A stretch of DNA of 64,000 nucleotides from Alloprevotella sp. oral taxon 473 str. F0040 (GTDB lineage: Bacteria; Bacteroidota; Bacteroidia; Bacteroidales; Bacteroidaceae), in contig NZ_KB290717.1 in the NCBI RefSeq assembly GCF_000318095.2, positions 10,011 through 74,010 of the forward strand, in the 5' to 3' direction. The notes under the pieces were generated by a model. It ran no database searches, was not told the DNA's origin, and worked only from the letters and a program-made list of their open reading frames with translations. Positions 1 to 64,000 of the stretch are shown here, in pieces. The translations under genes were made by a program, and so were the position numbers. The number at the start of each line of letters is the position of its first letter. Within the stretch, counting starts at the first letter, position 1.

Positions 1-94
1 AGCCCGCTTGGGCTGCGTGAATTGAAACACATCTTGATCACCATTTTGAAGTTTGGTAAAGATCGCAGCCCGCTTGGGCTGCGTGAATCAATGC
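1..94 (+). CRISPR. Trailer end of a CRISPR array
   Basis: The window opens inside a repeat (1-28) that ends in ATTGAAAC. A second copy at 62-94 matches it base for base over its first 22 shared bases (67-88), then changes to CAATGC, as is usual for the last, degenerate repeat. The period is 66 bases, giving a repeat of about 33 and one whole spacer at about 29-61. The core forms a short hairpin (AGCCC/GGGCT). The GTCGC-like start and GTGAATTGAAAC end resemble subtype I-C repeats; that assignment is by likeness only. The ATTGAAAC end and the decayed last repeat both say the array is transcribed on the plus strand and that leader and cas genes lie off the left edge. Confidence 0.85.
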
Positions 95-596
95 TAATTA
101 ATTGCAGTGGGCACGATAGTAATATCAGTCTCCGTTTATTCGGACAGAAATCTATTTTTATCTTTGGTATGAGTCTAGTTGCATCAAATATTAGAAGAAC
201 TCTTAAATAGAAATGATTCAATAAACCTGAGATAGACTTTTGTATCATGGTGAGATTTCTGTAACTTTGCACCATCAAAACAGACGTTGGGGCAACTTTT
301 TCTTTGTACCTACCTCTACTTCTTGAGTTTAGACTAGAAATGAGTAGGGAAAAATGAGCAAGAGAGTTTAGGTACCACCATCGTAAGAGCATCAACAAGT
401 CGCATACGAATAGAATATAGTTCGAATGCGCAATTAGAATTGCTCTGTATGAAGAGCGTAAGTCAGAAAGGAATGAGTTCGCCTTAGGAGAATCAGATTA
501 TTCAAACTGACGTTTTTCTGGCTTTTAAGAATCATCCTTCCTCCTTTTTAGACTGTAGAGAATCTAAGGAGAGCCCCCATTCATTAGACCACTCGA
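95..596 (+). other. Intergenic stretch and long leader before the GH25 gene
   Basis: About 500 bases with no convincing gene on either strand. A strong promoter match lies at 239-269, so roughly 320 bases of transcript precede the start codon at 597. Only short inverted repeats are visible (for example GCAATT-AG-AATTGC around 430-445). It may be a long untranslated leader or hold a small RNA; I recognise no known RNA family. Confidence 0.4.
239..269 (+). promoter_or_regulatory. Bacteroidetes-type promoter
   Basis: TTTG at 239-242, a 19-base spacer and TAACTTTG at 262-269 match the TTTG/TAnnTTTG consensus of the Bacteroidetes primary sigma factor exactly. Transcription should start near 275, heading to the muramidase gene. 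Confidence 0.65.
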
Positions 597-2273
597 ATGA
601 AGAAATACCTTATTCGCACATTTATATCCATTTTAGTCCTAGCACAATTTGTTGTGCTTGGACTTTATTTTCGTCACACCCAAGATGGTGTCAATGCCTT
701 GGTGAACGTCAGCGCACGCAGTGTGTATGCACTCCCTATAGGGGCGAAAGACACCCTCTTTTTTGACGATGTTTTACCCGATAGTGTCCGTTTAATCAGT
801 GATAAGAGAACTAGGGTAGAGCAGTTGCGCACTGTGATAGGACGGAGAGTTTCGAGAGAAAATCTCGTGCAAGCCACGTTCGTAGTACGCAACAAGGTGC
901 TATCTGGAGAAAAGTTGCATAAAATGCTCTTATCTTATGCCAAGGCAGAAGAAAAGTGTGTGGAATCGAATGAGCAACACCTCAAAGAACTGGCGTATTA
1001 CGCTAAAACTCATAGTGTCATCGACGAAGGTTACAACGAAGTGATGTGTTATCGCGAACAGCTTCTCCAAGAACACCAAGACCAGATGAGAGCTTATCAA
1101 AAGCTAAATCGTTATCTTGCGGAAGTTCAAACAGATTCTGGAAAGCACCCAAAGAAGTTGCGCGCCTATCGTCGTATGCAATATAGCGTTAATGGTCAAG
1201 TGTATCAGCGCACTGAAGACGCTGGGAACAGTTTTTTCAAAAATACCGATAAAACGCCACGCTTAGGCTTGCTAACCCTTGCCCCCATTGCAAACGTGCC
1301 GCAGCAAGGCATCGATGGAAAAAGCCTGTATGCCTATCTCCGTCCGCTACCTGACACCACACATCTAGAGTTCACAGACAGTCTCGGTGTTCATTATCGC
1401 TTGCAGCTCGTGAGCAGTGTGCCCAAAACATGGAGCGGCACGCAACTTTCTTCCGATGGCACCTACTATGAAGGCTTTTTCAATGCCCAATATCAGCGAC
1501 ATGGACAGGGATTTGCTGTAGATCATCACATCGTAAAGAGTGGAGAGTGGAACGAAAATCGCTATCGTGGAGAGCGCATGGTCTACACCCCCACGCGAGT
1601 CTACGGCATCGATGTGTCGCGCCACCAACATGAGAAAGGCCGTAAGCGATATCTCATCCATTGGAATCGACTGCGCATCACTCATCTTGGCAGTATCTCC
1701 AAGAAAAAAGTGTCGGGAGCAGTGGATTATCCTGTGAGCTTCGTCTTCATTAAGGCCACCGAAGGGAAAAGCTTGCTCAATAAGTACTACCTTTCTGATC
1801 TTCGTGGCGCGCGTGCGCAGGGCATTCCCGTTGCTCCCTATCATTTCTTCACACATCTCAGTTCAGGATTAGCTCAAGCCCGTCACTTTGTCAAGCATGT
1901 CCGTTTGCCGCTTGCCACCTTGGCGCCAATGCTTGATGTCGAACCCTCGAATGCCCAAATTTCCAAAATGGGAGGTCGTGAAGTCCTCTTTAAAGAAATG
2001 CTCATTTGGTTGCGTCACGTTGAACAATATTCCCATCGTCGTCCCATCCTCTATGTGAGTCAGCAGTTTGTAAATCAGCATCTTGTTCATGCTCCTGAAG
2101 CCCTGCGCAAATATGAGGTCTGGATAGCGCGCTATGGTGAGTTCAAACCCTACGTCAAGCTCACCTTTTGGCAGCTTTCTCCCGATGGGCATGTGCGCGG
2201 CATCCATGGCGATGTAGATATCAATGTCTACAATGGCACAAAAAGCGATTTTCACGCTTGGCGCAATTCGTAG
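597..2273 (+). CDS. GH25-family muramidase, membrane-anchored
   Basis: Predicted N,O-diacetylmuramidase that cuts the glycan chains of peptidoglycan. Residues 5-26 form a single hydrophobic segment, a signal anchor or uncleaved signal, so the rest should face the periplasm. Residues 80-200 are polar and probably helical. Around 285-330 come MORN-like stretches (DGTYYEGFF, SGEWNENRYRGE). The GH25 barrel fills the C-terminal 220 residues: IDVSRHQ with Asp339, FVFIKATEG, MLDVEP with the Asp447/Glu449 pair typical of the catalytic DxE, IARYG and FWQLSPDG near the end. The same MORN-plus-GH25 build is common in Bacteroides relatives. The gene stands alone between a long leader and a terminator at 2354. 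Role in wall turnover is inferred. Confidence 0.85.
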   Translation: MKKYLIRTFISILVLAQFVVLGLYFRHTQDGVNALVNVSARSVYALPIGAKDTLFFDDVLPDSVRLISDKRTRVEQLRTVIGRRVSRENLVQATFVVRNKVLSGEKLHKMLLSYAKAEEKCVESNEQHLKELAYYAKTHSVIDEGYNEVMCYREQLLQEHQDQMRAYQKLNRYLAEVQTDSGKHPKKLRAYRRMQYSVNGQVYQRTEDAGNSFFKNTDKTPRLGLLTLAPIANVPQQGIDGKSLYAYLRPLPDTTHLEFTDSLGVHYRLQLVSSVPKTWSGTQLSSDGTYYEGFFNAQYQRHGQGFAVDHHIVKSGEWNENRYRGERMVYTPTRVYGIDVSRHQHEKGRKRYLIHWNRLRITHLGSISKKKVSGAVDYPVSFVFIKATEGKSLLNKYYLSDLRGARAQGIPVAPYHFFTHLSSGLAQARHFVKHVRLPLATLAPMLDVEPSNAQISKMGGREVLFKEMLIWLRHVEQYSHRRPILYVSQQFVNQHLVHAPEALRKYEVWIARYGEFKPYVKLTFWQLSPDGHVRGIHGDVDINVYNGTKSDFHAWRNS

Positions 2274-2353
2274 CCAGTGCCCTTCGACATCGAAAGAACG
2301 CTAAGCTCACACCATAGTCTTAGGGATACCAAGGCACTATTCTCCCTTCTCCA

Positions 2354-2385
2354 CCGCAAGTTCTGCTTAGGGCTTGCGGTTTTTT
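2354..2385 (+). terminator. Intrinsic terminator after the GH25 gene
   Basis: Seven-base-pair stem CCGCAAG/CTTGCGG (2354-2360 with 2373-2379) followed by six T. Confidence 0.8.
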
Positions 2386-2473
2386 GTGGCTGGACATCTT
2401 GTAAAAAGGTGAAAACCGGGCTTCAGTCTACTATTTTTTACGGCAATCTCTCCACAATCCCGAAATATAGTGC

Positions 2474-2481
2474 TAACTTTG
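2474..2481 (+). promoter_or_regulatory. Probable -7 element of the nanA promoter
   Basis: TAACTTTG fits TAnnTTTG and sits 35 bases before the start codon. No clear TTTG lies 19-21 bases upstream, so only half of the promoter is supported. Confidence 0.4.
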
Positions 2482-2515
2482 CTGTATAATATACCACTAA
2501 TTCTTCCTTATCATC

Positions 2516-3430
2516 ATGGAAAAAATTAAAGGACTCATCGATGCTCCCTTCACACCGTTTCACGAAGACGGTAGTCTCAACCTCGCGCCTATCCCCGAAT
2601 ATGCTGCCCTTCTTGCCCGCAATGGACTAAAAGGCGTGTTCATCAACGGATCTTCTGGCGAAGGCTACATGCTCACAGAAGAAGAGCGCATGCAACTTGC
2701 CGAGGCTTGGATGGCAGCAGTGCCTGAAGATTTCAAAGTCATCGTGCATGTGGGTAGCACCTCTGTGATGAGCAGTCGTCGTTTGGCAGAGCATGCTCAG
2801 AAGATTGGGGCATGGGGCATTGGTGCCATGGCCACTCCTTTCCCAAAAATCGGTAGCATCGAACAACTCTGTCGCTATTGCGAGGAGATTGCTTCAGCCG
2901 CTCCCGAACTTCCTTTCTACTATTATCACATCCCTGCCTTCAATGGAGCTTTCCTCTCTATGTATGATTTCTTGAAAGCCGTAGATGGTCGCATCCCCAA
3001 CTTCGCAGGTATCAAGTACACCTTTGAGAGTCTCTACGAATACAATCGTTGCCGTCGCTATCAGAATGGTAAATTCGATATGCTGCATGGGCAAGACGAA
3101 ACCATCCTCCCTTGTCTGGCCATGGGCGGTGCACAAGGTGGCATTGGTGGCACCACCAACTACAATGGTCGTTGCCTCACCGGCATTATCGAAGCATGGG
3201 AGAAAGGCGATCTCGAAAAGGCGCGTCAGCTCCAAGACTTCGCACAAGACGTCATTGATGTCATCTGCAATTTCCGCGGCAACATCGTGGGTGGCAAGCG
3301 CATCATGAAGCTCATTGGTCTTGACCTCGGTCCTAACCGCGTGCCCTTCATGAGTGTCACTGAAGAAGAAGAGCAAGAACTTCGTCGTCAGTTGGAAGCT
3401 ATCGACTTCTTCTCACATTGCAATAAATAA
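2516..3430 (+). CDS. nanA: N-acetylneuraminate lyase
   Basis: Class I aldolase of the DHDPS/NAL family, 304 residues, the usual length. It splits N-acetylneuraminate into N-acetylmannosamine and pyruvate in the cytoplasm, the first step in using sialic acid. The family marks are GSSGEGYMLT near residue 45, the Tyr run at 135-137 followed by HIP, and the Schiff-base lysine Lys167 in GIKYT. HIP after the Tyr run and the GSSGE loop favour NAL over dihydrodipicolinate synthase. No sialidase, NanE/NanK or transporter lies next to it, so the rest of the pathway must be elsewhere. It is a single-gene unit with its own terminator. Confidence 0.88.
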   Translation: MEKIKGLIDAPFTPFHEDGSLNLAPIPEYAALLARNGLKGVFINGSSGEGYMLTEEERMQLAEAWMAAVPEDFKVIVHVGSTSVMSSRRLAEHAQKIGAWGIGAMATPFPKIGSIEQLCRYCEEIASAAPELPFYYYHIPAFNGAFLSMYDFLKAVDGRIPNFAGIKYTFESLYEYNRCRRYQNGKFDMLHGQDETILPCLAMGGAQGGIGGTTNYNGRCLTGIIEAWEKGDLEKARQLQDFAQDVIDVICNFRGNIVGGKRIMKLIGLDLGPNRVPFMSVTEEEEQELRRQLEAIDFFSHCNK

Positions 3431-3506
3431 ATTTTTAGTTGGTAATAGAATAGGTCTTATTTTAAGGCTTCTCTCTATCATGAAGCCCTTGCAGGCCTTT
3501 TTCTTA

Positions 3507-3550
3507 CTTCCCTCATGTCGTGTTGCTCATGACATGAGGGAAGTCTTTTA
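3507..3550 (+). terminator. Strong intrinsic terminator after nanA
   Basis: Perfect 13-base-pair stem (3507-3519 with 3531-3543), 11-base loop, then TCTTTTATTT. The arms read CTTCCCTCATGTC and its complement. Confidence 0.8.
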
Positions 3551-3799
3551 TTTCAGTTCTATCGTGGGATGGAAAAAAGCAAGTGGCAATGTAATGGGGA
3601 GTAAATATTCTTGAAATCGAATTCAGTGTTAGGAAAACTTTACATATTTATCTCCGCTAATTAACACGCAAAAGAAGTGAGCTTGAGGACTAATGGTAAA
3701 TATCCCCCTTCTTAGAGCACTAGATATAGAAGATGTGTAGAGAATTTCGTTACAAAAGTGGCTTTTATAGCCATTATTTTAAGAGAATAGGCGAGAATT

Positions 3800-3905
3800 C
3801 TCCAATCTATCAGGTGATTATCTCCTAGTTGTTTTGAAAAATCTCCCACGTTACTTGAGAAAACTCCGAGATAATGAGCATGAAATCCCTAATGAAGCTA
3901 AGTTA
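3800..3905. repeat. 21-base-phased intergenic repeat array, copy A
   Basis: CTCC-type motifs start at 3822, 3843 and 3864 with exact 21-base steps. A decayed unit (ATCCCTA) follows in phase at 3885 and another CTCCAAT lies 22 bases upstream at 3800. The best unit reads ACTCCGAGA. The array sits in a gene-free region (3431-4085) otherwise holding only the nanA terminator, and matches the arrays at 25517 and 37871. Confidence 0.6.
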
Positions 3906-4085
3906 AGTCTAACAAAACAGAGAAAAGACTCAAAATGTCGCAAACTTTATTTCTAGTTGAGCGAAAACTCTAACGATTAAAGAATTACTCTTTTAACTCA
4001 TTGTACTTTGTATTATCGTAAATGTTTTCACAGTTTGGCTAGAACAGGAAAGTTTCGAGCATAGTTGGTCACTATAATCGGCATT

Positions 4086-4958
4086 TTATTCCATCTTCGT
4101 TTGGTATTCCTTAGGAGTTAGCCCTGTGATGCGTTTGAAAAAGTTGTGGAAAGCCGAGGGACTAGAGAAGTTAAGTCTGTCGGCGATTTCATAAATCATC
4201 ATTCCTTTTGTGTTGAGAAGTACTTTAGCCCGTAGAATAACGGCTCGATTGAGCCAAAACATCACGCTTTGTCCGCTGATTTCTTTGATGACTGCAGAGA
4301 GATAATGAGGCGTGATGTGGAGTTTTTCTGCATAGAAAGGAATATTGCGTTGTACTTCACAGTGTTGGTGTACTAAGCGTTTAAAGTTTTGGAAAAGTTG
4401 TTGTTGTCGAACAGCCATATTAGTGACTGAGGTAGCATTTTTATCTTTATGCAGACATTGAATATTGGCTACCATAGCTTGTACAATAGGGAGTACTACT
4501 TCTTTGCGAAAAGGAGTGTGCTGAGCTAAATCCCAAGTGAGAAATGCCATCTTGAGCAGATGCTGAAAATCTTCGGGACAGGCTGAGAGCACTATATTTT
4601 CGTCGATGCGCAATTCTTCACGAATCACAAAGACTATCACTCTTAAGTCATTACTATAATCTTTTAATTCCACGATGCTGTCGGCGGGTAGTAATAGTAC
4701 GTCGCCTTGTTGAAAGCGTTGATTCTCAAGATCTAAATTGACAACTGACCATCCTTCTAAAAAAAGAAGAAGGTGAGCTTCTGCTACATGATAGATGGTT
4801 TCTTTGCGTAAGAAGGTCGAATTGCGAGGTCTCCCATTGATGATAATACTTAAGTGCTGATTGTGAAAAAAGTGAGCATCACCACATACTAAATCATTGA
4901 GAGACATATTCTCGACTGACACATAATTAATAGTTTTTTTCTCAGACATAAGATTCAT
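4086..4958 (-). CDS. AraC-family transcriptional regulator
   Basis: A 290-residue regulator. The C-terminal 100 residues hold the two helix-turn-helix units of AraC/XylS proteins: FYAEKLHITPHYLSAVIKE, then IYEIADRLNFSSPSAFHNFF and the closing TGLTPKEYQ. The N-terminal 170 residues look like a cupin-type sensing domain (DVLLLPADSIVELKDY), ligand unknown. The start could also be codon 4 (4949). It is transcribed away from tolC and the efflux genes across a 163-base gap, so it most likely controls them; the signal cannot be told from sequence. A -7 element (TATCTTTG, minus strand, 4978-4985) lies just upstream. Confidence 0.85.
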   Translation of the reverse strand: MNLMSEKKTINYVSVENMSLNDLVCGDAHFFHNQHLSIIINGRPRNSTFLRKETIYHVAEAHLLLFLEGWSVVNLDLENQRFQQGDVLLLPADSIVELKDYSNDLRVIVFVIREELRIDENIVLSACPEDFQHLLKMAFLTWDLAQHTPFRKEVVLPIVQAMVANIQCLHKDKNATSVTNMAVRQQQLFQNFKRLVHQHCEVQRNIPFYAEKLHITPHYLSAVIKEISGQSVMFWLNRAVILRAKVLLNTKGMMIYEIADRLNFSSPSAFHNFFKRITGLTPKEYQTKME

Positions 4959-4977
4959 TATTTGTACGATGCTATTA

Positions 4978-5091
4978 CAAAGATAGGGGATTCTATCATC
5001 ACTTTAGTGAGAAAATAGAGAAAATCATACAAATCATGAATTTCTTGTCCTATTTTTATAGTAAAGGCTGCTACATTTATTTCTACATTTG
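4978..5091. promoter_or_regulatory. Divergent promoter region, AraC regulator and efflux operon
   Basis: Two TAnnTTTG elements face apart: TATCTTTG on the minus strand (4978-4985) for the regulator and TACATTTG on the plus strand (5084-5091) for tolC. Neither has a good TTTG at the right distance, which fits activator-dependent promoters. Confidence 0.45.
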
Positions 5092-5121
5092 TCGTAGTAA
5101 TTCAAACAGAAACAGCCAGAT

Positions 5122-6405
5122 ATGAAGAATATACTCCTTTCTCTTTCAGTTTTTCTTTTTATGGGAATGGCGCAAGCTCAGACCTTGGAAGAGTGCCAGC
5201 AAGCTGCTGAAAAGCATTATCCGCAGATTTGTCAATATGGGCTCATCGAGAAGACAACAAATCTCACTGTTGCTAATATTGCGAAAGGATGGTTGCCGCA
5301 GATTTCAGCATCGGCACAAGCCACGTATCAAAGTGATGTTGCAGCATGGCCAGAGACAATGCAAGGAATGATGCAACAGTTGGGAGTGCCCATCAAAGGG
5401 CTTTCAAAAACTCAGTATCGCATGGGGGTAGATGTATATCAGTTGGTCTATGATGGTGGAGCCTTACAAGCTCAGCAGGCAGTAGCCCGATCTAAGGGTA
5501 GGGTGGAGTCAGCGCAAATGGAGGTTAATCTCTATGCCCTTCGACAACGTGTGCATGAAATGTATTTTTCGCTCTTGCTACTTTCCGAACAAATAGAGCT
5601 CAACAAGGATTTGCAAACTCTTCTTTCTGCCAATGCACAACGGTTGGAGGTGATGGTCAAGGGAGGAATAGCAGCAGAAAGTGATTGGCAAAGCGTGAAG
5701 GCGGAGCTGCTCACTGCCGTGCAGCAAGGCATCGCGTTGCAGTCTCATCAGCGAGCTTTGCAACAGCTACTCTCTGTTTTTTGTGGTATTGAGGTGCAAC
5801 ATCCCAAAAAACCAGCTTTTCAACTCCTAAGCCAGCGACCACAATTGGAACGTCCTGAACTGCGAGTGTTTGAGTCGCAGCTGCAAGTGCTGGAAGCGCA
5901 AGAAAAAGCTCTCAAGAGTACATTGCTCCCAAAGTTCGGATTTTTAGCTCAGGGCTTTTATGGATATCCAGGTTACAATATGTTTGAAGATATGATGCGC
6001 CATCGCTGGAGTCTCAATGCTATGGTGGGAGCAAAACTCACTTGGAACCTCAGTGCCTTCTATACTCGCAAAAATGATAAAGCCAAGATTGAGCTACAGC
6101 GGAAGATAATAGAGAATCATCGTCAGACTTTTCTCTTCAACAATCAGATGCAGCAGATAGAAACGGAGGAAAACATGAGGAAATATCGAGAACTTATGAA
6201 AAATGATGCCGTCTTGTTGCAACTACGCACCGCGGTGCGGAAAGCTGGAGAGTCAAAATTGGCACATGGTATCATAGCAATCAGTGATTTGTTGCGTGAC
6301 ATCAATGCTGAAACCGCCGCACGTGTGCAACAGACCATCCACGAAATTGAATGGCTCAAACAGGTGCACCAGCAATACATCATGCTTGGCCTTGATAAAG
6401 AATAG
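5122..6405 (+). CDS. TolC-like outer membrane efflux protein
   Basis: 427 residues with a cleavable signal peptide (hydrophobic run then AQA|Q near residue 20). The body is rich in Gln, Leu and Ala helical repeats as in outer membrane efflux proteins; two similar halves are expected. It would form the exit duct for the exporter encoded downstream. It leads a run of five plus-strand genes with gaps of 50, 13, 70 and 7 bases, evidently one operon. What is exported cannot be read from the sequence. Confidence 0.82.
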   Translation: MKNILLSLSVFLFMGMAQAQTLEECQQAAEKHYPQICQYGLIEKTTNLTVANIAKGWLPQISASAQATYQSDVAAWPETMQGMMQQLGVPIKGLSKTQYRMGVDVYQLVYDGGALQAQQAVARSKGRVESAQMEVNLYALRQRVHEMYFSLLLLSEQIELNKDLQTLLSANAQRLEVMVKGGIAAESDWQSVKAELLTAVQQGIALQSHQRALQQLLSVFCGIEVQHPKKPAFQLLSQRPQLERPELRVFESQLQVLEAQEKALKSTLLPKFGFLAQGFYGYPGYNMFEDMMRHRWSLNAMVGAKLTWNLSAFYTRKNDKAKIELQRKIIENHRQTFLFNNQMQQIETEENMRKYRELMKNDAVLLQLRTAVRKAGESKLAHGIIAISDLLRDINAETAARVQQTIHEIEWLKQVHQQYIMLGLDKE

Positions 6406-6455
6406 CCAAGTCCCAATATATGGCTCCTACATTTATTAAATGTTCTCAACGTCAA

Positions 6456-7394
6456 ATGAAAATGAAAATTATATTCTTCTTTGCCTTTCCCATGCTCTTT
6501 TTGGGGGCTTGCAATAATAGTGAGAAAGCCTATGATGCTACGGGCATTTTTGAAGCTACAGAAATCACCGTTTCTGCACAAGTATCGGGCGAGGTCCAAC
6601 AATTCGATATCACCGAAGGACAAAGTTTAGAAGCTGGTGCTCAGGCAGGACAGATTGATACCTATCAGTTGGTGCAAAAACTAGGCGAACTTGAAGCTGC
6701 TAAGCAACAAATATATGCCAATAACGCAGCTACGGAAAGTCGTCAACTAGATTTGAACAAACAGTTAGCAACGCTGCAGCAACAGATTGTCCATGCTCAG
6801 CGTGAACGTCAACGATTTGCTGAGCTAGTGAGAGATGGAGCAGTGCCCCGTAAGCAATTGGATGACCTCAATGATCAAATCTCGCTCTTGCAACGTCAGA
6901 TGGCAGCCACCAGTGATCAGTTGCGCAGCAACAATGCTGCCTTTGCAGAGCAGAGTAAGGGGCTGCAAGCTCAGATAAAAGGAGTAGAAGCTCAGCAGCG
7001 ACAACTAGAACGCCAAATCCAGAATGCCACTATTATAGTCCCAAAAGGTGGAGTGGTGCTGGAGAAATTTGTTGAGGCTGGAGAATTTGTAGGAGTGGGT
7101 AAACCACTTTTCAAATTGGCACAGATGAACCACGTATATCTCCGCGCTTATGTGACGTCTGCCCAATTAAAGTCTGTGATGCTTGGTCAGAAAGTCAAGG
7201 TCTATGCCGACTATGGTGGTGGAAAACAACAAGAATATGGGGGTAAGGTCACCTGGATTTCTTCTCGTTCGGAGTTTACTCCCAAAACGATTGTCACTGA
7301 CGATGAGCGAGCAGACTTGGTGTATGCCGTGAAAATCGCAATTAAAAACGATGGTCGGGTAAAAATCGGGATGTATGGAGAAGTGAAATTCTAA
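6456..7394 (+). CDS. HlyD-family membrane fusion lipoprotein
   Basis: Periplasmic adaptor joining inner-membrane ABC permeases to the TolC channel. I start it at 6456 because translation there gives a clean lipoprotein signal (hydrophobic run ending LGAC, Cys about 18); an earlier ATG at 6420 would put 12 polar residues before it. After the lipid-bound Cys come a biotinyl-lipoyl half (GEVQQFDITEGQSLEAG), a long coiled coil rich in Gln/Leu (about 65-180), the second lipoyl half (IIVPKGGVVLEKFVEAGEFV) and a beta-barrel region. Similar to YbhG-type partners of YbhFSR. Confidence 0.83.
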   Translation: MKMKIIFFFAFPMLFLGACNNSEKAYDATGIFEATEITVSAQVSGEVQQFDITEGQSLEAGAQAGQIDTYQLVQKLGELEAAKQQIYANNAATESRQLDLNKQLATLQQQIVHAQRERQRFAELVRDGAVPRKQLDDLNDQISLLQRQMAATSDQLRSNNAAFAEQSKGLQAQIKGVEAQQRQLERQIQNATIIVPKGGVVLEKFVEAGEFVGVGKPLFKLAQMNHVYLRAYVTSAQLKSVMLGQKVKVYADYGGGKQQEYGGKVTWISSRSEFTPKTIVTDDERADLVYAVKIAIKNDGRVKIGMYGEVKF

Positions 7395-7407
7395 GAAAAT
7401 CATTGCT

Positions 7408-8913
7408 ATGATACAAGCAATAGAAGTAAAGGGTGTAAGTAAATGTTATGGCAAGGTGCAAGCCCTCTCGGAAGTTTCGTTTTCTGTGAATAAAGGGGAG
7501 GTTTTTGGACTCATCGGTCCAGACGGTGCTGGCAAAACAACTTTGTTTCGTTTGCTTTGCTCCCTGCTTTTGGCTGACACGGGCGATATTCGGGTTGAGG
7601 GTTTTGACCCCGTGAGTCAAATGTCGGAGATTCGTCGGAGAGTAGGGTATATGCCGGGAAAATTCTCACTCTATGAAGATCTGACCATCGAGGAGAACTT
7701 GCGTTTCTTTGCTACTCTCTTTGACACCACGTTGGAAGAAGGTTATGATGCGATAAAAGCTATCTATTCACAAATCGAGCCTTTCAAAAATCGTCGTGCT
7801 GGTGCTCTTTCGGGAGGCATGAAACAGAAGCTAGCTCTGTCGTGTGCGCTGATTCACTCTCCAAGTATTCTTTTTCTAGACGAACCAACGACGGGAGTTG
7901 ATCCCGTGAGTCGCAAAGAATTTTGGGAGATGCTTGCTACCCTCAAAGAGCGAAACATTACTATTGTTGCAGCAACTCCATACTTGGATGAGGTGCGGTG
8001 CTGCGAGCGTGTGGCTTTTCTGGATAAGGGAGAAGTGAAAGGTATAGATTCTCCTGACGTTATCCTCAATCGTTTTGCGGAAATCTTCAATCCTCCTCCT
8101 ATCGAGCATGAGAAGGAGGCGAACATAAATTTGACTACTCCTCAGCTTGAGCCATCTCCCCTGAAAGGTATGAAAGACTATGTGATAGAAGTAGAGCATC
8201 TGATCAAAGCCTTTGGTCATTTTCATGCGGTCGATGACATCAGTTTTGCAGTGAAACGAGGAGAGATATTCGGATTTCTAGGAGCGAATGGTGCTGGAAA
8301 AACAACGGTGATGCGTATGCTCACCGGACTAAGCCAACCTACAAGTGGCACGGGACACGTAGCTGGTTTTGATATTCGCACCGAACATGAACAAATCAAA
8401 CGCAACATTGGCTACATGAGCCAAAAGTTCTCTTTGTATAATGAACTCACTGTGGCAGAGAATATCCGATTGTTTGCTGGGATTTATGGGATGAGTGAGC
8501 CAGAGATTGATAGAAAAATGAATGAACTCCTGGCACAACTCGATTTTACAGCCCACAAGCATACTCTTGTTGCCCGACTCCCCTTGGGATGGAAACAGAG
8601 GTTGGCTTTCTCTGTGGCTATTTTCCATAATCCTAGTGTGGTGTTTCTTGACGAACCAACGGGCGGTGTAGATCCTGCAACGCGGCGCCAGTTTTGGGAG
8701 CTCATTTATGCTGCAGCAGATCGTGGCATCACTGTCTTTGTGACTACCCACTACATGGATGAAGCAGAGTATTGTGATCGTATTTCTATCATGGTCGATG
8801 GTAAAATCAAGGCAATGGATACACCTGAAGCCTTGAAGGCAAGATTTCAACAACCAGACATAGATCATGTTTTCACCTATTTGGCGCGACAAGCTACGCG
8901 TAGTGCTGATTAA
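7408..8913 (+). CDS. ABC exporter ATPase, two fused nucleotide-binding domains
   Basis: 501 residues with two complete ABC ATPase domains in tandem, the YbhF layout. Domain 1 has GPDGAGKTT near residue 37, LSGGMKQKLALS and LDEPTTGVDP. Domain 2, from about 255, has GANGAGKTT and LDEPTGGVDP; its signature reads ARLPLGWKQRLAFS, a departure from LSGGQ also seen in this family. It powers the two permeases encoded next. The gap to hlyD is 13 bases. Confidence 0.87.
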   Translation: MIQAIEVKGVSKCYGKVQALSEVSFSVNKGEVFGLIGPDGAGKTTLFRLLCSLLLADTGDIRVEGFDPVSQMSEIRRRVGYMPGKFSLYEDLTIEENLRFFATLFDTTLEEGYDAIKAIYSQIEPFKNRRAGALSGGMKQKLALSCALIHSPSILFLDEPTTGVDPVSRKEFWEMLATLKERNITIVAATPYLDEVRCCERVAFLDKGEVKGIDSPDVILNRFAEIFNPPPIEHEKEANINLTTPQLEPSPLKGMKDYVIEVEHLIKAFGHFHAVDDISFAVKRGEIFGFLGANGAGKTTVMRMLTGLSQPTSGTGHVAGFDIRTEHEQIKRNIGYMSQKFSLYNELTVAENIRLFAGIYGMSEPEIDRKMNELLAQLDFTAHKHTLVARLPLGWKQRLAFSVAIFHNPSVVFLDEPTGGVDPATRRQFWELIYAAADRGITVFVTTHYMDEAEYCDRISIMVDGKIKAMDTPEALKARFQQPDIDHVFTYLARQATRSAD

Positions 8914-8983
8914 AGTCTCAGTGGATTATGTGAGAAAGTAAAGTTGTTCTTTGTCTCTCTTTCTAATCATTCATCTAACAGAT

Positions 8984-10042
8984 ATGAAACAGTTCTTTAG
9001 TTTTGTACTCAAAGAAGCGAAACACATCTTTCGCGACAAACGCACCATGCTCATGCTCTTTGGGATGCCTATTATGCTGATGCTTTTGTTTGGCTTTGCA
9101 GTGACCAATGATGTGCGAAATGTTCGTACAATAATAGTGGCATCAAGTATGGATTATGCAACTCGACAAGCTACGAATAGACTGGCTGCCTCTGAATACT
9201 TTACGATTTCTGCGCAGGTGTCGACTCCTGCTGAGGCGGAGCGTGAGATTCGAGCACAACGTGCGGATATGGCTGTGGTCTTCTCTCCTCAGTTTACTAT
9301 GAAACATGGGAAGGTGCAGTTTATCGTAGATGCTTCCGACCCCAATCAGTCACAACAATGGACGAATTATGCTACACAAGTGCTCTTTAATCCAGCTCAG
9401 TCACTGGTTAATATCAAGCTGATTTATAACCCCCAAATGCGTTCTGCCTACAATTTTGTGCCTGCCATCATGGGAATGCTCTTGATGCTCATTTGTGCAA
9501 TGATGACTTCTATTTCGATAGTTCGCGAAAAAGAGAAAGGGACAATGGAAATCTTATTGGTGTCACCCACCAAACCGCTACTCATCATCCTTGCGAAAGT
9601 AGTGCCGTATCTTGTTGTCTCTGTATCTATATTAGTGATAATTCTTTTGCTTTCTGCCTTTGTTTTAGCAGTACCTATTGCTGGCTCTTTGTGGTGGATC
9701 TTTTTAGTTTCGGGCATCTACATATTGTTAGCCCTTTCTTTGGGATTGTTGGTGTCTAATTTAGTGAAGACTCAGTTTGTTGCTCTCATCATTTGTGCAA
9801 TGATGCTCCTGATGCCTATACTCATGCTTTCAGGTATGATTTTCCCACTCGAGTCTATGCCACAGGTATTGCAGTGGATTTCGACTGTGATTCCCACGCG
9901 GTACTATATATCTGCTATGCGAAAACTCTTGATTATGGGGGCTGGCATAGAACAGGTGCTGTCGGAAATCATGATTCTCACCTCAATGCTCATTCTACTG
10001 CTCATACTTTCACTAGCTACTTTCAAAAAACGCTTAACATAA
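8984..10042 (+). CDS. ABC-2 type permease, first of a pair
   Basis: 352 residues when started at 8984, where the protein begins MKQFFSFVLKEAKHIFRDKR, as ABC-2 permeases of the YbhS/YhhJ type do; the ATG at 8951 adds an unlikely head. One N-terminal membrane segment is followed by a large periplasmic domain (about 45-165) and five C-terminal membrane segments. The cytoplasmic REKEKGTMEILLVSP loop is the family signature. It should pair with the next gene product as a heterodimeric channel. Confidence 0.85.
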   Translation: MKQFFSFVLKEAKHIFRDKRTMLMLFGMPIMLMLLFGFAVTNDVRNVRTIIVASSMDYATRQATNRLAASEYFTISAQVSTPAEAEREIRAQRADMAVVFSPQFTMKHGKVQFIVDASDPNQSQQWTNYATQVLFNPAQSLVNIKLIYNPQMRSAYNFVPAIMGMLLMLICAMMTSISIVREKEKGTMEILLVSPTKPLLIILAKVVPYLVVSVSILVIILLLSAFVLAVPIAGSLWWIFLVSGIYILLALSLGLLVSNLVKTQFVALIICAMMLLMPILMLSGMIFPLESMPQVLQWISTVIPTRYYISAMRKLLIMGAGIEQVLSEIMILTSMLILLLILSLATFKKRLT

Positions 10043-10049
10043 CAGCCCT

Positions 10050-11138
10050 ATGTCACTCAAAAGTCTTTTGCAGAAAGAAGTTTTGCAGATACGTCGCAAC
10101 TCGTTTTTGCCTCGCCTTATTCTGATGTTTCCTATCATGATCATGTGTGTCATGCCTTGGGTGATGAATATGGAGGTGAAAAACTTGAAGGTAGATGTGG
10201 TGGATTTGGAGTGCAGTCAGCAGTCACAGCGATTGGTTGCTGATATTCAGCATAGTCGTTACTTTGATTTTCAGAGTATGAAGCCTTCTTATAAGATTGC
10301 ATTGCAAAAGATAGAACAAAACGAAACTGATGTTGTGGTGGTGATTCCCCAAGATTACAGTAAGAATCTAACTTCAGGGCAGGATAAACCTCAGGTGCTT
10401 ATTGCGGCTAATGCCGTTAATGGTGTGAAAGGGGCTATGGGAACCGCCTATCTTTCGCAGATGGTGATGATGAATGCCTATCCGACACTAGGAGCTCTGC
10501 AGGAGAGGGTGTCTATTTTGCCATTGTATAATAAGAATCAAAACTTCAAACTCTACATGATTCCTGCGCTTTATGCCATCATCATCATGCTCATGACTGG
10601 ATATCTCCCTACACTTAATATTGTAGGTGAGAAAGAAGCGGGAACGATGGAACAGATTAATGTTACTCCTGTGAAAAAAAGAGAGTTTATCTTGGCCAAA
10701 CTCATTCCGTATTGGGGCATAGCATTGTTTATTATCACTATTTGTCTGCTGTTATCATGGGGTCTTTATGGTATTGTGCCACAAGGTTCTGTATGGCTCA
10801 TTTATTTGTTGTCTTTGCTCCTTTCTTTGTTCTTTTCTTCGTTGGGCTTGATTATCTCTAACTACAGCGATACGATGCAACAATCTGTCTTTGTGATGTG
10901 GTTTTTCGTGATGATTCTCATGTTGCTCAGTGGTTTGTTTACCCCTACACGCTCTATGCCTCCATGGGCTTACCTGACGACTTATGTTAACCCTTTGAGT
11001 TATTTCATTGAAGCTATTCGCACAGTTTTCATTCGCGGTGGCAGTTTGGCTGATATTGCTTCTCAGGTGTTGGCTTTATTGGGCATTAGTTCCGTGATGA
11101 GTCTTTGGGCTGTATTAAGCTATAAAAAGAATAGTTGA
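10050..11138 (+). CDS. ABC-2 type permease, second of a pair
   Basis: 362 residues, seven bases after the first permease. It has the same layout: N-terminal membrane segment, periplasmic domain and five C-terminal segments, with loop GEKEAGTMEQINVTP. It is the last gene of the efflux operon; a strong hairpin follows at 11203. Likely YbhR-like partner of the preceding permease. Confidence 0.85.
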   Translation: MSLKSLLQKEVLQIRRNSFLPRLILMFPIMIMCVMPWVMNMEVKNLKVDVVDLECSQQSQRLVADIQHSRYFDFQSMKPSYKIALQKIEQNETDVVVVIPQDYSKNLTSGQDKPQVLIAANAVNGVKGAMGTAYLSQMVMMNAYPTLGALQERVSILPLYNKNQNFKLYMIPALYAIIIMLMTGYLPTLNIVGEKEAGTMEQINVTPVKKREFILAKLIPYWGIALFIITICLLLSWGLYGIVPQGSVWLIYLLSLLLSLFFSSLGLIISNYSDTMQQSVFVMWFFVMILMLLSGLFTPTRSMPPWAYLTTYVNPLSYFIEAIRTVFIRGGSLADIASQVLALLGISSVMSLWAVLSYKKNS

Positions 11139-11202
11139 TATAGGGCTCATTTTAATGTTAGAGATTGGTTGTTGCTGAGAGGCTTTTTTCTTACGGTACT
11201 AA

Positions 11203-11240
11203 AAAACTCCTAGCTTCCGATGAAGAATGCTAGGAGTTTT
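11203..11240. terminator. Bidirectional terminator between the efflux operon and lrgAB
   Basis: Twelve-base-pair stem AAAACTCCTAGC/GCTAGGAGTTTT with a 14-base loop. The A and T ends suit both strands, stopping the efflux operon (plus) and lrgAB (minus). Confidence 0.75.
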
Positions 11241-11347
11241 AGGGTGAAATGGCCCAGTGTTGTTCTGGGCTCTCAAGGGCTTTGGAGATTTGCTCTGAGA
11301 GCCGAGTGATAGTGTGGGTGAAATGGAATGGTGGCCACCTTGTGGGG

Positions 11348-12067
11348 CTAAATGACTCCCATGATGTGCAATACAATAGGGGTGAGAATGGCTGTGAGCA
11401 CGCCATTGGCGATGAGTCCAAGGCTAGCGAAAGCCCCATATTTAGCTCCGTTTTCCATAGCACGTGAGGTGCCGACAGCGTGAGAGGCGGTACCCATGCT
11501 CAGACCTTGCGCAATGGGACTCTTGACACGACCAATTTGTAGGACGCGGAAACCAGTGACTGCACCAAACAAACCCACGATAACCACGATGGCAGCCGTG
11601 AGGGAAGGTATGCCGCCTGCAGTGCGACATACCTCCATGGCGATAGGGGTGGTGACACTCTTGGGAGCTAGCGAGATGACGACTTCTTTGGAGGCTCCCA
11701 ACCACTGAGCTGTGGCTACAGCAGAGATGATGCCAATGACACAACCTACGGTCTGTGAGATGAGAATAGGAATGAGTTGCTTGCGAATAACCTTAAGTTG
11801 TTGATAAAGTGGTACGCCAAGCGCCACAATAGCTGGCTTCAACCAGAATTCAATCTGTGAACCTGCTTCATGGTACACTTCATATTGTATGCCTGTGATT
11901 TTGAGAAAGGCTATAAGTACTGCGATGGTGATGAGGATGGGATTGAAGAGCACCCAGCCTGTCTTGCGCTGAATGAGTTTGGCACAGAAGAAAACTACGA
12001 AGGTGAGGGCGATGAGCACAAAGGGATTGCTCAAGGCTTCGAGAACATTATTTGCCACGTTTTGCAT
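11348..12067 (-). CDS. lrgB: LrgB/CidB-family membrane protein
   Basis: 239 residues with about seven hydrophobic segments. The run VVISLAPKSVTTPIAMEV and the closing ASLGLIANGVLTAILTPIV are typical of LrgB. I use the start at 12067 (MQNVANNVLEALSNPF); the ATG at 12112 would overlap lrgA by 65 bases, this one by 20. LrgA/LrgB pairs are linked to control of murein hydrolase activity and, in some bacteria, to pyruvate or glycolate transport. Translationally coupled to lrgA. Confidence 0.85.
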   Translation of the reverse strand: MQNVANNVLEALSNPFVLIALTFVVFFCAKLIQRKTGWVLFNPILITIAVLIAFLKITGIQYEVYHEAGSQIEFWLKPAIVALGVPLYQQLKVIRKQLIPILISQTVGCVIGIISAVATAQWLGASKEVVISLAPKSVTTPIAMEVCRTAGGIPSLTAAIVVIVGLFGAVTGFRVLQIGRVKSPIAQGLSMGTASHAVGTSRAMENGAKYGAFASLGLIANGVLTAILTPIVLHIMGVI

Positions 12068-12398
12068 ATTTTCTAACGATTTGGTGTGCCCATCCGGTAG
12101 AGAGGAGCACAAGAACAGTACTTACAAGTGTGGCAATGGCGATTGCCCAGAAATCTTTGGCTATGGTGTCAAAGTTAAGCATGAGGGCTACGCCTGGTGG
12201 AACGAAGAAGAAACCGAGGTTGCTCAGCAAAAAGTCGGAAATCTCTTTGACCCATTCGAGTTTGATCCACCCCATTTCAAGAAAAGCAGCCAATAGGAGC
12301 ATACCAATGATGCTGCCGGGAAGACTGATGCCCGTGATTTTTACGAGCAATTCCCCTAGAGCCATGCAGCCGAAGAGGATGGTGCATTGTTTGACCAT
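12048..12398 (-). CDS. lrgA: LrgA/CidA-family holin-like membrane protein
   Basis: 116 residues and four hydrophobic segments, the usual size. The core PGSIIGMLLLAAFLEMGWIK and NLGFFFVPPGVALM match LrgA/CidA. First gene of the lrgAB pair, with a -7 element 25 bases upstream. No LytSR two-component system lies nearby. Confidence 0.85.
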   Translation of the reverse strand: MVKQCTILFGCMALGELLVKITGISLPGSIIGMLLLAAFLEMGWIKLEWVKEISDFLLSNLGFFFVPPGVALMLNFDTIAKDFWAIAIATLVSTVLVLLSTGWAHQIVRKYAKRGK

Positions 12399-12422
12399 GT
12401 TAAAAGTGTTGATTGATTGCTA

Positions 12423-12430
12423 CAAAGTTA
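12423..12430 (-). promoter_or_regulatory. -7 element of the lrgAB promoter
   Basis: TAACTTTG on the minus strand, 25 bases before lrgA. No matching -33 TTTG, so moderate support. Confidence 0.4.
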
Positions 12431-12653
12431 CGAGAAAAAGGAGAGAGTGGTGGAAGAAGCTAAAAGAAATGGACATAAAAAATCCACTAGTGCTGAGAAT
12501 TTGCGAACTGAGGTGCAACATTGCAGCACAAGTGGAAAAAGAAAAGGCTGATTAGAATGGCGGAGAAGAGATATTCATTGTCGCTATTCGTAGTTCAGTT
12601 ATTTTCCTCTAGCATAGTACAGGAAGAAACAAACGAATGCTCCTCTAAGCTTA

Positions 12654-13145
12654 TTAGCGTCTTACGTAGTCGGCAAACGTGTAGGCTACCTCATTTTGTT
12701 CGTCAGCTGCGTGATGTTCTTGATGAGTGAGTTGCCATTCTTGAGGATTCCAAGTTGGGAAAAAGGTATCTGCTAGCTCGGGAGTCGCGTGAATATGAGT
12801 CAAGCATAAACGATTGGCCACTGGAAGGGCTTCAGCGTATACAGAAGCTCCACCAATGATGAAGACTTCTTCGTCGTCGGAACAGGTGGCAAGGGCTTCT
12901 TGGAGCGAAGCATAAACTTCGGTGTTGGCCCAAGGCGTAGTGGTGCTGCGGGAAAGCACGATGTTGCGACGATTAGGCAGGGCTCCTTTGGGCAAAGAGG
13001 CGAAAGTACTGCGCCCCATGATGATGGTGTGGCCTGTGGTCAAAGCTTTAAAACGTTGTAAATCGGCTCGGAGATGATAGAGTAGGCGATTTTCATACCC
13101 TATTGCGCCATTCTCGGCCACGGCACAGATGATGGAAAGAAACAT
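12654..13145 (-). CDS. folA: Dihydrofolate reductase
   Basis: 163 residues when started at 13145 (MFLSIICAVAENGAIGYENR), the normal DHFR length and N-terminus; the frame stays open upstream but that part has no DHFR likeness. It reduces dihydrofolate to tetrahydrofolate with NADPH, closing the cycle opened by ThyA. Seen: the active-site acid in LRADLQRFK, IIMGRSTFASLP and the nucleotide-binding IIGGASVYAEAL. The usual Trp-His-Leu-Pro before that acid reads Tyr-His-Leu-Arg here. It lies 194 bases after thyA on the same strand. Confidence 0.9.
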   Translation of the reverse strand: MFLSIICAVAENGAIGYENRLLYHLRADLQRFKALTTGHTIIMGRSTFASLPKGALPNRRNIVLSRSTTTPWANTEVYASLQEALATCSDDEEVFIIGGASVYAEALPVANRLCLTHIHATPELADTFFPTWNPQEWQLTHQEHHAADEQNEVAYTFADYVRR

Positions 13146-13339
13146 GTGACTATATGAGGAATGTGAGTGGAACGGAGCTGTTCGTTTCGTATTTATATTT
13201 GCTCGGAGCAGCTGATAAAGAGTGATGCAAGAGAGAGGGCTTTTATTTTCACTACCGTTCGTTGCAACGCAGCGAAACAGCCAATAACATATGAAATGTG
13301 CGAGACTCAATGAACAACTGATAGGAGAGCTTGGGCAGA

Positions 13340-14134
13340 CTATACCGAAACCGCGGCAGGAATGTGAGGGTATGGGTCGTAATCTTCGAGTTGGAAGTCT
13401 TCAAACTTGAAAGAGAAGAGGTCTTTCACCTCAGGATTGATGCGCATCTTGGGAAGTGCACGAGGGGTGCGGGTGAGTTGCAGTTGTGCTTGTTCCAGAT
13501 GATTGAGGTAAAGATGAGTGTCGCCTGTGGTATGGATGAACTCTCCTGGTTGAAGGTCACAGACTTGGGCCATCATCATGGTGAGAAGTGCGTAAGAAGC
13601 TATGTTGAAGGGAACTCCCAAAAAGGTGTCTGCGCTGCGTTGATAGAGTTGAAGGGAGAGTGTTCCATCGGCTACGTAAAACTGGAAAAGGAGGTGGCAA
13701 GGAGGTAGTGCCATATTATTGACTTCCGCTACGTTCCAGGCAGAGACTATGATGCGGCGACTATCGGGGGTGTTGCGGATTTGATCGATTACTTGTTGGA
13801 TTTGGTCGATGTGTCCTCCGCTATAGTCTGGCCATGAACGCCATTGGTGACCATAAATTGGGCCTAGTTCTCCATCGGCATCTGCCCATTCGTTCCAAAT
13901 GCGCACCCCATGTTCTTGGAGGTATTTTACGTTGGTGTCGCCACGCAAAAACCACAAAAGCTCATGAATAATGCTTTTGAGATGGAGTTTTTTAGTGGTA
14001 AGGAGAGGAAAACCTTGAGAGAGGTCAAAGCGCATCTGATGGCCAAATACAGATTTGGTGCCCGTTCCTGTGCGATCGCTTTTCGTATTGCCTTCATCGA
14101 GGATGCGCTGTAGCAAATCTAGATATGGTTTCAT
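13340..14134 (-). CDS. thyA: Thymidylate synthase
   Basis: 264 residues, the same as the E. coli enzyme, and colinear with it: the nucleophile falls at Cys146 in [13 protein letters not shown]. Other marks are [31 protein letters not shown] and [18 protein letters not shown]. It methylates dUMP to dTMP and makes the dihydrofolate recycled by FolA next door. Its start overlaps the stop of the upstream membrane-protein gene by four bases, so the two are coupled. Confidence 0.95.
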
Positions 14135-14520
14135 AGAGCGTTGGTTGTGATGCGATAGATGACAGGGTGAGAGATGACCGAAATGGTGGTAATGTGTGCC
14201 ACTGGTTTAGTAATCTGGGTTTCGTTTCGTTGCGACCAGAGTAAGAACACTGAAGTGAGAGATATCAATAATCCTACAATTGTGGTGATGATCGCTGCAC
14301 GTTCGTGGGTGTTGCCCCAAAGAAAAAGGGTGGCAAAGAAACTTGCTAATGGAAGAACCCAGAAAAGTTGTAGCACTATATATTGGAGTATGTCGAGTAT
14401 GGTGCTATCTTGGGTGTCAAAAAGAGTGACACCACCGAATAAAAAGAAGATGAGTGTGCCAATAGGAATAAATACATTGGGGAAACTCAAGGCAAGAAGC
14501 CACTTAGGATATTGGTTCAT
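14131..14520 (-). CDS. Small multi-pass membrane protein, function unknown
   Basis: 129 residues with three clear hydrophobic segments (about 12-30, 48-68, 75-95) and a polar C-terminal tail of about 30 residues. I do not recognise the family. The stop overlaps thyA by four bases, so it is expressed with thyA and perhaps folA; that proves no role in thymidylate synthesis. The 149 bases before it separate it from queA. Confidence 0.6.
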
Positions 14521-14669
14521 CGGGTCGAGACGTTATGAAATCAGACATCAGACTTTAGATCTTTGTTTGTTAAGGGTTAGAACTTGAATGGGGAGTGATT
14601 CAAGTTAGTCTAAAGACAACTCTTTTTTTATCAGTCTAATAATGCCTTTTCAGAGAGGAGTTTGGCTTT

Positions 14670-15938
14670 TTATGCTTCTGTATCTTTTAGTGCATCATAG
14701 TTGAGCACGGAAGAATCGCCATAAGAAAGAAAGCGGAAGTCGTGATTGAGCGCGTAGTCGTAGATTTCTTGCCAACGTCCGTCGACGAATGCGCTCACGA
14801 GGAGAAGAAGTGTCGACTGAGGTTGGTGGAAATTGGTGACAATAGTGCGCACAATATGGTATTCGTAGCCAGGAGCAATAATAATCTGTGTGGCGGTGTG
14901 GAGGGTTTGCAAACCATGCTCGTCGAGATAGAGCAAAATCTCTTGTAAGGCTTCTACAGACGTCAAAGGGGTGGGAGTAGAGGCCGCATATTCATAGGGT
15001 AACCATTGGGGCACGTGCAGATCGTCTTCCGATGGTGTGCGCTGCTCTGCACGAGCTTGATGCAAGCGAACGCCTATATAATAAAGGCTTTCGAGGGTAC
15101 GAACACTGGTGGTGCCAACTGCGATGCACTGTGCTCCGTGAGCAAGGAGGCGTTCGATGGAAGTACGTGGCACGGCTATCCATTCAGCGTGCATGGTGTG
15201 ACCAGAGATTTCCTCGCTCTTCACAGGTTTGAAAGTTCCTGCGCCTACATGGAGGGTAATCTCGTTGCGTTCGATGCCGCGCGCATCGAGATTTTGCAGT
15301 ACTTCTTCGGTAAAATGCAAACCTGCAGTGGGGGCAGCCACAGACCCCTTGATGCGCGAGTAGACAGTTTGGTAAGCATTGAGGTCGCTCTCTTCTGTGT
15401 CGCGATTCAAATAGGGAGGAATGGGCAATTCACCGATGCTTTCTAGAATTTCAGCCCATGAAATGGAGGTATCATCCCAAGAGAAACGAACCTCAAAGCC
15501 TGTTCCTTGTTCGCCTACACGCTCAGCAGTGAGGGTTACAATACGATTTTGCACAGCAACTTCGCGTTGCAAGGTCCCTTCTTTCCACTTTTTGAGATTT
15601 CCGACCAAACAAACCCAACTTACTTCGCCTTTAGCTGCGAAGGATAGCTGGTAGTCCAGTGGGGAGAATGGTTCTAGACAGAAAATTTCGATGAGTGCGC
15701 CCGTGCTTTTGTGGAAGTGCAAGCGCGCTTGTATCACTTTGGTGTTATTGAACACCATAAGTGCACCCTTGGGCAAGTATTCGGGAAGATGAGAAAAGAC
15801 TTCTTCTCCAATCGTACCATCGCAGCTGCGTAGCAATAGCTTAGATTGATCGCGTTGCGGCAAGGGATATTTGGCGATGCGTTCTTCTGGGAGAGGGTAT
15901 GCGTAGTCTTGAATCTTGATGTGCTGTGTGTCGGTCAT
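14670..15938 (-). CDS. queA: tRNA preQ1(34) S-adenosylmethionine ribosyltransferase-isomerase
   Basis: Builds epoxyqueuosine on the wobble base of GUN-anticodon tRNAs, using the ribosyl part of S-adenosylmethionine. 422 residues, longer than the E. coli enzyme (356), as is usual in Bacteroidetes. Motifs: YPLPEERIAKYPLPQRDQSKLL, GALMVFNNTKVIQARL, GSVAAPTAGLHFTEEVL, THVGAGTF-like LHVGAGTFKPV, GTTSVRTLESL and the closing TNFHQPQSTLLLLVSAF. The stop of the DUF4831 gene lies 16 bases upstream, so it is in one transcript with the hydrate dehydratase. Confidence 0.93.
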   Translation of the reverse strand: MTDTQHIKIQDYAYPLPEERIAKYPLPQRDQSKLLLRSCDGTIGEEVFSHLPEYLPKGALMVFNNTKVIQARLHFHKSTGALIEIFCLEPFSPLDYQLSFAAKGEVSWVCLVGNLKKWKEGTLQREVAVQNRIVTLTAERVGEQGTGFEVRFSWDDTSISWAEILESIGELPIPPYLNRDTEESDLNAYQTVYSRIKGSVAAPTAGLHFTEEVLQNLDARGIERNEITLHVGAGTFKPVKSEEISGHTMHAEWIAVPRTSIERLLAHGAQCIAVGTTSVRTLESLYYIGVRLHQARAEQRTPSEDDLHVPQWLPYEYAASTPTPLTSVEALQEILLYLDEHGLQTLHTATQIIIAPGYEYHIVRTIVTNFHQPQSTLLLLVSAFVDGRWQEIYDYALNHDFRFLSYGDSSVLNYDALKDTEA

Positions 15939-15954
15939 GACAAAAGTCTAAAAA

Positions 15955-17043
15955 TTACTTGGAGAGTTGTTCGAGGTCTAGCTTTTCTACACGGCCAGTT
16001 ATAGGAGAAAGACGTACTTTTGTGTTGAATTTCTTGTTGAAAAGCACACCTCCAAGGTGTTCTATACGACCAAATTGAGCAATGGGGATGATACCATCAA
16101 ACCAAACTCTTTCGTTGTCAAAGAGGCGCACAGCTGCATTGCTGGGAATGCGATAGCGTAGATCTTCCATTTCTTTCTTTTTCTTGGGAGATTCTTCTGC
16201 TTCAGGTAGGGTGAGTTGGTCAGACACTTGGAGTTGAATGGGAGTGCCTGCCACCTCGTTGGCATCCACAAAGCCTAAGTAGCGAGAGAACCGGAAAAGC
16301 TCAAGAGTTTGTTGTGCTTGTTGCGGAGTTACCTCAAAGGTGACGACATGTTCTTCCATTGTTTTAGTACCCAAGAAGAGCGACAACAAACCATTTTCAC
16401 GCTGATCGAGCTGTGCCATCATCGTTTTCAATTGCTCCCCGTCCTTGGGATTAAAGTCTGCTTGCCCTTTGGCTAGTAAGCCTCGGTTTTCGCGGATGTC
16501 GTAAATCTCTTGGGCTGTGATTTCTGCACGAGCTGCTGTGCTACCTGCACGAAGAATCTCTTGGGTTTTGTACTTATTGCCTTGTGGTCTATCCTTGCTA
16601 ATTTTCTTCACAGAAGGAGCTTCCAAGGTTGGTAAAGCATCTGCTGTGGTGTTGACGCTCAGTAGACGGCCATCAGGTGCTAGTTCTACAAGTGGAGCAG
16701 AGGTTTTATGGTTGAGCTTAATGGTGTAGGCTTGTGTGCGATCAGCCACACCATAAGGAGTCACCTCAATGCTTTGCAGTGTCCAGGTGTCGAAAGGTTG
16801 TTGCTCAACATTGGGGGCATCTAAAAAACGCTGAGCGTAAGCTGCATATTCACCAGGAGTATAGCTTTCACGTTGAGCGCGCACCACGATGTGAAGGCGA
16901 GTTTGTGGCAAGAAATAGGTTATGCCTTCTGTGGTAATTCCAGGTTGATAGGGGCGTATTTCAGTTTGTGCAGTAGTATTTGAGGGAATACTCAATAAAA
17001 GAGTAATTAAACTGTTGATGAAGAGTAATCTATGTAGTTTCAT
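15955..17043 (-). CDS. DUF4831-type exported protein
   Basis: 362 residues with a signal peptide (hydrophobic run ending TTAQ near 26), so periplasmic or outer-membrane facing. The GITYFLPQTRLHIVV start of the mature part and the RENGLLSLFLGTKTMEEHVVTFEV middle match the Bacteroidetes-restricted DUF4831 family as I remember it; no enzyme motif is visible. A Lys/Glu-rich stretch (about 285-295) lies in the second half. Only one base separates it from the preceding nnrD stop, and queA follows after 16 bases. Function unknown. Confidence 0.7.
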   Translation of the reverse strand: MKLHRLLFINSLITLLLSIPSNTTAQTEIRPYQPGITTEGITYFLPQTRLHIVVRAQRESYTPGEYAAYAQRFLDAPNVEQQPFDTWTLQSIEVTPYGVADRTQAYTIKLNHKTSAPLVELAPDGRLLSVNTTADALPTLEAPSVKKISKDRPQGNKYKTQEILRAGSTAARAEITAQEIYDIRENRGLLAKGQADFNPKDGEQLKTMMAQLDQRENGLLSLFLGTKTMEEHVVTFEVTPQQAQQTLELFRFSRYLGFVDANEVAGTPIQLQVSDQLTLPEAEESPKKKKEMEDLRYRIPSNAAVRLFDNERVWFDGIIPIAQFGRIEHLGGVLFNKKFNTKVRLSPITGRVEKLDLEQLSK

Positions 17044-17044
17044 T

Positions 17045-17950
17045 CTATAGAGAGTTGGAAGTGTCTAAAGTCGAAAATGCAGCGGGAAGTGCTGCAATAA
17101 TGTCGGAAGCTAAAGTGCAGTAAACTCCCTTTTGCCGAGAAGCCAATAATCCAGCCTGATGATGAAGGTATACCCCTACAATTGCTGCAGACTTAGGTGA
17201 ATAACCCTGCGCCAGGAGACTGCCGATAATCCCTGTGAGGACATCGCCACTTCCGGCTTTGGCTAAGCCACTATTGCCTTTGGTATCGAGCTGAAAAATC
17301 TCTCCATCCTTTGTACAAATGTGTGTGTGATGGCTTTTCACCACTACATGTACTTGCAGAGAAATAGCTAGGTTTTGGGCGGAAGTTAATTGTTCAGCTG
17401 TGGTTGAATGTGGTAATTCTAGGGCAGTGCACAATCGTTTGAGTTCGCCAATGTGAGGTGTAAGTACTGTTTCTGCAGGAACGTAGGACAATAGTTGGTA
17501 GTCTTGGGCAAGCAGGTTGAGTGCATCAGCATCTAGTACTAAAGGGAGGGGACTCCCAGAGGTCTCTAAGTCTAAGAGCATTTTGAGTTGTGCACGAAAG
17601 GCCCATTGCGTTTCGCCGTCGATGCCAATTCCAGAACCTATTGCTACAGCATTATAACCTTTTAATTCAATGAGGCTTGTCCAGTGTTGATGCGATTGTT
17701 CGTCGAAATGTAGAATCGCTTCTGGTAGTTTTGTCTGGAAGATGGTATTAGCTGTTTCGGGGACGTGGGCCGTTAGTTTGCCTAGTCCAGATCGTAAAGC
17801 CGATTCTGCAGCAAGTAGAGCAGCACCCATCATGCCATAATGGCCACCAACAAGGAGTAGGTGCCCAAATGTGCCTTTGTGTCCATCGGTTGGACGTGGG
17901 ATGAGGAGTCGAGTGGCTAATTGCGCATTGATTTTTGGAAAAGACGACAT
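17045..17950 (-). CDS. nnrD: ADP-dependent (S)-NAD(P)H-hydrate dehydratase
   Basis: Repairs NADH and NADPH damaged by hydration. 301 residues from the start at 17950 (MSSFPKINAQLATRLL); longer forms up to 18058 add residues without family likeness. Motifs: DGHKGTFGHLLLVGG, VLDADALNLLAQD, LTPHIGELKRL and GNSGLAKAGSGDVLTGIIGS, the ribokinase-fold active site. The NnrE epimerase domain usually fused at the N-terminus in bacteria (YjeF) is absent, so it must be separate or missing. A TATCTTTG element (17961-17968) lies so close that the transcript would be almost leaderless. Confidence 0.88.
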   Translation of the reverse strand: MSSFPKINAQLATRLLIPRPTDGHKGTFGHLLLVGGHYGMMGAALLAAESALRSGLGKLTAHVPETANTIFQTKLPEAILHFDEQSHQHWTSLIELKGYNAVAIGSGIGIDGETQWAFRAQLKMLLDLETSGSPLPLVLDADALNLLAQDYQLLSYVPAETVLTPHIGELKRLCTALELPHSTTAEQLTSAQNLAISLQVHVVVKSHHTHICTKDGEIFQLDTKGNSGLAKAGSGDVLTGIIGSLLAQGYSPKSAAIVGVYLHHQAGLLASRQKGVYCTLASDIIAALPAAFSTLDTSNSL

Positions 17951-18180
17951 TTGCATACTGCAAAGATACGCTTTGTCCATGACATTTAGGAGGAATGGTG
18001 CGAGAAATTGCTGTAATAGAATGGTGATTCCCGTGTTTTGAAGAATAAATTCTTCCAAAATCGAAAGATAATGCAGAGTGCAATCTGTAGGGCAAGTTTG
18101 TCGTTTTGAAGAGTCTGTATAGGTGAATCGTGAAGAAATCTTTGGAATTAGTAGTTTTCGGTGGTTTTTGGAGGAGGAAA

Positions 18181-18212
18181 TTTGCCTTAGTCCTTATAAT
18201 TTTGTATCTTTG
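18181..18212 (+). promoter_or_regulatory. Promoter of der
   Basis: TTTG at 18181-18184, 20-base spacer, TATCTTTG at 18205-18212. Start of transcription near 18218, about 65 bases before the der start codon. Confidence 0.7.
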
Positions 18213-18283
18213 CGCGCACAATTAAATCGTGGAGAAAGCCGTGAGGCTGTGCTCCCTATTATCGAAAAGAAACGTTATAACGA

Positions 18284-19597
18284 ATGTCTAACTTAGTAGC
18301 TATCGTGGGACGTCCCAATGTGGGCAAATCCACGCTTTTTAATCGACTCACAGGAACGCGACAAGCGATTGTCAGCGATGAAGCGGGTACAACACGCGAC
18401 CGTCAATATGGTAAGGTGGAATGGGGTACCCGTGAGTTTTCACTCGTAGATACGGGTGGTTGGGTCGTAAATTCCGATGATATTTTTGAAGAAGAAATCC
18501 GTAAGCAGGTAGTCTTGGCTACTGAAGAAGCGGATCTCATCCTTTTTGTCGTTGATGTACAAAACGGCATCACAGACTTAGATACACAAGTGGCGCAAAT
18601 CCTACGCCGAGCCAAAACTCCTGTCATTCTTTGTGCTAATAAGACCGATCAAAATGAGGATCGTTATGGTGCTCCTGAATTCTATGCTTTAGGATTAGGT
18701 GAACCATATTGTGTGTCTGCTGCCACTGGTAGTGGTACTGGGGATTTGCTCGATTTGATTCTCGCAGATTTACCAGAGAAGAACCAAGAGGAAGGTGAAG
18801 ATGATATACCACGTTTTTCTGTGGTAGGTCGTCCAAATGCTGGTAAGAGCTCGCTTATCAATGCCTTTATTGGTGAAGATCGTCACATCGTTACGGACAT
18901 TGCAGGCACCACTCGTGACTCTATTCTTACGCGGTATGACAAGTTTGGCTTCGACTTTTATTTGGTAGATACTGCAGGTATTCGTAGGAAGAATAAAGTG
19001 TCAGAGGATTTGGAGTTCTATAGTGTGATGCGCTCTATTCGTGCAATCGAGAACTCTGACGTCTGCATCCTTTTGATTGATGCTACACGTGGTATAGAAT
19101 CGCAGGATATGAATATCTTTCAGCTGATTCAACGCAACAACAAGAGTCTTGTTGTCGTGGTGAATAAGTGGGATACGGTGGAGGAGAAAACGCAGAAAGT
19201 GATTTCTCACTTTGAAGATACTATCCGCGAGCGTATGGCACCCTTCACTGATTTCCCCATTATCTTCTCTTCGGCGCTTACCAAGCAGCGCATATTTAGA
19301 GTGCTTGAAACCGCCAAGGAAGTATATCTCAACCGCAAACGCCATGTAGGAACTGCAGCGCTGAATGAGCGATTGCTCCCTCTTATTGAGGCTTATCCAC
19401 CCCCTTCTATTAAGGGTAAGTATATCAAGATTAAGTATTGCGCCCAAATTCGAGATACGCAAATCCCTACTTTTGTGTTTTATGCCAACCTCCCGCAGTA
19501 TGTGCGTGATCCCTATAAGCGTTTCTTAGAGAATAAGATTCGTGAATACTGGGATTTCAGCGGTTGTCCTATCAACGTCTTCATCCGTCAGAAATAA
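18284..19597 (+). CDS. der: GTPase Der (EngA), ribosome assembly
   Basis: 437 residues with two GTPase domains in tandem, unique to Der. Domain 1: GRPNVGKST near residue 9, DTGG, NKTD. Domain 2: GRPNAGKSS near 184, [15 protein letters not shown]-like C-terminal domain follows ([18 protein letters not shown]). Needed for maturation of the 50S subunit. It heads a plus-strand unit with the small lipoprotein six bases downstream. Confidence 0.95.
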
Positions 19598-19603
19598 AAG
19601 ACA

Positions 19604-20017
19604 ATGCGTCAATTTTTGTTGCTTGGTGTTTTCTTTTGCTCCTTGGTATTGGTGGCTTGCACTTCTGCTAAATCAGAAACAAAGGATTTACAGATAGTTC
19701 CTCTCGAAAACGCTGAGGTGGAGCGTGTGTATGGCTTGTATCAACAAGGAGATTATGCTGCGTATGTAGCAGAGATGGCTTCTTGCGAAAGTGCTCCTGA
19801 GAGCTATCGTAAACAAATGGCCGATTTGCATAAGCAGCATGCCATGTTGCAACAAGAGAAAATGGGCGGTGTAGCATCTGCAAGCGTGGTAAAACTGACC
19901 CCTTCGGCCGATGGTCGACAGACTAATGTGATACTACGTGTGAATTATCGCAATCAGACCCACGAAGAAATCCTGCTTTCTTTTGTTTGGGTGAAAGATC
20001 GCTGGCGACTACGTTGA
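19604..20017 (+). CDS. Small lipoprotein of unknown function
   Basis: 137 residues with a lipoprotein signal (hydrophobic run ending LVAC, Cys19). The mature part has a helical half (about 35-85) and a C-terminal sheet-like half ending in SFVWVKDRWRLR. That ending recalls NTF2-like or DUF4878-like lipoproteins, but I cannot assign a family. It follows der by six bases. Confidence 0.65.
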   Translation: MRQFLLLGVFFCSLVLVACTSAKSETKDLQIVPLENAEVERVYGLYQQGDYAAYVAEMASCESAPESYRKQMADLHKQHAMLQQEKMGGVASASVVKLTPSADGRQTNVILRVNYRNQTHEEILLSFVWVKDRWRLR

Positions 20018-20147
20018 AGCTCAATATGAGATACGTAGTAGCAATGATGGTTAAAGGAATACCTTCTATAGCTAGACTCTAGATGAGCCTTTTGCTTCTT
20101 ATCCTGCCACTTACAATAATCCCCCTCAAAATAATCTATCTCTCCCC

Positions 20148-21494
20148 ATGGAATTAGACCTCCTCACTGCCGTCTCACCCATAGATGGACGTTACCGTAG
20201 TAAAACTGCAGCACTTGCTCCTTATTTCTCTGAGTATGCTTTGATGAAATACCGAGTGCGTGTAGAAATTGAGTATTTCATCACGCTTTGCGAGCTGCCC
20301 TTGCCACAATTGGCTGATTGCGATAAAGGACTCTTTCCACGATTTCGCGCCATCTATGAAAACTTTACTGAAGAGGATGCGGCGCGAGTCAAAGCCATTG
20401 AGTCAGTGACGAATCACGATGTAAAGGCTATCGAATACTTCATTAAAGAAGAGTTTGACAAAATCGGTGGTTTAGAAGCCTACAAAGAGTTTATTCACTT
20501 CGGGCTTACTTCGCAAGATATCAACAATACGGCTTTTCCCTTGATGCTCAAGGAGAGTCTTGAAAAGGTTTACGTTCCGCTTTTGCAAGAAGTCATCGAT
20601 GCCGTGAATCAGCGTGCAGAAGAATGGAAGGAGATTCCAATGCTTGCAAAGACTCATGGACAACCTGCTTCGCCCACTCGTTTAGGTAAAGAGGTGCGTG
20701 TCTTTGGCTATCGTTTGGAACAGCAGCTTAAGCAGCTTAAAGCTGTACCATTGAGTGCGAAATTCGGAGGAGCAACGGGAAACTTCAATGCACATCACGT
20801 GGCTTATCCCCATATCGACTGGGCTGAATTTGGGAACAAGTTTGTAGCAGAAAAGCTCGGACTCGAACGTGAAACTTATACTACGCAGATTGCCAACTAC
20901 GATAACCTAGCTTCTGTCTTTGATGCTATGCGCCGTATCCATACTATCTTGATTGACCTTGATAGAGATTTCTGGCAATATGTATCGATGGAGTATTTCA
21001 AACAGAAGATTAAGGCTGGAGAAGTGGGCTCAAGTGCGATGCCTCACAAGGTAAATCCCATTGACTTCGAGAACTCAGAAGGTAACTTGGGAGTGGCCAA
21101 TGCGATACTTGAGCATCTCAGTATGAAATTGCCCATTAGTCGCTTGCAACGCGACTTAACGGACTCTACTGTCTTGCGTAATGTAGGTGTTCCTATGGGG
21201 CATGCTCTTATAGCCTTCTCATCGACACTTAAAGGTTTGGGCAAATTGTTGCTGCGTGAGGAAACTTTGGCTACAGACCTCGAACAAAACTGGGCGGTTT
21301 GCGCAGAAGCAATCCAGACTATCCTTCGCCGCGAGGCCTATCCTCATCCTTATGAGGCACTCAAAGCCCTTACGCGTACGAATGCAGCCATTACACAGCA
21401 AAGTATCTCAGAGTTTATCGACACGCTTGAAGTGAGCGATGCTATAAAAGCAGAATTACACCAGATCACTCCTCACAACTATACTGGCATTTAA
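20148..21494 (+). CDS. purB: Adenylosuccinate lyase
   Basis: 448 residues of the fumarase/aspartase superfamily. It acts twice in purine synthesis, releasing fumarate from SAICAR and from adenylosuccinate. Marks are the N-terminal AVSPIDGRYRSK, TSQDINNTA, KTHGQPASPTRLGKE and the superfamily signature GSSAMPHKVNPIDFENSEGN. These fit the E. coli-like long PurB class. No purine genes adjoin it, though punA lies at 48 kb. Confidence 0.95.
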   Translation: MELDLLTAVSPIDGRYRSKTAALAPYFSEYALMKYRVRVEIEYFITLCELPLPQLADCDKGLFPRFRAIYENFTEEDAARVKAIESVTNHDVKAIEYFIKEEFDKIGGLEAYKEFIHFGLTSQDINNTAFPLMLKESLEKVYVPLLQEVIDAVNQRAEEWKEIPMLAKTHGQPASPTRLGKEVRVFGYRLEQQLKQLKAVPLSAKFGGATGNFNAHHVAYPHIDWAEFGNKFVAEKLGLERETYTTQIANYDNLASVFDAMRRIHTILIDLDRDFWQYVSMEYFKQKIKAGEVGSSAMPHKVNPIDFENSEGNLGVANAILEHLSMKLPISRLQRDLTDSTVLRNVGVPMGHALIAFSSTLKGLGKLLLREETLATDLEQNWAVCAEAIQTILRREAYPHPYEALKALTRTNAAITQQSISEFIDTLEVSDAIKAELHQITPHNYTGI

Positions 21495-21738
21495 GCGGAA
21501 AATCTTGATAAATCTTTCCACGCATCTAGGAGATATGCCTAAGGCTGAGTGAGAATCTTTTTCATAGTAGAGAGACTTTTTCCGGAAAGTTACACATAAT
21601 AATATATTAGCTAATATCAGCATCACAGGATTGTAGCTTACACAAATCCGATAAATAAAAGAAGTCTCTTTGATTATTTCGACCGTGAGGTCGTACAATA
21701 CTTTATTAAACAACGTATATTTAAAAATTACAACAGCA

Positions 21739-23091
21739 ATGAGCGATTACGATCAGCACAATTATGACGGAGGCCGCCGCGAGGGCTACACTTCGTCTAA
21801 CGGAGGACGAAACGAAAATCGTACTCCCCGTCCACGTTTTACCCGTGAGGGTAACAATGCGGAGCGCCAAACTTATGGCGGACAATCTAGCTATAACAGT
21901 AACAGTGGCAACCGCGGTTATCATCGTGATGGCAATAACTATAATGATCGCCAAGGCGGTTATGGCGACCGTCAAGGTAGTGGCTATAATCGTGGCAATG
22001 GTGGTTACAATCGTAGTGGAAGCTATGGTGGTGGCAATCGCTACCAAGGTGGCTACAATGCACAAGGCGGTGGCTATCAACGTAGCGAAGGTGGTTACAA
22101 TCGTGGCGGAAGCTACGGCAATCGCCAACAGGGTGGCTACCAACGTCAGTCTAACGGCTACGGCACACAAAGTGGCGAATATGGTCGTCCAAGCTATGGT
22201 AGCAGTGCCGGCGGTTATGGCAATCGTGGCGGAAGCTATGGTGGCGGTAATCGTCAGCAAGGAGGCTACAATCGTGGTGGACAAGGTGGTTTCAACCGCG
22301 GCGGTGGCTATAATAAATTCTCTAATCCTGGCAAACGTCGCATAGACTATAAGGAAGAAGCTTACGATCCTACGAAGCCCATTCGCTTGAACAAGTTCTT
22401 GGCCAACGCAGGAGTTTGCTCTCGTCGTGATGCAGATAAGTATATCGAAGCAGGTGTGGTGAAGGTAAATGGTGAAGTTATCACCGAACTTGGCCACAAA
22501 GTGCTCCGCACCGACACTATTCTCTTCCACGACCAACAAGTGAAGGCCGAGAAGAAAATCTACGTGTTGCTCAATAAGCCCAAGGGGTATGTGACCACTA
22601 GCGAAGATCCTCAAAACCGCAAGACGGTGATGGACCTCGTGCGTAATGCTTGCATGGAGCGTATCTACCCCGTAGGACGCCTCGACCGCAACACAACTGG
22701 TGTGCTTCTCCTTACGAATGACGGAGAGATGGCTTCTAAGCTCACGCATCCTAAGTTCTTGAAGAAGAAAATCTACCATGTATATCTCGATCGCAACGTC
22801 ACAGCAGCAGACTTGCGCCAGATTGCAGAGGGTATCACCCTCGAAGACGGCGATATCCGTGCTGATGCCGTTGATTATGCGAGCGAAACAGACAAAAAGC
22901 AAGTGGGTATTGAAATCCACTCTGGAAAGAACCGTATCGTGCGTCGTATCTTTGCTAGCCTCGGCTACAATGTCGTAAAGCTCGATCGCGTATATTTCGC
23001 AGGATTGACCAAGAAAAATGTGAAGCGTGGCGACTGGCGTTTCCTCACTGAGGAAGAAGTACGTATGCTTCGTATGGGCTCATTCGAATAA
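21739..23091 (+). CDS. RsuA/RluB-family pseudouridine synthase with long Gly/Asn/Arg-rich head
   Basis: 450 residues from the ATG at 21739 (MSDYDQHNYDGGRREG); an earlier in-frame ATG at 21670 adds an unlikely head. Residues 1-200 are low complexity, built of loose GGYNRGGSYGGGNRQQ-like units with Tyr, Arg, Gln and Ser, much like RGG/YGG RNA-binding tails. Then comes an S4 domain (IRLNKFLANAGVCSRRDADKYI) and the synthase core with the catalytic Asp in GRLDRNTTGVLLLTNDGE and the closing KNRIVRRIFASLGY. The core converts a uridine of rRNA (RluB/RluE/RsuA class); the exact site is unknown. Repeat-rich DNA spans about 21870-22320. Confidence 0.88.
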   Translation: MSDYDQHNYDGGRREGYTSSNGGRNENRTPRPRFTREGNNAERQTYGGQSSYNSNSGNRGYHRDGNNYNDRQGGYGDRQGSGYNRGNGGYNRSGSYGGGNRYQGGYNAQGGGYQRSEGGYNRGGSYGNRQQGGYQRQSNGYGTQSGEYGRPSYGSSAGGYGNRGGSYGGGNRQQGGYNRGGQGGFNRGGGYNKFSNPGKRRIDYKEEAYDPTKPIRLNKFLANAGVCSRRDADKYIEAGVVKVNGEVITELGHKVLRTDTILFHDQQVKAEKKIYVLLNKPKGYVTTSEDPQNRKTVMDLVRNACMERIYPVGRLDRNTTGVLLLTNDGEMASKLTHPKFLKKKIYHVYLDRNVTAADLRQIAEGITLEDGDIRADAVDYASETDKKQVGIEIHSGKNRIVRRIFASLGYNVVKLDRVYFAGLTKKNVKRGDWRFLTEEEVRMLRMGSFE

Positions 23092-23146
23092 ACCGCGTGT
23101 TTCCATTGTTTCCTAAGCAAGTAGTTGCGACCAATCCCGCAAAAAA

Positions 23147-23184
23147 CTCCTGTGTGTCGTTCGGTTTGACACGATTCATAGGAG
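23147..23184 (+). terminator. Possible weak hairpin between the synthase gene and asnS
   Basis: Interrupted stem (CTCCT with AGGAG outside, GTGTC with GACAC inside), no T run after it. Termination is doubtful. Confidence 0.25.
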
Positions 23185-23254
23185 AGGGAAGGGCAGTGCA
23201 AAGCTACTTGTTGTAGGATTCTCCCATATCTCTAGAACAACTTATCCCAACCTC

Positions 23255-24649
23255 ATGGAAAGAACCAAGATAAAGGACCTTTTGGCCCGTACCGACTTTG
23301 GCGCAGAAGTATGTGTTAAAGGATGGGTGCGCACTCGTCGTGGCAGTAAGAGCGTAAATTTCATTGCGCTCAACGACGGTTCGTGCCTGAGCAACGTGCA
23401 AATTGTAGCCGATGTGGAGAAGTTCGACCCCGAACTTTTGAAACTCATCACCACTGGTGCCTGCTTGAGCGTAGAAGGAACGCTCGTAGCAAGCCAAGGT
23501 GGCGGTCAAGCTGCTGAAATCCAAGCCACAGCTATCGAAGTACTTGGAGCTTGTGGCAATGACTATCCCATGCAGAAGAAAGGACAGACGTTTGAATACA
23601 TGCGCCAGCATGCACACCTTCGTCTGCGCACCAACACCTTTGGAGCAATCTTTCGTATTCGTCACCACATGGCAATGGCGATTCACCGCTATTTCCATGA
23701 ACATGGCTACTTTTATTTCCACACTCCCATCATCACCTCCAGTGATGCTGAAGGAGCAGGGCAGATGTTCCAAGTCACTACAAAGAATCTCTACGATTTG
23801 AAGAAGGACCAAGAAGGTCACATCGACTATTCTGATGATTTCTTCGGAGAATCTACTTGCCTCACAGTGTCTGGCCAACTCGAAGGTGAGTTGGGTGCGA
23901 CTGCTTTGGGAGCCATCTACACCTTTGGCCCTACCTTCCGTGCAGAGAATTCCAATACTCCCCGTCACTTGGCAGAGTTTTGGATGATTGAGCCCGAAGT
24001 TGCTTTCATGGATCTCCATGGTTTGATGGATTTGGAAGAAGACTTCATCAAGTATTGCGTACGTTGGGCACTCGATAACTGCATGGAAGACCTCGAATTC
24101 CTCAACAAGATGATTGACAACACCCTTCTCGATCGTCTTCGTTCTGTAGTAGATACCGAGTTTGTGCGCCTCACTTATACAGAGGGTATCGAATTGCTTG
24201 AAGCCGCTGTGGCTAAGGGCAAGAAATTTGAGTTCCCTGTATCTTGGGGTTGCGACTTGGCATCCGAGCATGAGCGTTACCTCGTGGAAGAACACTTCCA
24301 GAAGCCCGTCATCCTCACTGATTATCCTAAGGAGATCAAGTCTTTCTATATGAAGACTAATGAAGATGGCAAGACTGTACAAGGCACTGACGTGCTGTTC
24401 CCCCAAATCGGTGAAATCATTGGTGGTTCGGTGCGTGAAGAGGATTACGACAAGCTTTTGGCACGTGCCGATGAGATGGGCGTACCTCACAAAGATATCT
24501 GGTGGTATCTCGACATCCGCAAGTTTGGTTCATGTCCCCATGCTGGATTCGGCCTTGGATTCGAGCGACTCATCCTCTTTGTAACAGGTATGCAGAACAT
24601 TCGCGACGTGATACCTTTCCCTCGCACGCCAAAGTCCGCAGCGTTCTAA
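23255..24649 (+). CDS. asnS: Asparaginyl-tRNA synthetase
   Basis: 464 residues, class II aminoacyl-tRNA synthetase charging tRNA-Asn. N-terminal OB-fold ([23 protein letters not shown]), motif 2 ([25 protein letters not shown]) and motif 3 ([27 protein letters not shown]). The GSxxN-type specificity and the lack of an AspRS insertion favour asparagine. Single gene, closed by a strong terminator at 24673. Confidence 0.95.
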
Positions 24650-24672
24650 GCAAATATTCCCCTAACTTTTCA

Positions 24673-24717
24673 ACTCTCTGGCTGCGAGCAGTGTTTCTCG
24701 CACCAGAGAGTTTTTTT
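24673..24717 (+). terminator. Intrinsic terminator after asnS
   Basis: Stem ACTCTCTGG/CCAGAGAGT with an inner CGAG/CTCG stem, then six T. Confidence 0.85.
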
Positions 24718-24807
24718 ACGAAGTGTTTTTTGAGCGTGACAAATGCTGTTATTAAAGGCTTTTTCTAAACATTTCCTACGGCGCAAGTCGCAATGTAGCT
24801 TTCCGAT

Positions 24808-25425
24808 ATGACGATTCTCGTTCTACACAATAACTATTCTTTTTCTGCGTTATCAGAGCAAAGCGTTTCCAGCTCCGAGTCGCCAGCAATGACATACTAC
24901 ACATTGCCTGAAACAGCGTTGCAGCGTAATGGTAAACCTGTTTTTTTGCCAGATTATGCCAATCCTGCACAGTTAGAAGTGCATTTGGCAGTGCGCATTT
25001 GTCGTTTGGGACGTCATATTTCAGCGCGATTTGCTTCACGTTATTATGATGCCGCAACGGTGATGCCTCATTTTATAGCACCAGCTTTGTGGGAAAAGAC
25101 TCAAAAACTTGGATTACCTTGGGATGCCGCTTTAGGCTTTGACAATGCCACTCCTTTGGGAGAGTTTGTAGAAATAGCCCCTTCCACTGTATCTCAACTA
25201 GACTTCAGTTTGCGCGTGGATGGTAAAGAACAGATGTCAGGCAGCACTACGCAATGGTTGCACCATGTAGACAATGTAATTGCCGAGGTGAGCCAATATT
25301 TTACACTACGCCGTGGTGACATCTTATTGATGGGTACACCCACTGCTCCCATTTTCATCACACCCGACCACAAAGTTGAAACTTATCTAGGTGAAACTCG
25401 TGTGCTTTCTTTTAATGTGAAGTAG
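24808..25425 (+). CDS. Divergent FAH-fold hydrolase/isomerase-like protein
   Basis: 205 residues colinear with the short fumarylacetoacetate hydrolase family of Bacteroidetes: NGKPVFLPDY, LAVRICRLGRHISARFASRYYDA, LGFDNATPLGEFV, LRRGDILLMGTP. Family members bind Mg or Mn through an ExE pair and an Asp. Here the pair reads Glu57-Val-His59, the Asp that usually follows the RYYDA helix (IDFTAR) is replaced (PHFIAP), and the N-terminal NYxxH motif reads HNNYSFSAL. The metal site is therefore changed and the activity doubtful; an altered enzyme or a non-catalytic relative are both possible. Confidence 0.65.
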   Translation: MTILVLHNNYSFSALSEQSVSSSESPAMTYYTLPETALQRNGKPVFLPDYANPAQLEVHLAVRICRLGRHISARFASRYYDAATVMPHFIAPALWEKTQKLGLPWDAALGFDNATPLGEFVEIAPSTVSQLDFSLRVDGKEQMSGSTTQWLHHVDNVIAEVSQYFTLRRGDILLMGTPTAPIFITPDHKVETYLGETRVLSFNVK

Positions 25426-25516
25426 TCAACCCCCGATAGTTTTAGCTATGTAGATTTATAGTTTTGCCATTGTCTTGCAGAGCTGTTAGTTAATAGTCTC
25501 ATGTTTCCAACAACAA

Positions 25517-25643
25517 ACTCCGAGAACTTTAAGAATATCTCCGATATTTTCTAGAAAAACTCCGAGAACTTTTGATAAATCTCCGAGATTTTCTTTCAAC
25601 TCTCTGAGATTTTCTTTTAACTCTCCCAGATATTATGATGAAA
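25517..25643. repeat. 21-base-phased intergenic repeat array, copy B (six units)
   Basis: CTCCGAG-type motifs begin at 25518, 25539, 25560, 25581, 25602 and 25623, six units with exactly 21 bases between starts. With flanks the motif is the odd palindrome TCTCCGAGA (units read ACTCCGAGA, TCTCCGATA, ACTCCGAGA, TCTCCGAGA, TCTCTGAGA, TCTCCCAGA). The 12 bases between motifs are A/T-rich and poorly conserved. The array ends 71 bases before the porU start. Confidence 0.8.
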
Positions 25644-25714
25644 TAGCTTAATGAGCCTCGTTGTCCTATAGTCAAAGTAGCTTACATTTCCACTATCCTT
25701 TCAAACTTCCCTCA

Positions 25715-28700
25715 ATGATTCATCCGTCTCTTCTTTGGACATTCCTCGCTTTTGCGCCTCTTTCTCTGATGGCTCAGCGCGAATTTGTGCATATCTCCAC
25801 TGCAGACTACGTAGTGAGCGACAGTTTGCCGCTCTTTACACAAGAATTGGCAGTGGAGCAAGGAAATCTGCATCATGAAGTCGCCTTGATTTATCCAGAG
25901 TATGCCCCTCTGTCTTCGGAAGAGCGCAAGTGGGTGAAAAAGATGGAGCAAGAGCTGGGGCGAGTGTCGCAGCCAAAGTTGGAAGTCGCGACTGCAGTAG
26001 AACAAAAACGCAAATGCCTCGTTGTAACTTTCGTGCCATTTGTCTATAGAGAAGGGAAGTGGCTACGCATCACTTCTTGTCAGCTCAAAGTGATAAACCA
26101 ACCAAAAGTTGTCAATAAGGATAATAACGCTGACTCTTCACGGACACGCCTCCTAAGCCATGGAGTTTCATCTCAACCTGTAGAAAGAGGTATTTTAGTT
26201 CATTCAGCATTCACTTCTTCTACTTCCACTGCTGCAGATTTGCGTTGGGCGAAATCTTCCCTGTTAAAACAAGGGCGATGGGTGAAGATTCGGGTGGCTC
26301 GCGAAGGCATTTACAATCTTTCTACCGACTTTTTGCGTAAGGCTGGTTTCGCTCAAGTAGATCGGGTGAAAGTCTTTGGATATGGTGGCTTGATGCAGGA
26401 CGAGAAGCTTCTTTTTGATGTAGAAAGCGATGCTGTGCAGTCCCAACGAGTGCCAGACGATCTTGTGGAAGTGCCAACTTTGCGTGAAGGAGAACAGTTG
26501 CTCTTTTGGGCAGAAGGTACGCAACGTCGAACGTATGACAAGACGGCTGGGAAGTGGTCGCACGAGAATAATTACTATTCACGCTTTAGCTACTATTTTC
26601 TTACTGAAGGTGACACACCCCTCCGTGTTTCTTCTTTAGCAGCTGTTGAAGAGGCCGCAACGACAGAATTGGATCGTGTGCCTTTCGCTGCCATCTGGGA
26701 TGAAGATGAGGCCGGATTGTACCAAGGTGGACGGCGCATGTTTGATGGACACGATTTTGCTACGCACAATCAGCTGGCATTTAACGTCAATGTTCCCGAT
26801 TTAGCTGAAGATGCTGGAGAGCTTCCCGTAGAAGTTTCTTTTGCAGCAGCATCTTCCACTTCATCTACCACAGCTGACATACAGTTGAACGGGAAACGAC
26901 TGGGACAGCTCTCAGCCTCATCATTCAATACACTTACTTCGAGTGCAACACTTGACACGAAGACTTTCCGACAGCGCATCCAAGTTGGCAGTAATGCTTT
27001 TGTGGTGAATACCACTGCGGGCAATAGTGCTCGAATGGATTTTGTCAGAATCTCTTATCCTCGACTGTTGAAAGTCGACGGCAATCCTTATAGTTTTTCC
27101 CCTCAATCCACAGGGGTGACTACACTCTCTGTGCAGTCTGCCATTTCTTCCACGAAATTATGGAGAATTGGGCAGATGGGGAGTCCCACAGTCGAAGTTC
27201 CGCGTAGTAGTTTTGCCGATGGACGTGCCACGTTTACTACTGATACCCCCAATCGTCGCTTTGTTGCTTTTAATAGCTCAGCTCGCTTTCCTATCCCTCA
27301 GTTGGTAGGTGAAATTGCGAACCAGAATCTTCATGCAGACACTGGAATAGACTACGTCATCATCGTACCTTCAAGTGGAAAACTCATTCAACAGGCGGAA
27401 CGACTTGCAGCTATGCATCGGCAACATAGTGGATTGACAGTAAAAGTGGTGCGTGCTGATCAACTATATAATGAGTTCTCTTCTGGCACTCCTGATGCCA
27501 ATGCCTATCGTCGCTATTTGAAGATGCTCTACGACCGAGCGGATGATACTACTCCCGCACCTCGATATGTTTTGCTCATGGGTAAGAGTCCATGGGATAA
27601 TAGATTCTTGACAGATGACTGGAAGCGCGAGAACCCAGATGATTATTTGTTGGCTTACGAACAGGATGCATCTAACTATAATCTTGGCACTGTCAATAGC
27701 TATATCACAGATGATTTCTATGCACTCTTAGACGATGGAGAAGGAGAAACCATTGAGCGTGAGAAGCCCGACCTTGCCACAGGCCGCATGATAGCAATTA
27801 CTTCCGAACAAGCTAAAGTTTTGGTAGATAAAGTCGAACGCTATCTAACGAATGTTGATGCTGGCGAATGGAAAAATAATGTGGTGATGCTTGGAGATGA
27901 TGGTGATGCTAACGAACACATGGAAGATGCTGAGCGGGTGTCGAAGGAGTATGTGTCAGGTTCTAATGATCGTCTGAATCTTTCAAAGATTTATTGGGAT
28001 CGCTACAATCGAGAGGCTAGTGCCATCGGATTCACCTATCCTATGGTACGCCAACAAGCTCTTCGTCGCATGGAAGAAGGTGCTGTTATCTTCAATTATA
28101 GTGGCCATGGTGCTCCATTTCAAGTGTCGCACGAAGCTGCTTTACGTCTAGAAGATTTCAAAAAATCATATAACAATCGTCAGACTCTATGGGTGCTAGC
28201 CTCTTGTGAAATCTATCCCTTCGATAGTAAGGAAGATAATATAGCAGAAGAGTTTCTCCATCAGCCTAACGGCGGTAGTATAGGTTTCATGTGTGCTACA
28301 AGAGCGGTGTATGCCACGCAGAATAATGCCCTTAATCGTCGATTTGCCTACTATGTGGTGGGGCGAGATGATGCTGGAAATCGTATAACAATGGGAGAAG
28401 CATTGCGTAAGGCAAAGAATGACTTGCTCTCTCCCGCAGGAAAGAGTTATAGAGATGTTGATAACTCCATCAATAAACTCAAATATCTCTACTTCGGAGA
28501 CCCAGCTTTAGTGCTATCTATCCCCACGGGAAGTGTGGTCATTGATAGTATCAATGGAAAAGCGGTAACTTCCTCGATGAAAGTTCAACTTGAAGCCGGA
28601 AGTGTCGCAAGATTTAGTGGGCATATAACGAAGAGTCAGCAAAATGCAGGGGCTTTGGATGAGAGTTTCTCTGGAGTTCTTTCCGCTTCGATTTATGACC

Positions 28701-29629
28701 GCTTGGAGACCATCGTATGTAAGGACAATGATGGTAGTGCTGCGCGTCGGAATCGTCAGCCTCTCAAGTTTAGTGAAAGAGGGCTTGCTGTGTTTAAAGG
28801 TACTGCCCGAGTGGAACAAGGGAAGTTTAGTATCTCAGCTGTCGTGCCTCGAAACATCAGTTACAGCACGGATGCTGCTCGCTTGAGTCTTTATGCGGTG
28901 AGCGATGATAAAAAGACGGAATGCAATGGAGTTAATGAGCAGTTTAATCTCAATGGAACAGCCAATTCTGCTGCACCCGATACACTCGCACCCAAAGTTG
29001 TGGCTTACTTGAACCAAGTGGGACAAGTTGATTATGCCATTGTTGGAAAAAATGCTACATTGGTAGCTGATATATCTGATGATTCAGGCATTAATGCAAG
29101 CCAAGGTTATCTTGGACACGACATGGAGTTGACATTAGACAATGAAGCTCCTGTTAGTGTCAATGAGCATTTCACTTTTTCTCTAGGGAGCTATAACCGT
29201 GGTCAGATAGTCTATCCTCTCATGAACCTCTCACCTGGACTGCACACGCTTAAACTTCGTGTGTGGGATGTCAATGATAATGTCACTACCACTATGATGC
29301 GCTTCATTGTTTCTGCTAATCAGCTTACAGAAACGACTTTGACAACGACTGAAAATCCGGCTCAGGTAGCTACTACCTTCGTTGCCAATTTCCCCACTTC
29401 AGATAAAGAAGGAGAACTCTTCCTTGAAGTGGCTGATGCTAGCGGACAGAAGGTCTACACTCACCGGCAATCTCTAGCAGCAGGACAGGGTAGTTGGTCG
29501 CAGTCTTGGGGGCTACGTAATAGTGCTGGTGCTCCGCTTTCTGCAGGCCTTTATATTTGTCGACTACAAGTGCACTATGCCGATGGTAGAAAGTCCACTG
29601 CTACTTATAAACTCGTTGTAGTGGAATAA
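25715..29629 (+). CDS. porU: Type IX secretion system sortase PorU
   Basis: Cell-surface cysteine protease of the gingipain family (C25) that removes the C-terminal signal of T9SS cargo and joins the cargo to A-LPS. 1304 residues from 25715, where a signal peptide starts (MIHPSLLWTFLAFAPLSLMA); an earlier ATG at 25661 would bury it. A long beta-rich N-terminal region (to about 530) precedes the caspase-like domain, with LMGKSPWDNRF, SYITDDFYALLDDG, the catalytic His798 in YSGHGAPF and Cys831 in LASCEIYPF, 33 residues apart. The last 80 residues resemble a T9SS C-terminal domain (GELFLEV, SAGLYICRLQV, KLVVVE). porV follows. Confidence 0.9.
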   Translation: MIHPSLLWTFLAFAPLSLMAQREFVHISTADYVVSDSLPLFTQELAVEQGNLHHEVALIYPEYAPLSSEERKWVKKMEQELGRVSQPKLEVATAVEQKRKCLVVTFVPFVYREGKWLRITSCQLKVINQPKVVNKDNNADSSRTRLLSHGVSSQPVERGILVHSAFTSSTSTAADLRWAKSSLLKQGRWVKIRVAREGIYNLSTDFLRKAGFAQVDRVKVFGYGGLMQDEKLLFDVESDAVQSQRVPDDLVEVPTLREGEQLLFWAEGTQRRTYDKTAGKWSHENNYYSRFSYYFLTEGDTPLRVSSLAAVEEAATTELDRVPFAAIWDEDEAGLYQGGRRMFDGHDFATHNQLAFNVNVPDLAEDAGELPVEVSFAAASSTSSTTADIQLNGKRLGQLSASSFNTLTSSATLDTKTFRQRIQVGSNAFVVNTTAGNSARMDFVRISYPRLLKVDGNPYSFSPQSTGVTTLSVQSAISSTKLWRIGQMGSPTVEVPRSSFADGRATFTTDTPNRRFVAFNSSARFPIPQLVGEIANQNLHADTGIDYVIIVPSSGKLIQQAERLAAMHRQHSGLTVKVVRADQLYNEFSSGTPDANAYRRYLKMLYDRADDTTPAPRYVLLMGKSPWDNRFLTDDWKRENPDDYLLAYEQDASNYNLGTVNSYITDDFYALLDDGEGETIEREKPDLATGRMIAITSEQAKVLVDKVERYLTNVDAGEWKNNVVMLGDDGDANEHMEDAERVSKEYVSGSNDRLNLSKIYWDRYNREASAIGFTYPMVRQQALRRMEEGAVIFNYSGHGAPFQVSHEAALRLEDFKKSYNNRQTLWVLASCEIYPFDSKEDNIAEEFLHQPNGGSIGFMCATRAVYATQNNALNRRFAYYVVGRDDAGNRITMGEALRKAKNDLLSPAGKSYRDVDNSINKLKYLYFGDPALVLSIPTGSVVIDSINGKAVTSSMKVQLEAGSVARFSGHITKSQQNAGALDESFSGVLSASIYDRLETIVCKDNDGSAARRNRQPLKFSERGLAVFKGTARVEQGKFSISAVVPRNISYSTDAARLSLYAVSDDKKTECNGVNEQFNLNGTANSAAPDTLAPKVVAYLNQVGQVDYAIVGKNATLVADISDDSGINASQGYLGHDMELTLDNEAPVSVNEHFTFSLGSYNRGQIVYPLMNLSPGLHTLKLRVWDVNDNVTTTMMRFIVSANQLTETTLTTTENPAQVATTFVANFPTSDKEGELFLEVADASGQKVYTHRQSLAAGQGSWSQSWGLRNSAGAPLSAGLYICRLQVHYADGRKSTATYKLVVVE

Positions 29630-29746
29630 GACACTTAACGCATTATCCAATATTTTATAGGAGATAAGGAGTCTATTGTGGATTTAGTCATGAGATGAAC
29701 TCGTATCTTGCCTCCTTCATTCTTTTGAATCTTCACATTGTTCTGA

Positions 29747-30904
29747 ATGAAAAGAATTATCCTTCCCCTTTCTCTAATAGCTTTCACCCTTGGGGCGCAA
29801 GCGCAAAACGAGATTAAAGAAAAATTCAACCCAGTGCGCACCGCAGTAATCTCGCAGACCATCGCTGCCGATGCACGAGGAGCTGCCATGGGTGACGTAG
29901 GTGCTGCTACAGAAGCTGATGTGCATTCACAAAACTGGAATCCGGCTAAGTATCCTTTCACAGTTTCGCGTGCTGGTTTTGCGATGAACTACACGCCATG
30001 GTTGAGACAGCTCACCGAAGGTATTGCTTTGGTGAATGCTGTGGGCTATGCGCGTCTAGGAGATTACCAAGCTGTTTCAGGTTCAATTAAATATTTCACC
30101 GTAGGTGAAGTCCCCACGCCAACAGCTGGTGTGGTGCGTCCTTATGAATATGCCGTGGATGTGGCTTACTCTCGCCTTCTGTCTGAAAGGTTCTCTGCAG
30201 CAGTAGCACTCCGATACATGTATTCTGACCTTACAGGCCGATATAACGACGATCTCACCCCTGGTTCTGCCGTTGCAGCAGATGTGGCGATGTATTGGAA
30301 CAATTATATTTTTCTCGGTCGTCGAGAGTGTGCGCTTAATTTAGGCTTAAATGTGAGTAATCTAGGTTCTAAAATTAACTTTGGCAGCAATTATTCCTAT
30401 TTTATTCCCACCAATCTGCGCCTAGGTGCCAATTTGCTGATTCCTGTTGATGAGTATAACAAGTTCTCAATCACGGCTGAGGCTAACAAGTTGCTTGTTC
30501 CTTCACTGCCTCTCCGCAAAGATGGCGAGAGCAACGAAGATTATAAGCAAAGAGTCCTTTCTGACTACAATGATCTCTCACCTATCTCAGGAGTTTTCAA
30601 AAGCTTCAGCGATAGCGAAAGAGGGTTTAAAGGAGAACTGGAAGAAATACAATGGAGTGTAGGTGCTGAATACATCTACAACGACAAGTTTGCCCTCCGT
30701 GGTGGCTATCATCATGAAAGTGAAGCACAGGGTAATCGAAAATACTTCACCTTCGGAGCTGGGTTCAAAATGAATGTGCTCAACATTGATGCAGGATATG
30801 TAGTGGCAACTACGCCTTCTAATCCGCTTGACCAAACTTTGCGTGTCACGCTCTCCTTTGATATGGATGGTATTCGTGAACTCTTTGGCCGTCGTGGTCG
30901 TTAA
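29747..30904 (+). CDS. porV: Type IX secretion system outer membrane protein PorV (LptO)
   Basis: 385 residues with a signal peptide (ending AQAQ near 20). The mature part is a FadL-like outer-membrane beta barrel; its start, VISQTIAADARGAAMGDVGAAT and SQNWNPAKYPF, is characteristic of PorV. It shuttles cargo from the translocon to PorU on the cell surface. Gene order porU-porV-ispF is that of P. gingivalis. The gap after porU is 117 bases. Confidence 0.92.
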   Translation: MKRIILPLSLIAFTLGAQAQNEIKEKFNPVRTAVISQTIAADARGAAMGDVGAATEADVHSQNWNPAKYPFTVSRAGFAMNYTPWLRQLTEGIALVNAVGYARLGDYQAVSGSIKYFTVGEVPTPTAGVVRPYEYAVDVAYSRLLSERFSAAVALRYMYSDLTGRYNDDLTPGSAVAADVAMYWNNYIFLGRRECALNLGLNVSNLGSKINFGSNYSYFIPTNLRLGANLLIPVDEYNKFSITAEANKLLVPSLPLRKDGESNEDYKQRVLSDYNDLSPISGVFKSFSDSERGFKGELEEIQWSVGAEYIYNDKFALRGGYHHESEAQGNRKYFTFGAGFKMNVLNIDAGYVVATTPSNPLDQTLRVTLSFDMDGIRELFGRRGR

Positions 30905-31019
30905 TTACTACAATACTCTTTTATTTACGCGGAGTTCTCTATTGTAGAATAAGGCTTATGCTCGATGATGTAGAGCGTCACAGCTGAAGACTCCTCAATA
31001 ATGATTCAAAATTTCGACA

Positions 31020-31499
31020 ATGAAAATACGAGTAGGTTATGGTTATGACGTGCATCGTCTAGCTGAAAATAGAGATTTTTGGATGGGTGGTGTGAAGATT
31101 GATCACTCACTAGGATTGCTGGGGCATAGTGATGCCGATGTGCTCATTCATGCCATTTGTGATGCAGTATTAGGTGCAGCTAATATGCGTGACATAGGTT
31201 TTCATTTTCCTGATACTGATCCTAAATATAAAGGAGCAGATAGCAAAGTGCTGCTACAACGTACCATTGAGCTTATCGCTTCCAAGGGATTCCGCGTGGG
31301 TAACATCGACTGTACAGTCTGTGCAGAACGACCTAAGCTGAATCCTCACGTAGAAGCCATGCGCCAATGTCTTGCTTCTTTGATTCAAGTGGACGAAGAC
31401 GCAATCTCAATCAAGGCCACCACAAGCGAGCGTATGGGCTTTGTGGGACGAGAAGAGGGTATAGCTGCCTACTGCGTAGCCTTGATTGAGAAAGACTAA
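31020..31499 (+). CDS. ispF: 2-C-methyl-D-erythritol 2,4-cyclodiphosphate synthase
   Basis: 159 residues, normal length, MEP pathway of isoprenoid synthesis. Zinc ligands appear in GYGYDVHRL (Asp10, His12) and GHSDADVLIHAICDA; other marks are DIGFHFPDTDPKYKGADS and ATTSERMGFVGREEGIAA. It follows porV by 115 bases, conserved synteny rather than a shared job. Confidence 0.95.
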   Translation: MKIRVGYGYDVHRLAENRDFWMGGVKIDHSLGLLGHSDADVLIHAICDAVLGAANMRDIGFHFPDTDPKYKGADSKVLLQRTIELIASKGFRVGNIDCTVCAERPKLNPHVEAMRQCLASLIQVDEDAISIKATTSERMGFVGREEGIAAYCVALIEKD

Positions 31500-31549
31500 C
31501 CTTGTAATTTCTTTTATTCAACTCATATATAAAATCTCTATTCTTAACG

Positions 31550-32362
31550 ATGATGCCTTACAAAGAACAGATGCTTCAGCAAAAACGTCAAGAACTTACC
31601 GAACGTGAAGCCACCTTGACTACACAAACAATCTTAGAACGTTATGAAACAATGAAGGCTGAAGGGCATTTGGCCAGTCCGACTTCTTTTAAAACTGCTT
31701 TACAAACAGATCCTTATGGATTAGTAGCAGAATTCAAGCGTAAGAGTCCAGGTGTCGGTGTACTGAATGCTGAAGCAGTGCCGCAGGTGCTGTGTCCCGC
31801 TTTTGCAGGTGCTGGTGCAGCGGCTGTGTCCATGCAGACTAATGAAGCCTTTTTTGATAGTAAGTTGGCCTTCCTTCGCACAGCCTATGGCACCATTGAA
31901 GGTCATGGTTATAATATTCCTGTGCTGCGCAACGATGTAATCATTAGCAAACGACAGTTATTGGAAGCTCGTCTTTTTGCAGCTTCTGCAGTACAACTCG
32001 ATGCAGATTTCCTTTCGTTTGAGGAATATACGGAACTCTTGGCCTATGCCCACAGCATTGGCTTGGAAGTAGTTGTTGCGATTCATAGTGCTGAGCAATT
32101 GACTTATGCCCAAACTGAGGCTGACATCGTAGCTGTAGTAAATTACAACTTGGAAGACTACAGTGCAGACTTACAGAAGTCATTGGATTTAGTTACTCAA
32201 CTTCCTACTGATAAAGTGCTACTTTCCGAAGGTGGCATAAGCACAGTAGAGGACATCCGTCGCTTAAAAGCAGCTGGTTATCATGGAGTGATGTTAGGTA
32301 ATTGCTTGATGTCTCAACCTGATCCTGCAGCCGCTTTGCAGCAACTCCGCAGTGCATTATAA
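31550..32362 (+). CDS. TrpC-like (indole-3-glycerol phosphate synthase family) protein, altered active site
   Basis: 270 residues of the TIM-barrel IGPS family by overall alignment: VAEFKRKSPGVGVL, AAAVSMQTNEAFF, IPVLRNDVII, LLSEGGISTVEDI, GVMLGNCLM. The family's catalytic Lys (in LCKDF or LRKDF; Lys114 in E. coli) is Asn128 here and the catalytic Glu (Glu163 in E. coli) is Ala177. The NNRDL loop is shortened to VNYNLED. Glu61 and Lys63 of the first strand remain. It may no longer make indole-3-glycerol phosphate. It lies 50 bases after ispF and away from the trp genes at 38-40 kb. A changed function and early decay are both possible; the frame is intact. Confidence 0.75.
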   Translation: MMPYKEQMLQQKRQELTEREATLTTQTILERYETMKAEGHLASPTSFKTALQTDPYGLVAEFKRKSPGVGVLNAEAVPQVLCPAFAGAGAAAVSMQTNEAFFDSKLAFLRTAYGTIEGHGYNIPVLRNDVIISKRQLLEARLFAASAVQLDADFLSFEEYTELLAYAHSIGLEVVVAIHSAEQLTYAQTEADIVAVVNYNLEDYSADLQKSLDLVTQLPTDKVLLSEGGISTVEDIRRLKAAGYHGVMLGNCLMSQPDPAAALQQLRSAL

Positions 32363-32383
32363 TTGTCTGTGATTTTCAAAAAG

Positions 32384-32424
32384 AACAGCACGCTTTCTTT
32401 GTGATGGAAAGCGTGCTGTTTTTC
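32384..32424. terminator. Bidirectional terminator between the TrpC-like gene and folC
   Basis: Fourteen-base-pair perfect stem (32384-32397 with 32407-32420), nine-base loop, T run on one side and A run on the other. Confidence 0.82.
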
Positions 32425-32448
32425 TTTGCTGATGGAGCTGCGTAAAGA

Positions 32449-33759
32449 TTATTGCGAGAGGTAGCTGAGAAAGTCAGCTACCACAAATGAACTGCCTCCT
32501 ACGAAAACAGTGCCTGTCTCAGGTACATGACGTAAGGCTTCAGCATAGGCCTCAACAACGTTGGAGTAAGCACAACCTTGTAGGTCTAGTTGTGCAGCTG
32601 ATTCTTTAAGGGAGTTTGAAGGCAATGCTCGATGCACGCTTGCTTGCGCCCAGTAGTAGGTGCCCTCTTTGGGAAGTAGCGGAAGTATGTGCGCAATGTC
32701 TTTGTCGTTGCATGCGCCAAACACGATATGGAGAGCGGACTTGGGGTGAGCGGATTGCTTAGCGAGTTGCTCTAATTGTGGAGTGAGGTGTCGCCAAGCA
32801 TCTTCGTTGTGCCCAGTGTCTGCTATCACGTAAGGATTTTTGCTGATGATTTGCCAACGACCTTGTAAACCTGTGAGTTCAGCTACCCTAAGAAATCCTT
32901 CGCGCACTGCATCTGGAGTGATGCGACATTGGAAATCCTGAGGCAGTTGTGCTAGAGTGCAGAAAATCGTACGCGCATTTTGGGACTGACAAGCCCCATT
33001 TAAACTGGCCACGACGTTGCCCCACGAGTGCGTGTGGTAGATAAAAGACCCTTCTTTCGTTGTTTCAATCTTTTCTAGTGGACTTTCTTCCTCTGCAAAT
33101 ACAAGTTTTGCTTCTCTCTCTGCGGCTACCTTTTCAAAAATGGTGCGAACCTCTGGCTGTGCTGTCCCTATCACAGCAGGAACTCCCTTTTTGAAAATGC
33201 CTGCCTTCTCAAAAGCGATGGCTTCCAACGTATTTCCTAGTAGGTTGATGTGGTCGAACGAGATGTTAGTCACCACACTCACCAAAGGATTTACGATGTT
33301 TGTGCAATCTAATCGCCCGCCTAGTCCCACTTCTACTACAGCCACGTCCACTGCTTGTTCTTGAAAGTAGCGAAAAGCCAGAGCTGTAGTAAGTTCAAAG
33401 AAGGAAGGGTGGAGTGGTTCGAAGAAAGCACGTTCTTCTTCCACGAAATCAATGACACGTTGCTCAGAAATGCACACTCCATTCACACGGATGCGCTCAC
33501 GAAAGTCCACCAGATGCGGTGAAGTATAGAGTCCCACGCGGTAACCTGCGAGTTGCAAGATGGCGGCTAGGGTGTGCGAGGTAGAGCCTTTGCCATTTGT
33601 ACCTCCCACATGGATTATTTTGTAGGAACGATGAGGGTGATTAAAGTGCGCATCGAGAGTTTGCGTTGTAGATAAGCCCTCTTTATACGCTCCTGCCCCG
33701 ATGCTTTGAAACATCGGGGCAGCAGTGAAGAGGTAGTCCAAGGTCTGTTGATAGTCCAT
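32449..33759 (-). CDS. folC: Folylpolyglutamate synthase / dihydrofolate synthase
   Basis: 436 residues of the Mur-ligase fold. ATP loop HVGGTNGKGSTSHTLAAIL near residue 50, VGLYTSPHLVDFRERIRVNG, VEVGLGGRLDCTNIV, and ITNISFDHINLLGNT-like VTNISFDHINLLG. It adds glutamate to dihydropteroate and to reduced folates. It lies 32 bases after dnaJ and probably shares its transcript. Works with folA and thyA at 13 kb. Confidence 0.92.
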   Translation of the reverse strand: MDYQQTLDYLFTAAPMFQSIGAGAYKEGLSTTQTLDAHFNHPHRSYKIIHVGGTNGKGSTSHTLAAILQLAGYRVGLYTSPHLVDFRERIRVNGVCISEQRVIDFVEEERAFFEPLHPSFFELTTALAFRYFQEQAVDVAVVEVGLGGRLDCTNIVNPLVSVVTNISFDHINLLGNTLEAIAFEKAGIFKKGVPAVIGTAQPEVRTIFEKVAAEREAKLVFAEEESPLEKIETTKEGSFIYHTHSWGNVVASLNGACQSQNARTIFCTLAQLPQDFQCRITPDAVREGFLRVAELTGLQGRWQIISKNPYVIADTGHNEDAWRHLTPQLEQLAKQSAHPKSALHIVFGACNDKDIAHILPLLPKEGTYYWAQASVHRALPSNSLKESAAQLDLQGCAYSNVVEAYAEALRHVPETGTVFVGGSSFVVADFLSYLSQ

Positions 33760-33791
33760 GGTGTTATTCCGCTTAAAATCTTTCCTATAGC

Positions 33792-34955
33792 TTAGCTAAA
33801 GTAAGCGCGGAAAGAACTAAAAATCTTATTGAAGATGCTGGTAGAAGGCTTCAAGTTATCGCTGTCTTTCATCGCTTCGAAAGCAGACTTCTCTTCTTTT
33901 GAGAGAGTTTCGGGAATGTAGACAGAGATATTGATGACAATGTCGCCACGTCCATAGCCATAACCTTGCACAGCAGGAAGACCCTTACTGCGCAAGCGCA
34001 TACGCGTGCCTGGTTGTGTGCCAGGTTTGATGGTTACACGGGCTTTTCCTTCGAGCGTAGGCACTTCCACTTGATCACCTAAGGCTGCTTGGCTCACGGT
34101 GAGTAGGAGGTTATAGATCAAATCGTTGTCATCACGGATGAAGTGTTCGTGTGGCAACTCTTCGATAAGGACTTGAATATCTCCAGGAACACCGTTGTGC
34201 TTGCCAGCATGGCCCTTTCCAGGAGCGGTCACGACCATTCCTTCTGCTACACCAGCAGGGATGCGCACTTCGATCACTTCTTCCCCAGCCACAACACCGT
34301 CACCGTGACATTTCTTACACTTGTGCGTCACCACTTTTCCCTCACCATGACATGTGGGGCAGGGGCTTTGTTGTTGCATCGTGCCGAAGATGGTGCGAGC
34401 ATTGCGAATCACATAACCGCTACCATGGCAAGTGGAGCAAGTTTCAGCACTGTGTCCTGGTTCACTTCCTGAGCCATGACATTCGTTACACTCAACTTGC
34501 TTTTTTATCTTGAACTTTTTGGTTACGCCAGTAGCGATTTCTTCGAGGGTGAGTTTGGTTTTCAAACGCAAATCTCCACCGCGGTATTGCTGAGGTCCAG
34601 CAGAGGCACCGCCACCACCGAAACCGCCAAAACCTCCGAAGCCACCACCGCCAAAGATGTCGCTAAAGTGCGAGAAGATGTCATTGATGTCGGTAAATCC
34701 GCCACCAAATCCTCCAGCTCCTGCACCACCTTCGAAAGCAGCTTTACCAAATTGGTCATAGCGTTGTCGCTTTTCTGGATCCCGCAATACCTCATAGGCT
34801 TCTGCGGCTTCCTTAAACTTTTCTTCGGCTTCTTTGTCGCCTGGGTTTTTATCTGGGTGATACTTCATGGCCACCTTGCGGTAAGCCTTCTTGATCTCAG
34901 CGTCACTGGCACTTTTGTCGACACCGAGTATTTGATAGTAGTCTAAATCTGCCAT
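33792..34955 (-). CDS. dnaJ: Chaperone DnaJ
   Basis: 387 residues with the full type I layout: J domain with His33-Pro-Asp, Gly/Phe-rich region (about 75-115, [12 protein letters not shown]), four zinc-binding CxxCxGxG repeats ([32 protein letters not shown]) and the substrate-binding C-terminal domain. It delivers unfolded clients to DnaK and stimulates its ATPase. grpE lies 53 bases upstream; dnaK is not in the window. Confidence 0.96.
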
Positions 34956-35008
34956 TGTCTTGTTGCTTGTTAGGATGAAAAATATCCGCGCACGGGCGGT
35001 AAACTATT

Positions 35009-35599
35009 TTATTGTCCCACCACCACTTTGGCGTGGCGCAACACTTTGTCGTTGAGCATATAGCCCGTTTGCACGCAGTCGATGATGTGATTCTTTTGTT
35101 GCTCATCTTCTGTTGGGAAGAGAGCTACAGCTTCGTGGAAATCAGTGTCAAACTGAGCTTCCTTAGTCTCCATCTTCTTCAGACCTTGTTGTTCGAGTGT
35201 GCGTTGCAACTTTTGGAAAATTAGCGACAAGCCTTCGCGCAAGGTTTCTACTTCTTCGCTTTTTGCCAAATTTGCTTCAGCGCGCTCCATATCATCAAGG
35301 ATGGGAAGCAAACTTTCTAGCACTTTCTTACCACCATTGAGAATCAACTCTGTGTGAGTTGCCATACTGTGCTTGCGGAAATTTGCAAAGTCAGCAGCTT
35401 GTCGCAAAATCTTATCTTTGAGTTCTGCAATTTCTGCCTCAGCTTGTGCCAACTTTTCGGCATCAGTCAGTTCTGCTGCAGGAGCTTCTGTAGCTTCTGT
35501 TGCAGTGTCTGCTTGATTTTGAACTTCTTGCTCGTTAGTTTCGGGCTGAGTGGTTTCGTCGTTTGTTGTATTGTTAGTCAATGGTTCTTTTTCTTCCAT
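35009..35599 (-). CDS. grpE: Nucleotide exchange factor GrpE
   Basis: 196 residues from the ATG at 35599 (MEEKEPLTNNTTND), near the E. coli length; an ATG at 35635 would add 12 residues reading through an inverted repeat. An acidic, Glu/Thr/Ala-rich head (1-60) is followed by the long dimerising helix and the head domain with the GrpE signature around FQKLQRTLEQQGLKKM and FDTDFHEAV. It releases ADP from DnaK. It leads grpE-dnaJ-folC. Confidence 0.93.
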   Translation of the reverse strand: MEEKEPLTNNTTNDETTQPETNEQEVQNQADTATEATEAPAAELTDAEKLAQAEAEIAELKDKILRQAADFANFRKHSMATHTELILNGGKKVLESLLPILDDMERAEANLAKSEEVETLREGLSLIFQKLQRTLEQQGLKKMETKEAQFDTDFHEAVALFPTEDEQQKNHIIDCVQTGYMLNDKVLRHAKVVVGQ

Positions 35600-35619
35600 G
35601 AAATTATGCTTATTAGTTT

Positions 35620-35656
35620 GACCCTCTTTCTGCAAATATTATGCCGAAAGAGGGTC
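35620..35656 (-). promoter_or_regulatory. Perfect inverted repeat in front of grpE, possible operator
   Basis: Arms GACCCTCTTTC (35620-35630) and GAAAGAGGGTC (35646-35656), 11 base pairs without mismatch and 15 bases apart. On the minus strand the spacer holds TAATATTTG, close to a -7 element, so the arms would flank the grpE promoter. No T run follows in either direction, which speaks against a terminator. It is not the CIRCE sequence of HrcA. Confidence 0.5.
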
Positions 35657-35721
35657 AATGTGTAGAATTGTCAGCTAGTTTGCGCCATATCTATGTCGCT
35701 AGCTGTAGAGATTGTCGAATA

Positions 35722-37347
<1,626 letters not shown>

Positions 37348-37468
37348 TTATAACGTGGTTGTTTTTTGCTTAATTGTAGAGCCTCTCATCGATATTCTTA
37401 CTCAGAAAAGAGAAGGCAAAGAGAGTTAAAATAGCAGGTCTGCGCAGATTCTGCTACTTTCCAACTTA

Positions 37469-37476
37469 CAAAGTTA
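37469..37476 (-). promoter_or_regulatory. -7 element of the ABC-F gene
   Basis: TAACTTTG on the minus strand, about 120 bases before the start codon; no clear -33 box. Confidence 0.35.
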
Positions 37477-37870
37477 CGTATTTTTCTGCAGATGAGCGAA
37501 CAACCCATGAAGTTTGCCACTAAAAGATCATTGCGCGCGTGATAAATGTGCAATGGTCTTGACAATATGCCGTAGTTATGCTGCCTATGCCTCGTTAAAT
37601 AGAGAAGGGGATTTGTAGCATTATTGTCTCCCTGCTCGAGGTTAAAGCCAAATCTATTTACATGTCTTCCCCTTGTGATGGTTACTCTTGCGTTAAATCT
37701 TGGGCTTATTGCGACAGCTCACGAACTAGTGCGAAAGGTTTCTTCCGTAATGTTTGCGTTATGAAACGTGGAATTTAACGTGGTCTATGAAATTTTTTTC
37801 CCTTTGTGGGAGATTTATGCGATTCTCTGTGTGTTAGTTTTAGAGGAATGAAGGATGGAAAGTGATACCT

Positions 37871-37975
37871 ATCGCATCAGAATGAAATTATGTCGGAGAT
37901 TTTGCGAAAAACTTCCCACAAAATCAATATTATGTCGGACGTTTTAGGGCTAAAACTCCGACAAAACTATGAAAA
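37871..37975. repeat. 21-base-phased intergenic repeat array, copy C, with hairpin
   Basis: TGTCGGA occurs at 37891 and 37933, 42 bases (two steps of 21) apart. Weaker units lie in phase at 37871 (ATCGCAT) and 37913 (TTCCCAC), and CTCCGACA, the reverse complement of TGTCGGAG, begins at 37956. The part 37933-37963 folds into a hairpin: GTCGGA-C-GTTTTA pairs with TAAAACTCCGAC, only one C unpaired, loop GGGC. Confidence 0.55.
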
Positions 37976-38174
37976 CAGACCAAAGAAAAATGAGAGAGAA
38001 GCCCAAAAATGTAGGGTGGGTCGCAAGTTTTTAGTTGTTTATCCAATTTTTTCTTGGTTGTTCTCGCAAACTCTTGCTTTTCTCTCTCCTAGAATGGAAT
38101 ATCAGTGGGGGACTTTTGAGCTGCGATTTTAACAAAGCAAATGTGAAAAAGGAGGGGCTTGGGTGATTACTAAC

Positions 38175-38213
38175 ACAACTGGCTTCCTCCTTACGAAAGA
38201 GAAAGCCAGTTGT
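38175..38213 (-). terminator. Hairpin over the trpG 3' end
   Basis: Eleven-base-pair stem ACAACTGGCTT/AAGCCAGTTGT spanning the trpG stop codon. It lacks a T run, so it may terminate weakly or protect the RNA end. Confidence 0.5.
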
Positions 38214-38757
38214 CTATGATTTCAGCTCCAAAAGGTGTGAGAATACTCTCGGGATGAAACTGCACGCCACGGAGGTTTAGGTGGCGATGTCGAAAAGCCA
38301 TGATGGTTCCATCTTCGGCACGTGCTGTTACTTCTAAAATCTCCGGCAGAGGTTCGCTGACAGACCAAGAATGGTAGCGACCCACTGAAATTTCATCTGG
38401 AAGATTAGCCCACAAACCATCGTCTGTGAGGAGATGGCAGCGGCTTTCTATGCCGTGCAGTGGTTGTTCATGTTGAAATAGCGTGCCGCCATAGCATTGG
38501 CCAATGGCTTGATGACCCAGACAGACACCTAATATGGGGATTTGTCCTGCGGCACGACGAATGAGGGGCAGCAAATCGCCTGCTTCTTCTGGTAAACCTG
38601 GACCAGGAGACAGCAGCAGATGGGAGTAATCTGAGAAATCTACTTGCGCCACTTTATCATTGCGCAATATAGTGACTTCTGCCCCCAACCCTTGCACCAA
38701 ATGTGCAAGGTTGTGGACAAATGAGTCGTAATTATCAATGAGCAAAACGTGCTGCAT
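38191..38757 (-). CDS. trpG: Anthranilate or aminodeoxychorismate synthase, glutamine amidotransferase subunit
   Basis: 188 residues, class I glutamine amidotransferase. The triad is visible: Cys79 in GVCLGHQAIG, His168 and Glu170 in QFHPESIL. DNYDSFVHNL at the start and LSPGPGLPEEAG mark the TrpG/PabA group. It passes ammonia to TrpE (tryptophan) or PabB (folate); the two roles cannot be told apart here and one protein may serve both. It follows trpB by 59 bases where trpE would be expected, and nothing of the trp pathway follows it. With folA, thyA and folC present, a PabA role is plausible. Confidence 0.85.
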   Translation of the reverse strand: MQHVLLIDNYDSFVHNLAHLVQGLGAEVTILRNDKVAQVDFSDYSHLLLSPGPGLPEEAGDLLPLIRRAAGQIPILGVCLGHQAIGQCYGGTLFQHEQPLHGIESRCHLLTDDGLWANLPDEISVGRYHSWSVSEPLPEILEVTARAEDGTIMAFRHRHLNLRGVQFHPESILTPFGAEIIDNWLSLS

Positions 38758-38816
38758 GTCAAAGTTGTAAGAGGTGAAGTGAAAGAAGTGAGCGAGACAA
38801 ACAGGGAAGGATGGTT

Positions 38817-40013
38817 TTATTCTCTCAAAATCTCGGCTTTATGTGCCAAATAGGTGGAGATGTCTTTGTCGCCACGACCGCTCACGTTGATGACCACCAC
38901 GTCTTCAGGCTGAAACTTCAGTCGGGCGAGAAGTGCCAAAGCATGGCTACTTTCGAGAGCTGGGATGATGCCTTCCAAACGTGTGAGTTCAAAGGCGGCA
39001 CGAAGGGCTTCATCATCGTTGATGGCCAATACTTCTGCTCGATTTTGGTGCGCCAAATGAGAGATGAGCGGTCCAATGCCGGGATAGTCCAGACCTGCCG
39101 AAATGGAGTAGGGCTCTTGCACTTCACCTTCGGGAGTTTGCATGACCAGTGTGCGACTACCATGCAACACTCCTTCCGAACCAATGTTGATAGTAGCGGC
39201 TGTGGCACCACTATCTTTTCCAAGTCCGCCAGCTTCTGCCAATACGAGTTGCACTTTCTGGTCATCGAGATAGTGATACATGGCTCCAGCAGCATTAGAA
39301 CCTCCACCGATGCACGCCATTAGATAGTCGGGATAGTCGCGACCTTCCTTTTCCATAAGTTGCCCTTTGATTTCTTTGCTGATGACACTCTGCAGACGAG
39401 CCACCATATCGGGATAAGGATGAGGCCCCACGGCAGAACCGATTAGGTAGAACGTATCTTCTGGACTTTCACACCATGCCATCAAGGCTTCGTTTACGGC
39501 ATCTTTCAACGTTTTGTTGCCGCTCTCTGCTGGAATCACTGTGGCCCCGAGCATGCGCATGCGTTCTACATTGACATGCTGGCGTTCTACGTCGAGCGCA
39601 CCCATGTAGATGCTGCATTCCATGCCCATGAGAGCGCAAGCCGTAGCTGTGGCAGCGCCATGTTGTCCAGCACCAGTTTCTGCAATGATGCGTTTCTTGC
39701 CCATACGTTTGGCGAGCAAGATTTGCCCCAAGGCATTGTTGATTTTGTGCGCCCCAGTGTGGTTGAGGTCTTCGCGTTTAAGATAAATCTTTGCGCCATA
39801 TTTCTCACTGAGACGACGAGCATAATAGAGGGGACTCGGGCGTCCCACATAATCTCTCAAGAGTTCGTGAAACTCGCGTTGGAAGTCTTCGCTTTCGATG
39901 ATGGAAATATAGGCTTCTTGCAGGGCTTGTATGTTGGGTAGCAAGACATCGGGCACGAAGGCACCGCCAAATTTGCCATAAAAACCTTTAGAATCAATAA
40001 GGAAAGAAGTCAT
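38817..40013 (-). CDS. trpB: Tryptophan synthase beta chain
   Basis: 398 residues, canonical TrpB1 type, PLP-dependent. The PLP lysine is Lys90 in HTGAHKINNALGQ; ETGAGQHGAATA holds the active-site Glu, GGGSNAAG binds the PLP phosphate and GRGDKD closes the site. It joins indole with serine to make tryptophan. No trpA is in the window, so it may work on scavenged indole or with a distant TrpA. It is first in a two-gene operon under an attenuator (leader at 40175-40237). Confidence 0.94.
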   Translation of the reverse strand: MTSFLIDSKGFYGKFGGAFVPDVLLPNIQALQEAYISIIESEDFQREFHELLRDYVGRPSPLYYARRLSEKYGAKIYLKREDLNHTGAHKINNALGQILLAKRMGKKRIIAETGAGQHGAATATACALMGMECSIYMGALDVERQHVNVERMRMLGATVIPAESGNKTLKDAVNEALMAWCESPEDTFYLIGSAVGPHPYPDMVARLQSVISKEIKGQLMEKEGRDYPDYLMACIGGGSNAAGAMYHYLDDQKVQLVLAEAGGLGKDSGATAATINIGSEGVLHGSRTLVMQTPEGEVQEPYSISAGLDYPGIGPLISHLAHQNRAEVLAINDDEALRAAFELTRLEGIIPALESSHALALLARLKFQPEDVVVINVSGRGDKDISTYLAHKAEILRE

Positions 40014-40089
40014 AAGTCGTCGTTGTTGAAGAGATAAATGATACTCGGAAAGTAGGGGGCAACAGTTGACGTCGGGACTGTCGCGCGCA

Positions 40090-40184
40090 ACTCACGACAA
40101 AAAAGGCTTGCCGTGAGTAACGACAAGCCTCAATATTCCGTAGATGATGAACGAACAATTAGGGTGTGCGATGTCTAACTCACG
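40090..40184 (-). promoter_or_regulatory. Candidate antiterminator pairing segments in the trp leader
   Basis: CGTGAGT just before the leader stop codon (40178-40184, minus) is the exact complement of ACTCACG in the terminator loop and base (40112-40118). A second CGTGAGT follows the terminator (40090-40096). Pairing of the first with the loop would disturb the terminator when a ribosome stalls at the Trp codons. This is inference from complementarity. Confidence 0.5.
40099..40130 (-). terminator. Attenuator terminator of the trpB operon
   Basis: Stem AGGCTTG/CAAGCCT (minus strand, 40130-40124 with 40110-40104), 13-base loop, then six T (40104-40099). It lies 45 bases after the leader stop codon and 86 bases before trpB. 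Confidence 0.82.
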
Positions 40185-40237
40185 ATATTACTATCTTGAG
40201 TGCGCCACCAACCCTTAATGTTGTTTTGTTGCATCAT
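40175..40237 (-). CDS. trpL: trp operon leader peptide with tandem Trp codons
   Basis: A 20-codon frame, too short for routine gene calling. It starts ATG ATG and carries two adjacent Trp codons (TGG TGG, codons 10-11, 40205-40210) followed by nine more codons and TAG. It starts about 30 bases after a predicted transcription start and is followed by an intrinsic terminator ahead of trpB. Trp makes up about 1 percent of residues, so two in 20 next to a trp gene is strong evidence of ribosome-mediated attenuation. At low charged tRNA-Trp the ribosome should stall at codons 10-11 and let trpB be transcribed. Confidence 0.8.
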   Translation of the reverse strand: MMQQNNIKGWWRTQDSNIVS

Positions 40238-40270
40238 TGTTGTTTACGATTGAATTGTGATTTGGTTTTG

Positions 40271-40302
40271 CAAATGTAATGCAAAATGGCGAAAAAGCCA
40301 AG
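40271..40302 (-). promoter_or_regulatory. Promoter of the trpL-trpB-trpG operon
   Basis: On the minus strand CTTG (one change from TTTG) at 40302-40299, 20-base spacer, TACATTTG at 40278-40271. Transcription should start near 40265. Confidence 0.6.
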
Positions 40303-40357
40303 ATTCTCTGAACTTTTTTGTCTAAAAAATGGGGCTACCCAGAGACAATAGGCGATA

Positions 40358-40888
40358 TTAGTGAGAATTTGCCGTTATTTTATCCATGTATGTCATGGCG
40401 AGAGCAGAGATGATAAAGACAAGGTGAATGGCTATTTGCGCTGCTATGTGCTTGGGTTCTACGTCGTGGCGCACGAAACTTTCGAGGAGATGTACGGCAC
40501 TGATGCTAATGAGCGATACCAGGAGCTTAATCTTGAGCGAATTAGCAGACAGGTTGCCTAGATGACCAAATTGTTCACCATCTTTGTCGCGTTCGGAAAT
40601 GCTTAGATGGCTGACAAAGGTCCAATATCCTCCCATGATGACCACGATGATAAGATTGAAAATCATGGACACGTCCACTAGTCCCAAGGTGATGAGGAGC
40701 ATATCCGCTTCGTGTAAGGAGCTGATGTGGACAATGTGGTCAAACACTTCGCAACAAAAGACATAGGAATAGAGTAGCATCACCACAATGAGACCAAGAT
40801 AAATAGGCACTTGAATCCATCGAGCGTTGTAGATAATCCATTCGATGGTGTTTTCGACACGTTTGAAAGCAGAGATAGGTTTACCCAT
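40358..40888 (-). CDS. UPF0114 (YqhA-like) membrane protein
   Basis: 176 residues with four hydrophobic segments. The stretch ESFVRHDV-free core, notably ENTIEWIIYNARWIQVPIYLGL and VDVSMIFNLIIVVIMGGYWTF, is typical of the UPF0114/TIGR00645 family. Function not established. It stands alone; its stop lies 56 bases upstream of the trp promoter on the same strand. Confidence 0.8.
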   Translation of the reverse strand: MGKPISAFKRVENTIEWIIYNARWIQVPIYLGLIVVMLLYSYVFCCEVFDHIVHISSLHEADMLLITLGLVDVSMIFNLIIVVIMGGYWTFVSHLSISERDKDGEQFGHLGNLSANSLKIKLLVSLISISAVHLLESFVRHDVEPKHIAAQIAIHLVFIISALAMTYMDKITANSH

Positions 40889-41055
40889 ATAGCAAAATAA
40901 GACTAAGAAACAGAGGTTTTAGCTAACGATGTGCGCTTGATACCGTGCATAAGATACGATGCCAAGCTAACAATAATCGATGGTTGTGCAAAAACAAGGC
41001 TTCGCAATGTCGGTACTGCGAGAGTCGAGGGGGACATTACGAAGCAAAGTGTCGG

Positions 41056-41607
41056 TTACTCCACAGATTTCAGAGAAATTCTGAAGATGAGAGTAGAGTA
41101 GGGAGGAATGTTGCCCGTGCCATTAGCACCATAACCCAGATACTGTGGGATATATACTTCCCATTCATCTCCTACATGCATCGCTTTTAAGGCGATTTGC
41201 CAACCAGCAACGACACCGCTCACGGGAAAACTTGCGGGTTCTCCGCGTTGGTAACTACTGTCGAAGATAGTGCCATCGATGAGTTTGCCTTCATAGTCCA
41301 CGGTCACCATACTCGTTGAAGTGGGCTGCGCACCATTTCCAGCGCGAAGCACCTTATAAAGGAGCCCACCACCGAGCGACTGTACCCCAGGCTCTTTGGC
41401 TTTCTGGGCTAGAAAGGTTTCTTCTTTTGCCATTTGGCGCGCTTCGATGCTATCGTTTTGTGCAGTAGCAGCGGCAGCGTCATGAGCTTTGTTCTGATTG
41501 GAGCAACTCGTGATTGTAGTTGCTGCGGTGAGCATAGCGCCAGCTAAAAGAAGATTACGGTTGAAGTGGAAGACGGATTGAGTCAAATGTGCAATGAATG
41601 TGAGCAT
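41056..41607 (-). CDS. FKBP-type peptidyl-prolyl isomerase, lipoprotein
   Basis: 183 residues. The N-terminal part holds a hydrophobic run ending TITSC, a likely lipoprotein signal with a long n-region (Cys about 35). The FKBP fold covers the last 110 residues: VTVDYEGKLIDGTIFDSSYQ, FPVSGVVAGWQIALKAMHVG, YIPQYLGYGANG and STLIFRISLKSV. It would speed proline isomerisation in the periplasm. It starts nine bases after the SemiSWEET stop, so both are on one transcript. Confidence 0.88.
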   Translation of the reverse strand: MLTFIAHLTQSVFHFNRNLLLAGAMLTAATTITSCSNQNKAHDAAAATAQNDSIEARQMAKEETFLAQKAKEPGVQSLGGGLLYKVLRAGNGAQPTSTSMVTVDYEGKLIDGTIFDSSYQRGEPASFPVSGVVAGWQIALKAMHVGDEWEVYIPQYLGYGANGTGNIPPYSTLIFRISLKSVE

Positions 41608-41616
41608 AATAAGAGT

Positions 41617-41877
41617 TTAGAATGCGGTGACAGCAGCTACGAGTCCGAAGATGATACCAGGAGCATTAGCGAGAGCTACGGGCCAATCGCGACGTTCTTT
41701 GAAAAGACCATAGCTGACCCAAATGATACAGTTGATGCATGCCATCAAAGGTTGAACCCAGTCACCTTTTTGTCCATTGAGGTTGTTGAGAATCGTGTTG
41801 ATGTAGAACACGTACATGAGAACTGCAGTAATGGTGCCAATGACACCCATCACTTTTTCAAATTTAGCTTTATCCAT
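41617..41877 (-). CDS. SemiSWEET-family sugar transporter
   Basis: 86 residues and three membrane segments, the size of bacterial SemiSWEETs, which work as dimers of three-helix bundles and pass sugars down their gradient. GVIGTITAVLMYVFYINTI, then PLMACINCIIWVSYGLFK and NAPGIIFGLVAAVTAF fit the family, including the Asn of the third helix. Substrate unknown. First gene of a two-gene unit with the FKBP lipoprotein, with a good promoter at 41968. Confidence 0.85.
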   Translation of the reverse strand: MDKAKFEKVMGVIGTITAVLMYVFYINTILNNLNGQKGDWVQPLMACINCIIWVSYGLFKERRDWPVALANAPGIIFGLVAAVTAF

Positions 41878-41967
41878 ACTTCTGTAAGTTTTGTGGTTTT
41901 GCGTAGGCTAAGTTGGGCGAGTAAAATTTGATAGAAGAAAGAGAGAAGATAGAGGTCTACTCACGTG

Positions 41968-41999
41968 CAAAAGTAATGGAAATCAGCAAGAACACCAAA
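41968..41999 (-). promoter_or_regulatory. Promoter of the SemiSWEET-FKBP operon
   Basis: Minus strand: TTTG at 41999-41996, 20-base spacer, TACTTTTG at 41975-41968; 90 bases before the start codon. Confidence 0.65.
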
Positions 42000-42155
42000 G
42001 GTTTAATGGCCTTTTCTGCACTGCCTTTTTCAAGAATCCTCATCTACTCCGATATTTCCTAGGACTTTAAATAATAAACTAGGAATGAATTCAGAGAAGG
42101 TGAGGAGTTCTATAATAAAAGTTTGATAAGTGAAAAGTTCCCAGGCAATTAAAGC

Positions 42156-43814
42156 TTATTTCTCATTCTTGCGAATTTCTACACGGCGGATTTTTCCGCT
42201 AATAGTCTTTGGCAAGGCATCAACAAACTCGATGAGACGAGGATACTTGTAGGGGGCTGTTACGTGTTTTACGTGCTGTTGTATCTCGCGCACAAGATCT
42301 GGACCTGCTTGCTCCTTATATTCAGGTGCAAGTACAATGGTGGCCTTCACAATCATGCCACGAATGTCATCGGGCACGCCAGTGATAGCACACTCTACCA
42401 CAGAAGGGTGAGTCATTACAGCACTTTCTACTTCAAAGGGACCGATGCGGTAGCCTGAACTCTTTATGATGTCATCGGTGCGCCCAACAAACCAGCAATA
42501 GCCTTCCTCGTCACGATAGGCCACATCGCACGTGTGGTATAGACCATCGTGCAAAACTTGACACGTCATCGCTTCGTCACGATAGTATCCTCGGAAAAGA
42601 CCGAGAGGGTGACTGCCATCTTCTGGCATGCGAATGACAATCTCTCCCTTTTCGCCAACTCCTGCTGAACTACCATCGGGGCGAATGATGTCCAGGTTGT
42701 AGAGCGGATTGGGAATACCCATTGAACCTGGGCGAGGTTCTACCCAAGGGAAGGTGACAATGAGCGGTGTAGTTTCTGTTTGTCCAAAGGCTTCGGTCAT
42801 CTTTAAACCTGTCCCTTTTTGGAAAGCCTCAAAGACTGAGGGGTTCAAAGCTTCTCCAGCAGTAGTAACATGTTCAAGTGAGGACAGATTGTAGGAAGAA
42901 AGATCTTCGCGCACCATGAAGCGATAGACCGTTGGGGGAGCACAAAACGAAGTGATGCTATATTCTTGAATAAGTTGCAGCATTTTAGCAGCATCAAAGC
43001 GTTCGTGGTCGTAGACAAAGATGGCAGCTCCGATGATCCACTGTCCATAGAGTTTGCCCCAAGCTACCTTAGCCCAGCCAGTATCTGCTACAGTGAGGTG
43101 CAAACTGTCTTCGTGCAGCTGCTGCCAATACTTGGCTGTAACGATATGTCCGAGGGGATAAGCGAAATTATGTGTCACCATCTTAGGGTTGCCTGTTGTA
43201 CCTGAGGTGAAATAGAGGAGCATGATATCGTCGTTCGTATTCACAGGAGCAGCGGGACGGATGAAAGGAGCGGCTTCTTGAAGGCCACGATGGAAATCGT
43301 GCCACCCTTCCTCTGGAGCATTAATAGCGATGCGATGTTTAACCGTGGGGCAAAGGGGCATCGCTGCATTCACTTTATCTTGCATATCATGCTCCTCGGT
43401 GCAAATAATAGCACAGATGTCAGCGGCATTGCAACGATACTCTATGTCTTTGGGAGTGAGTAAGTGGGTAGCGGGAATGGCTACTGCACCAATCTTGTGA
43501 AGGCCTAGAATAGCTACCCAAAATTCGTAGCGACGTTTGAGCATGAGCATCACCATATCTCCTCGTCCTATACCAATCGATAGGAAGAAGGAAGCGGCAG
43601 CATCTGAGAGTTGCTTCATCTCTCTAAAGGTAAAGTCATGGTGGTGACCATGTTCATTTACCCAGCAGAGGGCACGTTTGCTAGGAGCTTTGTTTGCCCA
43701 CTCATCAACGATGTCATAGGCAAAATTGAAGCATTGGGGAATATCTATGTGGAAACCATTGGCAAACTCTTCTGTGTTGGAGAAGTGTGATGTTTTGAGG
43801 TATTTTTCAATCAT
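42156..43814 (-). CDS. Acyl-CoA synthetase (AMP-forming), medium-chain type
   Basis: 552 residues of the ANL superfamily. The P-loop reads LLYFTSGTTGNPKMVTHN, then TEAFGQTETTPLIV, TCDVAYRDEEGYCWFVGRTDDIIKSSGYRIGPFEVE and the catalytic Lys in LPKTISGKIRR. It activates a carboxylic acid to its CoA thioester. The overall sequence is nearest to acetyl/medium-chain ACSM-like synthetases of Bacteroidetes; the true acid is not known. Single gene with a promoter about 240 bases upstream. Confidence 0.87.
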   Translation of the reverse strand: MIEKYLKTSHFSNTEEFANGFHIDIPQCFNFAYDIVDEWANKAPSKRALCWVNEHGHHHDFTFREMKQLSDAAASFFLSIGIGRGDMVMLMLKRRYEFWVAILGLHKIGAVAIPATHLLTPKDIEYRCNAADICAIICTEEHDMQDKVNAAMPLCPTVKHRIAINAPEEGWHDFHRGLQEAAPFIRPAAPVNTNDDIMLLYFTSGTTGNPKMVTHNFAYPLGHIVTAKYWQQLHEDSLHLTVADTGWAKVAWGKLYGQWIIGAAIFVYDHERFDAAKMLQLIQEYSITSFCAPPTVYRFMVREDLSSYNLSSLEHVTTAGEALNPSVFEAFQKGTGLKMTEAFGQTETTPLIVTFPWVEPRPGSMGIPNPLYNLDIIRPDGSSAGVGEKGEIVIRMPEDGSHPLGLFRGYYRDEAMTCQVLHDGLYHTCDVAYRDEEGYCWFVGRTDDIIKSSGYRIGPFEVESAVMTHPSVVECAITGVPDDIRGMIVKATIVLAPEYKEQAGPDLVREIQQHVKHVTAPYKYPRLIEFVDALPKTISGKIRRVEIRKNEK

Positions 43815-44153
43815 AGGGGTAGGAATAAAAAAGGCACTATCCTGGTAATCAACGAGGATATTGCCATGAATGTGTTCGGAATAATGAAAAACAAACGCTG
43901 TGATGCGTAGTGTTTAGTTGTGAGTTTTGCGTTGTTGCTAGTTATGAGTTGGCGTAGCATCGCCAGTCTGAGCTTACTTTTAGGGTAGAAATGTACCTCT
44001 ATAGTAGTTTAGTACTAGTTTCTGGAAACGTCCAGTAATGAGTTGCCTAGCAAAATTACGAACAAAATTAAGTTCGACCAAATGCTAGTTGATAAAAAGT
44101 TGAGTGGATAGTTGAGTTTAGAGCTACAGAGACAAAGAATATAACGAAACTTG
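43815..44153 (-). other. Leader region of the acyl-CoA synthetase gene
   Basis: Gene-free. The promoter at 44051-44082 leaves a leader of about 230 bases. I see no known riboswitch in it. Confidence 0.35.
44051..44082 (-). promoter_or_regulatory. Promoter of the acyl-CoA synthetase gene
   Basis: Minus strand: TTTG at 44082-44079, 20-base spacer, TAATTTTG at 44058-44051. A second TAATTTTG overlaps at 44070-44063. Confidence 0.6.
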
Positions 44154-44852
44154 TTACTCAAAAGCACGCCAGATGCTTAACCCTTGTGGATAAGGAGCTG
44201 TGACACTAATGAGTTGTTTCGATACTGGATGGACGAACTCGATGTGATGCGCGTGAAGACATATGCTACCATCGGGATTGGAGCGTGGCGCACCGTATTT
44301 CAAGTCTCCACGAATGGGAAAGCCTACAGCTGCCAACTGACAGCGAATCTGATGGTGGCGGCCTGTGTGGAGATTTACTTCTATGAGCTGAGTGTTGTCC
44401 CCGATTTTCTGTATCGTAGCATCAAGACTTGCGCGCTTGGCTCCCGAGACTTCGTGAAGGTGAGCATAGGCTTTGTTTTGTCGCTCATTGCGCGTGAGGA
44501 AATGTACAAGATTTGTGGGAGTTCCTAGGGCGAGAGGGGGTTGTCCACTACGAGCAAGTGGAGTTTTTGGAGTTATCGCATGGTAAGTCTTGTGTACTTG
44601 TCCAAGACGGAACATCTCGTTGAGGCGCGAAAGAGCTTTGGAAGTACGTGCGTATACGACAATACCGCTCACAGGGCGGTCGAGACGATGCACGGTACCC
44701 AAGAAAACATCACCAGGCTTTGCATATTTCTCTTTGATATAGGCCTTTACGGCATCTGCTAAGGTAGCATCCCCCGTTTTATCGCCTTGTACGATTTCGC
44801 CAGCGGATTTGTTTACTATGATAATATGATTGTCTTCGTAAAGTACTTCCAT
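44154..44852 (-). CDS. RluA-family pseudouridine synthase
   Basis: 232 residues from the ATG at 44852 (MEVLYEDNHIIIVNKSAGE), the normal start; the ATG at 44912 adds 20 unrelated residues. The catalytic Asp is in VHRLDRPVSGIVVYART; NLHTGRHHQIRCQLAAVGFPIRGD is the second signature. No S4 domain, so close to RluA/RluC-type rRNA or tRNA synthases; the target uridine is unknown. Confidence 0.88.
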   Translation of the reverse strand: MEVLYEDNHIIIVNKSAGEIVQGDKTGDATLADAVKAYIKEKYAKPGDVFLGTVHRLDRPVSGIVVYARTSKALSRLNEMFRLGQVHKTYHAITPKTPLARSGQPPLALGTPTNLVHFLTRNERQNKAYAHLHEVSGAKRASLDATIQKIGDNTQLIEVNLHTGRHHQIRCQLAAVGFPIRGDLKYGAPRSNPDGSICLHAHHIEFVHPVSKQLISVTAPYPQGLSIWRAFE

Positions 44853-44955
44853 GAATTTTGTTGCGCAGTCTGAGAGGTTAGAGGCTTGTAGAATGATCTT
44901 GTGCCTTTGCAAAGTGGGAATATTGCCTTGCCTTCAAGGTATAAACAGATAAGAT

Positions 44956-44990
44956 AGTGCCGAGTAGCTCCGAAGAAGCCACTCGGCACT
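44956..44990 (-). terminator. Hairpin after fabG
   Basis: Ten-base-pair perfect stem AGTGCCGAGT/ACTCGGCACT, 15-base loop. The following T content is poor (ATCTTATC). Confidence 0.6.
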
Positions 44991-45014
44991 AAGAATAACT
45001 AGGAGGTGATAAGA

Positions 45015-45761
45015 TTAAGTGTTCATACCACCGTCCACCTGGATCACTTGACCAGTGACATAGGAAGAAAGGTCAGATGCGAGGAATACAGCAACGTTGG
45101 CCACGTCTTCAGCTTGACCGCCACGGCGGAGAGGGATTTGCTTCATCCACTCCTTACGCACTTCATCTGAAAGTTGGTGAGTCATTGCAGTTTCGATGAA
45201 GCCAGGAGCAATGGCGTTGGCGCGAACACCGCGGCTACCCATTTCTTGAGCTACGCTCTTGGCAAGGGCTATCATACCAGCCTTAGAAGCTGCATAGTTA
45301 GCTTGACCTGCATTACCATGCACACCAACAACACTAGACATGTTGATGATAGAGCCGCCACGTTGACGCATCATGATGGGAAGACAAGCGTGTACGAAGT
45401 TGAACGCAGACTTCAAGTTTACGTTGATAACTGCATCCCATTGAGCTTCAGTCATGCGGAGCATCAAACCATCTTTGGTGATACCTGCATTGTTGACCAA
45501 GACGTCAATGGTGCCGAAATCTTCGTGAATCTTCTTCACAACTTCTGCTGTTTCTTCAAAGTTAGCTGCATTGCTGGCATAAGCCAAGCACTTTACACCC
45601 TTGGCTTCAATTTCTTTGCGAGTTTCTTCGCCGCTTTCGTCAATGACGAGGTCAGTGAATGCAATGTTTGCACCTTCTTCTGCAAACTTGAGAGCAAGAG
45701 CCTTACCAATACCACGAGCAGCACCAGTGATTATGGCTGTTTTTCCTGTTAAGAGTCCCAT
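45015..45761 (-). CDS. fabG: 3-oxoacyl-[acyl-carrier-protein] reductase FabG
   Basis: 248 residues, short-chain dehydrogenase. NADPH-binding GAARGIGKALA near 13, NNAG, and the catalytic set Ser (INMSSVVG), Tyr and Lys (YAASKAG). It carries the closing VTGQVIQVDGGMNT of FabG. It reduces 3-oxoacyl-ACP in fatty acid elongation. Directly after a TetR gene (35-base gap), a pairing seen often in Bacteroidetes, suggesting local control. Confidence 0.92.
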   Translation of the reverse strand: MGLLTGKTAIITGAARGIGKALALKFAEEGANIAFTDLVIDESGEETRKEIEAKGVKCLAYASNAANFEETAEVVKKIHEDFGTIDVLVNNAGITKDGLMLRMTEAQWDAVINVNLKSAFNFVHACLPIMMRQRGGSIINMSSVVGVHGNAGQANYAASKAGMIALAKSVAQEMGSRGVRANAIAPGFIETAMTHQLSDEVRKEWMKQIPLRRGGQAEDVANVAVFLASDLSSYVTGQVIQVDGGMNT

Positions 45762-45796
45762 ATTTAGATTGAATATTTATGGATATAATGATAATA

Positions 45797-46393
45797 CTAT
45801 TGTTGGGGTAGACTGACACCAAGCGCACGACTGATGAGTCGTTCCACCACTACTACACTTTCCTCCATGGAGAGGCCTTGTCCTAAACGGTCGAACATGA
45901 AAGGAACTTCGATGCCCTTTATGGCATAGTGGATGACGTCGGCAGTGAGATTGACATGGTCTAGCTTGAAAATTCCTTTGGCCACACCTTCTCGCAAGAT
46001 ACTACGTAGTGCATGAAGTTCTTCAAGGTCAAACTTGCGACGTACGCGTTCCACCTTGTGGATGTCACTAAAAAATTCCGCACGGAGCGATCCATTACGT
46101 TTAACCACATCTTCTATGAGATGAAGGTGGGTGTAAATAATCTTCACGATTTTCTCCTGTGGATCAATGGGGAGGTTCACCACTTTGTCCATCTCTTCTG
46201 ACAGATGCTCTAGTTCATCTTCGATAACCGCATAATAGATGTCTTCCTTACTGCTAAAGTAGGTGTACATCGTGCGTCGACCTTTTTGAGAAGCTTGAGC
46301 GATATCGTTCATCGTGATACCATCAAAGCCTTGTTTGGCAAAGAGTTCACGAGCAACGGTAATGAGTTTCTGGCGAGTTTTACTGATAGACAT
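45797..46393 (-). CDS. TetR-family transcriptional regulator
   Basis: 198 residues. The N-terminal helix-turn-helix is clear: ITVARELFAKQGFDGITMNDIAQ followed by RRTMYTYFSSKEDIYYAVI. The C-terminal ligand domain is of unknown type. Co-transcribed with fabG and thus likely to sense a lipid-related ligand; that is inference. A promoter match lies 27 bases upstream. Confidence 0.9.
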   Translation of the reverse strand: MSISKTRQKLITVARELFAKQGFDGITMNDIAQASQKGRRTMYTYFSSKEDIYYAVIEDELEHLSEEMDKVVNLPIDPQEKIVKIIYTHLHLIEDVVKRNGSLRAEFFSDIHKVERVRRKFDLEELHALRSILREGVAKGIFKLDHVNLTADVIHYAIKGIEVPFMFDRLGQGLSMEESVVVVERLISRALGVSLPQQ

Positions 46394-46419
46394 GGTTGAG
46401 TGTCAATGAAATTCTGCTG

Positions 46420-46452
46420 CAAAGTTACGCATTTTTTCTAGAAGTGTGCAAT
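46420..46452 (-). promoter_or_regulatory. Promoter of the TetR-fabG operon
   Basis: Minus strand: ATTG (one change from TTTG) at 46452-46449, 21-base spacer, TAACTTTG at 46427-46420. Confidence 0.5.
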
Positions 46453-46531
46453 TTTTGTTCTGTTTTTCCTCGATAGCGATAAATTCTTGTGTCCTATATA
46501 TCTGAGAGTTTAGTCTGTAAAATGGATGTCT

Positions 46532-46617
46532 TTCCCCTGGATATTAGTAAATGTCTGCCTTAGTTTTGAAAACGTCGGAGTGAATGATAGTGAAGTTCGG
46601 AGAATAGAGCTTCTAAA
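46532..46617. repeat. Weak trace of the 21-base-phased repeat, copy D
   Basis: GTCGGAG at 46574 and TTCGGAG at 46596 are 22 bases apart. Poor matches lie one and two steps upstream at 46553 and 46532. The rest of 46394-46914 holds no gene I can support. Confidence 0.3.
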
Positions 46618-46914
46618 GGGTGGAACTATTGATGTCAATTGAAGTAAAATCTTGATAATACTCTGTGTTTATGGAAAAATAGTAAGAATGTAGCTCTACT
46701 GTTTCCTTGCCTTGTTGGGTTGTTCTTGCTTTTAGTCGCACTTTTTCTGCTTTGTAGTTCCATAGGCTGCAGCTATGAATGCCATTGTACAAGGGCATTT
46801 AAAACTTCTGATAGTAGATTGTCTAGCATGTATATAAATCGAGGGATGTGCTATATTTCGTGGTTGGCTCTAGCTCTTTAGAGAGGTATCGAGAAATTGT
46901 TATTGGCTGGATAA

Positions 46915-46951
46915 CAAAAATCCGCAATATCTACAATAAGATATTGCGGAT
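46915..46951 (-). terminator. Intrinsic terminator of the DUF2238 gene
   Basis: Perfect 13-base-pair stem ATCCGCAATATCT/AGATATTGCGGAT (46920-46932 with 46939-46951), followed on the minus strand by TTTTTG. Confidence 0.8.
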
Positions 46952-46956
46952 TGGAC

Positions 46957-47583
46957 TTAGTTTAGATTTTTTTGTCGGGAAAAATAGAAGCTTATGGCAT
47001 AGATGCCACTAGTTATGGTTGAACCAACTAAGGCTAAAGCCATGTCTTTTTGTGCATCCCACATGTCTCCTTGTTGTCCGTTGTAGTAATCGGCCGATTC
47101 CGAGGCCATGACAATGGTAAGAGACCACTCAAACAGTTCGTAAATTAAACTTCCTGTCTGAATCATTAGCCAGGCCATAAAGAGAGCAGTCCAAGTGTTA
47201 TCTTTAATCCATTGTTTTGCTAAGTGGAGCATAGAAGGTAGGATTAACAATCCAAAGGAAAAATGAACAAGGCGGTCAAAATGGTTGCGTGGCGATTGAA
47301 AGAAATCTGCATCGACAATGTCTAGCGTAACAGCCCATTCTTTATAGGGAACATAGGAGTAGATGTAGTGAGCACCCAGGATATGGAGAAAAGTGAAGCA
47401 TGCAATTCCAATAAAAGCAGGTAATGGAAGTTTGTTTCGGAATAAATCTCTGGCAAGAGGTACAAAGAGTAAGAGCGTGCCAAGGTGTTGAAGCATTTGT
47501 TCGTTAGGGTATAGTGGGTCGATGCACGAAACTGCTGTGGCTACCACTATCAATAGTACAAAGGCGAGTTTGATTTTATACAT
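46957..47583 (-). CDS. DUF2238 (YjdF-like) membrane protein
   Basis: 208 residues from the ATG at 47583 (MYKIKLAFVLLIVVATAVSC), matching the length of E. coli YjdF; an ATG at 47688 adds 35 residues. About six membrane segments. The NHFDRLVHFSFGLL and YNGQQGDMWDAQKDMALALVG motifs mark the family. Function unknown. Single gene with its own terminator. Confidence 0.82.
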   Translation of the reverse strand: MYKIKLAFVLLIVVATAVSCIDPLYPNEQMLQHLGTLLLFVPLARDLFRNKLPLPAFIGIACFTFLHILGAHYIYSYVPYKEWAVTLDIVDADFFQSPRNHFDRLVHFSFGLLILPSMLHLAKQWIKDNTWTALFMAWLMIQTGSLIYELFEWSLTIVMASESADYYNGQQGDMWDAQKDMALALVGSTITSGIYAISFYFSRQKNLN

Positions 47584-47911
47584 ATCAATAAGTCCTAATA
47601 TCGTTAGTCGTGAAAGGGAGAACAAGTCGTTCACGAAGTGCTTGATGTAGGGGGAAGAGAGACGAATGAAAAAAGAGTAACACGCCATATAAGGGAGCTA
47701 AGTGCCTACTTCTCTCTATATTTCTTACTTGAACTTTCTGTCAGAACAAGCATGAAATTGTTCAGCTTAGGGCAAAAAAGAAAATTATAAACTTAAGAGT
47801 AGAGTCATATAGAACGGAAAGCTGTGTTGATTTCTCTGTCCTAAATGTAATCTATGGTAGATCTGTAAATAAGATAATTGGATAACTATTTTCAAGCTAG
47901 GTATAAATACA
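47584..47911. other. Intergenic stretch between punA and the DUF2238 gene
   Basis: Apart from the alternative N-terminus of the DUF2238 gene (to 47688) and an A/T-rich stretch, I see nothing that can be named. Confidence 0.3.
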
Positions 47912-47965
47912 TAGCATTGCATCTTTGTGAAGACTTAGAAGAAAACTACAAAAGATGCAATGCTA
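47912..47965 (-). terminator. Long inverted repeat after punA
   Basis: Perfect 15-base-pair stem TAGCATTGCATCTTT/AAAGATGCAATGCTA with a 24-base loop, 28 bases after the punA stop. The T run is weak (TGTATTTATA), so termination is likely but not certain. Confidence 0.55.
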
Positions 47966-47993
47966 GGAAAGAGCTGCGAATTAGAGGTTTCCT

Positions 47994-48806
47994 TTAGCAG
48001 CTACGTTTAATCATTTCTCGCATGAGATCGGCCATAATAGGTTGAACAGCGTTAGCGGCTACCTGTACTTCTTCGTGGCTGACTGCCACAATCTTACCTT
48101 CGACTCCTAGGTCGGTGATAATAGAGATTCCAAATACTCGGATGCCTGTGTGGTGTGCTACAATGACTTCTGGCACGGTAGACATGCCCACTGCATCACC
48201 ACCAATGCGATAGTACATGCGATATTCTGCAGGAGTTTCAAAGGTGGGGCCTTGTGTGCCAACATACACGCCTTCGACATGGCGAATGCCCTTTTCTTGT
48301 GCGATGTTGCGAGCCAATTGAAGAAGCTCTGGATTATAGGCTGCGCTCATATCTGGGAAGCGTGGGCCAGTGGGGAAGTTCTTACCGCGAAGAGGATGTT
48401 CGGGGAAGAAGTTGATGTGGTCGGTAATGAACATGAGATCGCCAATGGCAAAATCAGGATTGACGCCCCCAGAAGCATTAGAAACAAAGAGAGTTTTCAC
48501 ACCAAGTTCGTGCATTACGCGGATGGGGAAGGTGACTTGCTTCATGTCATAACCTTCGTAGTAGTGGAATCGGCCTTGCATGGCAAGTACTTCTTTATCA
48601 CCAAGGCGACCAAAAATAAGGCAACCAGAGTGACCTTCTACTGTAGATACAGGAAAGTTAGGAATGTCGGCGTAGGGGAATTTCTCTATGACTTCGATTT
48701 CTTCTGCTAAACGTCCGAGACCAGTGCCCAAGACAATGGCGGTGGTGGGGCGAAGCGAGGTGTGGTCTTTAATCCACTGAGCAGTTTCTTGAATTTGAGC
48801 TAACAT
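47994..48806 (-). CDS. punA: Purine-nucleoside phosphorylase
   Basis: 270 residues, trimeric PNP class. VLGTGLGRLAEEI, GHSGCLIFGRLG, QGRFHYYEGYDM, SNASGGVNPDFAIGDLMFITDHINFF, GPTFETPAEYRM and VGMSTVPEVIVAHHTGIRVFGIS are all in order. It splits inosine and guanosine with phosphate. Its start overlaps the 3' end of lpxK by 38 bases, an unusual depth for two unrelated genes; the upstream part of the frame has no alternative start that avoids it. Confidence 0.93.
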   Translation of the reverse strand: MLAQIQETAQWIKDHTSLRPTTAIVLGTGLGRLAEEIEVIEKFPYADIPNFPVSTVEGHSGCLIFGRLGDKEVLAMQGRFHYYEGYDMKQVTFPIRVMHELGVKTLFVSNASGGVNPDFAIGDLMFITDHINFFPEHPLRGKNFPTGPRFPDMSAAYNPELLQLARNIAQEKGIRHVEGVYVGTQGPTFETPAEYRMYYRIGGDAVGMSTVPEVIVAHHTGIRVFGISIITDLGVEGKIVAVSHEEVQVAANAVQPIMADLMREMIKRSC

Positions 48807-49839
48807 AACGCTGAATAATCTGGCGCAATGCTTCCGATTGTTCGAAGAGCACTTGCACGGTGATGGGAATAGGTTTTATCTTTTGTCGCACGTTTTCGGG
48901 CAGATTGAGTTGCTCCAGGCGAACGAAATCCTTTTCGGTGGTGAAGAGGGTGGGATAGTGTGCAGCACAAGCTATGATGTGAGCTCGGTCTGCGGTTGAG
49001 AAATGATGGTGATCAGCAAAAGCAAGATGTTTAAGAGTGATGCCTTGTCTTTGCAAATGTTCAACTAGTGGTCGAGGATTGGCTATGCCTGTGATAAGGA
49101 GGGCTTCTTTTGTAGCAAGAATGGGAGGGTATCCTATTGTGGTGAAGAATATAGGCAATTCCTCTGTAGAGGGGTGTAAAGGGTGGGCAGCCAGCAAAGC
49201 TGTTATCTTGGCAGTTTGTTGTGCTGTTGACAGATGCTGAGGACACTTAGTTACGATAATAACGTCTGCCCTTGATGCACCTTTAGCATTTTCTCTCAAA
49301 CGACCTGCAGGAAGTAGAGAGTCTTCGTCATAGGTTTTTGCAAAATCTGTAAGTAGGATATTTAGACCTGGCGATACGTAGCGATGCTGAAATGAATCGT
49401 CCAGTACTATAACTTCCGGAGGATATTCGAGTTGCAATAATCTTTTGACTCCAAGGACTCTTTTTTCGCACACTGCAGCAATGAAGTTGCGTTGGGCAAA
49501 GCGACGAAAGAGCTGTAGTGGTTCATCGCCTACCTCGTCAGCGGTGCTTGTGAAGGTGAGGAGACGAAAACCTCGAGTTTTGCGTCCATACCCTCTGGAT
49601 AATACCGCAACGCGTTTATTCATTTCCAAGAGTTGCTCTACAATCCATTGAGCATGAGGTGTCTTACCTGTTCCGCCGACAGCGAGATTTCCTACTCCTA
49701 TAATAGGAAGGTCAAATTTTAGTGTGGGGAGATATCCATGGTCAAAGGCCCAATTACGTATACGTGTCACACCATCATAACACCATGCTAGAGGAAGTAG
49801 GACTGCGTGTAGGATTTGATGGGACAATGAGGAATACAT
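48769..49839 (-). CDS. lpxK: Tetraacyldisaccharide 4'-kinase LpxK
   Basis: 356 residues from the ATG at 49839 (MYSSLSHQILHAVLLPLAW); the frame is open to 50001 but that part has no family likeness and overlaps sppA. P-loop GVGNLAVGGTGKTPH near 52, LSRGYGRKTRGF, VLDDSFQHRYVSPGLNILL. It adds the 4'-phosphate to the lipid A precursor. Between sppA and punA on one strand, with the 3' end overlapping punA. Confidence 0.92.
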   Translation of the reverse strand: MYSSLSHQILHAVLLPLAWCYDGVTRIRNWAFDHGYLPTLKFDLPIIGVGNLAVGGTGKTPHAQWIVEQLLEMNKRVAVLSRGYGRKTRGFRLLTFTSTADEVGDEPLQLFRRFAQRNFIAAVCEKRVLGVKRLLQLEYPPEVIVLDDSFQHRYVSPGLNILLTDFAKTYDEDSLLPAGRLRENAKGASRADVIIVTKCPQHLSTAQQTAKITALLAAHPLHPSTEELPIFFTTIGYPPILATKEALLITGIANPRPLVEHLQRQGITLKHLAFADHHHFSTADRAHIIACAAHYPTLFTTEKDFVRLEQLNLPENVRQKIKPIPITVQVLFEQSEALRQIIQRYVSSNSRNCSVD

Positions 49840-49906
49840 AGACAATGAATAGGGCTTTGGAATACTCACCTGGTGTGGAGAATGAAATATCTGGCGTGCA
49901 GACTCT

Positions 49907-51688
49907 CTACTTGAAGTTAATTGAGAATGGAAGACGGGCTTGCATATAATTGTGCTGTCCCACTTGGTGGAGCATTTGAAGAGGTTCGTAGTACTCACCA
50001 AGAGCTGTGCGAAGTTTACGTTCCATGTAGCTATCGGTATCTGTGCTAGATTTGAGATTGTCTAACCAACTTGGATTATTGGGATAGTTACTTATGTAGT
50101 AGTCCTGAGTTTTGGCTAGTTTTGCAGCATAAGTGATAGCTTCATTAAGACTACCGAGCTGGTCTACTAAACCAATTTGGAGTGCTTTTCGACCTGTCCA
50201 AACGCGACCTTGACCAATATTGTCAACTTCATTGATGCTCATTCTACGTCCTGCCGCTGAACGTCCATCTGCCACACGTTTGAGGAAGAGAGCATAGCCA
50301 TGATTTACATGCTTTTGCAAGGCAGCACCACCCAATTCATCAATACGCAGCGCACGGCCACCGAAGTCGGAAGCACGATTGGTCTTGACTACGTCAAAGT
50401 TCAAACCGAGTTTTTGGGTGAGAAGTTCACTTGCTTCAGGAATCATAGCAAAAATGCCGATAGACCCTGTGATGGTAGTGGGATCAGCAAAGATGCGTTG
50501 TGCACCGCAGGCCATGTAGTATCCACCCGAGGCTGCGACACCACCCATGGAAACCACCACTGGCTTCTTTTGCTTGAGTAGTTGAACGGCTCGCCACATT
50601 TGTTCACTAGCGTAGGCTGAACCACCGCCCGAATTGATGCGGAGGACAACGGCTTTGACGTGTTTGTCTTTGGCGAGTTTGTCAAGATCACTTACAACCT
50701 TTTCGCCTACGATTTCATTGTCTCCTCCCATTAGAACACCAGTTCCTGCTAAGTCAACGATGTTACCACTAGCATAGTAGACGGCAATTTGGTCATCTCC
50801 TTCTTGTTGCATCAAGGCCGATAGGGTGTTAGGAGTCACTAACTTCATCTCACCGCCTGCACGTTGCTGAAGTAGTGCTCGTACTTGATCAATGTAGACA
50901 AGGTCGTCTACGAGTTTAAGCTGTTTATAATCCTTCGCATCGGTCAGCGCGAGATAGCGATCAGCATAAGAGTTGAGACTATCAGGAGAGAGTTGGCGAG
51001 AGGCTCCAACAGTAGTACACATATCTTTCCATAGTCCCCCAATTAACTCTGACATTTGCAGACGGTTGGCTTCACTCATTTGCTTCAAAGTAAAAGGCTC
51101 TACCGCACTCTTGAACGTACCTACTTTAAATACTTGGGCTTTGATACCGAGTTTCTCCATTAATCCCGTGTAGAAGGTCGTTTGCTGGGCAATACCATGC
51201 CAATCAAGCATCCCACTAGGATTGAGCAATACGCGGTCAGCCACTGAAGCTATGTAGTAAGTTCCTTGGCTATAGCTATCGGCATAGGCGATGATCCATT
51301 TTTTACTCTTCTTAAAGTCAAGCAAAGCACGGCGAAGCTCTTCGTTAGAGGCAAAATCAGATTGTAGAGCTCCACCTTCAAGGTAAATACCTTTGACCTG
51401 GTCATTCTCCTTGGCTACTTTGATGGCATCTATGAGCTGGTCTAATCCTTGTGTTGTCGTAGCTCCGTTATTACCTAGAAGAGCGGTAATGGGGTTTTCT
51501 GCTGGGGCTTGATCCACAAGTGTACCACTGAGAGATATTTTGAGAACTGAATTGTCGTCAACTTTAGGTTGCTCACCACTAGATGCCATAAGTGCACCCA
51601 GCATAACGAAAAACATGATGAAGGTGAAAATGCTTACTATCACAAAACCGACGATAGAAGCAAGGACATATTGCAAGAATTGTTTCAT
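49907..51688 (-). CDS. sppA: Signal peptide peptidase SppA, 67K type
   Basis: 593 residues, one N-terminal membrane anchor (about 8-35) and two tandem S49 protease halves, as in E. coli SppA. The catalytic pair is Lys193 in KVGTFKSAVEPF (first half) and Ser387 in GGVAASGGYYMACG (second half). It digests cut signal peptides in the membrane. First gene of sppA-lpxK-punA. Confidence 0.93.
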   Translation of the reverse strand: MKQFLQYVLASIVGFVIVSIFTFIMFFVMLGALMASSGEQPKVDDNSVLKISLSGTLVDQAPAENPITALLGNNGATTTQGLDQLIDAIKVAKENDQVKGIYLEGGALQSDFASNEELRRALLDFKKSKKWIIAYADSYSQGTYYIASVADRVLLNPSGMLDWHGIAQQTTFYTGLMEKLGIKAQVFKVGTFKSAVEPFTLKQMSEANRLQMSELIGGLWKDMCTTVGASRQLSPDSLNSYADRYLALTDAKDYKQLKLVDDLVYIDQVRALLQQRAGGEMKLVTPNTLSALMQQEGDDQIAVYYASGNIVDLAGTGVLMGGDNEIVGEKVVSDLDKLAKDKHVKAVVLRINSGGGSAYASEQMWRAVQLLKQKKPVVVSMGGVAASGGYYMACGAQRIFADPTTITGSIGIFAMIPEASELLTQKLGLNFDVVKTNRASDFGGRALRIDELGGAALQKHVNHGYALFLKRVADGRSAAGRRMSINEVDNIGQGRVWTGRKALQIGLVDQLGSLNEAITYAAKLAKTQDYYISNYPNNPSWLDNLKSSTDTDSYMERKLRTALGEYYEPLQMLHQVGQHNYMQARLPFSINFK

Positions 51689-51755
51689 ATAGCTGTGGGA
51701 GAAATGTGATGTTTACGTATAGCTATAGCCTTAATACAGGGGAAAGAGAACTCTT

Positions 51756-52508
51756 TTATTTAATAACTAATTCCACAGGACAGTGGTCACTTCCAAAAAT
51801 CTCTTGATGGATGTCGGCAGAAACCAATCGATCGTTAAGACTTTGCGAGGTTACGAAGTAATCAATGCGCCATCCGGCATTCTTCTCTCTCGCTTTGAAA
51901 CGATAACTCCACCAGGAATAACTATCAGTAAGGTCTGGATTAAAGAAACGGTAGGTGTCTGTGAATCCTGCCTCTAAGAGTTGACTAAACTTTTGGCGTT
52001 CCTCGTCGGTAAAACCTGCATTTTTGCGATTGGTTTTAGGATTCTTCAAGTCTATCTCTTGGTGTGCCACATTGAGGTCGCCACAAATGACAACAGGCTT
52101 ATGGGCATCGAGTTGTTGTACATAGGCACGGAAATCATCGTCCCAGGTCATGCGGTAGTCTAAACGGCGTAGTCCATCTTGGGAGTTAGGAGTGTAGACG
52201 GTGAGGAGGTAGAGATCTTCAAATTCAAGAGTGATGACGCGACCTTCATGATCATGTTCTTCTATCCCCAGCCCGTAGCGAACGCTGAGAGGTTTGATAC
52301 GTGTAAAAATACAAGTGCCCGAGTAACCTTTCTTTTCAGCATAGTTCCAATAGCTTTCATAGCCATCGAAGGCTATGTCTATCTGTCCTTCTTGTAATTT
52401 GGTTTCTTGTAGGCAGAAGCAGTCTGCATCTAGTTGAGCAAAACTTTCTTCAAATCCTTTTTCGCGACACGCGCGAAGACCATTGACATTCCAAGAGATA
52501 AATTTCAT
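51756..52508 (-). CDS. xth: Exodeoxyribonuclease III
   Basis: 250 residues from the second of two adjacent ATGs ([18 protein letters not shown]). The endonuclease/exonuclease/phosphatase fold shows [35 protein letters not shown] and [10 protein letters not shown] with the catalytic His. It acts at abasic sites in base excision repair. A frame upstream to 52559 has no likeness. Confidence 0.93.
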
Positions 52509-52581
52509 CATTGAGTTTTTGTGTGTTTCTATTACGAAAGAGTGAATACTAAGAAGCATTAAACAAGGCGAAGTGCGATGT

Positions 52582-53586
52582 TTAGAGAAACATTACTTCT
52601 GGATGCAACATAATCCCAAACTTTTGCTTTACATCTTGTTGAATGGTGTGTGCTAAATGTGAGACTTCTTCGCCCGTGGCCCCACCTTTGTTTATGAGCA
52701 CTAAGGCTTGTTGGGGATGAACACCAGCATTACCTAATGATTTTCCTTTCCACTCAGCTTGTTCGATCAGCCAGCCAGCTGGAATCTTTACTCCATTAGG
52801 CATTGCGTAGTGTGGCATATTGGGAAATTGTTCCAATAAATCTTTTGCGACTTCGGGAGTAACGATGGGATTCATAAAGAATGAACCCGCACTTCCTATG
52901 ACTTTAGGGTCGGGAAGTTTAGCACTTCTGATGTCAATAATGGCTTTTCTCAGGTCTGTGGCTCGAGCTGTGTCGAGTGGAATGCCAAGTTCAGCTAATC
53001 TTTGTGGAACGGATTTATGAGAAAGAATTGGAGTGAAGGTTTTCTTTAAGCGGAAGGTGACTTTTGTAATAATGTATTTGCCTCGCCAGTTGCCTTTAAA
53101 CTCACTAAATCTATAGGAATAGTGACAGTCATCATGTTGGAGTGTAACTACTTGTTGAGTCGCAACTTCCAGAGCCTCTACTGATACAATGAAGTCTCCA
53201 GCTTCTACGCCATAAGCTCCAACGTTTTGCACGGCAGATGCACCCACTTCTCCCGGGATGTGAGAGAGATTTTCTAATCCATAGTATCCTTGGACTATCA
53301 TCTGTGCTATGAAAGCGTCCATCTCTTCACCCGCCCCAACTCTAATGTCCACAGTCGTGTCGGTTTCATTGATTTTTTCCCACCCTTTAATGCCACTATG
53401 CAAGATCACTCCGTCGAAATGTGGATGAACAAAAAGGAGATTGCTACCGGCACCAATGTGCAGCCAGCGTTGCTGGTTGAGCTGAGGAAGCAATGCTTGT
53501 AGTTCTTCCACAGAAGCATATTCAAAGAATGAATTGCAGGTAGCGGCTATGCCAAAAGTATTGTGAGCTGTGAGAGGGTAGGCCAT
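52582..53586 (-). CDS. murB: UDP-N-acetylenolpyruvoylglucosamine reductase MurB
   Basis: 334 residues, type I MurB with [12 protein letters not shown] near 45, [24 protein letters not shown] (FAD-binding), the proton donor Ser235 in [10 protein letters not shown] and Glu330 in LHPEVMF. Second committed step of peptidoglycan synthesis. It lies 73 bases before xth on the same strand. Confidence 0.95.
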
Positions 53587-53644
53587 ATCTCAAGCAAAAG
53601 GAGAAAAAGTGAAACGTATATGACTAAAAGCGAAGATGACAGTT

Positions 53645-54490
53645 TTAATTATCAAGTTGAGTGAGAATCCATTCGCCATTCTTCTTTTTAAACGTCAATG
53701 TGCTTGCCATTCCTCCAGAGAGGGAAGAAATAGACAAGATGCGAAGGTTTGAATTTTTGTAAGTTTGACCGTAGAGGATATTGGTGAGCTGCGTGTGGGG
53801 GAGCTCAGGAGCGAAGTCTTTCCATTGAGCAGCAGAGATAGTGCCTTTGATGCGTTGAAAATTGTCATCATCGTAGGTCGTGAATTTTAGGGATTCTGCT
53901 ACATGGGATTTTTGAAAGTCATCATCTAAGGCGAAGCGGTGGTAAAAATTATAGAATTCGCTATTCACACTCTCTTCCATTGGCTGGTCGTTGAGAGATG
54001 TAAGTTTCCATTCACCTGCTTTGCGTTCAAAATGATAACTTTTGACACGCTGGACTTCCAAGTTTAGTTCTTCCACAACTACCTTGCTTACAGAGGTGTC
54101 CTTAGACATCTTTGTTCCTTTATGGCTATCAAAGATGAGTGTGTAGACTTCGTGAGCAGAATACATGCGATCAAACTTCCAAGCATTGCGAGCTATATAC
54201 TTTGTTTGTCCATCTACTGTGTATGGCAATGGAAAGATTATGCGGGAACGTTGGAACTTGCGATTCTTCATAAAGGCGAAAGCGAAGTCATCAAAAAATT
54301 CATCAGCTTTTTTAGGGGGAGCAACAGTATCTTGCTCCTCCATAATGGAGTCACTTGCGGTGACTGTGGTGTCTATTTGACTTGTATCGGCTGGGGTCGT
54401 GACTTCTGCAGAGGCATCATTGCGATTTTTACAGCCTCCCATAAGAAGGACTGTACCAGTTGCTGCTAAGAAGAGCGAATGAATCTTCAT
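53645..54490 (-). CDS. DUF4348-type lipoprotein
   Basis: 281 residues when started at 54490 (MKIHSLFLAATG); the promoter at 54512-54542 rules out the ATG at 54541. Lipobox LMGGC, then a Thr/Asp-rich linker (to about 60) and the folded part FFDDFAFAFMKNRKFQRSRI, FPLPYTVDGQ, FHLV-like repeats and KFTTYDDDNFQRIKGTI. This matches the Bacteroidales DUF4348 family as I recall it. Function unknown. murB follows after 58 bases. Confidence 0.75.
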   Translation of the reverse strand: MKIHSLFLAATGTVLLMGGCKNRNDASAEVTTPADTSQIDTTVTASDSIMEEQDTVAPPKKADEFFDDFAFAFMKNRKFQRSRIIFPLPYTVDGQTKYIARNAWKFDRMYSAHEVYTLIFDSHKGTKMSKDTSVSKVVVEELNLEVQRVKSYHFERKAGEWKLTSLNDQPMEESVNSEFYNFYHRFALDDDFQKSHVAESLKFTTYDDDNFQRIKGTISAAQWKDFAPELPHTQLTNILYGQTYKNSNLRILSISSLSGGMASTLTFKKKNGEWILTQLDN

Positions 54491-54511
54491 AATCATTTTG
54501 ATATATTGCGA

Positions 54512-54542
54512 CAAAGATACGTAAATCCTAGGAATGAACAAA
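54512..54542 (-). promoter_or_regulatory. Promoter of the DUF4348 lipoprotein gene
   Basis: Minus strand: TTTG at 54542-54539, 19-base spacer, TATCTTTG at 54519-54512. It fixes the start of the lipoprotein gene downstream of 54507. Confidence 0.7.
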
Positions 54543-54545
54543 ACG

Positions 54546-54575
54546 AAAAGCGAGGCTTTTTGGCCTCGCTTTTTG
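54546..54575. terminator. Intrinsic terminator after the S9 peptidase gene
   Basis: Stem AAAAGCGAGGC/GCCTCGCTTTT with a six-base loop; A and T runs suit both directions. It lies directly upstream of the DUF4348 promoter and insulates it. Confidence 0.8.
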
Positions 54576-54660
54576 TTTTGAGTATCATTCGTTGGAAGAT
54601 ACCATTTTTGTCTTAGAAGAGTGCTATAATTCCGTCCGATAAAGAGTTTGAATATAGGTA

Positions 54661-57237
54661 CTATTCAAATCCTAGATGCTTCCACCAAGCATCATTGTCT
54701 TGGAGATATTTTTCAAACCATGCCATGATGGCATCTTGCCATTCCTTGCGTTGATGATAATCTGTTACCACGTGATTAGCATCTTTGATTTGAATGTAAC
54801 TCACAGGACGACCTAAAATGCGGAGCGCAGTAAAAAGTTGTTGGCTCTCATTGGTGGGGACATTAGTGTCGGCTGTGCCGTGCAACAATAACAGAGGAGT
54901 GTGGATTTTGTCAGCATTGAACAAGGCAGACTGCTTCGTGTATAGGTCTGGGTTGTTCCAAGGATATGATCCATATTGCGCTGTTTCTCCGTAGGTATGC
55001 CCCCAATATCCGCCGCCCCAATAGGAAGCTATGTTAGAGATACCAGCGTGGCTTATGGCAGCTGCAAAGATGTTAGTGCGTGTTTGGAGGTGTTCGGTCA
55101 TGAATCCGCCATAACTTGCACCCATGCAACCGACTTTCGTTGCATCTACATAAGGATGTTCTTTTAAGAAAGTCTGTGTACCTTCAATGATGTCGTCGGA
55201 GGACATCTTTCCCCAGGTATTGATGTGGCGTGCGGCAAATTCTTCTCCAAATCCTGTGCTACCAGAAGGTTCCACTACCAATACCACATAGCCCATATTG
55301 GCCAATACTGAGAGAGGGTAGTGTGACTCTAAAGCGCGAGTAATGGGCATGCAACCGCCATAGTAATAAACGATCATGGGGTATTTACGTGTAGCATCGA
55401 AATTATTGGGAAGGTGATAAAAGCCTTCTATAATATCGCCTCTAGAAGTTGTGAACTTCCATGGAGTACAACTGGCAATTGCACGATTACCAAATGATTT
55501 CTGGAAAGAAACTTCGCCAAAAGGTTTACACTTGGGAGTTATACTCGTAAGCTCTGCCACATATCCATTTCGTGAAGTAGTGCCAGTTTGTCCGAAAAAG
55601 GCTATTTGTGGCTTGCGTGTTTGAGACATCGTAAAGCCTTGAACTATGCTAACCGGAAGATTAAGACGTTCGCGTTGTCCATTCTTGGGATTGATGCGCC
55701 ACATTGTTTCATCATAACCATCTGCACACTCGGCATAGATAAAGCCATCACCACGATTCCATTTGGCATGACTCACAGAAGGCTTAAAGTCTTTGAGCAA
55801 TGCAGTGGCTTTACGAGTGGTACGGTCAAAAAGAAATAAGCGTTGGTCGAAGGATTGAGCAACTTCTCCTTTTGGGAGATTGCTGCCAATACCATCAAAA
55901 GCAGAGGGAGACCCTTCGAACAAAATCTGTTTATCGTCTGGGCTGTATTGGCCATTACCTAACCAAGGTTGGTCAACTAAAAGGGTGTCAATAGTTCCTT
56001 TTTCGAGCCAAATCTCATATACATTTTTGTGGTCAAAGGGCTTGCGAGTCAAATCATGTGTATTTTGGCTCACAAGTATACGTTGACCATCATGAGATAT
56101 ATCGTTGAGATGCACATCTTCTTTGGTAAAAGTGAGGCGACGTGCAGCTCCAGTGGTTAAGTCTACATAGTAGAGGGCACTCCTATTGCGCCAGCCAGAC
56201 TGGCGATCATCGGGAGCCTTAAGTTGTTTGAGAGCACCACGTTGTTCGTCACTGTCTTCATTGATGTCATAAATAGCAAACTTTCCATCGGGAGCAAGTG
56301 CCATACTTCCCTCGGGGAGATGCGTACCTATTACCTGTGTTTGCATAGTAGCTGGGTCAAGAAGTACGAGTTGGTTATCTCCACCTTTCTTGGTTTCGTA
56401 GTATAATTTGTCCTCTTGCTCCAACCATGTCCAGTACTCATACTTTTCACTGCGATAAATTGTACGCTGTGAGTGAAGGTCGGTAAGTACTGTGCGATAA
56501 TCGTTTTTACCATCACGATTGGTCGTGTAGTACATGGTCATGAGATAGCGACCCGAAGGAGACATTTTCATGCTGTAGAAACTTTCCCCATGAAGCATGT
56601 CATCGAAAGAGAAAGCTTGGGGCTTTGAGCTATTAAGCTCAGCTTTAGCTAAATCTTTACCAATAACGCTTACTTCAAAGGTGTCACGAGCATCGCATGT
56701 AGAGTAGGTGAGAAGAGCTATCTCTGTGCGCCCAGGGCGCAATATAATCGTTTGGTTATCTTGAAGAATACCATTGACATAGGTGTCGAAATTGCTAATT
56801 TTTTTCGTAGATAAATCGGCTTTGGTCCAGCGTTGTACGTCAACCGTAAATCGGATTCCATTGACGCTATTAGAATCAATGGCTTCTCCTTTACGAAGGA
56901 TACGTGACGAGCGCAGGTTGGGATTTTCTACGAGGTGACTATTCCATTCTTTAACCTCATCTTCTTCATAACTTTTTCCGGCGAAGTTGAGCGAATCCTT
57001 CCAAATTGGGGCTTGTAATAATACAGGACCATAGAGTTGCGCTGAAGTCACATGCAGGGTGTCGTTTATTCTAGCAGAATCAATCTGGGAGTCTACTTTA
57101 GTCTTTTGGGAAGAATCCTCTGTTGCATTCGCACTATGGGTACGTGTTATGCTAGAAGTGGATGTTATGTGCGTGCCTACAGCACAGAGTGGTGCTGTGC
57201 AGAGTGTTAGCACAAAGAGAGGTAAGATGGGTTTCAT
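54661..57237 (-). CDS. Exported S9 prolyl-oligopeptidase-family peptidase
   Basis: 858 residues with a signal peptide (MKPILPLFVLTLCTAPLCAV). An N-terminal region of about 200 residues is followed by a beta-propeller (repeats such as SPSGRYLMTMYYT, SHDGQRILVSQNT, SPDDKQILFEG) and an alpha/beta hydrolase with Ser708 in GASYGGF, Asp790 in HGTADTNVP and His822 in DANHVVTD. Likely a periplasmic dipeptidyl or oligopeptidase taking part in peptide uptake, common in peptide-feeding Bacteroidales. It begins 17 bases after lptB. Confidence 0.87.
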   Translation of the reverse strand: MKPILPLFVLTLCTAPLCAVGTHITSTSSITRTHSANATEDSSQKTKVDSQIDSARINDTLHVTSAQLYGPVLLQAPIWKDSLNFAGKSYEEDEVKEWNSHLVENPNLRSSRILRKGEAIDSNSVNGIRFTVDVQRWTKADLSTKKISNFDTYVNGILQDNQTIILRPGRTEIALLTYSTCDARDTFEVSVIGKDLAKAELNSSKPQAFSFDDMLHGESFYSMKMSPSGRYLMTMYYTTNRDGKNDYRTVLTDLHSQRTIYRSEKYEYWTWLEQEDKLYYETKKGGDNQLVLLDPATMQTQVIGTHLPEGSMALAPDGKFAIYDINEDSDEQRGALKQLKAPDDRQSGWRNRSALYYVDLTTGAARRLTFTKEDVHLNDISHDGQRILVSQNTHDLTRKPFDHKNVYEIWLEKGTIDTLLVDQPWLGNGQYSPDDKQILFEGSPSAFDGIGSNLPKGEVAQSFDQRLFLFDRTTRKATALLKDFKPSVSHAKWNRGDGFIYAECADGYDETMWRINPKNGQRERLNLPVSIVQGFTMSQTRKPQIAFFGQTGTTSRNGYVAELTSITPKCKPFGEVSFQKSFGNRAIASCTPWKFTTSRGDIIEGFYHLPNNFDATRKYPMIVYYYGGCMPITRALESHYPLSVLANMGYVVLVVEPSGSTGFGEEFAARHINTWGKMSSDDIIEGTQTFLKEHPYVDATKVGCMGASYGGFMTEHLQTRTNIFAAAISHAGISNIASYWGGGYWGHTYGETAQYGSYPWNNPDLYTKQSALFNADKIHTPLLLLHGTADTNVPTNESQQLFTALRILGRPVSYIQIKDANHVVTDYHQRKEWQDAIMAWFEKYLQDNDAWWKHLGFE

Positions 57238-57254
57238 GCGGTATTATATGAGAG

Positions 57255-58193
57255 TCATTTTCCTTCGCGTTGTTCAGCGATGAGTTGAAAATTCTTTTTG
57301 CGTAGTTTGAAAGAGTGTGTAAGGTAACGGTCGCGTACTATCTCGTTGGCGGCTAGTTCTTCTGGACTGCCGTGGAAAAGAATCTTTCCTTCAAAGAGTA
57401 AGTACGCACGATCTGTGATGCTCAGTGTTTCTTCGACGTTGTGGTCTGTAATGAGAATGCCAATGTTTCTGTCTTTTAGTTTCCATACAATGTATTGGAT
57501 ATCCTCTACAGCAATTGGGTCAACACCTGCGAAAGGTTCATCCAGCATAATGAACTTGGGATCGATGGCCAAGCAACGTGCAATCTCTGTACGGCGACGT
57601 TCACCACCTGAAAGTTGGTCACCCAAATTTTTCCGCACCTTCTGTAAGCGGAACTCTGAGATTAGGGATTCTAACATCTCGCGTTGCTCCTCGCGTGACT
57701 TTTTGGTCATTTCGAGCACAGAAGAAATGTTATCTTCCACACTCATTTTGCGAAAAACTGAAGCCTCTTGTGCCAAATACCCAATGCCAGCTTTGGCACG
57801 TTTATATACAGGAGCCTTGGTAATCTCCTTTTCTCCCAAGTATATTTTACCTCCATTGGGAACAACTAAACCCGTAGTCATGTAGAAGGAGGTCGTCTTA
57901 CCTGCACCGTTGGGGCCAAGCAAACCCACAATTTCCCCTTGATGCACTTCAAATGATACATCATTAACGACAGTGCGTTTACCATAGCGTTTTACCAATC
58001 CTTCTGTGCGAAGTACTAAGGTTTCACCCGATTCCCCTTGAATGTGCTCTGATGGTGCAGCTATTTCATTGAGATCAGTGATGAAGTCTATAGACGAAGG
58101 CTTGTTGGAAAGCTTAGATTCATTGCCAATAACCATATCGGGTGATGTGGTTAGTGTTGAGTCTAGAGGAGCGGTGGTGGATTTTTCTTCCAT
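57255..58193 (-). CDS. lptB: LPS export ABC transporter ATP-binding protein LptB, with N-terminal extension
   Basis: 312 residues from the ATG at 58193 (MEEKSTTAPLD). The frame is open further, to 58391, but that part overlaps tRNA-Cys and cannot be coding. Residues 1-58 are a Ser/Thr/Glu-rich, probably disordered extension; a start at codon 20 is also possible. The ATPase follows: GPNGAGKTT (93-101), LSGGERRRTEIARCLA, LDEPFAGVDP, ITDHNVEETL, FRKMSVEDNI. It drives LPS extraction with LptFG. The usual LptB has about 240 residues, so the extension is odd. Confidence 0.9.
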   Translation of the reverse strand: MEEKSTTAPLDSTLTTSPDMVIGNESKLSNKPSSIDFITDLNEIAAPSEHIQGESGETLVLRTEGLVKRYGKRTVVNDVSFEVHQGEIVGLLGPNGAGKTTSFYMTTGLVVPNGGKIYLGEKEITKAPVYKRAKAGIGYLAQEASVFRKMSVEDNISSVLEMTKKSREEQREMLESLISEFRLQKVRKNLGDQLSGGERRRTEIARCLAIDPKFIMLDEPFAGVDPIAVEDIQYIVWKLKDRNIGILITDHNVEETLSITDRAYLLFEGKILFHGSPEELAANEIVRDRYLTHSFKLRKKNFQLIAEQREGK

Positions 58194-58326
58194 GGTGCGG
58201 GAGATTGAAGTGTGAATCACAGCAGAAGTGCACCCATGCACAAAAAAGTAGAGTAGGGGGCATTGAAAAGCTGTGAAAACTATCAAAGAAAAAGGAGCAA
58301 CTCTTTGCGAGGTGCTCCTTGGATTG

Positions 58327-58397
58327 AGGTACCAAGCAGATTCGAACTGCTGTAGCAGGTTTTGCAGACCTGTGCCTAGCCACTCGGCCATGGTACC
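58327..58397 (-). tRNA. tRNA-Cys (GCA)
   Basis: Cloverleaf on the minus strand: acceptor GGTACCA/TGGTACC, D-stem region with GGCTAGG, anticodon stem CAGGT/ACCTG with loop CTGCAAA (anticodon GCA, 58365-58363), T-arm AGCAG-TTCGAAT-CTGCT, discriminator U. The 3' CCA is not encoded. It lies 134 bases upstream of lptB. Confidence 0.95.
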
Positions 58398-58416
58398 CTG
58401 TTTTCGTTTTCGAGTG

Positions 58417-58447
58417 CAAAGGTACAGCTTTTTCTGATACTAGCAAA
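58417..58447 (-). promoter_or_regulatory. Promoter of tRNA-Cys
   Basis: Minus strand: TTTG at 58447-58444, 19-base spacer, TACCTTTG at 58424-58417. Transcription should begin near 58411, about 14 bases before the tRNA. Confidence 0.7.
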
Positions 58448-58603
58448 TTTTTTGTCCATTTTTTTATGAGATATGTCTAGAAATTTATTGTAAAGAACCA
58501 TTCTGTTAGTGGCCCCTTCTCTTTTGTGGCTTATTCAGTGAGAGTAGCACCTTTAAACTTACTTTGGAACGTGTAAAGTATCTATCGAAAAAAGTAGATT
58601 ATA

Positions 58604-58635
58604 TTTGGCGGTTTCAAAATAAACTTCTAACTTTG
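58604..58635 (+). promoter_or_regulatory. Promoter of the DEAD-box helicase gene
   Basis: TTTG at 58604-58607, 20-base spacer, TAACTTTG at 58628-58635. Start near 58641, about 325 bases before the start codon. Confidence 0.7.
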
Positions 58636-58966
58636 CTCATACAAACAACAAGAGATTGTGACAGCACTGGCTGTCCTTAAAATATTATATCAATAGCATA
58701 GGCTGTACTGGTCAGATTGGGATACTCATCAATTATATCTGAATCACCGAGACAAGTCGTTCGTCCAATGGCGTGCCGATACTGCGCTTTCAATGCAGCG
58801 TGGGGGTCGGATTACAAAGGGCGAGGGACACTCAAATCCTTTTTTACTCGGAGTTTCATCATCTTCACCGGTACAGCCTTCTTTTTATCCTTTCTTTTGG
58901 GAGTTCCCTTTGTTGTAAGGAACAATCTTTCCTCTATTTTGTCTATCCACACACACAACTTAAAAC
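58636..58966 (+). other. Long leader of the helicase gene
   Basis: About 325 untranslated bases. A small hairpin GACAGC-ACTG-GCTGTC lies at 58660-58675 and others are weaker. A 94-codon frame at 58717-59001 overlaps the helicase start and has no family likeness. Control at the RNA level is possible. Confidence 0.4.
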
Positions 58967-60325
58967 ATGAAGCTCAACCCTATGCAGCTGGCAGCTGGTA
59001 AGGCTATTCAGCAAAACCAGAACGTATTGCTTCTATCTCCTACAGGGAGTGGTAAGACTTTGGCTTATCTTTTGCCGCTCATTTCTCGCATTGACACTTC
59101 TATGGATACGTTGCAGGCGGTTGTTGTTGTGCCAAGTCGTGAGCTTGCAGCTCAAGTTGAGCAAGTGTTCAAGTCTCAAGTAGGTACTTCTCTTCGCGGG
59201 CTTGCACTTTATGGAGGACGTCCCACCATGGAGGAGCATCGTCGCATTCGAGAATTACGTCCGCAGGTGGTGTTTGCGACTCCAGGCCGATTGCTTGACC
59301 ATATAGGGAAAGACAATCTCAACGTCTTGGGAGTGCGCCTCCTTGTCTTGGATGAATACGACAAATGTCTAGAGCTAGGGTTTCGCGAAGAGATGAGCCG
59401 CATAGGTGAAGCGATGCACTTTGTTTCCCAAGTTGTTGTAGCCTCTGCCACTGCTTTTGAAGAAGAGAAGCACGATGTATGGGGAGAACGTGTCCCAGAA
59501 GCAATCCCAGATGGAAAGGCCCATAAGGTTCTTCCCGTACCAGCATTGATAGCACAGCGAAAGTTCGCTTCAATCAACTACCTGGACATGGTAGACGACT
59601 TAGCAAGTCGTTTAAAAATTACTGAAATTCCTGCACCACAAAAGGATAAATTAGAAACACTTGCACAATTGCTCACTCGTATTGGAGGAGAAAGTACTAT
59701 AGTCTTTGTTTCACACCGCGAAAGCGTTGATAGAGTGGGGCAGTATCTCCGAGAACAAGGCTTTCCTATCAGCCTATATCATGGGGGGCAAGACCAGGAA
59801 ATGCGTGAACGATCGCTCTATCGTTTTCGTTCTGGAGCTGCTTCTATTATGGTAAGCACCGATTTGGCAGCTCGCGGTTTGGATATTCCAGAGGTTCGCG
59901 CTATAGTTCATTATCATCTTCCATTAGATGCAGCGACTTTTGCTCATCGTTCAGGACGCACCGCGCGTTGGGATGCAGAAGGGACAGCCTATCTATTGGT
60001 AGGGCCTGAAGAAAAACTACCTTCTTTTGTCGTAGCTGACGAATCATATACTGTGTCTGATGTTACGATCAAAGCGCAACCTTCGCAGTGGGCCGTATTG
60101 TATATAGGTCGTGGGAAGAAAGACAAGCTTTCAAAAGCCGATATCCTTGGTTTTTTGTGTAAGAAAGGTGGACTTACTTCTGTCCAAATAGGCCGTATAG
60201 ACGTTAATGCTCATACCTCCTATGTAGCGGTGCAGAGAAATACTGTGAAGCATTTGTTACAACAGGTAACAGGAGAGAAAATAAAAGGTATGAAGACTCT
60301 TATAGAAGAAATGAGGATAAAATAA
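58967..60325 (+). CDS. DEAD-box RNA helicase, DbpA-like
   Basis: 452 residues. Walker A SPTGSGKT (24-31), motif Ia PSRELAAQ, motif II DEYD (129-132) in place of DEAD, motif III SAT, motif V STDLAARGLDIP and motif VI HRSGRTAR. The last 75 residues (VLYIGRGKKDKLSKADILGF and on) are a DbpA-type RNA-binding domain, which targets 23S rRNA helix 92 in DbpA. Predicted role: late 50S assembly. The N-terminus is very short before the Q motif. Confidence 0.88.
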   Translation: MKLNPMQLAAGKAIQQNQNVLLLSPTGSGKTLAYLLPLISRIDTSMDTLQAVVVVPSRELAAQVEQVFKSQVGTSLRGLALYGGRPTMEEHRRIRELRPQVVFATPGRLLDHIGKDNLNVLGVRLLVLDEYDKCLELGFREEMSRIGEAMHFVSQVVVASATAFEEEKHDVWGERVPEAIPDGKAHKVLPVPALIAQRKFASINYLDMVDDLASRLKITEIPAPQKDKLETLAQLLTRIGGESTIVFVSHRESVDRVGQYLREQGFPISLYHGGQDQEMRERSLYRFRSGAASIMVSTDLAARGLDIPEVRAIVHYHLPLDAATFAHRSGRTARWDAEGTAYLLVGPEEKLPSFVVADESYTVSDVTIKAQPSQWAVLYIGRGKKDKLSKADILGFLCKKGGLTSVQIGRIDVNAHTSYVAVQRNTVKHLLQQVTGEKIKGMKTLIEEMRIK

Positions 60326-60366
60326 GTTTAAGGATTTTTGAATGTCCGTCTGACCAACTTTTCAAT

Positions 60367-60404
60367 AAAATGGGGCTGTTCCTAATTTGGAACAGCCCCA
60401 TTTT
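60367..60404. terminator. Bidirectional terminator between helicase and S9 peptidase genes
   Basis: Sixteen-base-pair perfect stem AAAATGGGGCTGTTCC and its complement, six-base loop. Confidence 0.85.
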
Positions 60405-60423
60405 AAGTTTATTATTGTGATGT

Positions 60424-62367
60424 TTATCCCACACTTTTCAAATGCTTTTCCAAGAAACGCTCCATAGCGCGGTAAAAGTCGAAGCGGTTTTCTTGATTGG
60501 CAAATCCATGTCCTTCATTGTCTTTGACCATATACTCCACTTCCACGCCTCGTTGTCGCAGAGCTTCGACCATCTGGTCACTCTCCGCTTTGTTCACACG
60601 AGGATCATTGGCTCCTTGTGCCACAAATAGAGGACAAACGATTTGGTCAGCATGAAGGGCAGGAGAGGTAGCGGCTAGTTGCTCTTCGTCCGCTTTGGGA
60701 TGTCCTACTTGTTCGTACATCATTTCTAGCATAGGTCGCCAATATGGAGGAATAGTCTGCATGAAGGTGAAGAGATTCGACACACCTACATAGTCTATCG
60801 CACAACGATAGAGTTGTGGAGTGAAGCAAGCACCAGCCAAAGCTGCATAGCCACCGTATGAGCCTCCGTAGATGGCTATACGATTGGCATCAGCAATACC
60901 CTGGTTCACTAAATGTAGCACACCTTCAGTGATGTCATCTTGCATTTTTAGTCCCCATTGTTTATAACTTGCTTCAAGGAATTTTCGACCATACCCAGTG
61001 CTACCGCGGAAGTTCATTTGAAATACGGCATATCCACGTGAACAAAGGAATTGCACCTCCGAGGAAAATCCCCAACTATCGCGTGCCCAAGGGCCGCCAT
61101 GTGGATTGACCACCAATGGAAGAGGGGATTGATTGTCGGCTAGGCAAAGTTTTTCTATTGAGAGGGGAAGATGTTCTTCTGAAGAAGATATCTTTTGTAG
61201 GTCAGTAGCCGAGGGGACGAAGTTATCTTGGGAAAAGGCTGTTAAAGTCGAGCCTTTGGGTAGACTCAAATAGCCCTCAATGGTCAAGCCATCACTAGTG
61301 GTATAAGTCACAGCATGCATCTCCACCATATCATCAGCCGAGAGCCAAGGTGCAGCATCAGCTAAATGCGTGAGCATGTCAGTGTCGAGATTATAGAAAT
61401 AGTAAGAACCACGAGTGCGGTCGCCACCTACATAAAGAAGTTTCTTACGTTCTGCGCGGTCGCTCCCCATTGTGCCTACACGTTGCTGGGGGAAATGAGC
61501 CTGTATACATTCACGTTCCAGGCGTGCCTCCTCGTCAAAATAGTGGCGGATAGGTTCGCGATGTCCAGAGCAGAAGGCACCGAGCAGTTGTTTCCTTTTG
61601 CGCGAATAGCTCAAAGTAGTGACATCGTAACTTTCGTTCTCATAGAGGGTTTCTAATTCTTCTCCAGTGCGAGGGTCTAATAACACTAAAGCTGCTTTGT
61701 CGCGATGGAGGTTGCTAATGGCCCATACGTGGCGATTGTCAGGAGTAAAAAGGCATAGGTTTACTTCTTCTTTGAAGTTTGTGGTGAGAATTGGGCGAAA
61801 ATTCTCATTCTCATGGTCTCGATAAAGCAGTTGTGTATTGACTCCATCTACAACAGCTGTAGCCATACGGAGCTTGCCCTCATGATCTGTCATCCATCCC
61901 ATGTAGTTTCCTGGATTCTCTGCCAACATGGTGAGTTCACCAGTAGCAAGATTCAAACGATAAGGATCAAAGACTTCAGGGTTTCTTTGGTTAAGGCCAA
62001 TAATAACCTCATTGGGGAAGTCTTCCAAGTCGTCAATAATAGAGGTGCGTACGCCAGGGAAGTTGGTGTATGAGCGTTCGTCTGAACCATCGATGCGGAC
62101 ACCGTAGAGTTGATAATTCTCATCTCCTCCCGAATCTTTGACAAATAAGATGCGTTCATTGTCCGCCCATAAATAACCTCCCACACTACGTGCGGTTTCA
62201 AAGGTGAGTTGTTTCATTTCGCCCAAATTTCCCGCCGCATCAACGGAGCGCACGAAGATGTTCATGCGGTCTTCGTAAGGCGCCATGAATGAGATGTGCA
62301 AACCATCGGGTGAGATTTGATAGCCATTGGTGTCGGAGTTACGGAAAAAATCTTCTATTGGAATCAT
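60424..62367 (-). CDS. S9 prolyl-oligopeptidase-family peptidase, cytoplasmic
   Basis: 647 residues without signal peptide. A seven-blade propeller-like half (SPDGLHISFMAPYEDR, LWADNERILFVKD, FTPDNRHVWAISNL) precedes the hydrolase with Ser503 in GGSYGGY, Asp588 in GANDPRV and His620 in NEGHGF. NPHGGPWARDSWGF provides the oxyanion region. Nearest to acylaminoacyl-peptidase or dipeptidyl-peptidase relatives. Unlike the S9 enzyme at 55 kb it would act on peptides already in the cell. Confidence 0.87.
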   Translation of the reverse strand: MIPIEDFFRNSDTNGYQISPDGLHISFMAPYEDRMNIFVRSVDAAGNLGEMKQLTFETARSVGGYLWADNERILFVKDSGGDENYQLYGVRIDGSDERSYTNFPGVRTSIIDDLEDFPNEVIIGLNQRNPEVFDPYRLNLATGELTMLAENPGNYMGWMTDHEGKLRMATAVVDGVNTQLLYRDHENENFRPILTTNFKEEVNLCLFTPDNRHVWAISNLHRDKAALVLLDPRTGEELETLYENESYDVTTLSYSRKRKQLLGAFCSGHREPIRHYFDEEARLERECIQAHFPQQRVGTMGSDRAERKKLLYVGGDRTRGSYYFYNLDTDMLTHLADAAPWLSADDMVEMHAVTYTTSDGLTIEGYLSLPKGSTLTAFSQDNFVPSATDLQKISSSEEHLPLSIEKLCLADNQSPLPLVVNPHGGPWARDSWGFSSEVQFLCSRGYAVFQMNFRGSTGYGRKFLEASYKQWGLKMQDDITEGVLHLVNQGIADANRIAIYGGSYGGYAALAGACFTPQLYRCAIDYVGVSNLFTFMQTIPPYWRPMLEMMYEQVGHPKADEEQLAATSPALHADQIVCPLFVAQGANDPRVNKAESDQMVEALRQRGVEVEYMVKDNEGHGFANQENRFDFYRAMERFLEKHLKSVG

Positions 62368-62675
62368 TGAGTCGAAAGAAATAGATGGAAAAAGAGGAGT
62401 TTAGGGGTTTAGTGCTAGCTAGAACAGAGAGGTGTTGGCTAAAAAGTAGTTTGACTTTGCGGAGTGAGAAAGTCATAGGGCTCAACCACACCTCGCGAAT
62501 AGGCTAGAAATCTTGCGCAAAATTACGTGATTTTTCTTGTTTGTCAGGAGCATGTCGCGATAAATTTGTATTTTTGCTCATTCAAGATGGCGAGAAATCG
62601 GCTATTTCTCTCCTATAACTCGGCAGATTGAAGCCGCAATATCTTAGAATCGTCACCCAACAATCGTCTTGTTTT
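62368..62675. other. Intergenic region with divergent promoter-like elements
   Basis: About 308 bases. TAATTTTG on the minus strand (62518-62525) suits the S9 gene. TAAATTTG and TATTTTTG on the plus strand (62561-62576) suit the gene at 62676. Neither has a TTTG at the best distance. Confidence 0.35.
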
Positions 62676-64000
62676 ATGAATTGGCAATGGATTAAATCCC
62701 TGTTTTCGGCAAAGACTCCTCTTTCCTCTTCTGCACTTGCGCCTGTGAAGGTGCACAGCACGGTAAAGCAGTTGCTGAAAAGTTTGCAAGTGCAGTGGGA
62801 AGTTCAGGAGAACGAGCATGTATCGGGTGAAGCAGACTATGTGTTCTCTTTCCAACAAGGGCGATTTCGTTTAGTTGCCAATGCACATCATACCTTTGTG
62901 CATATTCATTTTCCTTATTTTTCGGAAGTTTCTCTTTCGCAAATTGACAATTTGCGCTTTGCTTGCAATGATTTCAATCTGAAACAAAGCGATTTCAAAG
63001 CCTATTATACTCTTAATCCCAAGGAAGAGGCCATAAACGCTCATTTGCTTTTTAATTTCCGATTGGCGACTCATGATAAGCGTCAAAGCTACGAATTAGG
63101 AAGTATGTTGCAACAGACATTTGAGATGGCTCGATTGTTTCGACAAATCTTCCAAAACATAAGTGGGAGTGGACATGCTGATCTTGAAGAGAATAGTGCG
63201 CTATCGATGCGTGAGCGTTATCTCTCGAGAGAACTCGAATTGTGGCATCAACATCCAAGTTTAGTATGGCGCGAAACTACGACCATGCACCACACTATTG
63301 GGCAGCTTTTTCATACGTTTTATGAAGATGAAAGCAACATTCAGTTTCATGCTTTGCAAACAATGCAGACCGATTGGGGAGCATTTCCTAAGTTCTCAGA
63401 GCAAGAAACCATGCCAGAACAGTCTGATTTGTCAACTGTTGCTCGTCCCATAGAGATTTCTCTTTCCTCTCACGATGATATTTCTAACTTTATGCTTCTC
63501 GATGCGCTAGGATGTGCTGAGAGTTGGGAAGATTGCCCGAGCATATCTCCAGTAACGATACAAGTGTTGGCTACTGTTGGGGAGTTGAAAGAAAAGACTT
63601 TCGTAATTCATCTCGACATAGAAGATAGAATAGAAGGAAATGACTATGTGAGTGTACTCTTCATCGAACCCACTTCTCCATTGTCTCCTGTAAGTTCCGA
63701 AACGAGTATGGCGGGGATGCGAAATAATCTTACGCATCGCTTTTTGATGGTGCGAGATTATGTTGGCAACGAACAGAGAGAAGCTGAGTTTCGCTATCAA
63801 TGGCAAGAAACTCAAGATGCGATGCAGCGCGGAGAAAAACTCAGTGAAGAGCAGCGTTTCATGGGATTGAGTGTTGTGCCCAACGTGGGGTATAATCTCT
63901 ATTGGGGACGCCGCTACTTTACTAGCAAGCGATACTACGAAGCACTCCAACACTTGGAGAACGCTTATCGTGCACTCAATCCTAATTTTGAAGGTTTGAA
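62676..64000 (+). CDS. Uncharacterised protein, truncated by the window edge
   Basis: The frame starts at ATG 62676 (MNWQWIKSLFSAKTPL) and stays open for 441 codons to the end of the window, so the C-terminus is missing. No signal peptide or membrane segment. The first half (about 30-170) alternates sheet-like and polar stretches (FSFQQGRFRLVANAH). The last visible part, GYNLYWGRRYFTSKRYYEALQHLENAYRALNPNF, looks like a tetratricopeptide repeat. I do not recognise the family. The upstream gene is on the other strand, so it starts its own unit. Confidence 0.7.
   Translation, partial: MNWQWIKSLFSAKTPLSSSALAPVKVHSTVKQLLKSLQVQWEVQENEHVSGEADYVFSFQQGRFRLVANAHHTFVHIHFPYFSEVSLSQIDNLRFACNDFNLKQSDFKAYYTLNPKEEAINAHLLFNFRLATHDKRQSYELGSMLQQTFEMARLFRQIFQNISGSGHADLEENSALSMRERYLSRELELWHQHPSLVWRETTTMHHTIGQLFHTFYEDESNIQFHALQTMQTDWGAFPKFSEQETMPEQSDLSTVARPIEISLSSHDDISNFMLLDALGCAESWEDCPSISPVTIQVLATVGELKEKTFVIHLDIEDRIEGNDYVSVLFIEPTSPLSPVSSETSMAGMRNNLTHRFLMVRDYVGNEQREAEFRYQWQETQDAMQRGEKLSEEQRFMGLSVVPNVGYNLYWGRRYFTSKRYYEALQHLENAYRALNPNFEGL

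Follow-up and report, generated by a model that had tools for sequence, protein, structure and literature searches.

A family of arrays phased at 21 bp, dispersed in Alloprevotella and represented by six cores upstream of porU

Does a row of six short near-palindromes, repeated at an exact 21-bp period upstream of the sortase gene porU, serve that gene, or does it belong to something larger? We addressed this question in a window of 64,000 nucleotides (the whole stretch of DNA analysed) from Alloprevotella sp. oral taxon 473 str. F0040, hereafter the source genome, and in further stretches of that genome, a close relative and other genomes of the genus and family.

The array upstream of porU

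The array occupies positions 25517–25630 of the window, in the gap between the stop codon of a gene of the FAA-hydrolase family (24808–25425, forward strand) at 25425 and the ATG of porU (25715–29629, forward strand) at 25715. Pfam matches to the predicted ORFs confirm PorU (Peptidase_C25), PorV and the upstream FAA-hydrolase; porV comes after porU. The six cores found by motif search read ACTCCGAGA (25517–25525), TCTCCGATA (25538–25546), ACTCCGAGA again (25559–25567), TCTCCGAGA (25580–25588), TCTCTGAGA (25601–25609) and TCTCCCAGA (25622–25630). The fifth has no strand assigned; the others, and the array as a whole, are assigned to the reverse strand, the array being C-centred on the forward strand and G-centred when read on the reverse. 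All five steps measure exactly 21 bp, as the initial annotation had it, and the distance of 71 bases that it gave from the end of the array at 25643 to the porU ATG also holds. It placed the motif TCTC(C/T)GAGA correctly, but the exact form is too strict: TCTCNGAGA fits only two of the six cores exactly, the remaining four having one mismatch. The proposed palindrome is likewise a near-symmetry rather than a full one, since cores of the source genome, when oriented by their centre base, have one looser arm.

Single motifs resembling TCTCNGAGA with at most one mismatch number 36 in the window against 29.4 expected, which is no excess; the signal is therefore the regular spacing. Tandem Repeats Finder detects the array with periods of 21 and 42, and a scan of periods 13–40 over the window ranked it top, at lag 21 with an identity of 0.73. 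The window holds two degenerate arrays of four cores each, one at 3799–3871 in a convergent gap (reverse strand; spacings 22, 21 and 21; score 45.3) and one at 37891–37963 (no strand assigned; spacings 21, 21 and 22; score 41.2). A three-core match at 11206–11258 (no strand assigned; spacings 23 and 21) is doubtful, its score of 15.4 lying barely above the cut-off of 14.

The array had been held to be neither a CRISPR nor a terminator nor a coding repeat. We rejected a CRISPR because only about 9 of every 21 bp are conserved, the spacers consist of A/T tracts and near-identical repeats longer than 20 bp are absent. A terminator was rejected because no terminator-like site occurs at the array, which has no GC-rich stem followed by a run of T; an Rfam search at the array returned no RNA match. 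The third exclusion stands for most arrays, which are intergenic, but not for a minority within coding sequence.

A dispersed family with a constant period

The array upstream of porU is one of at least 80 in the source genome, in agreement with the option of a dispersed repeat raised in the initial annotation. A loose core pair, searched on both strands of the whole genome, gave 38 matches against 1 for the reversed pattern. Among 25 exact core pairs obtained with a free gap of 0–30, 23 have a spacing of 21 bp and the other two of 22 bp; the reversed pattern gave none. Thirty-six arrays, against none in shuffled DNA, came out of an initial scan of 47 stretches and served to train a periodic weight matrix. 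Applied to 77 stretches (586 kb or 23% of the genome, picked for candidates, so that no density can be derived), this matrix recovered 80 arrays comprising 440 units, and none in a block-shuffled control, which places the counts above those of shuffled sequence. Core pairs at 21 ± 1 bp had also been proposed for comparison between intergenic and coding DNA genome-wide: in the source-genome stretches, 172 strong cores with such a partner are intergenic and 14 lie within genes, a 46-fold higher density between genes.

Of 360 steps returned by the array finder, which permits only 20–23 and 41–43 bp, 291 measure 21 bp and 56 measure 22; five are of 42, five of 43, two of 23 and one of 20 bp. When no step limit was imposed, 497 strong cores formed 369 pairs 9–135 bp apart, 230 of them separated by an exact multiple of 21, 57 by one base more and 82 by some other distance. 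Unit number is narrow as well: arrays hold three to eight units, mostly five or six, and none of the 131 arrays in the source genome (mean 5.50, variance 0.95) and the close relative described below (mean 5.27, variance 1.41) exceeds eight.

The unit approximates AAAA-n-TCTC(S)GAGA-n-TTTT, a TCNGA core with A/T tracts on either side. Its four fixed letters (T, C, G and A) are 84–98% conserved in the source arrays and carry 1.1–1.8 bits, compared with 0.06–0.1 bit in the nearly random middle of the spacer. Neighbouring C- or G-centred cores point in the same direction in 90 of 125 cases. A weak extra TCnGA is found about one helix turn from the core, at +10/+11 in the source genome (31 observed, 17.7 expected) and at +11 only in the relative (26 observed, 16.8 expected). 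The first set of source arrays contains 22 steps of 22 bp, 17 of which open or close their array; by eye, many of those at array ends read GTTG...TAAAA, possibly a boundary unit. Identity is 0.589 between adjacent units and 0.557 between units taken from different arrays (0.632 and 0.591 in the relative), and this near-equality speaks against recent slippage.

Shared places and a shifted core in a close relative

The relative, Prevotellaceae bacterium Marseille-P2826, has a PorU that is 81% identical to the source PorU in the best segment. It contains 51 arrays in 51 stretches, with none in a block-shuffled control, and has kept the period, 200 of 218 steps measuring 21 bp and 11 measuring 22. 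Loss of the 21-base period in close relatives, against which the initial annotation had set its reading, is thus not seen here. The core, in contrast, is shifted: the consensus is approximately AAAAA(C/T)(G/C)TCGGA(G/C)ATTTT, and cores often read CGTCGGAGA, whereas those of the source genome mostly read TCTC.

When compared with the 80 source arrays, 31 of the 51 arrays occupy the orthologous place of a source array, which is what remained of 32 initial pairs once L211/L171 proved not to be the same place. Neighbouring genes match on both sides at 28 of these 31 places and on one side at three. Thirteen further source sites checked in the relative showed an array in six cases, a two-core remnant in three and neither in four; of the 13, three (L220, L213 and the one at 11206 in the window) could be placed by a single flank only. 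At the place of the degenerate array at 3799–3871, an array of the relative adjoins the orthologous left-hand genes, the right side being without a match. The ortholog is the best-scoring array of the relative in 11 of the 32 compared pairs and not in 21, although in 17 of those 21 at least one flank still outscores every non-ortholog flank; these scores are no measure of relative rates, since all arrays follow one consensus and are shorter than their flanks. Alignment gaps amount to 5.75 per 100 columns inside arrays and 5.35 outside, figures obtained with gap costs too loose for indels, and the alignment was used for unit numbers and spacings alone.

We found no clean empty site or target duplication at RsmF or at the four intergenic candidates L140, L122, L123 and L117, where the gaps have diverged. 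At L140 (approximately 3995–4040) and at L319, a perfect terminator-like hairpin of about 40 nt containing two cores is identical in the two genomes; at L140 it corresponds to the first two array cores, and the rest of the array exists in the source genome only.

Genomic context and arrays within genes

Genes were called with a purpose-written script, which defines the following gap classes. Among the 80 source arrays, 42 lie in codirectional gaps, 16 in convergent and 15 in divergent gaps, six overlap ORFs and one lies at an edge; the corresponding numbers for the 51 arrays of the relative are 27, 12, 7, 4 and 1. Convergent gaps are mildly enriched (28 of 119 array gaps against 19 of 168 other gaps of at least 150 bases, p 0.009; p 0.035 and 0.20 when the genomes are taken apart). 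Relative to codirectional genes, the G-centred strand tends to be the antisense one, in 24 of 33 decided cases in the source genome (24:9, p 0.014) and 19 of 26 in the relative (19:7, p 0.029), two counts that are not independent because many arrays are common to both. In smaller initial sets the ratios were 11:2 and 7:0. Skews of the 6-kb stretches of the relative are ambiguous, and replication direction is inseparable from gene direction as a cause of the orientation.

A minority of arrays lie in frame within genes, where the 21-bp unit encodes heptads such as SESFAKKSD: they occur in a GSCFA protein, an MBL-fold protein, a periplasmic-binding protein and RsmF. The RsmF linker measures 171 nt with the array in the source genome and 66 nt without it in the relative, and the difference of 105 nt equals five 21-bp steps; the remaining linker has diverged between the two genomes, so that this is not a clean empty site. 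At the source loci L107, L127, L141, L211 and L225, in-frame heptads rich in Ser, Glu and either Lys or Asn occupy linker-like places, the ORF carrying the L225 array having no Pfam match. The array at L114, which includes one 22-bp step, merely overlaps a start codon that was probably mis-chosen.

Symmetry of whole arrays

Within single spacers, mirror positions pair no more than in shuffled sequence overall (total z −4.4), on which ground we rejected hairpins within single spacers; despite this deficit, individual positions lie above shuffling, namely spacer 2/19 and core ±5 in the relative and core ±8 in the source genome. Taken as a whole, arrays show slight self-complementarity around their centre. 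Folding z-scores on the two strands are −2.98 and −3.02 for the window array, −2.03 and −2.21 for L104 and −4.42 and −5.29 for L131, and the mean z against dinucleotide shuffles is −3.35 for the first 40 of the 80 source arrays. Arrays folded no less well after their spacers had been exchanged for those of others (z −0.24, se 0.19). When spacers were permuted within arrays, the observed complementarity of mirror-related spacers exceeded the permuted value in the source genome (0.507 against 0.484, p 0.009) and in the relative (0.600 against 0.583, p 0.064). For the middle spacer, complementarity was 0.605 against 0.487 in the relative (p 0.003) and 0.496 against 0.478 in the source genome (p 0.235), while spacers outside the middle fall short of random pairs in self-complementarity (0.457 against 0.493; 0.506 against 0.577). 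A score for the fold-back register was 0.209 against 0.185 (sd 0.013) and 0.402 against 0.354 (sd 0.020). In view of the symmetry revealed by the permutation test, we kept folding of the whole array among the rival explanations, raised its weight and lowered that of a protein-site reading.

Distribution and dialects in other species

Our model R1 matches at least 17 of 58 genomes of the genus, the source included, and at least 15 of 399 genomes of the family, seven of the 15 lying in the genus; R1 misses shifted cores, and since at most 93 candidates per genome were scored in the genus and 13 in the family, these counts are lower bounds. Of the eight genomes outside the genus, the seven other than G386 were inspected: lag 21 was top at the sites in G421, G282 and G192 and not at those in G140, G134, G148 and G204. 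Lag 21 was likewise not the top lag at L303, L304, L305, L307, L318, L151 and L154. At 40 places from eight genomes it was the strongest of lags 15–29 in 39; a 21-bp model or pattern had served to select these places, so that their period provides no independent support.

The core differs by species while the spacing stays at 21 (Marseille-P2826, G009, G040, G023, G056 and G006), reading TATGTCSGACATA in G023 and CTACCTCAGAGGTAG in G009, for example. Among the matches listed, R1 found nothing in G006, G056 and G057, two matches in G004 and one in G009, a genome in which 31 of 32 listed core pairs lie at 21 bp (both strands counted). We scanned 80 kb of each of these five genomes of the genus without specifying a core, setting aside 23 coding hits. 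Intergenic arrays of the form GTTTGG..AGCAAAC accounted for three of four hits in G056 (L345, L346), arrays of CAATAAGG/CCTTATTG for all six in G006 (L352–L354) and the species' own core for six of eight in G009; the remaining hits in G009 (two of eight) and G056 (one of four) lacked the species core, and the 80 kb of G004 and of G057 gave no intergenic hit. The initial proposal of a period kept constant while the spacer drifts therefore extends from the source genome and its close relative to further species with other cores. It looks as if 21-bp arrays are common, not universal, with the core as a species dialect.

Some hits at lag 21 are or may be coding heptads; that at L317 (G421) is in frame by eye. 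A GC-rich 21-bp tandem repeat of CACGGGGCTAAGGCGTGTTCA lies near rsmF at L295 (approximately 2575–2745, G041) and is possibly coding. Repeats of the CTCTGAGAA type at multiples of 9 bp in G012, G013 and G023 are probably coding and unrelated to the arrays.

Weighing the explanations

The reading that we favour, with a probability of about 0.46, is that the arrays are sites phased at two helix turns for a putative DNA-binding protein whose target changes between species. A phase that stays constant as the spacer drifts, places common to two species and a core that is exchanged all fit protein sites on one face of the helix, and the spacing kept between species while the motif changes suggests a candidate protein that reads DNA geometry. 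Such a homodimeric or oligomeric protein would occupy one face of the DNA cooperatively, so that the spacing would be under selection and the spacer free to drift; its target would change between lineages and the arrays would follow. Its role would probably be chromosomal, in nucleoid or replication organization or local topology, rather than in control of a single gene such as porU. Counted against these protein sites are the arrays that overlap ORFs and the patchy distribution, which fit a spreading repeat equally well; the self-complementarity, superfluous in a simple row of sites; the convergent excess and orientation bias, which this reading does not predict; the few single positions that pair above shuffling; and the 21 of 32 pairs in which the ortholog is not the best-scoring array. 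A more far-reaching version is tentative, and we would bet against it: geometry-defined chromosomal arrays in the genus, and perhaps in sister genera, with two-turn phase, weak one-turn sites and a core replaced in each species would imply a rapidly re-targeted putative protein polymerising on one DNA face, perhaps a new chromosome-organising system.

The arrays within genes and the patchiness of the family make a selfish or mobilised repeat of the REP/RPE type a serious rival, if on balance an unlikely one. A transposase or other enzyme would copy the units, which would be tolerated between genes and in protein linkers, each lineage having its own family. The in-frame arrays, the RsmF linker that differs by five 21-bp steps and the incomplete coverage of genus and family, overstated to the extent that R1 misses shifted cores, all favour copying, as does the frequent CGTCGGAGA of the relative, given that CGTC-tagged REPs are known, Bacteroidetes included (PMC3733652, in the parts considered here). 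It is opposed by the 31 of 51 arrays at places common to two species and the six of 13 further sites that hold one, by the want of a clean empty site or target duplication in the cases examined, by single units without stem-loop covariation and by a strict head-to-tail 21-bp phasing that is not described for REPs in those parts of PMC3733652. We regard as improbable, though deserving weight, that the array acts by folding back, its RNA or extruded DNA forming a long interrupted hairpin about the middle that affects transcription, RNA stability or DNA structure. The negative folding z-scores, the complementarity of mirror-related spacers and of the middle spacer in the relative, the register score in both comparisons, the orientation bias and convergent excess, and the perfect hairpin of L140 in the relative speak for it, but the effect is small, spacers from other arrays fold equally well and non-middle spacers fall below random pairs. 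Moreover, 22 of the 119 intergenic arrays lie between divergent genes, the window array has neither terminator-like site nor Rfam match, and the exact 21 is left unexplained. We rejected a neutral minisatellite made regular by slippage as very improbable: the unit length is constant and adjacent units are slightly more alike, but that difference in identity is slight, units being nearly as different within as between arrays, conservation is position-specific and no array exceeds eight units. Hardly credible, finally, is an operator array controlling porU specifically, as the initial annotation had considered on the strength of the 71 bases. porU is one neighbour among many, with arrays at unrelated genes, in all gap types and within some genes, and the nearest relative has just three cores, irregularly spaced at 22 and 20, ahead of porU; control specific to porU is thus unsupported, and we rejected it. 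The porU gaps of two Alloprevotella genomes, inspected by eye, contain no array and, being a few dozen bases long, are little informative.

If a protein reads the arrays, each genome offers dozens of natural sites along its chromosome, strict in helical geometry and differing in dialect between species, and both selection on DNA phase and co-change of protein and site become directly testable. If they are REP-like, they represent a head-to-tail form not described in the parts of the literature compared and a source of in-frame protein insertions. On either reading, they would be useful markers for annotation and strain typing.

Comparison with known systems

Plasmid iterons are direct repeats of a protein site at intervals of about two helix turns, confined to one origin beside a rep gene, as opposed to the dozens of chromosomal arrays found here. 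Rickettsia palindromic elements are short palindromic repeats, some of them in frame inside genes, as is a minority of our arrays; we know of no 21-bp phased arrays among them. A search of the open-licence literature, by titles and the starts of abstracts, yielded no paper describing arrays phased at 21 bp in either Alloprevotella or Prevotella.

REP/BIME elements are short palindromic repeats tagged GTAG or CGTC, the CGTC type occurring also in Bacteroidetes, and apparently without a RAYT transposase; in the parts of the source considered, which mention Rickettsia palindromic elements as well, REPs are described as tagged stem-loops with stems of 8–9 bp (CGTC) or 5–13 bp (GTAG), mostly arranged as head-to-head dimers (PMC3733652). 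The arrays resemble them, so far as that account goes, in being short, palindromic, intergenic and of high copy number, in forming lineage-specific families with some members in genes, and in lying mostly between unidirectional and convergent genes. They differ in having 4-bp arms around one centre base and a head-to-tail arrangement at 21 bp, and they lack the paired arms of 5–13 bp with a loop that characterise a REP stem-loop, the mirror positions of core and spacer showing no overall covariation within single units.

PINSR of Prevotella intermedia, present between genes in 177 copies in one strain and 184 in another, is lineage-specific, has about three quarters of its places in common and is without terminal inverted repeats; it is described as a single 188-bp sequence whose internal period is not stated in the portion of the source used, and our comparison is with its description only (PMC4755523). 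BrickBuilt of Porphyromonas gingivalis has a 23-nt unit with the consensus AGAYCATARTATCCTCTCRTRTG, 18 full repeats in BrickBuilt_5, a leader, a tail and terminal inverted repeats, as far as the excerpted source describes it (PMC4596501). On that description it shares with the arrays a dispersed intergenic tandem repeat, a similar unit length and a Bacteroidales host; the arrays have a 21-bp unit and a different consensus, and we therefore rejected BrickBuilt as their identity.
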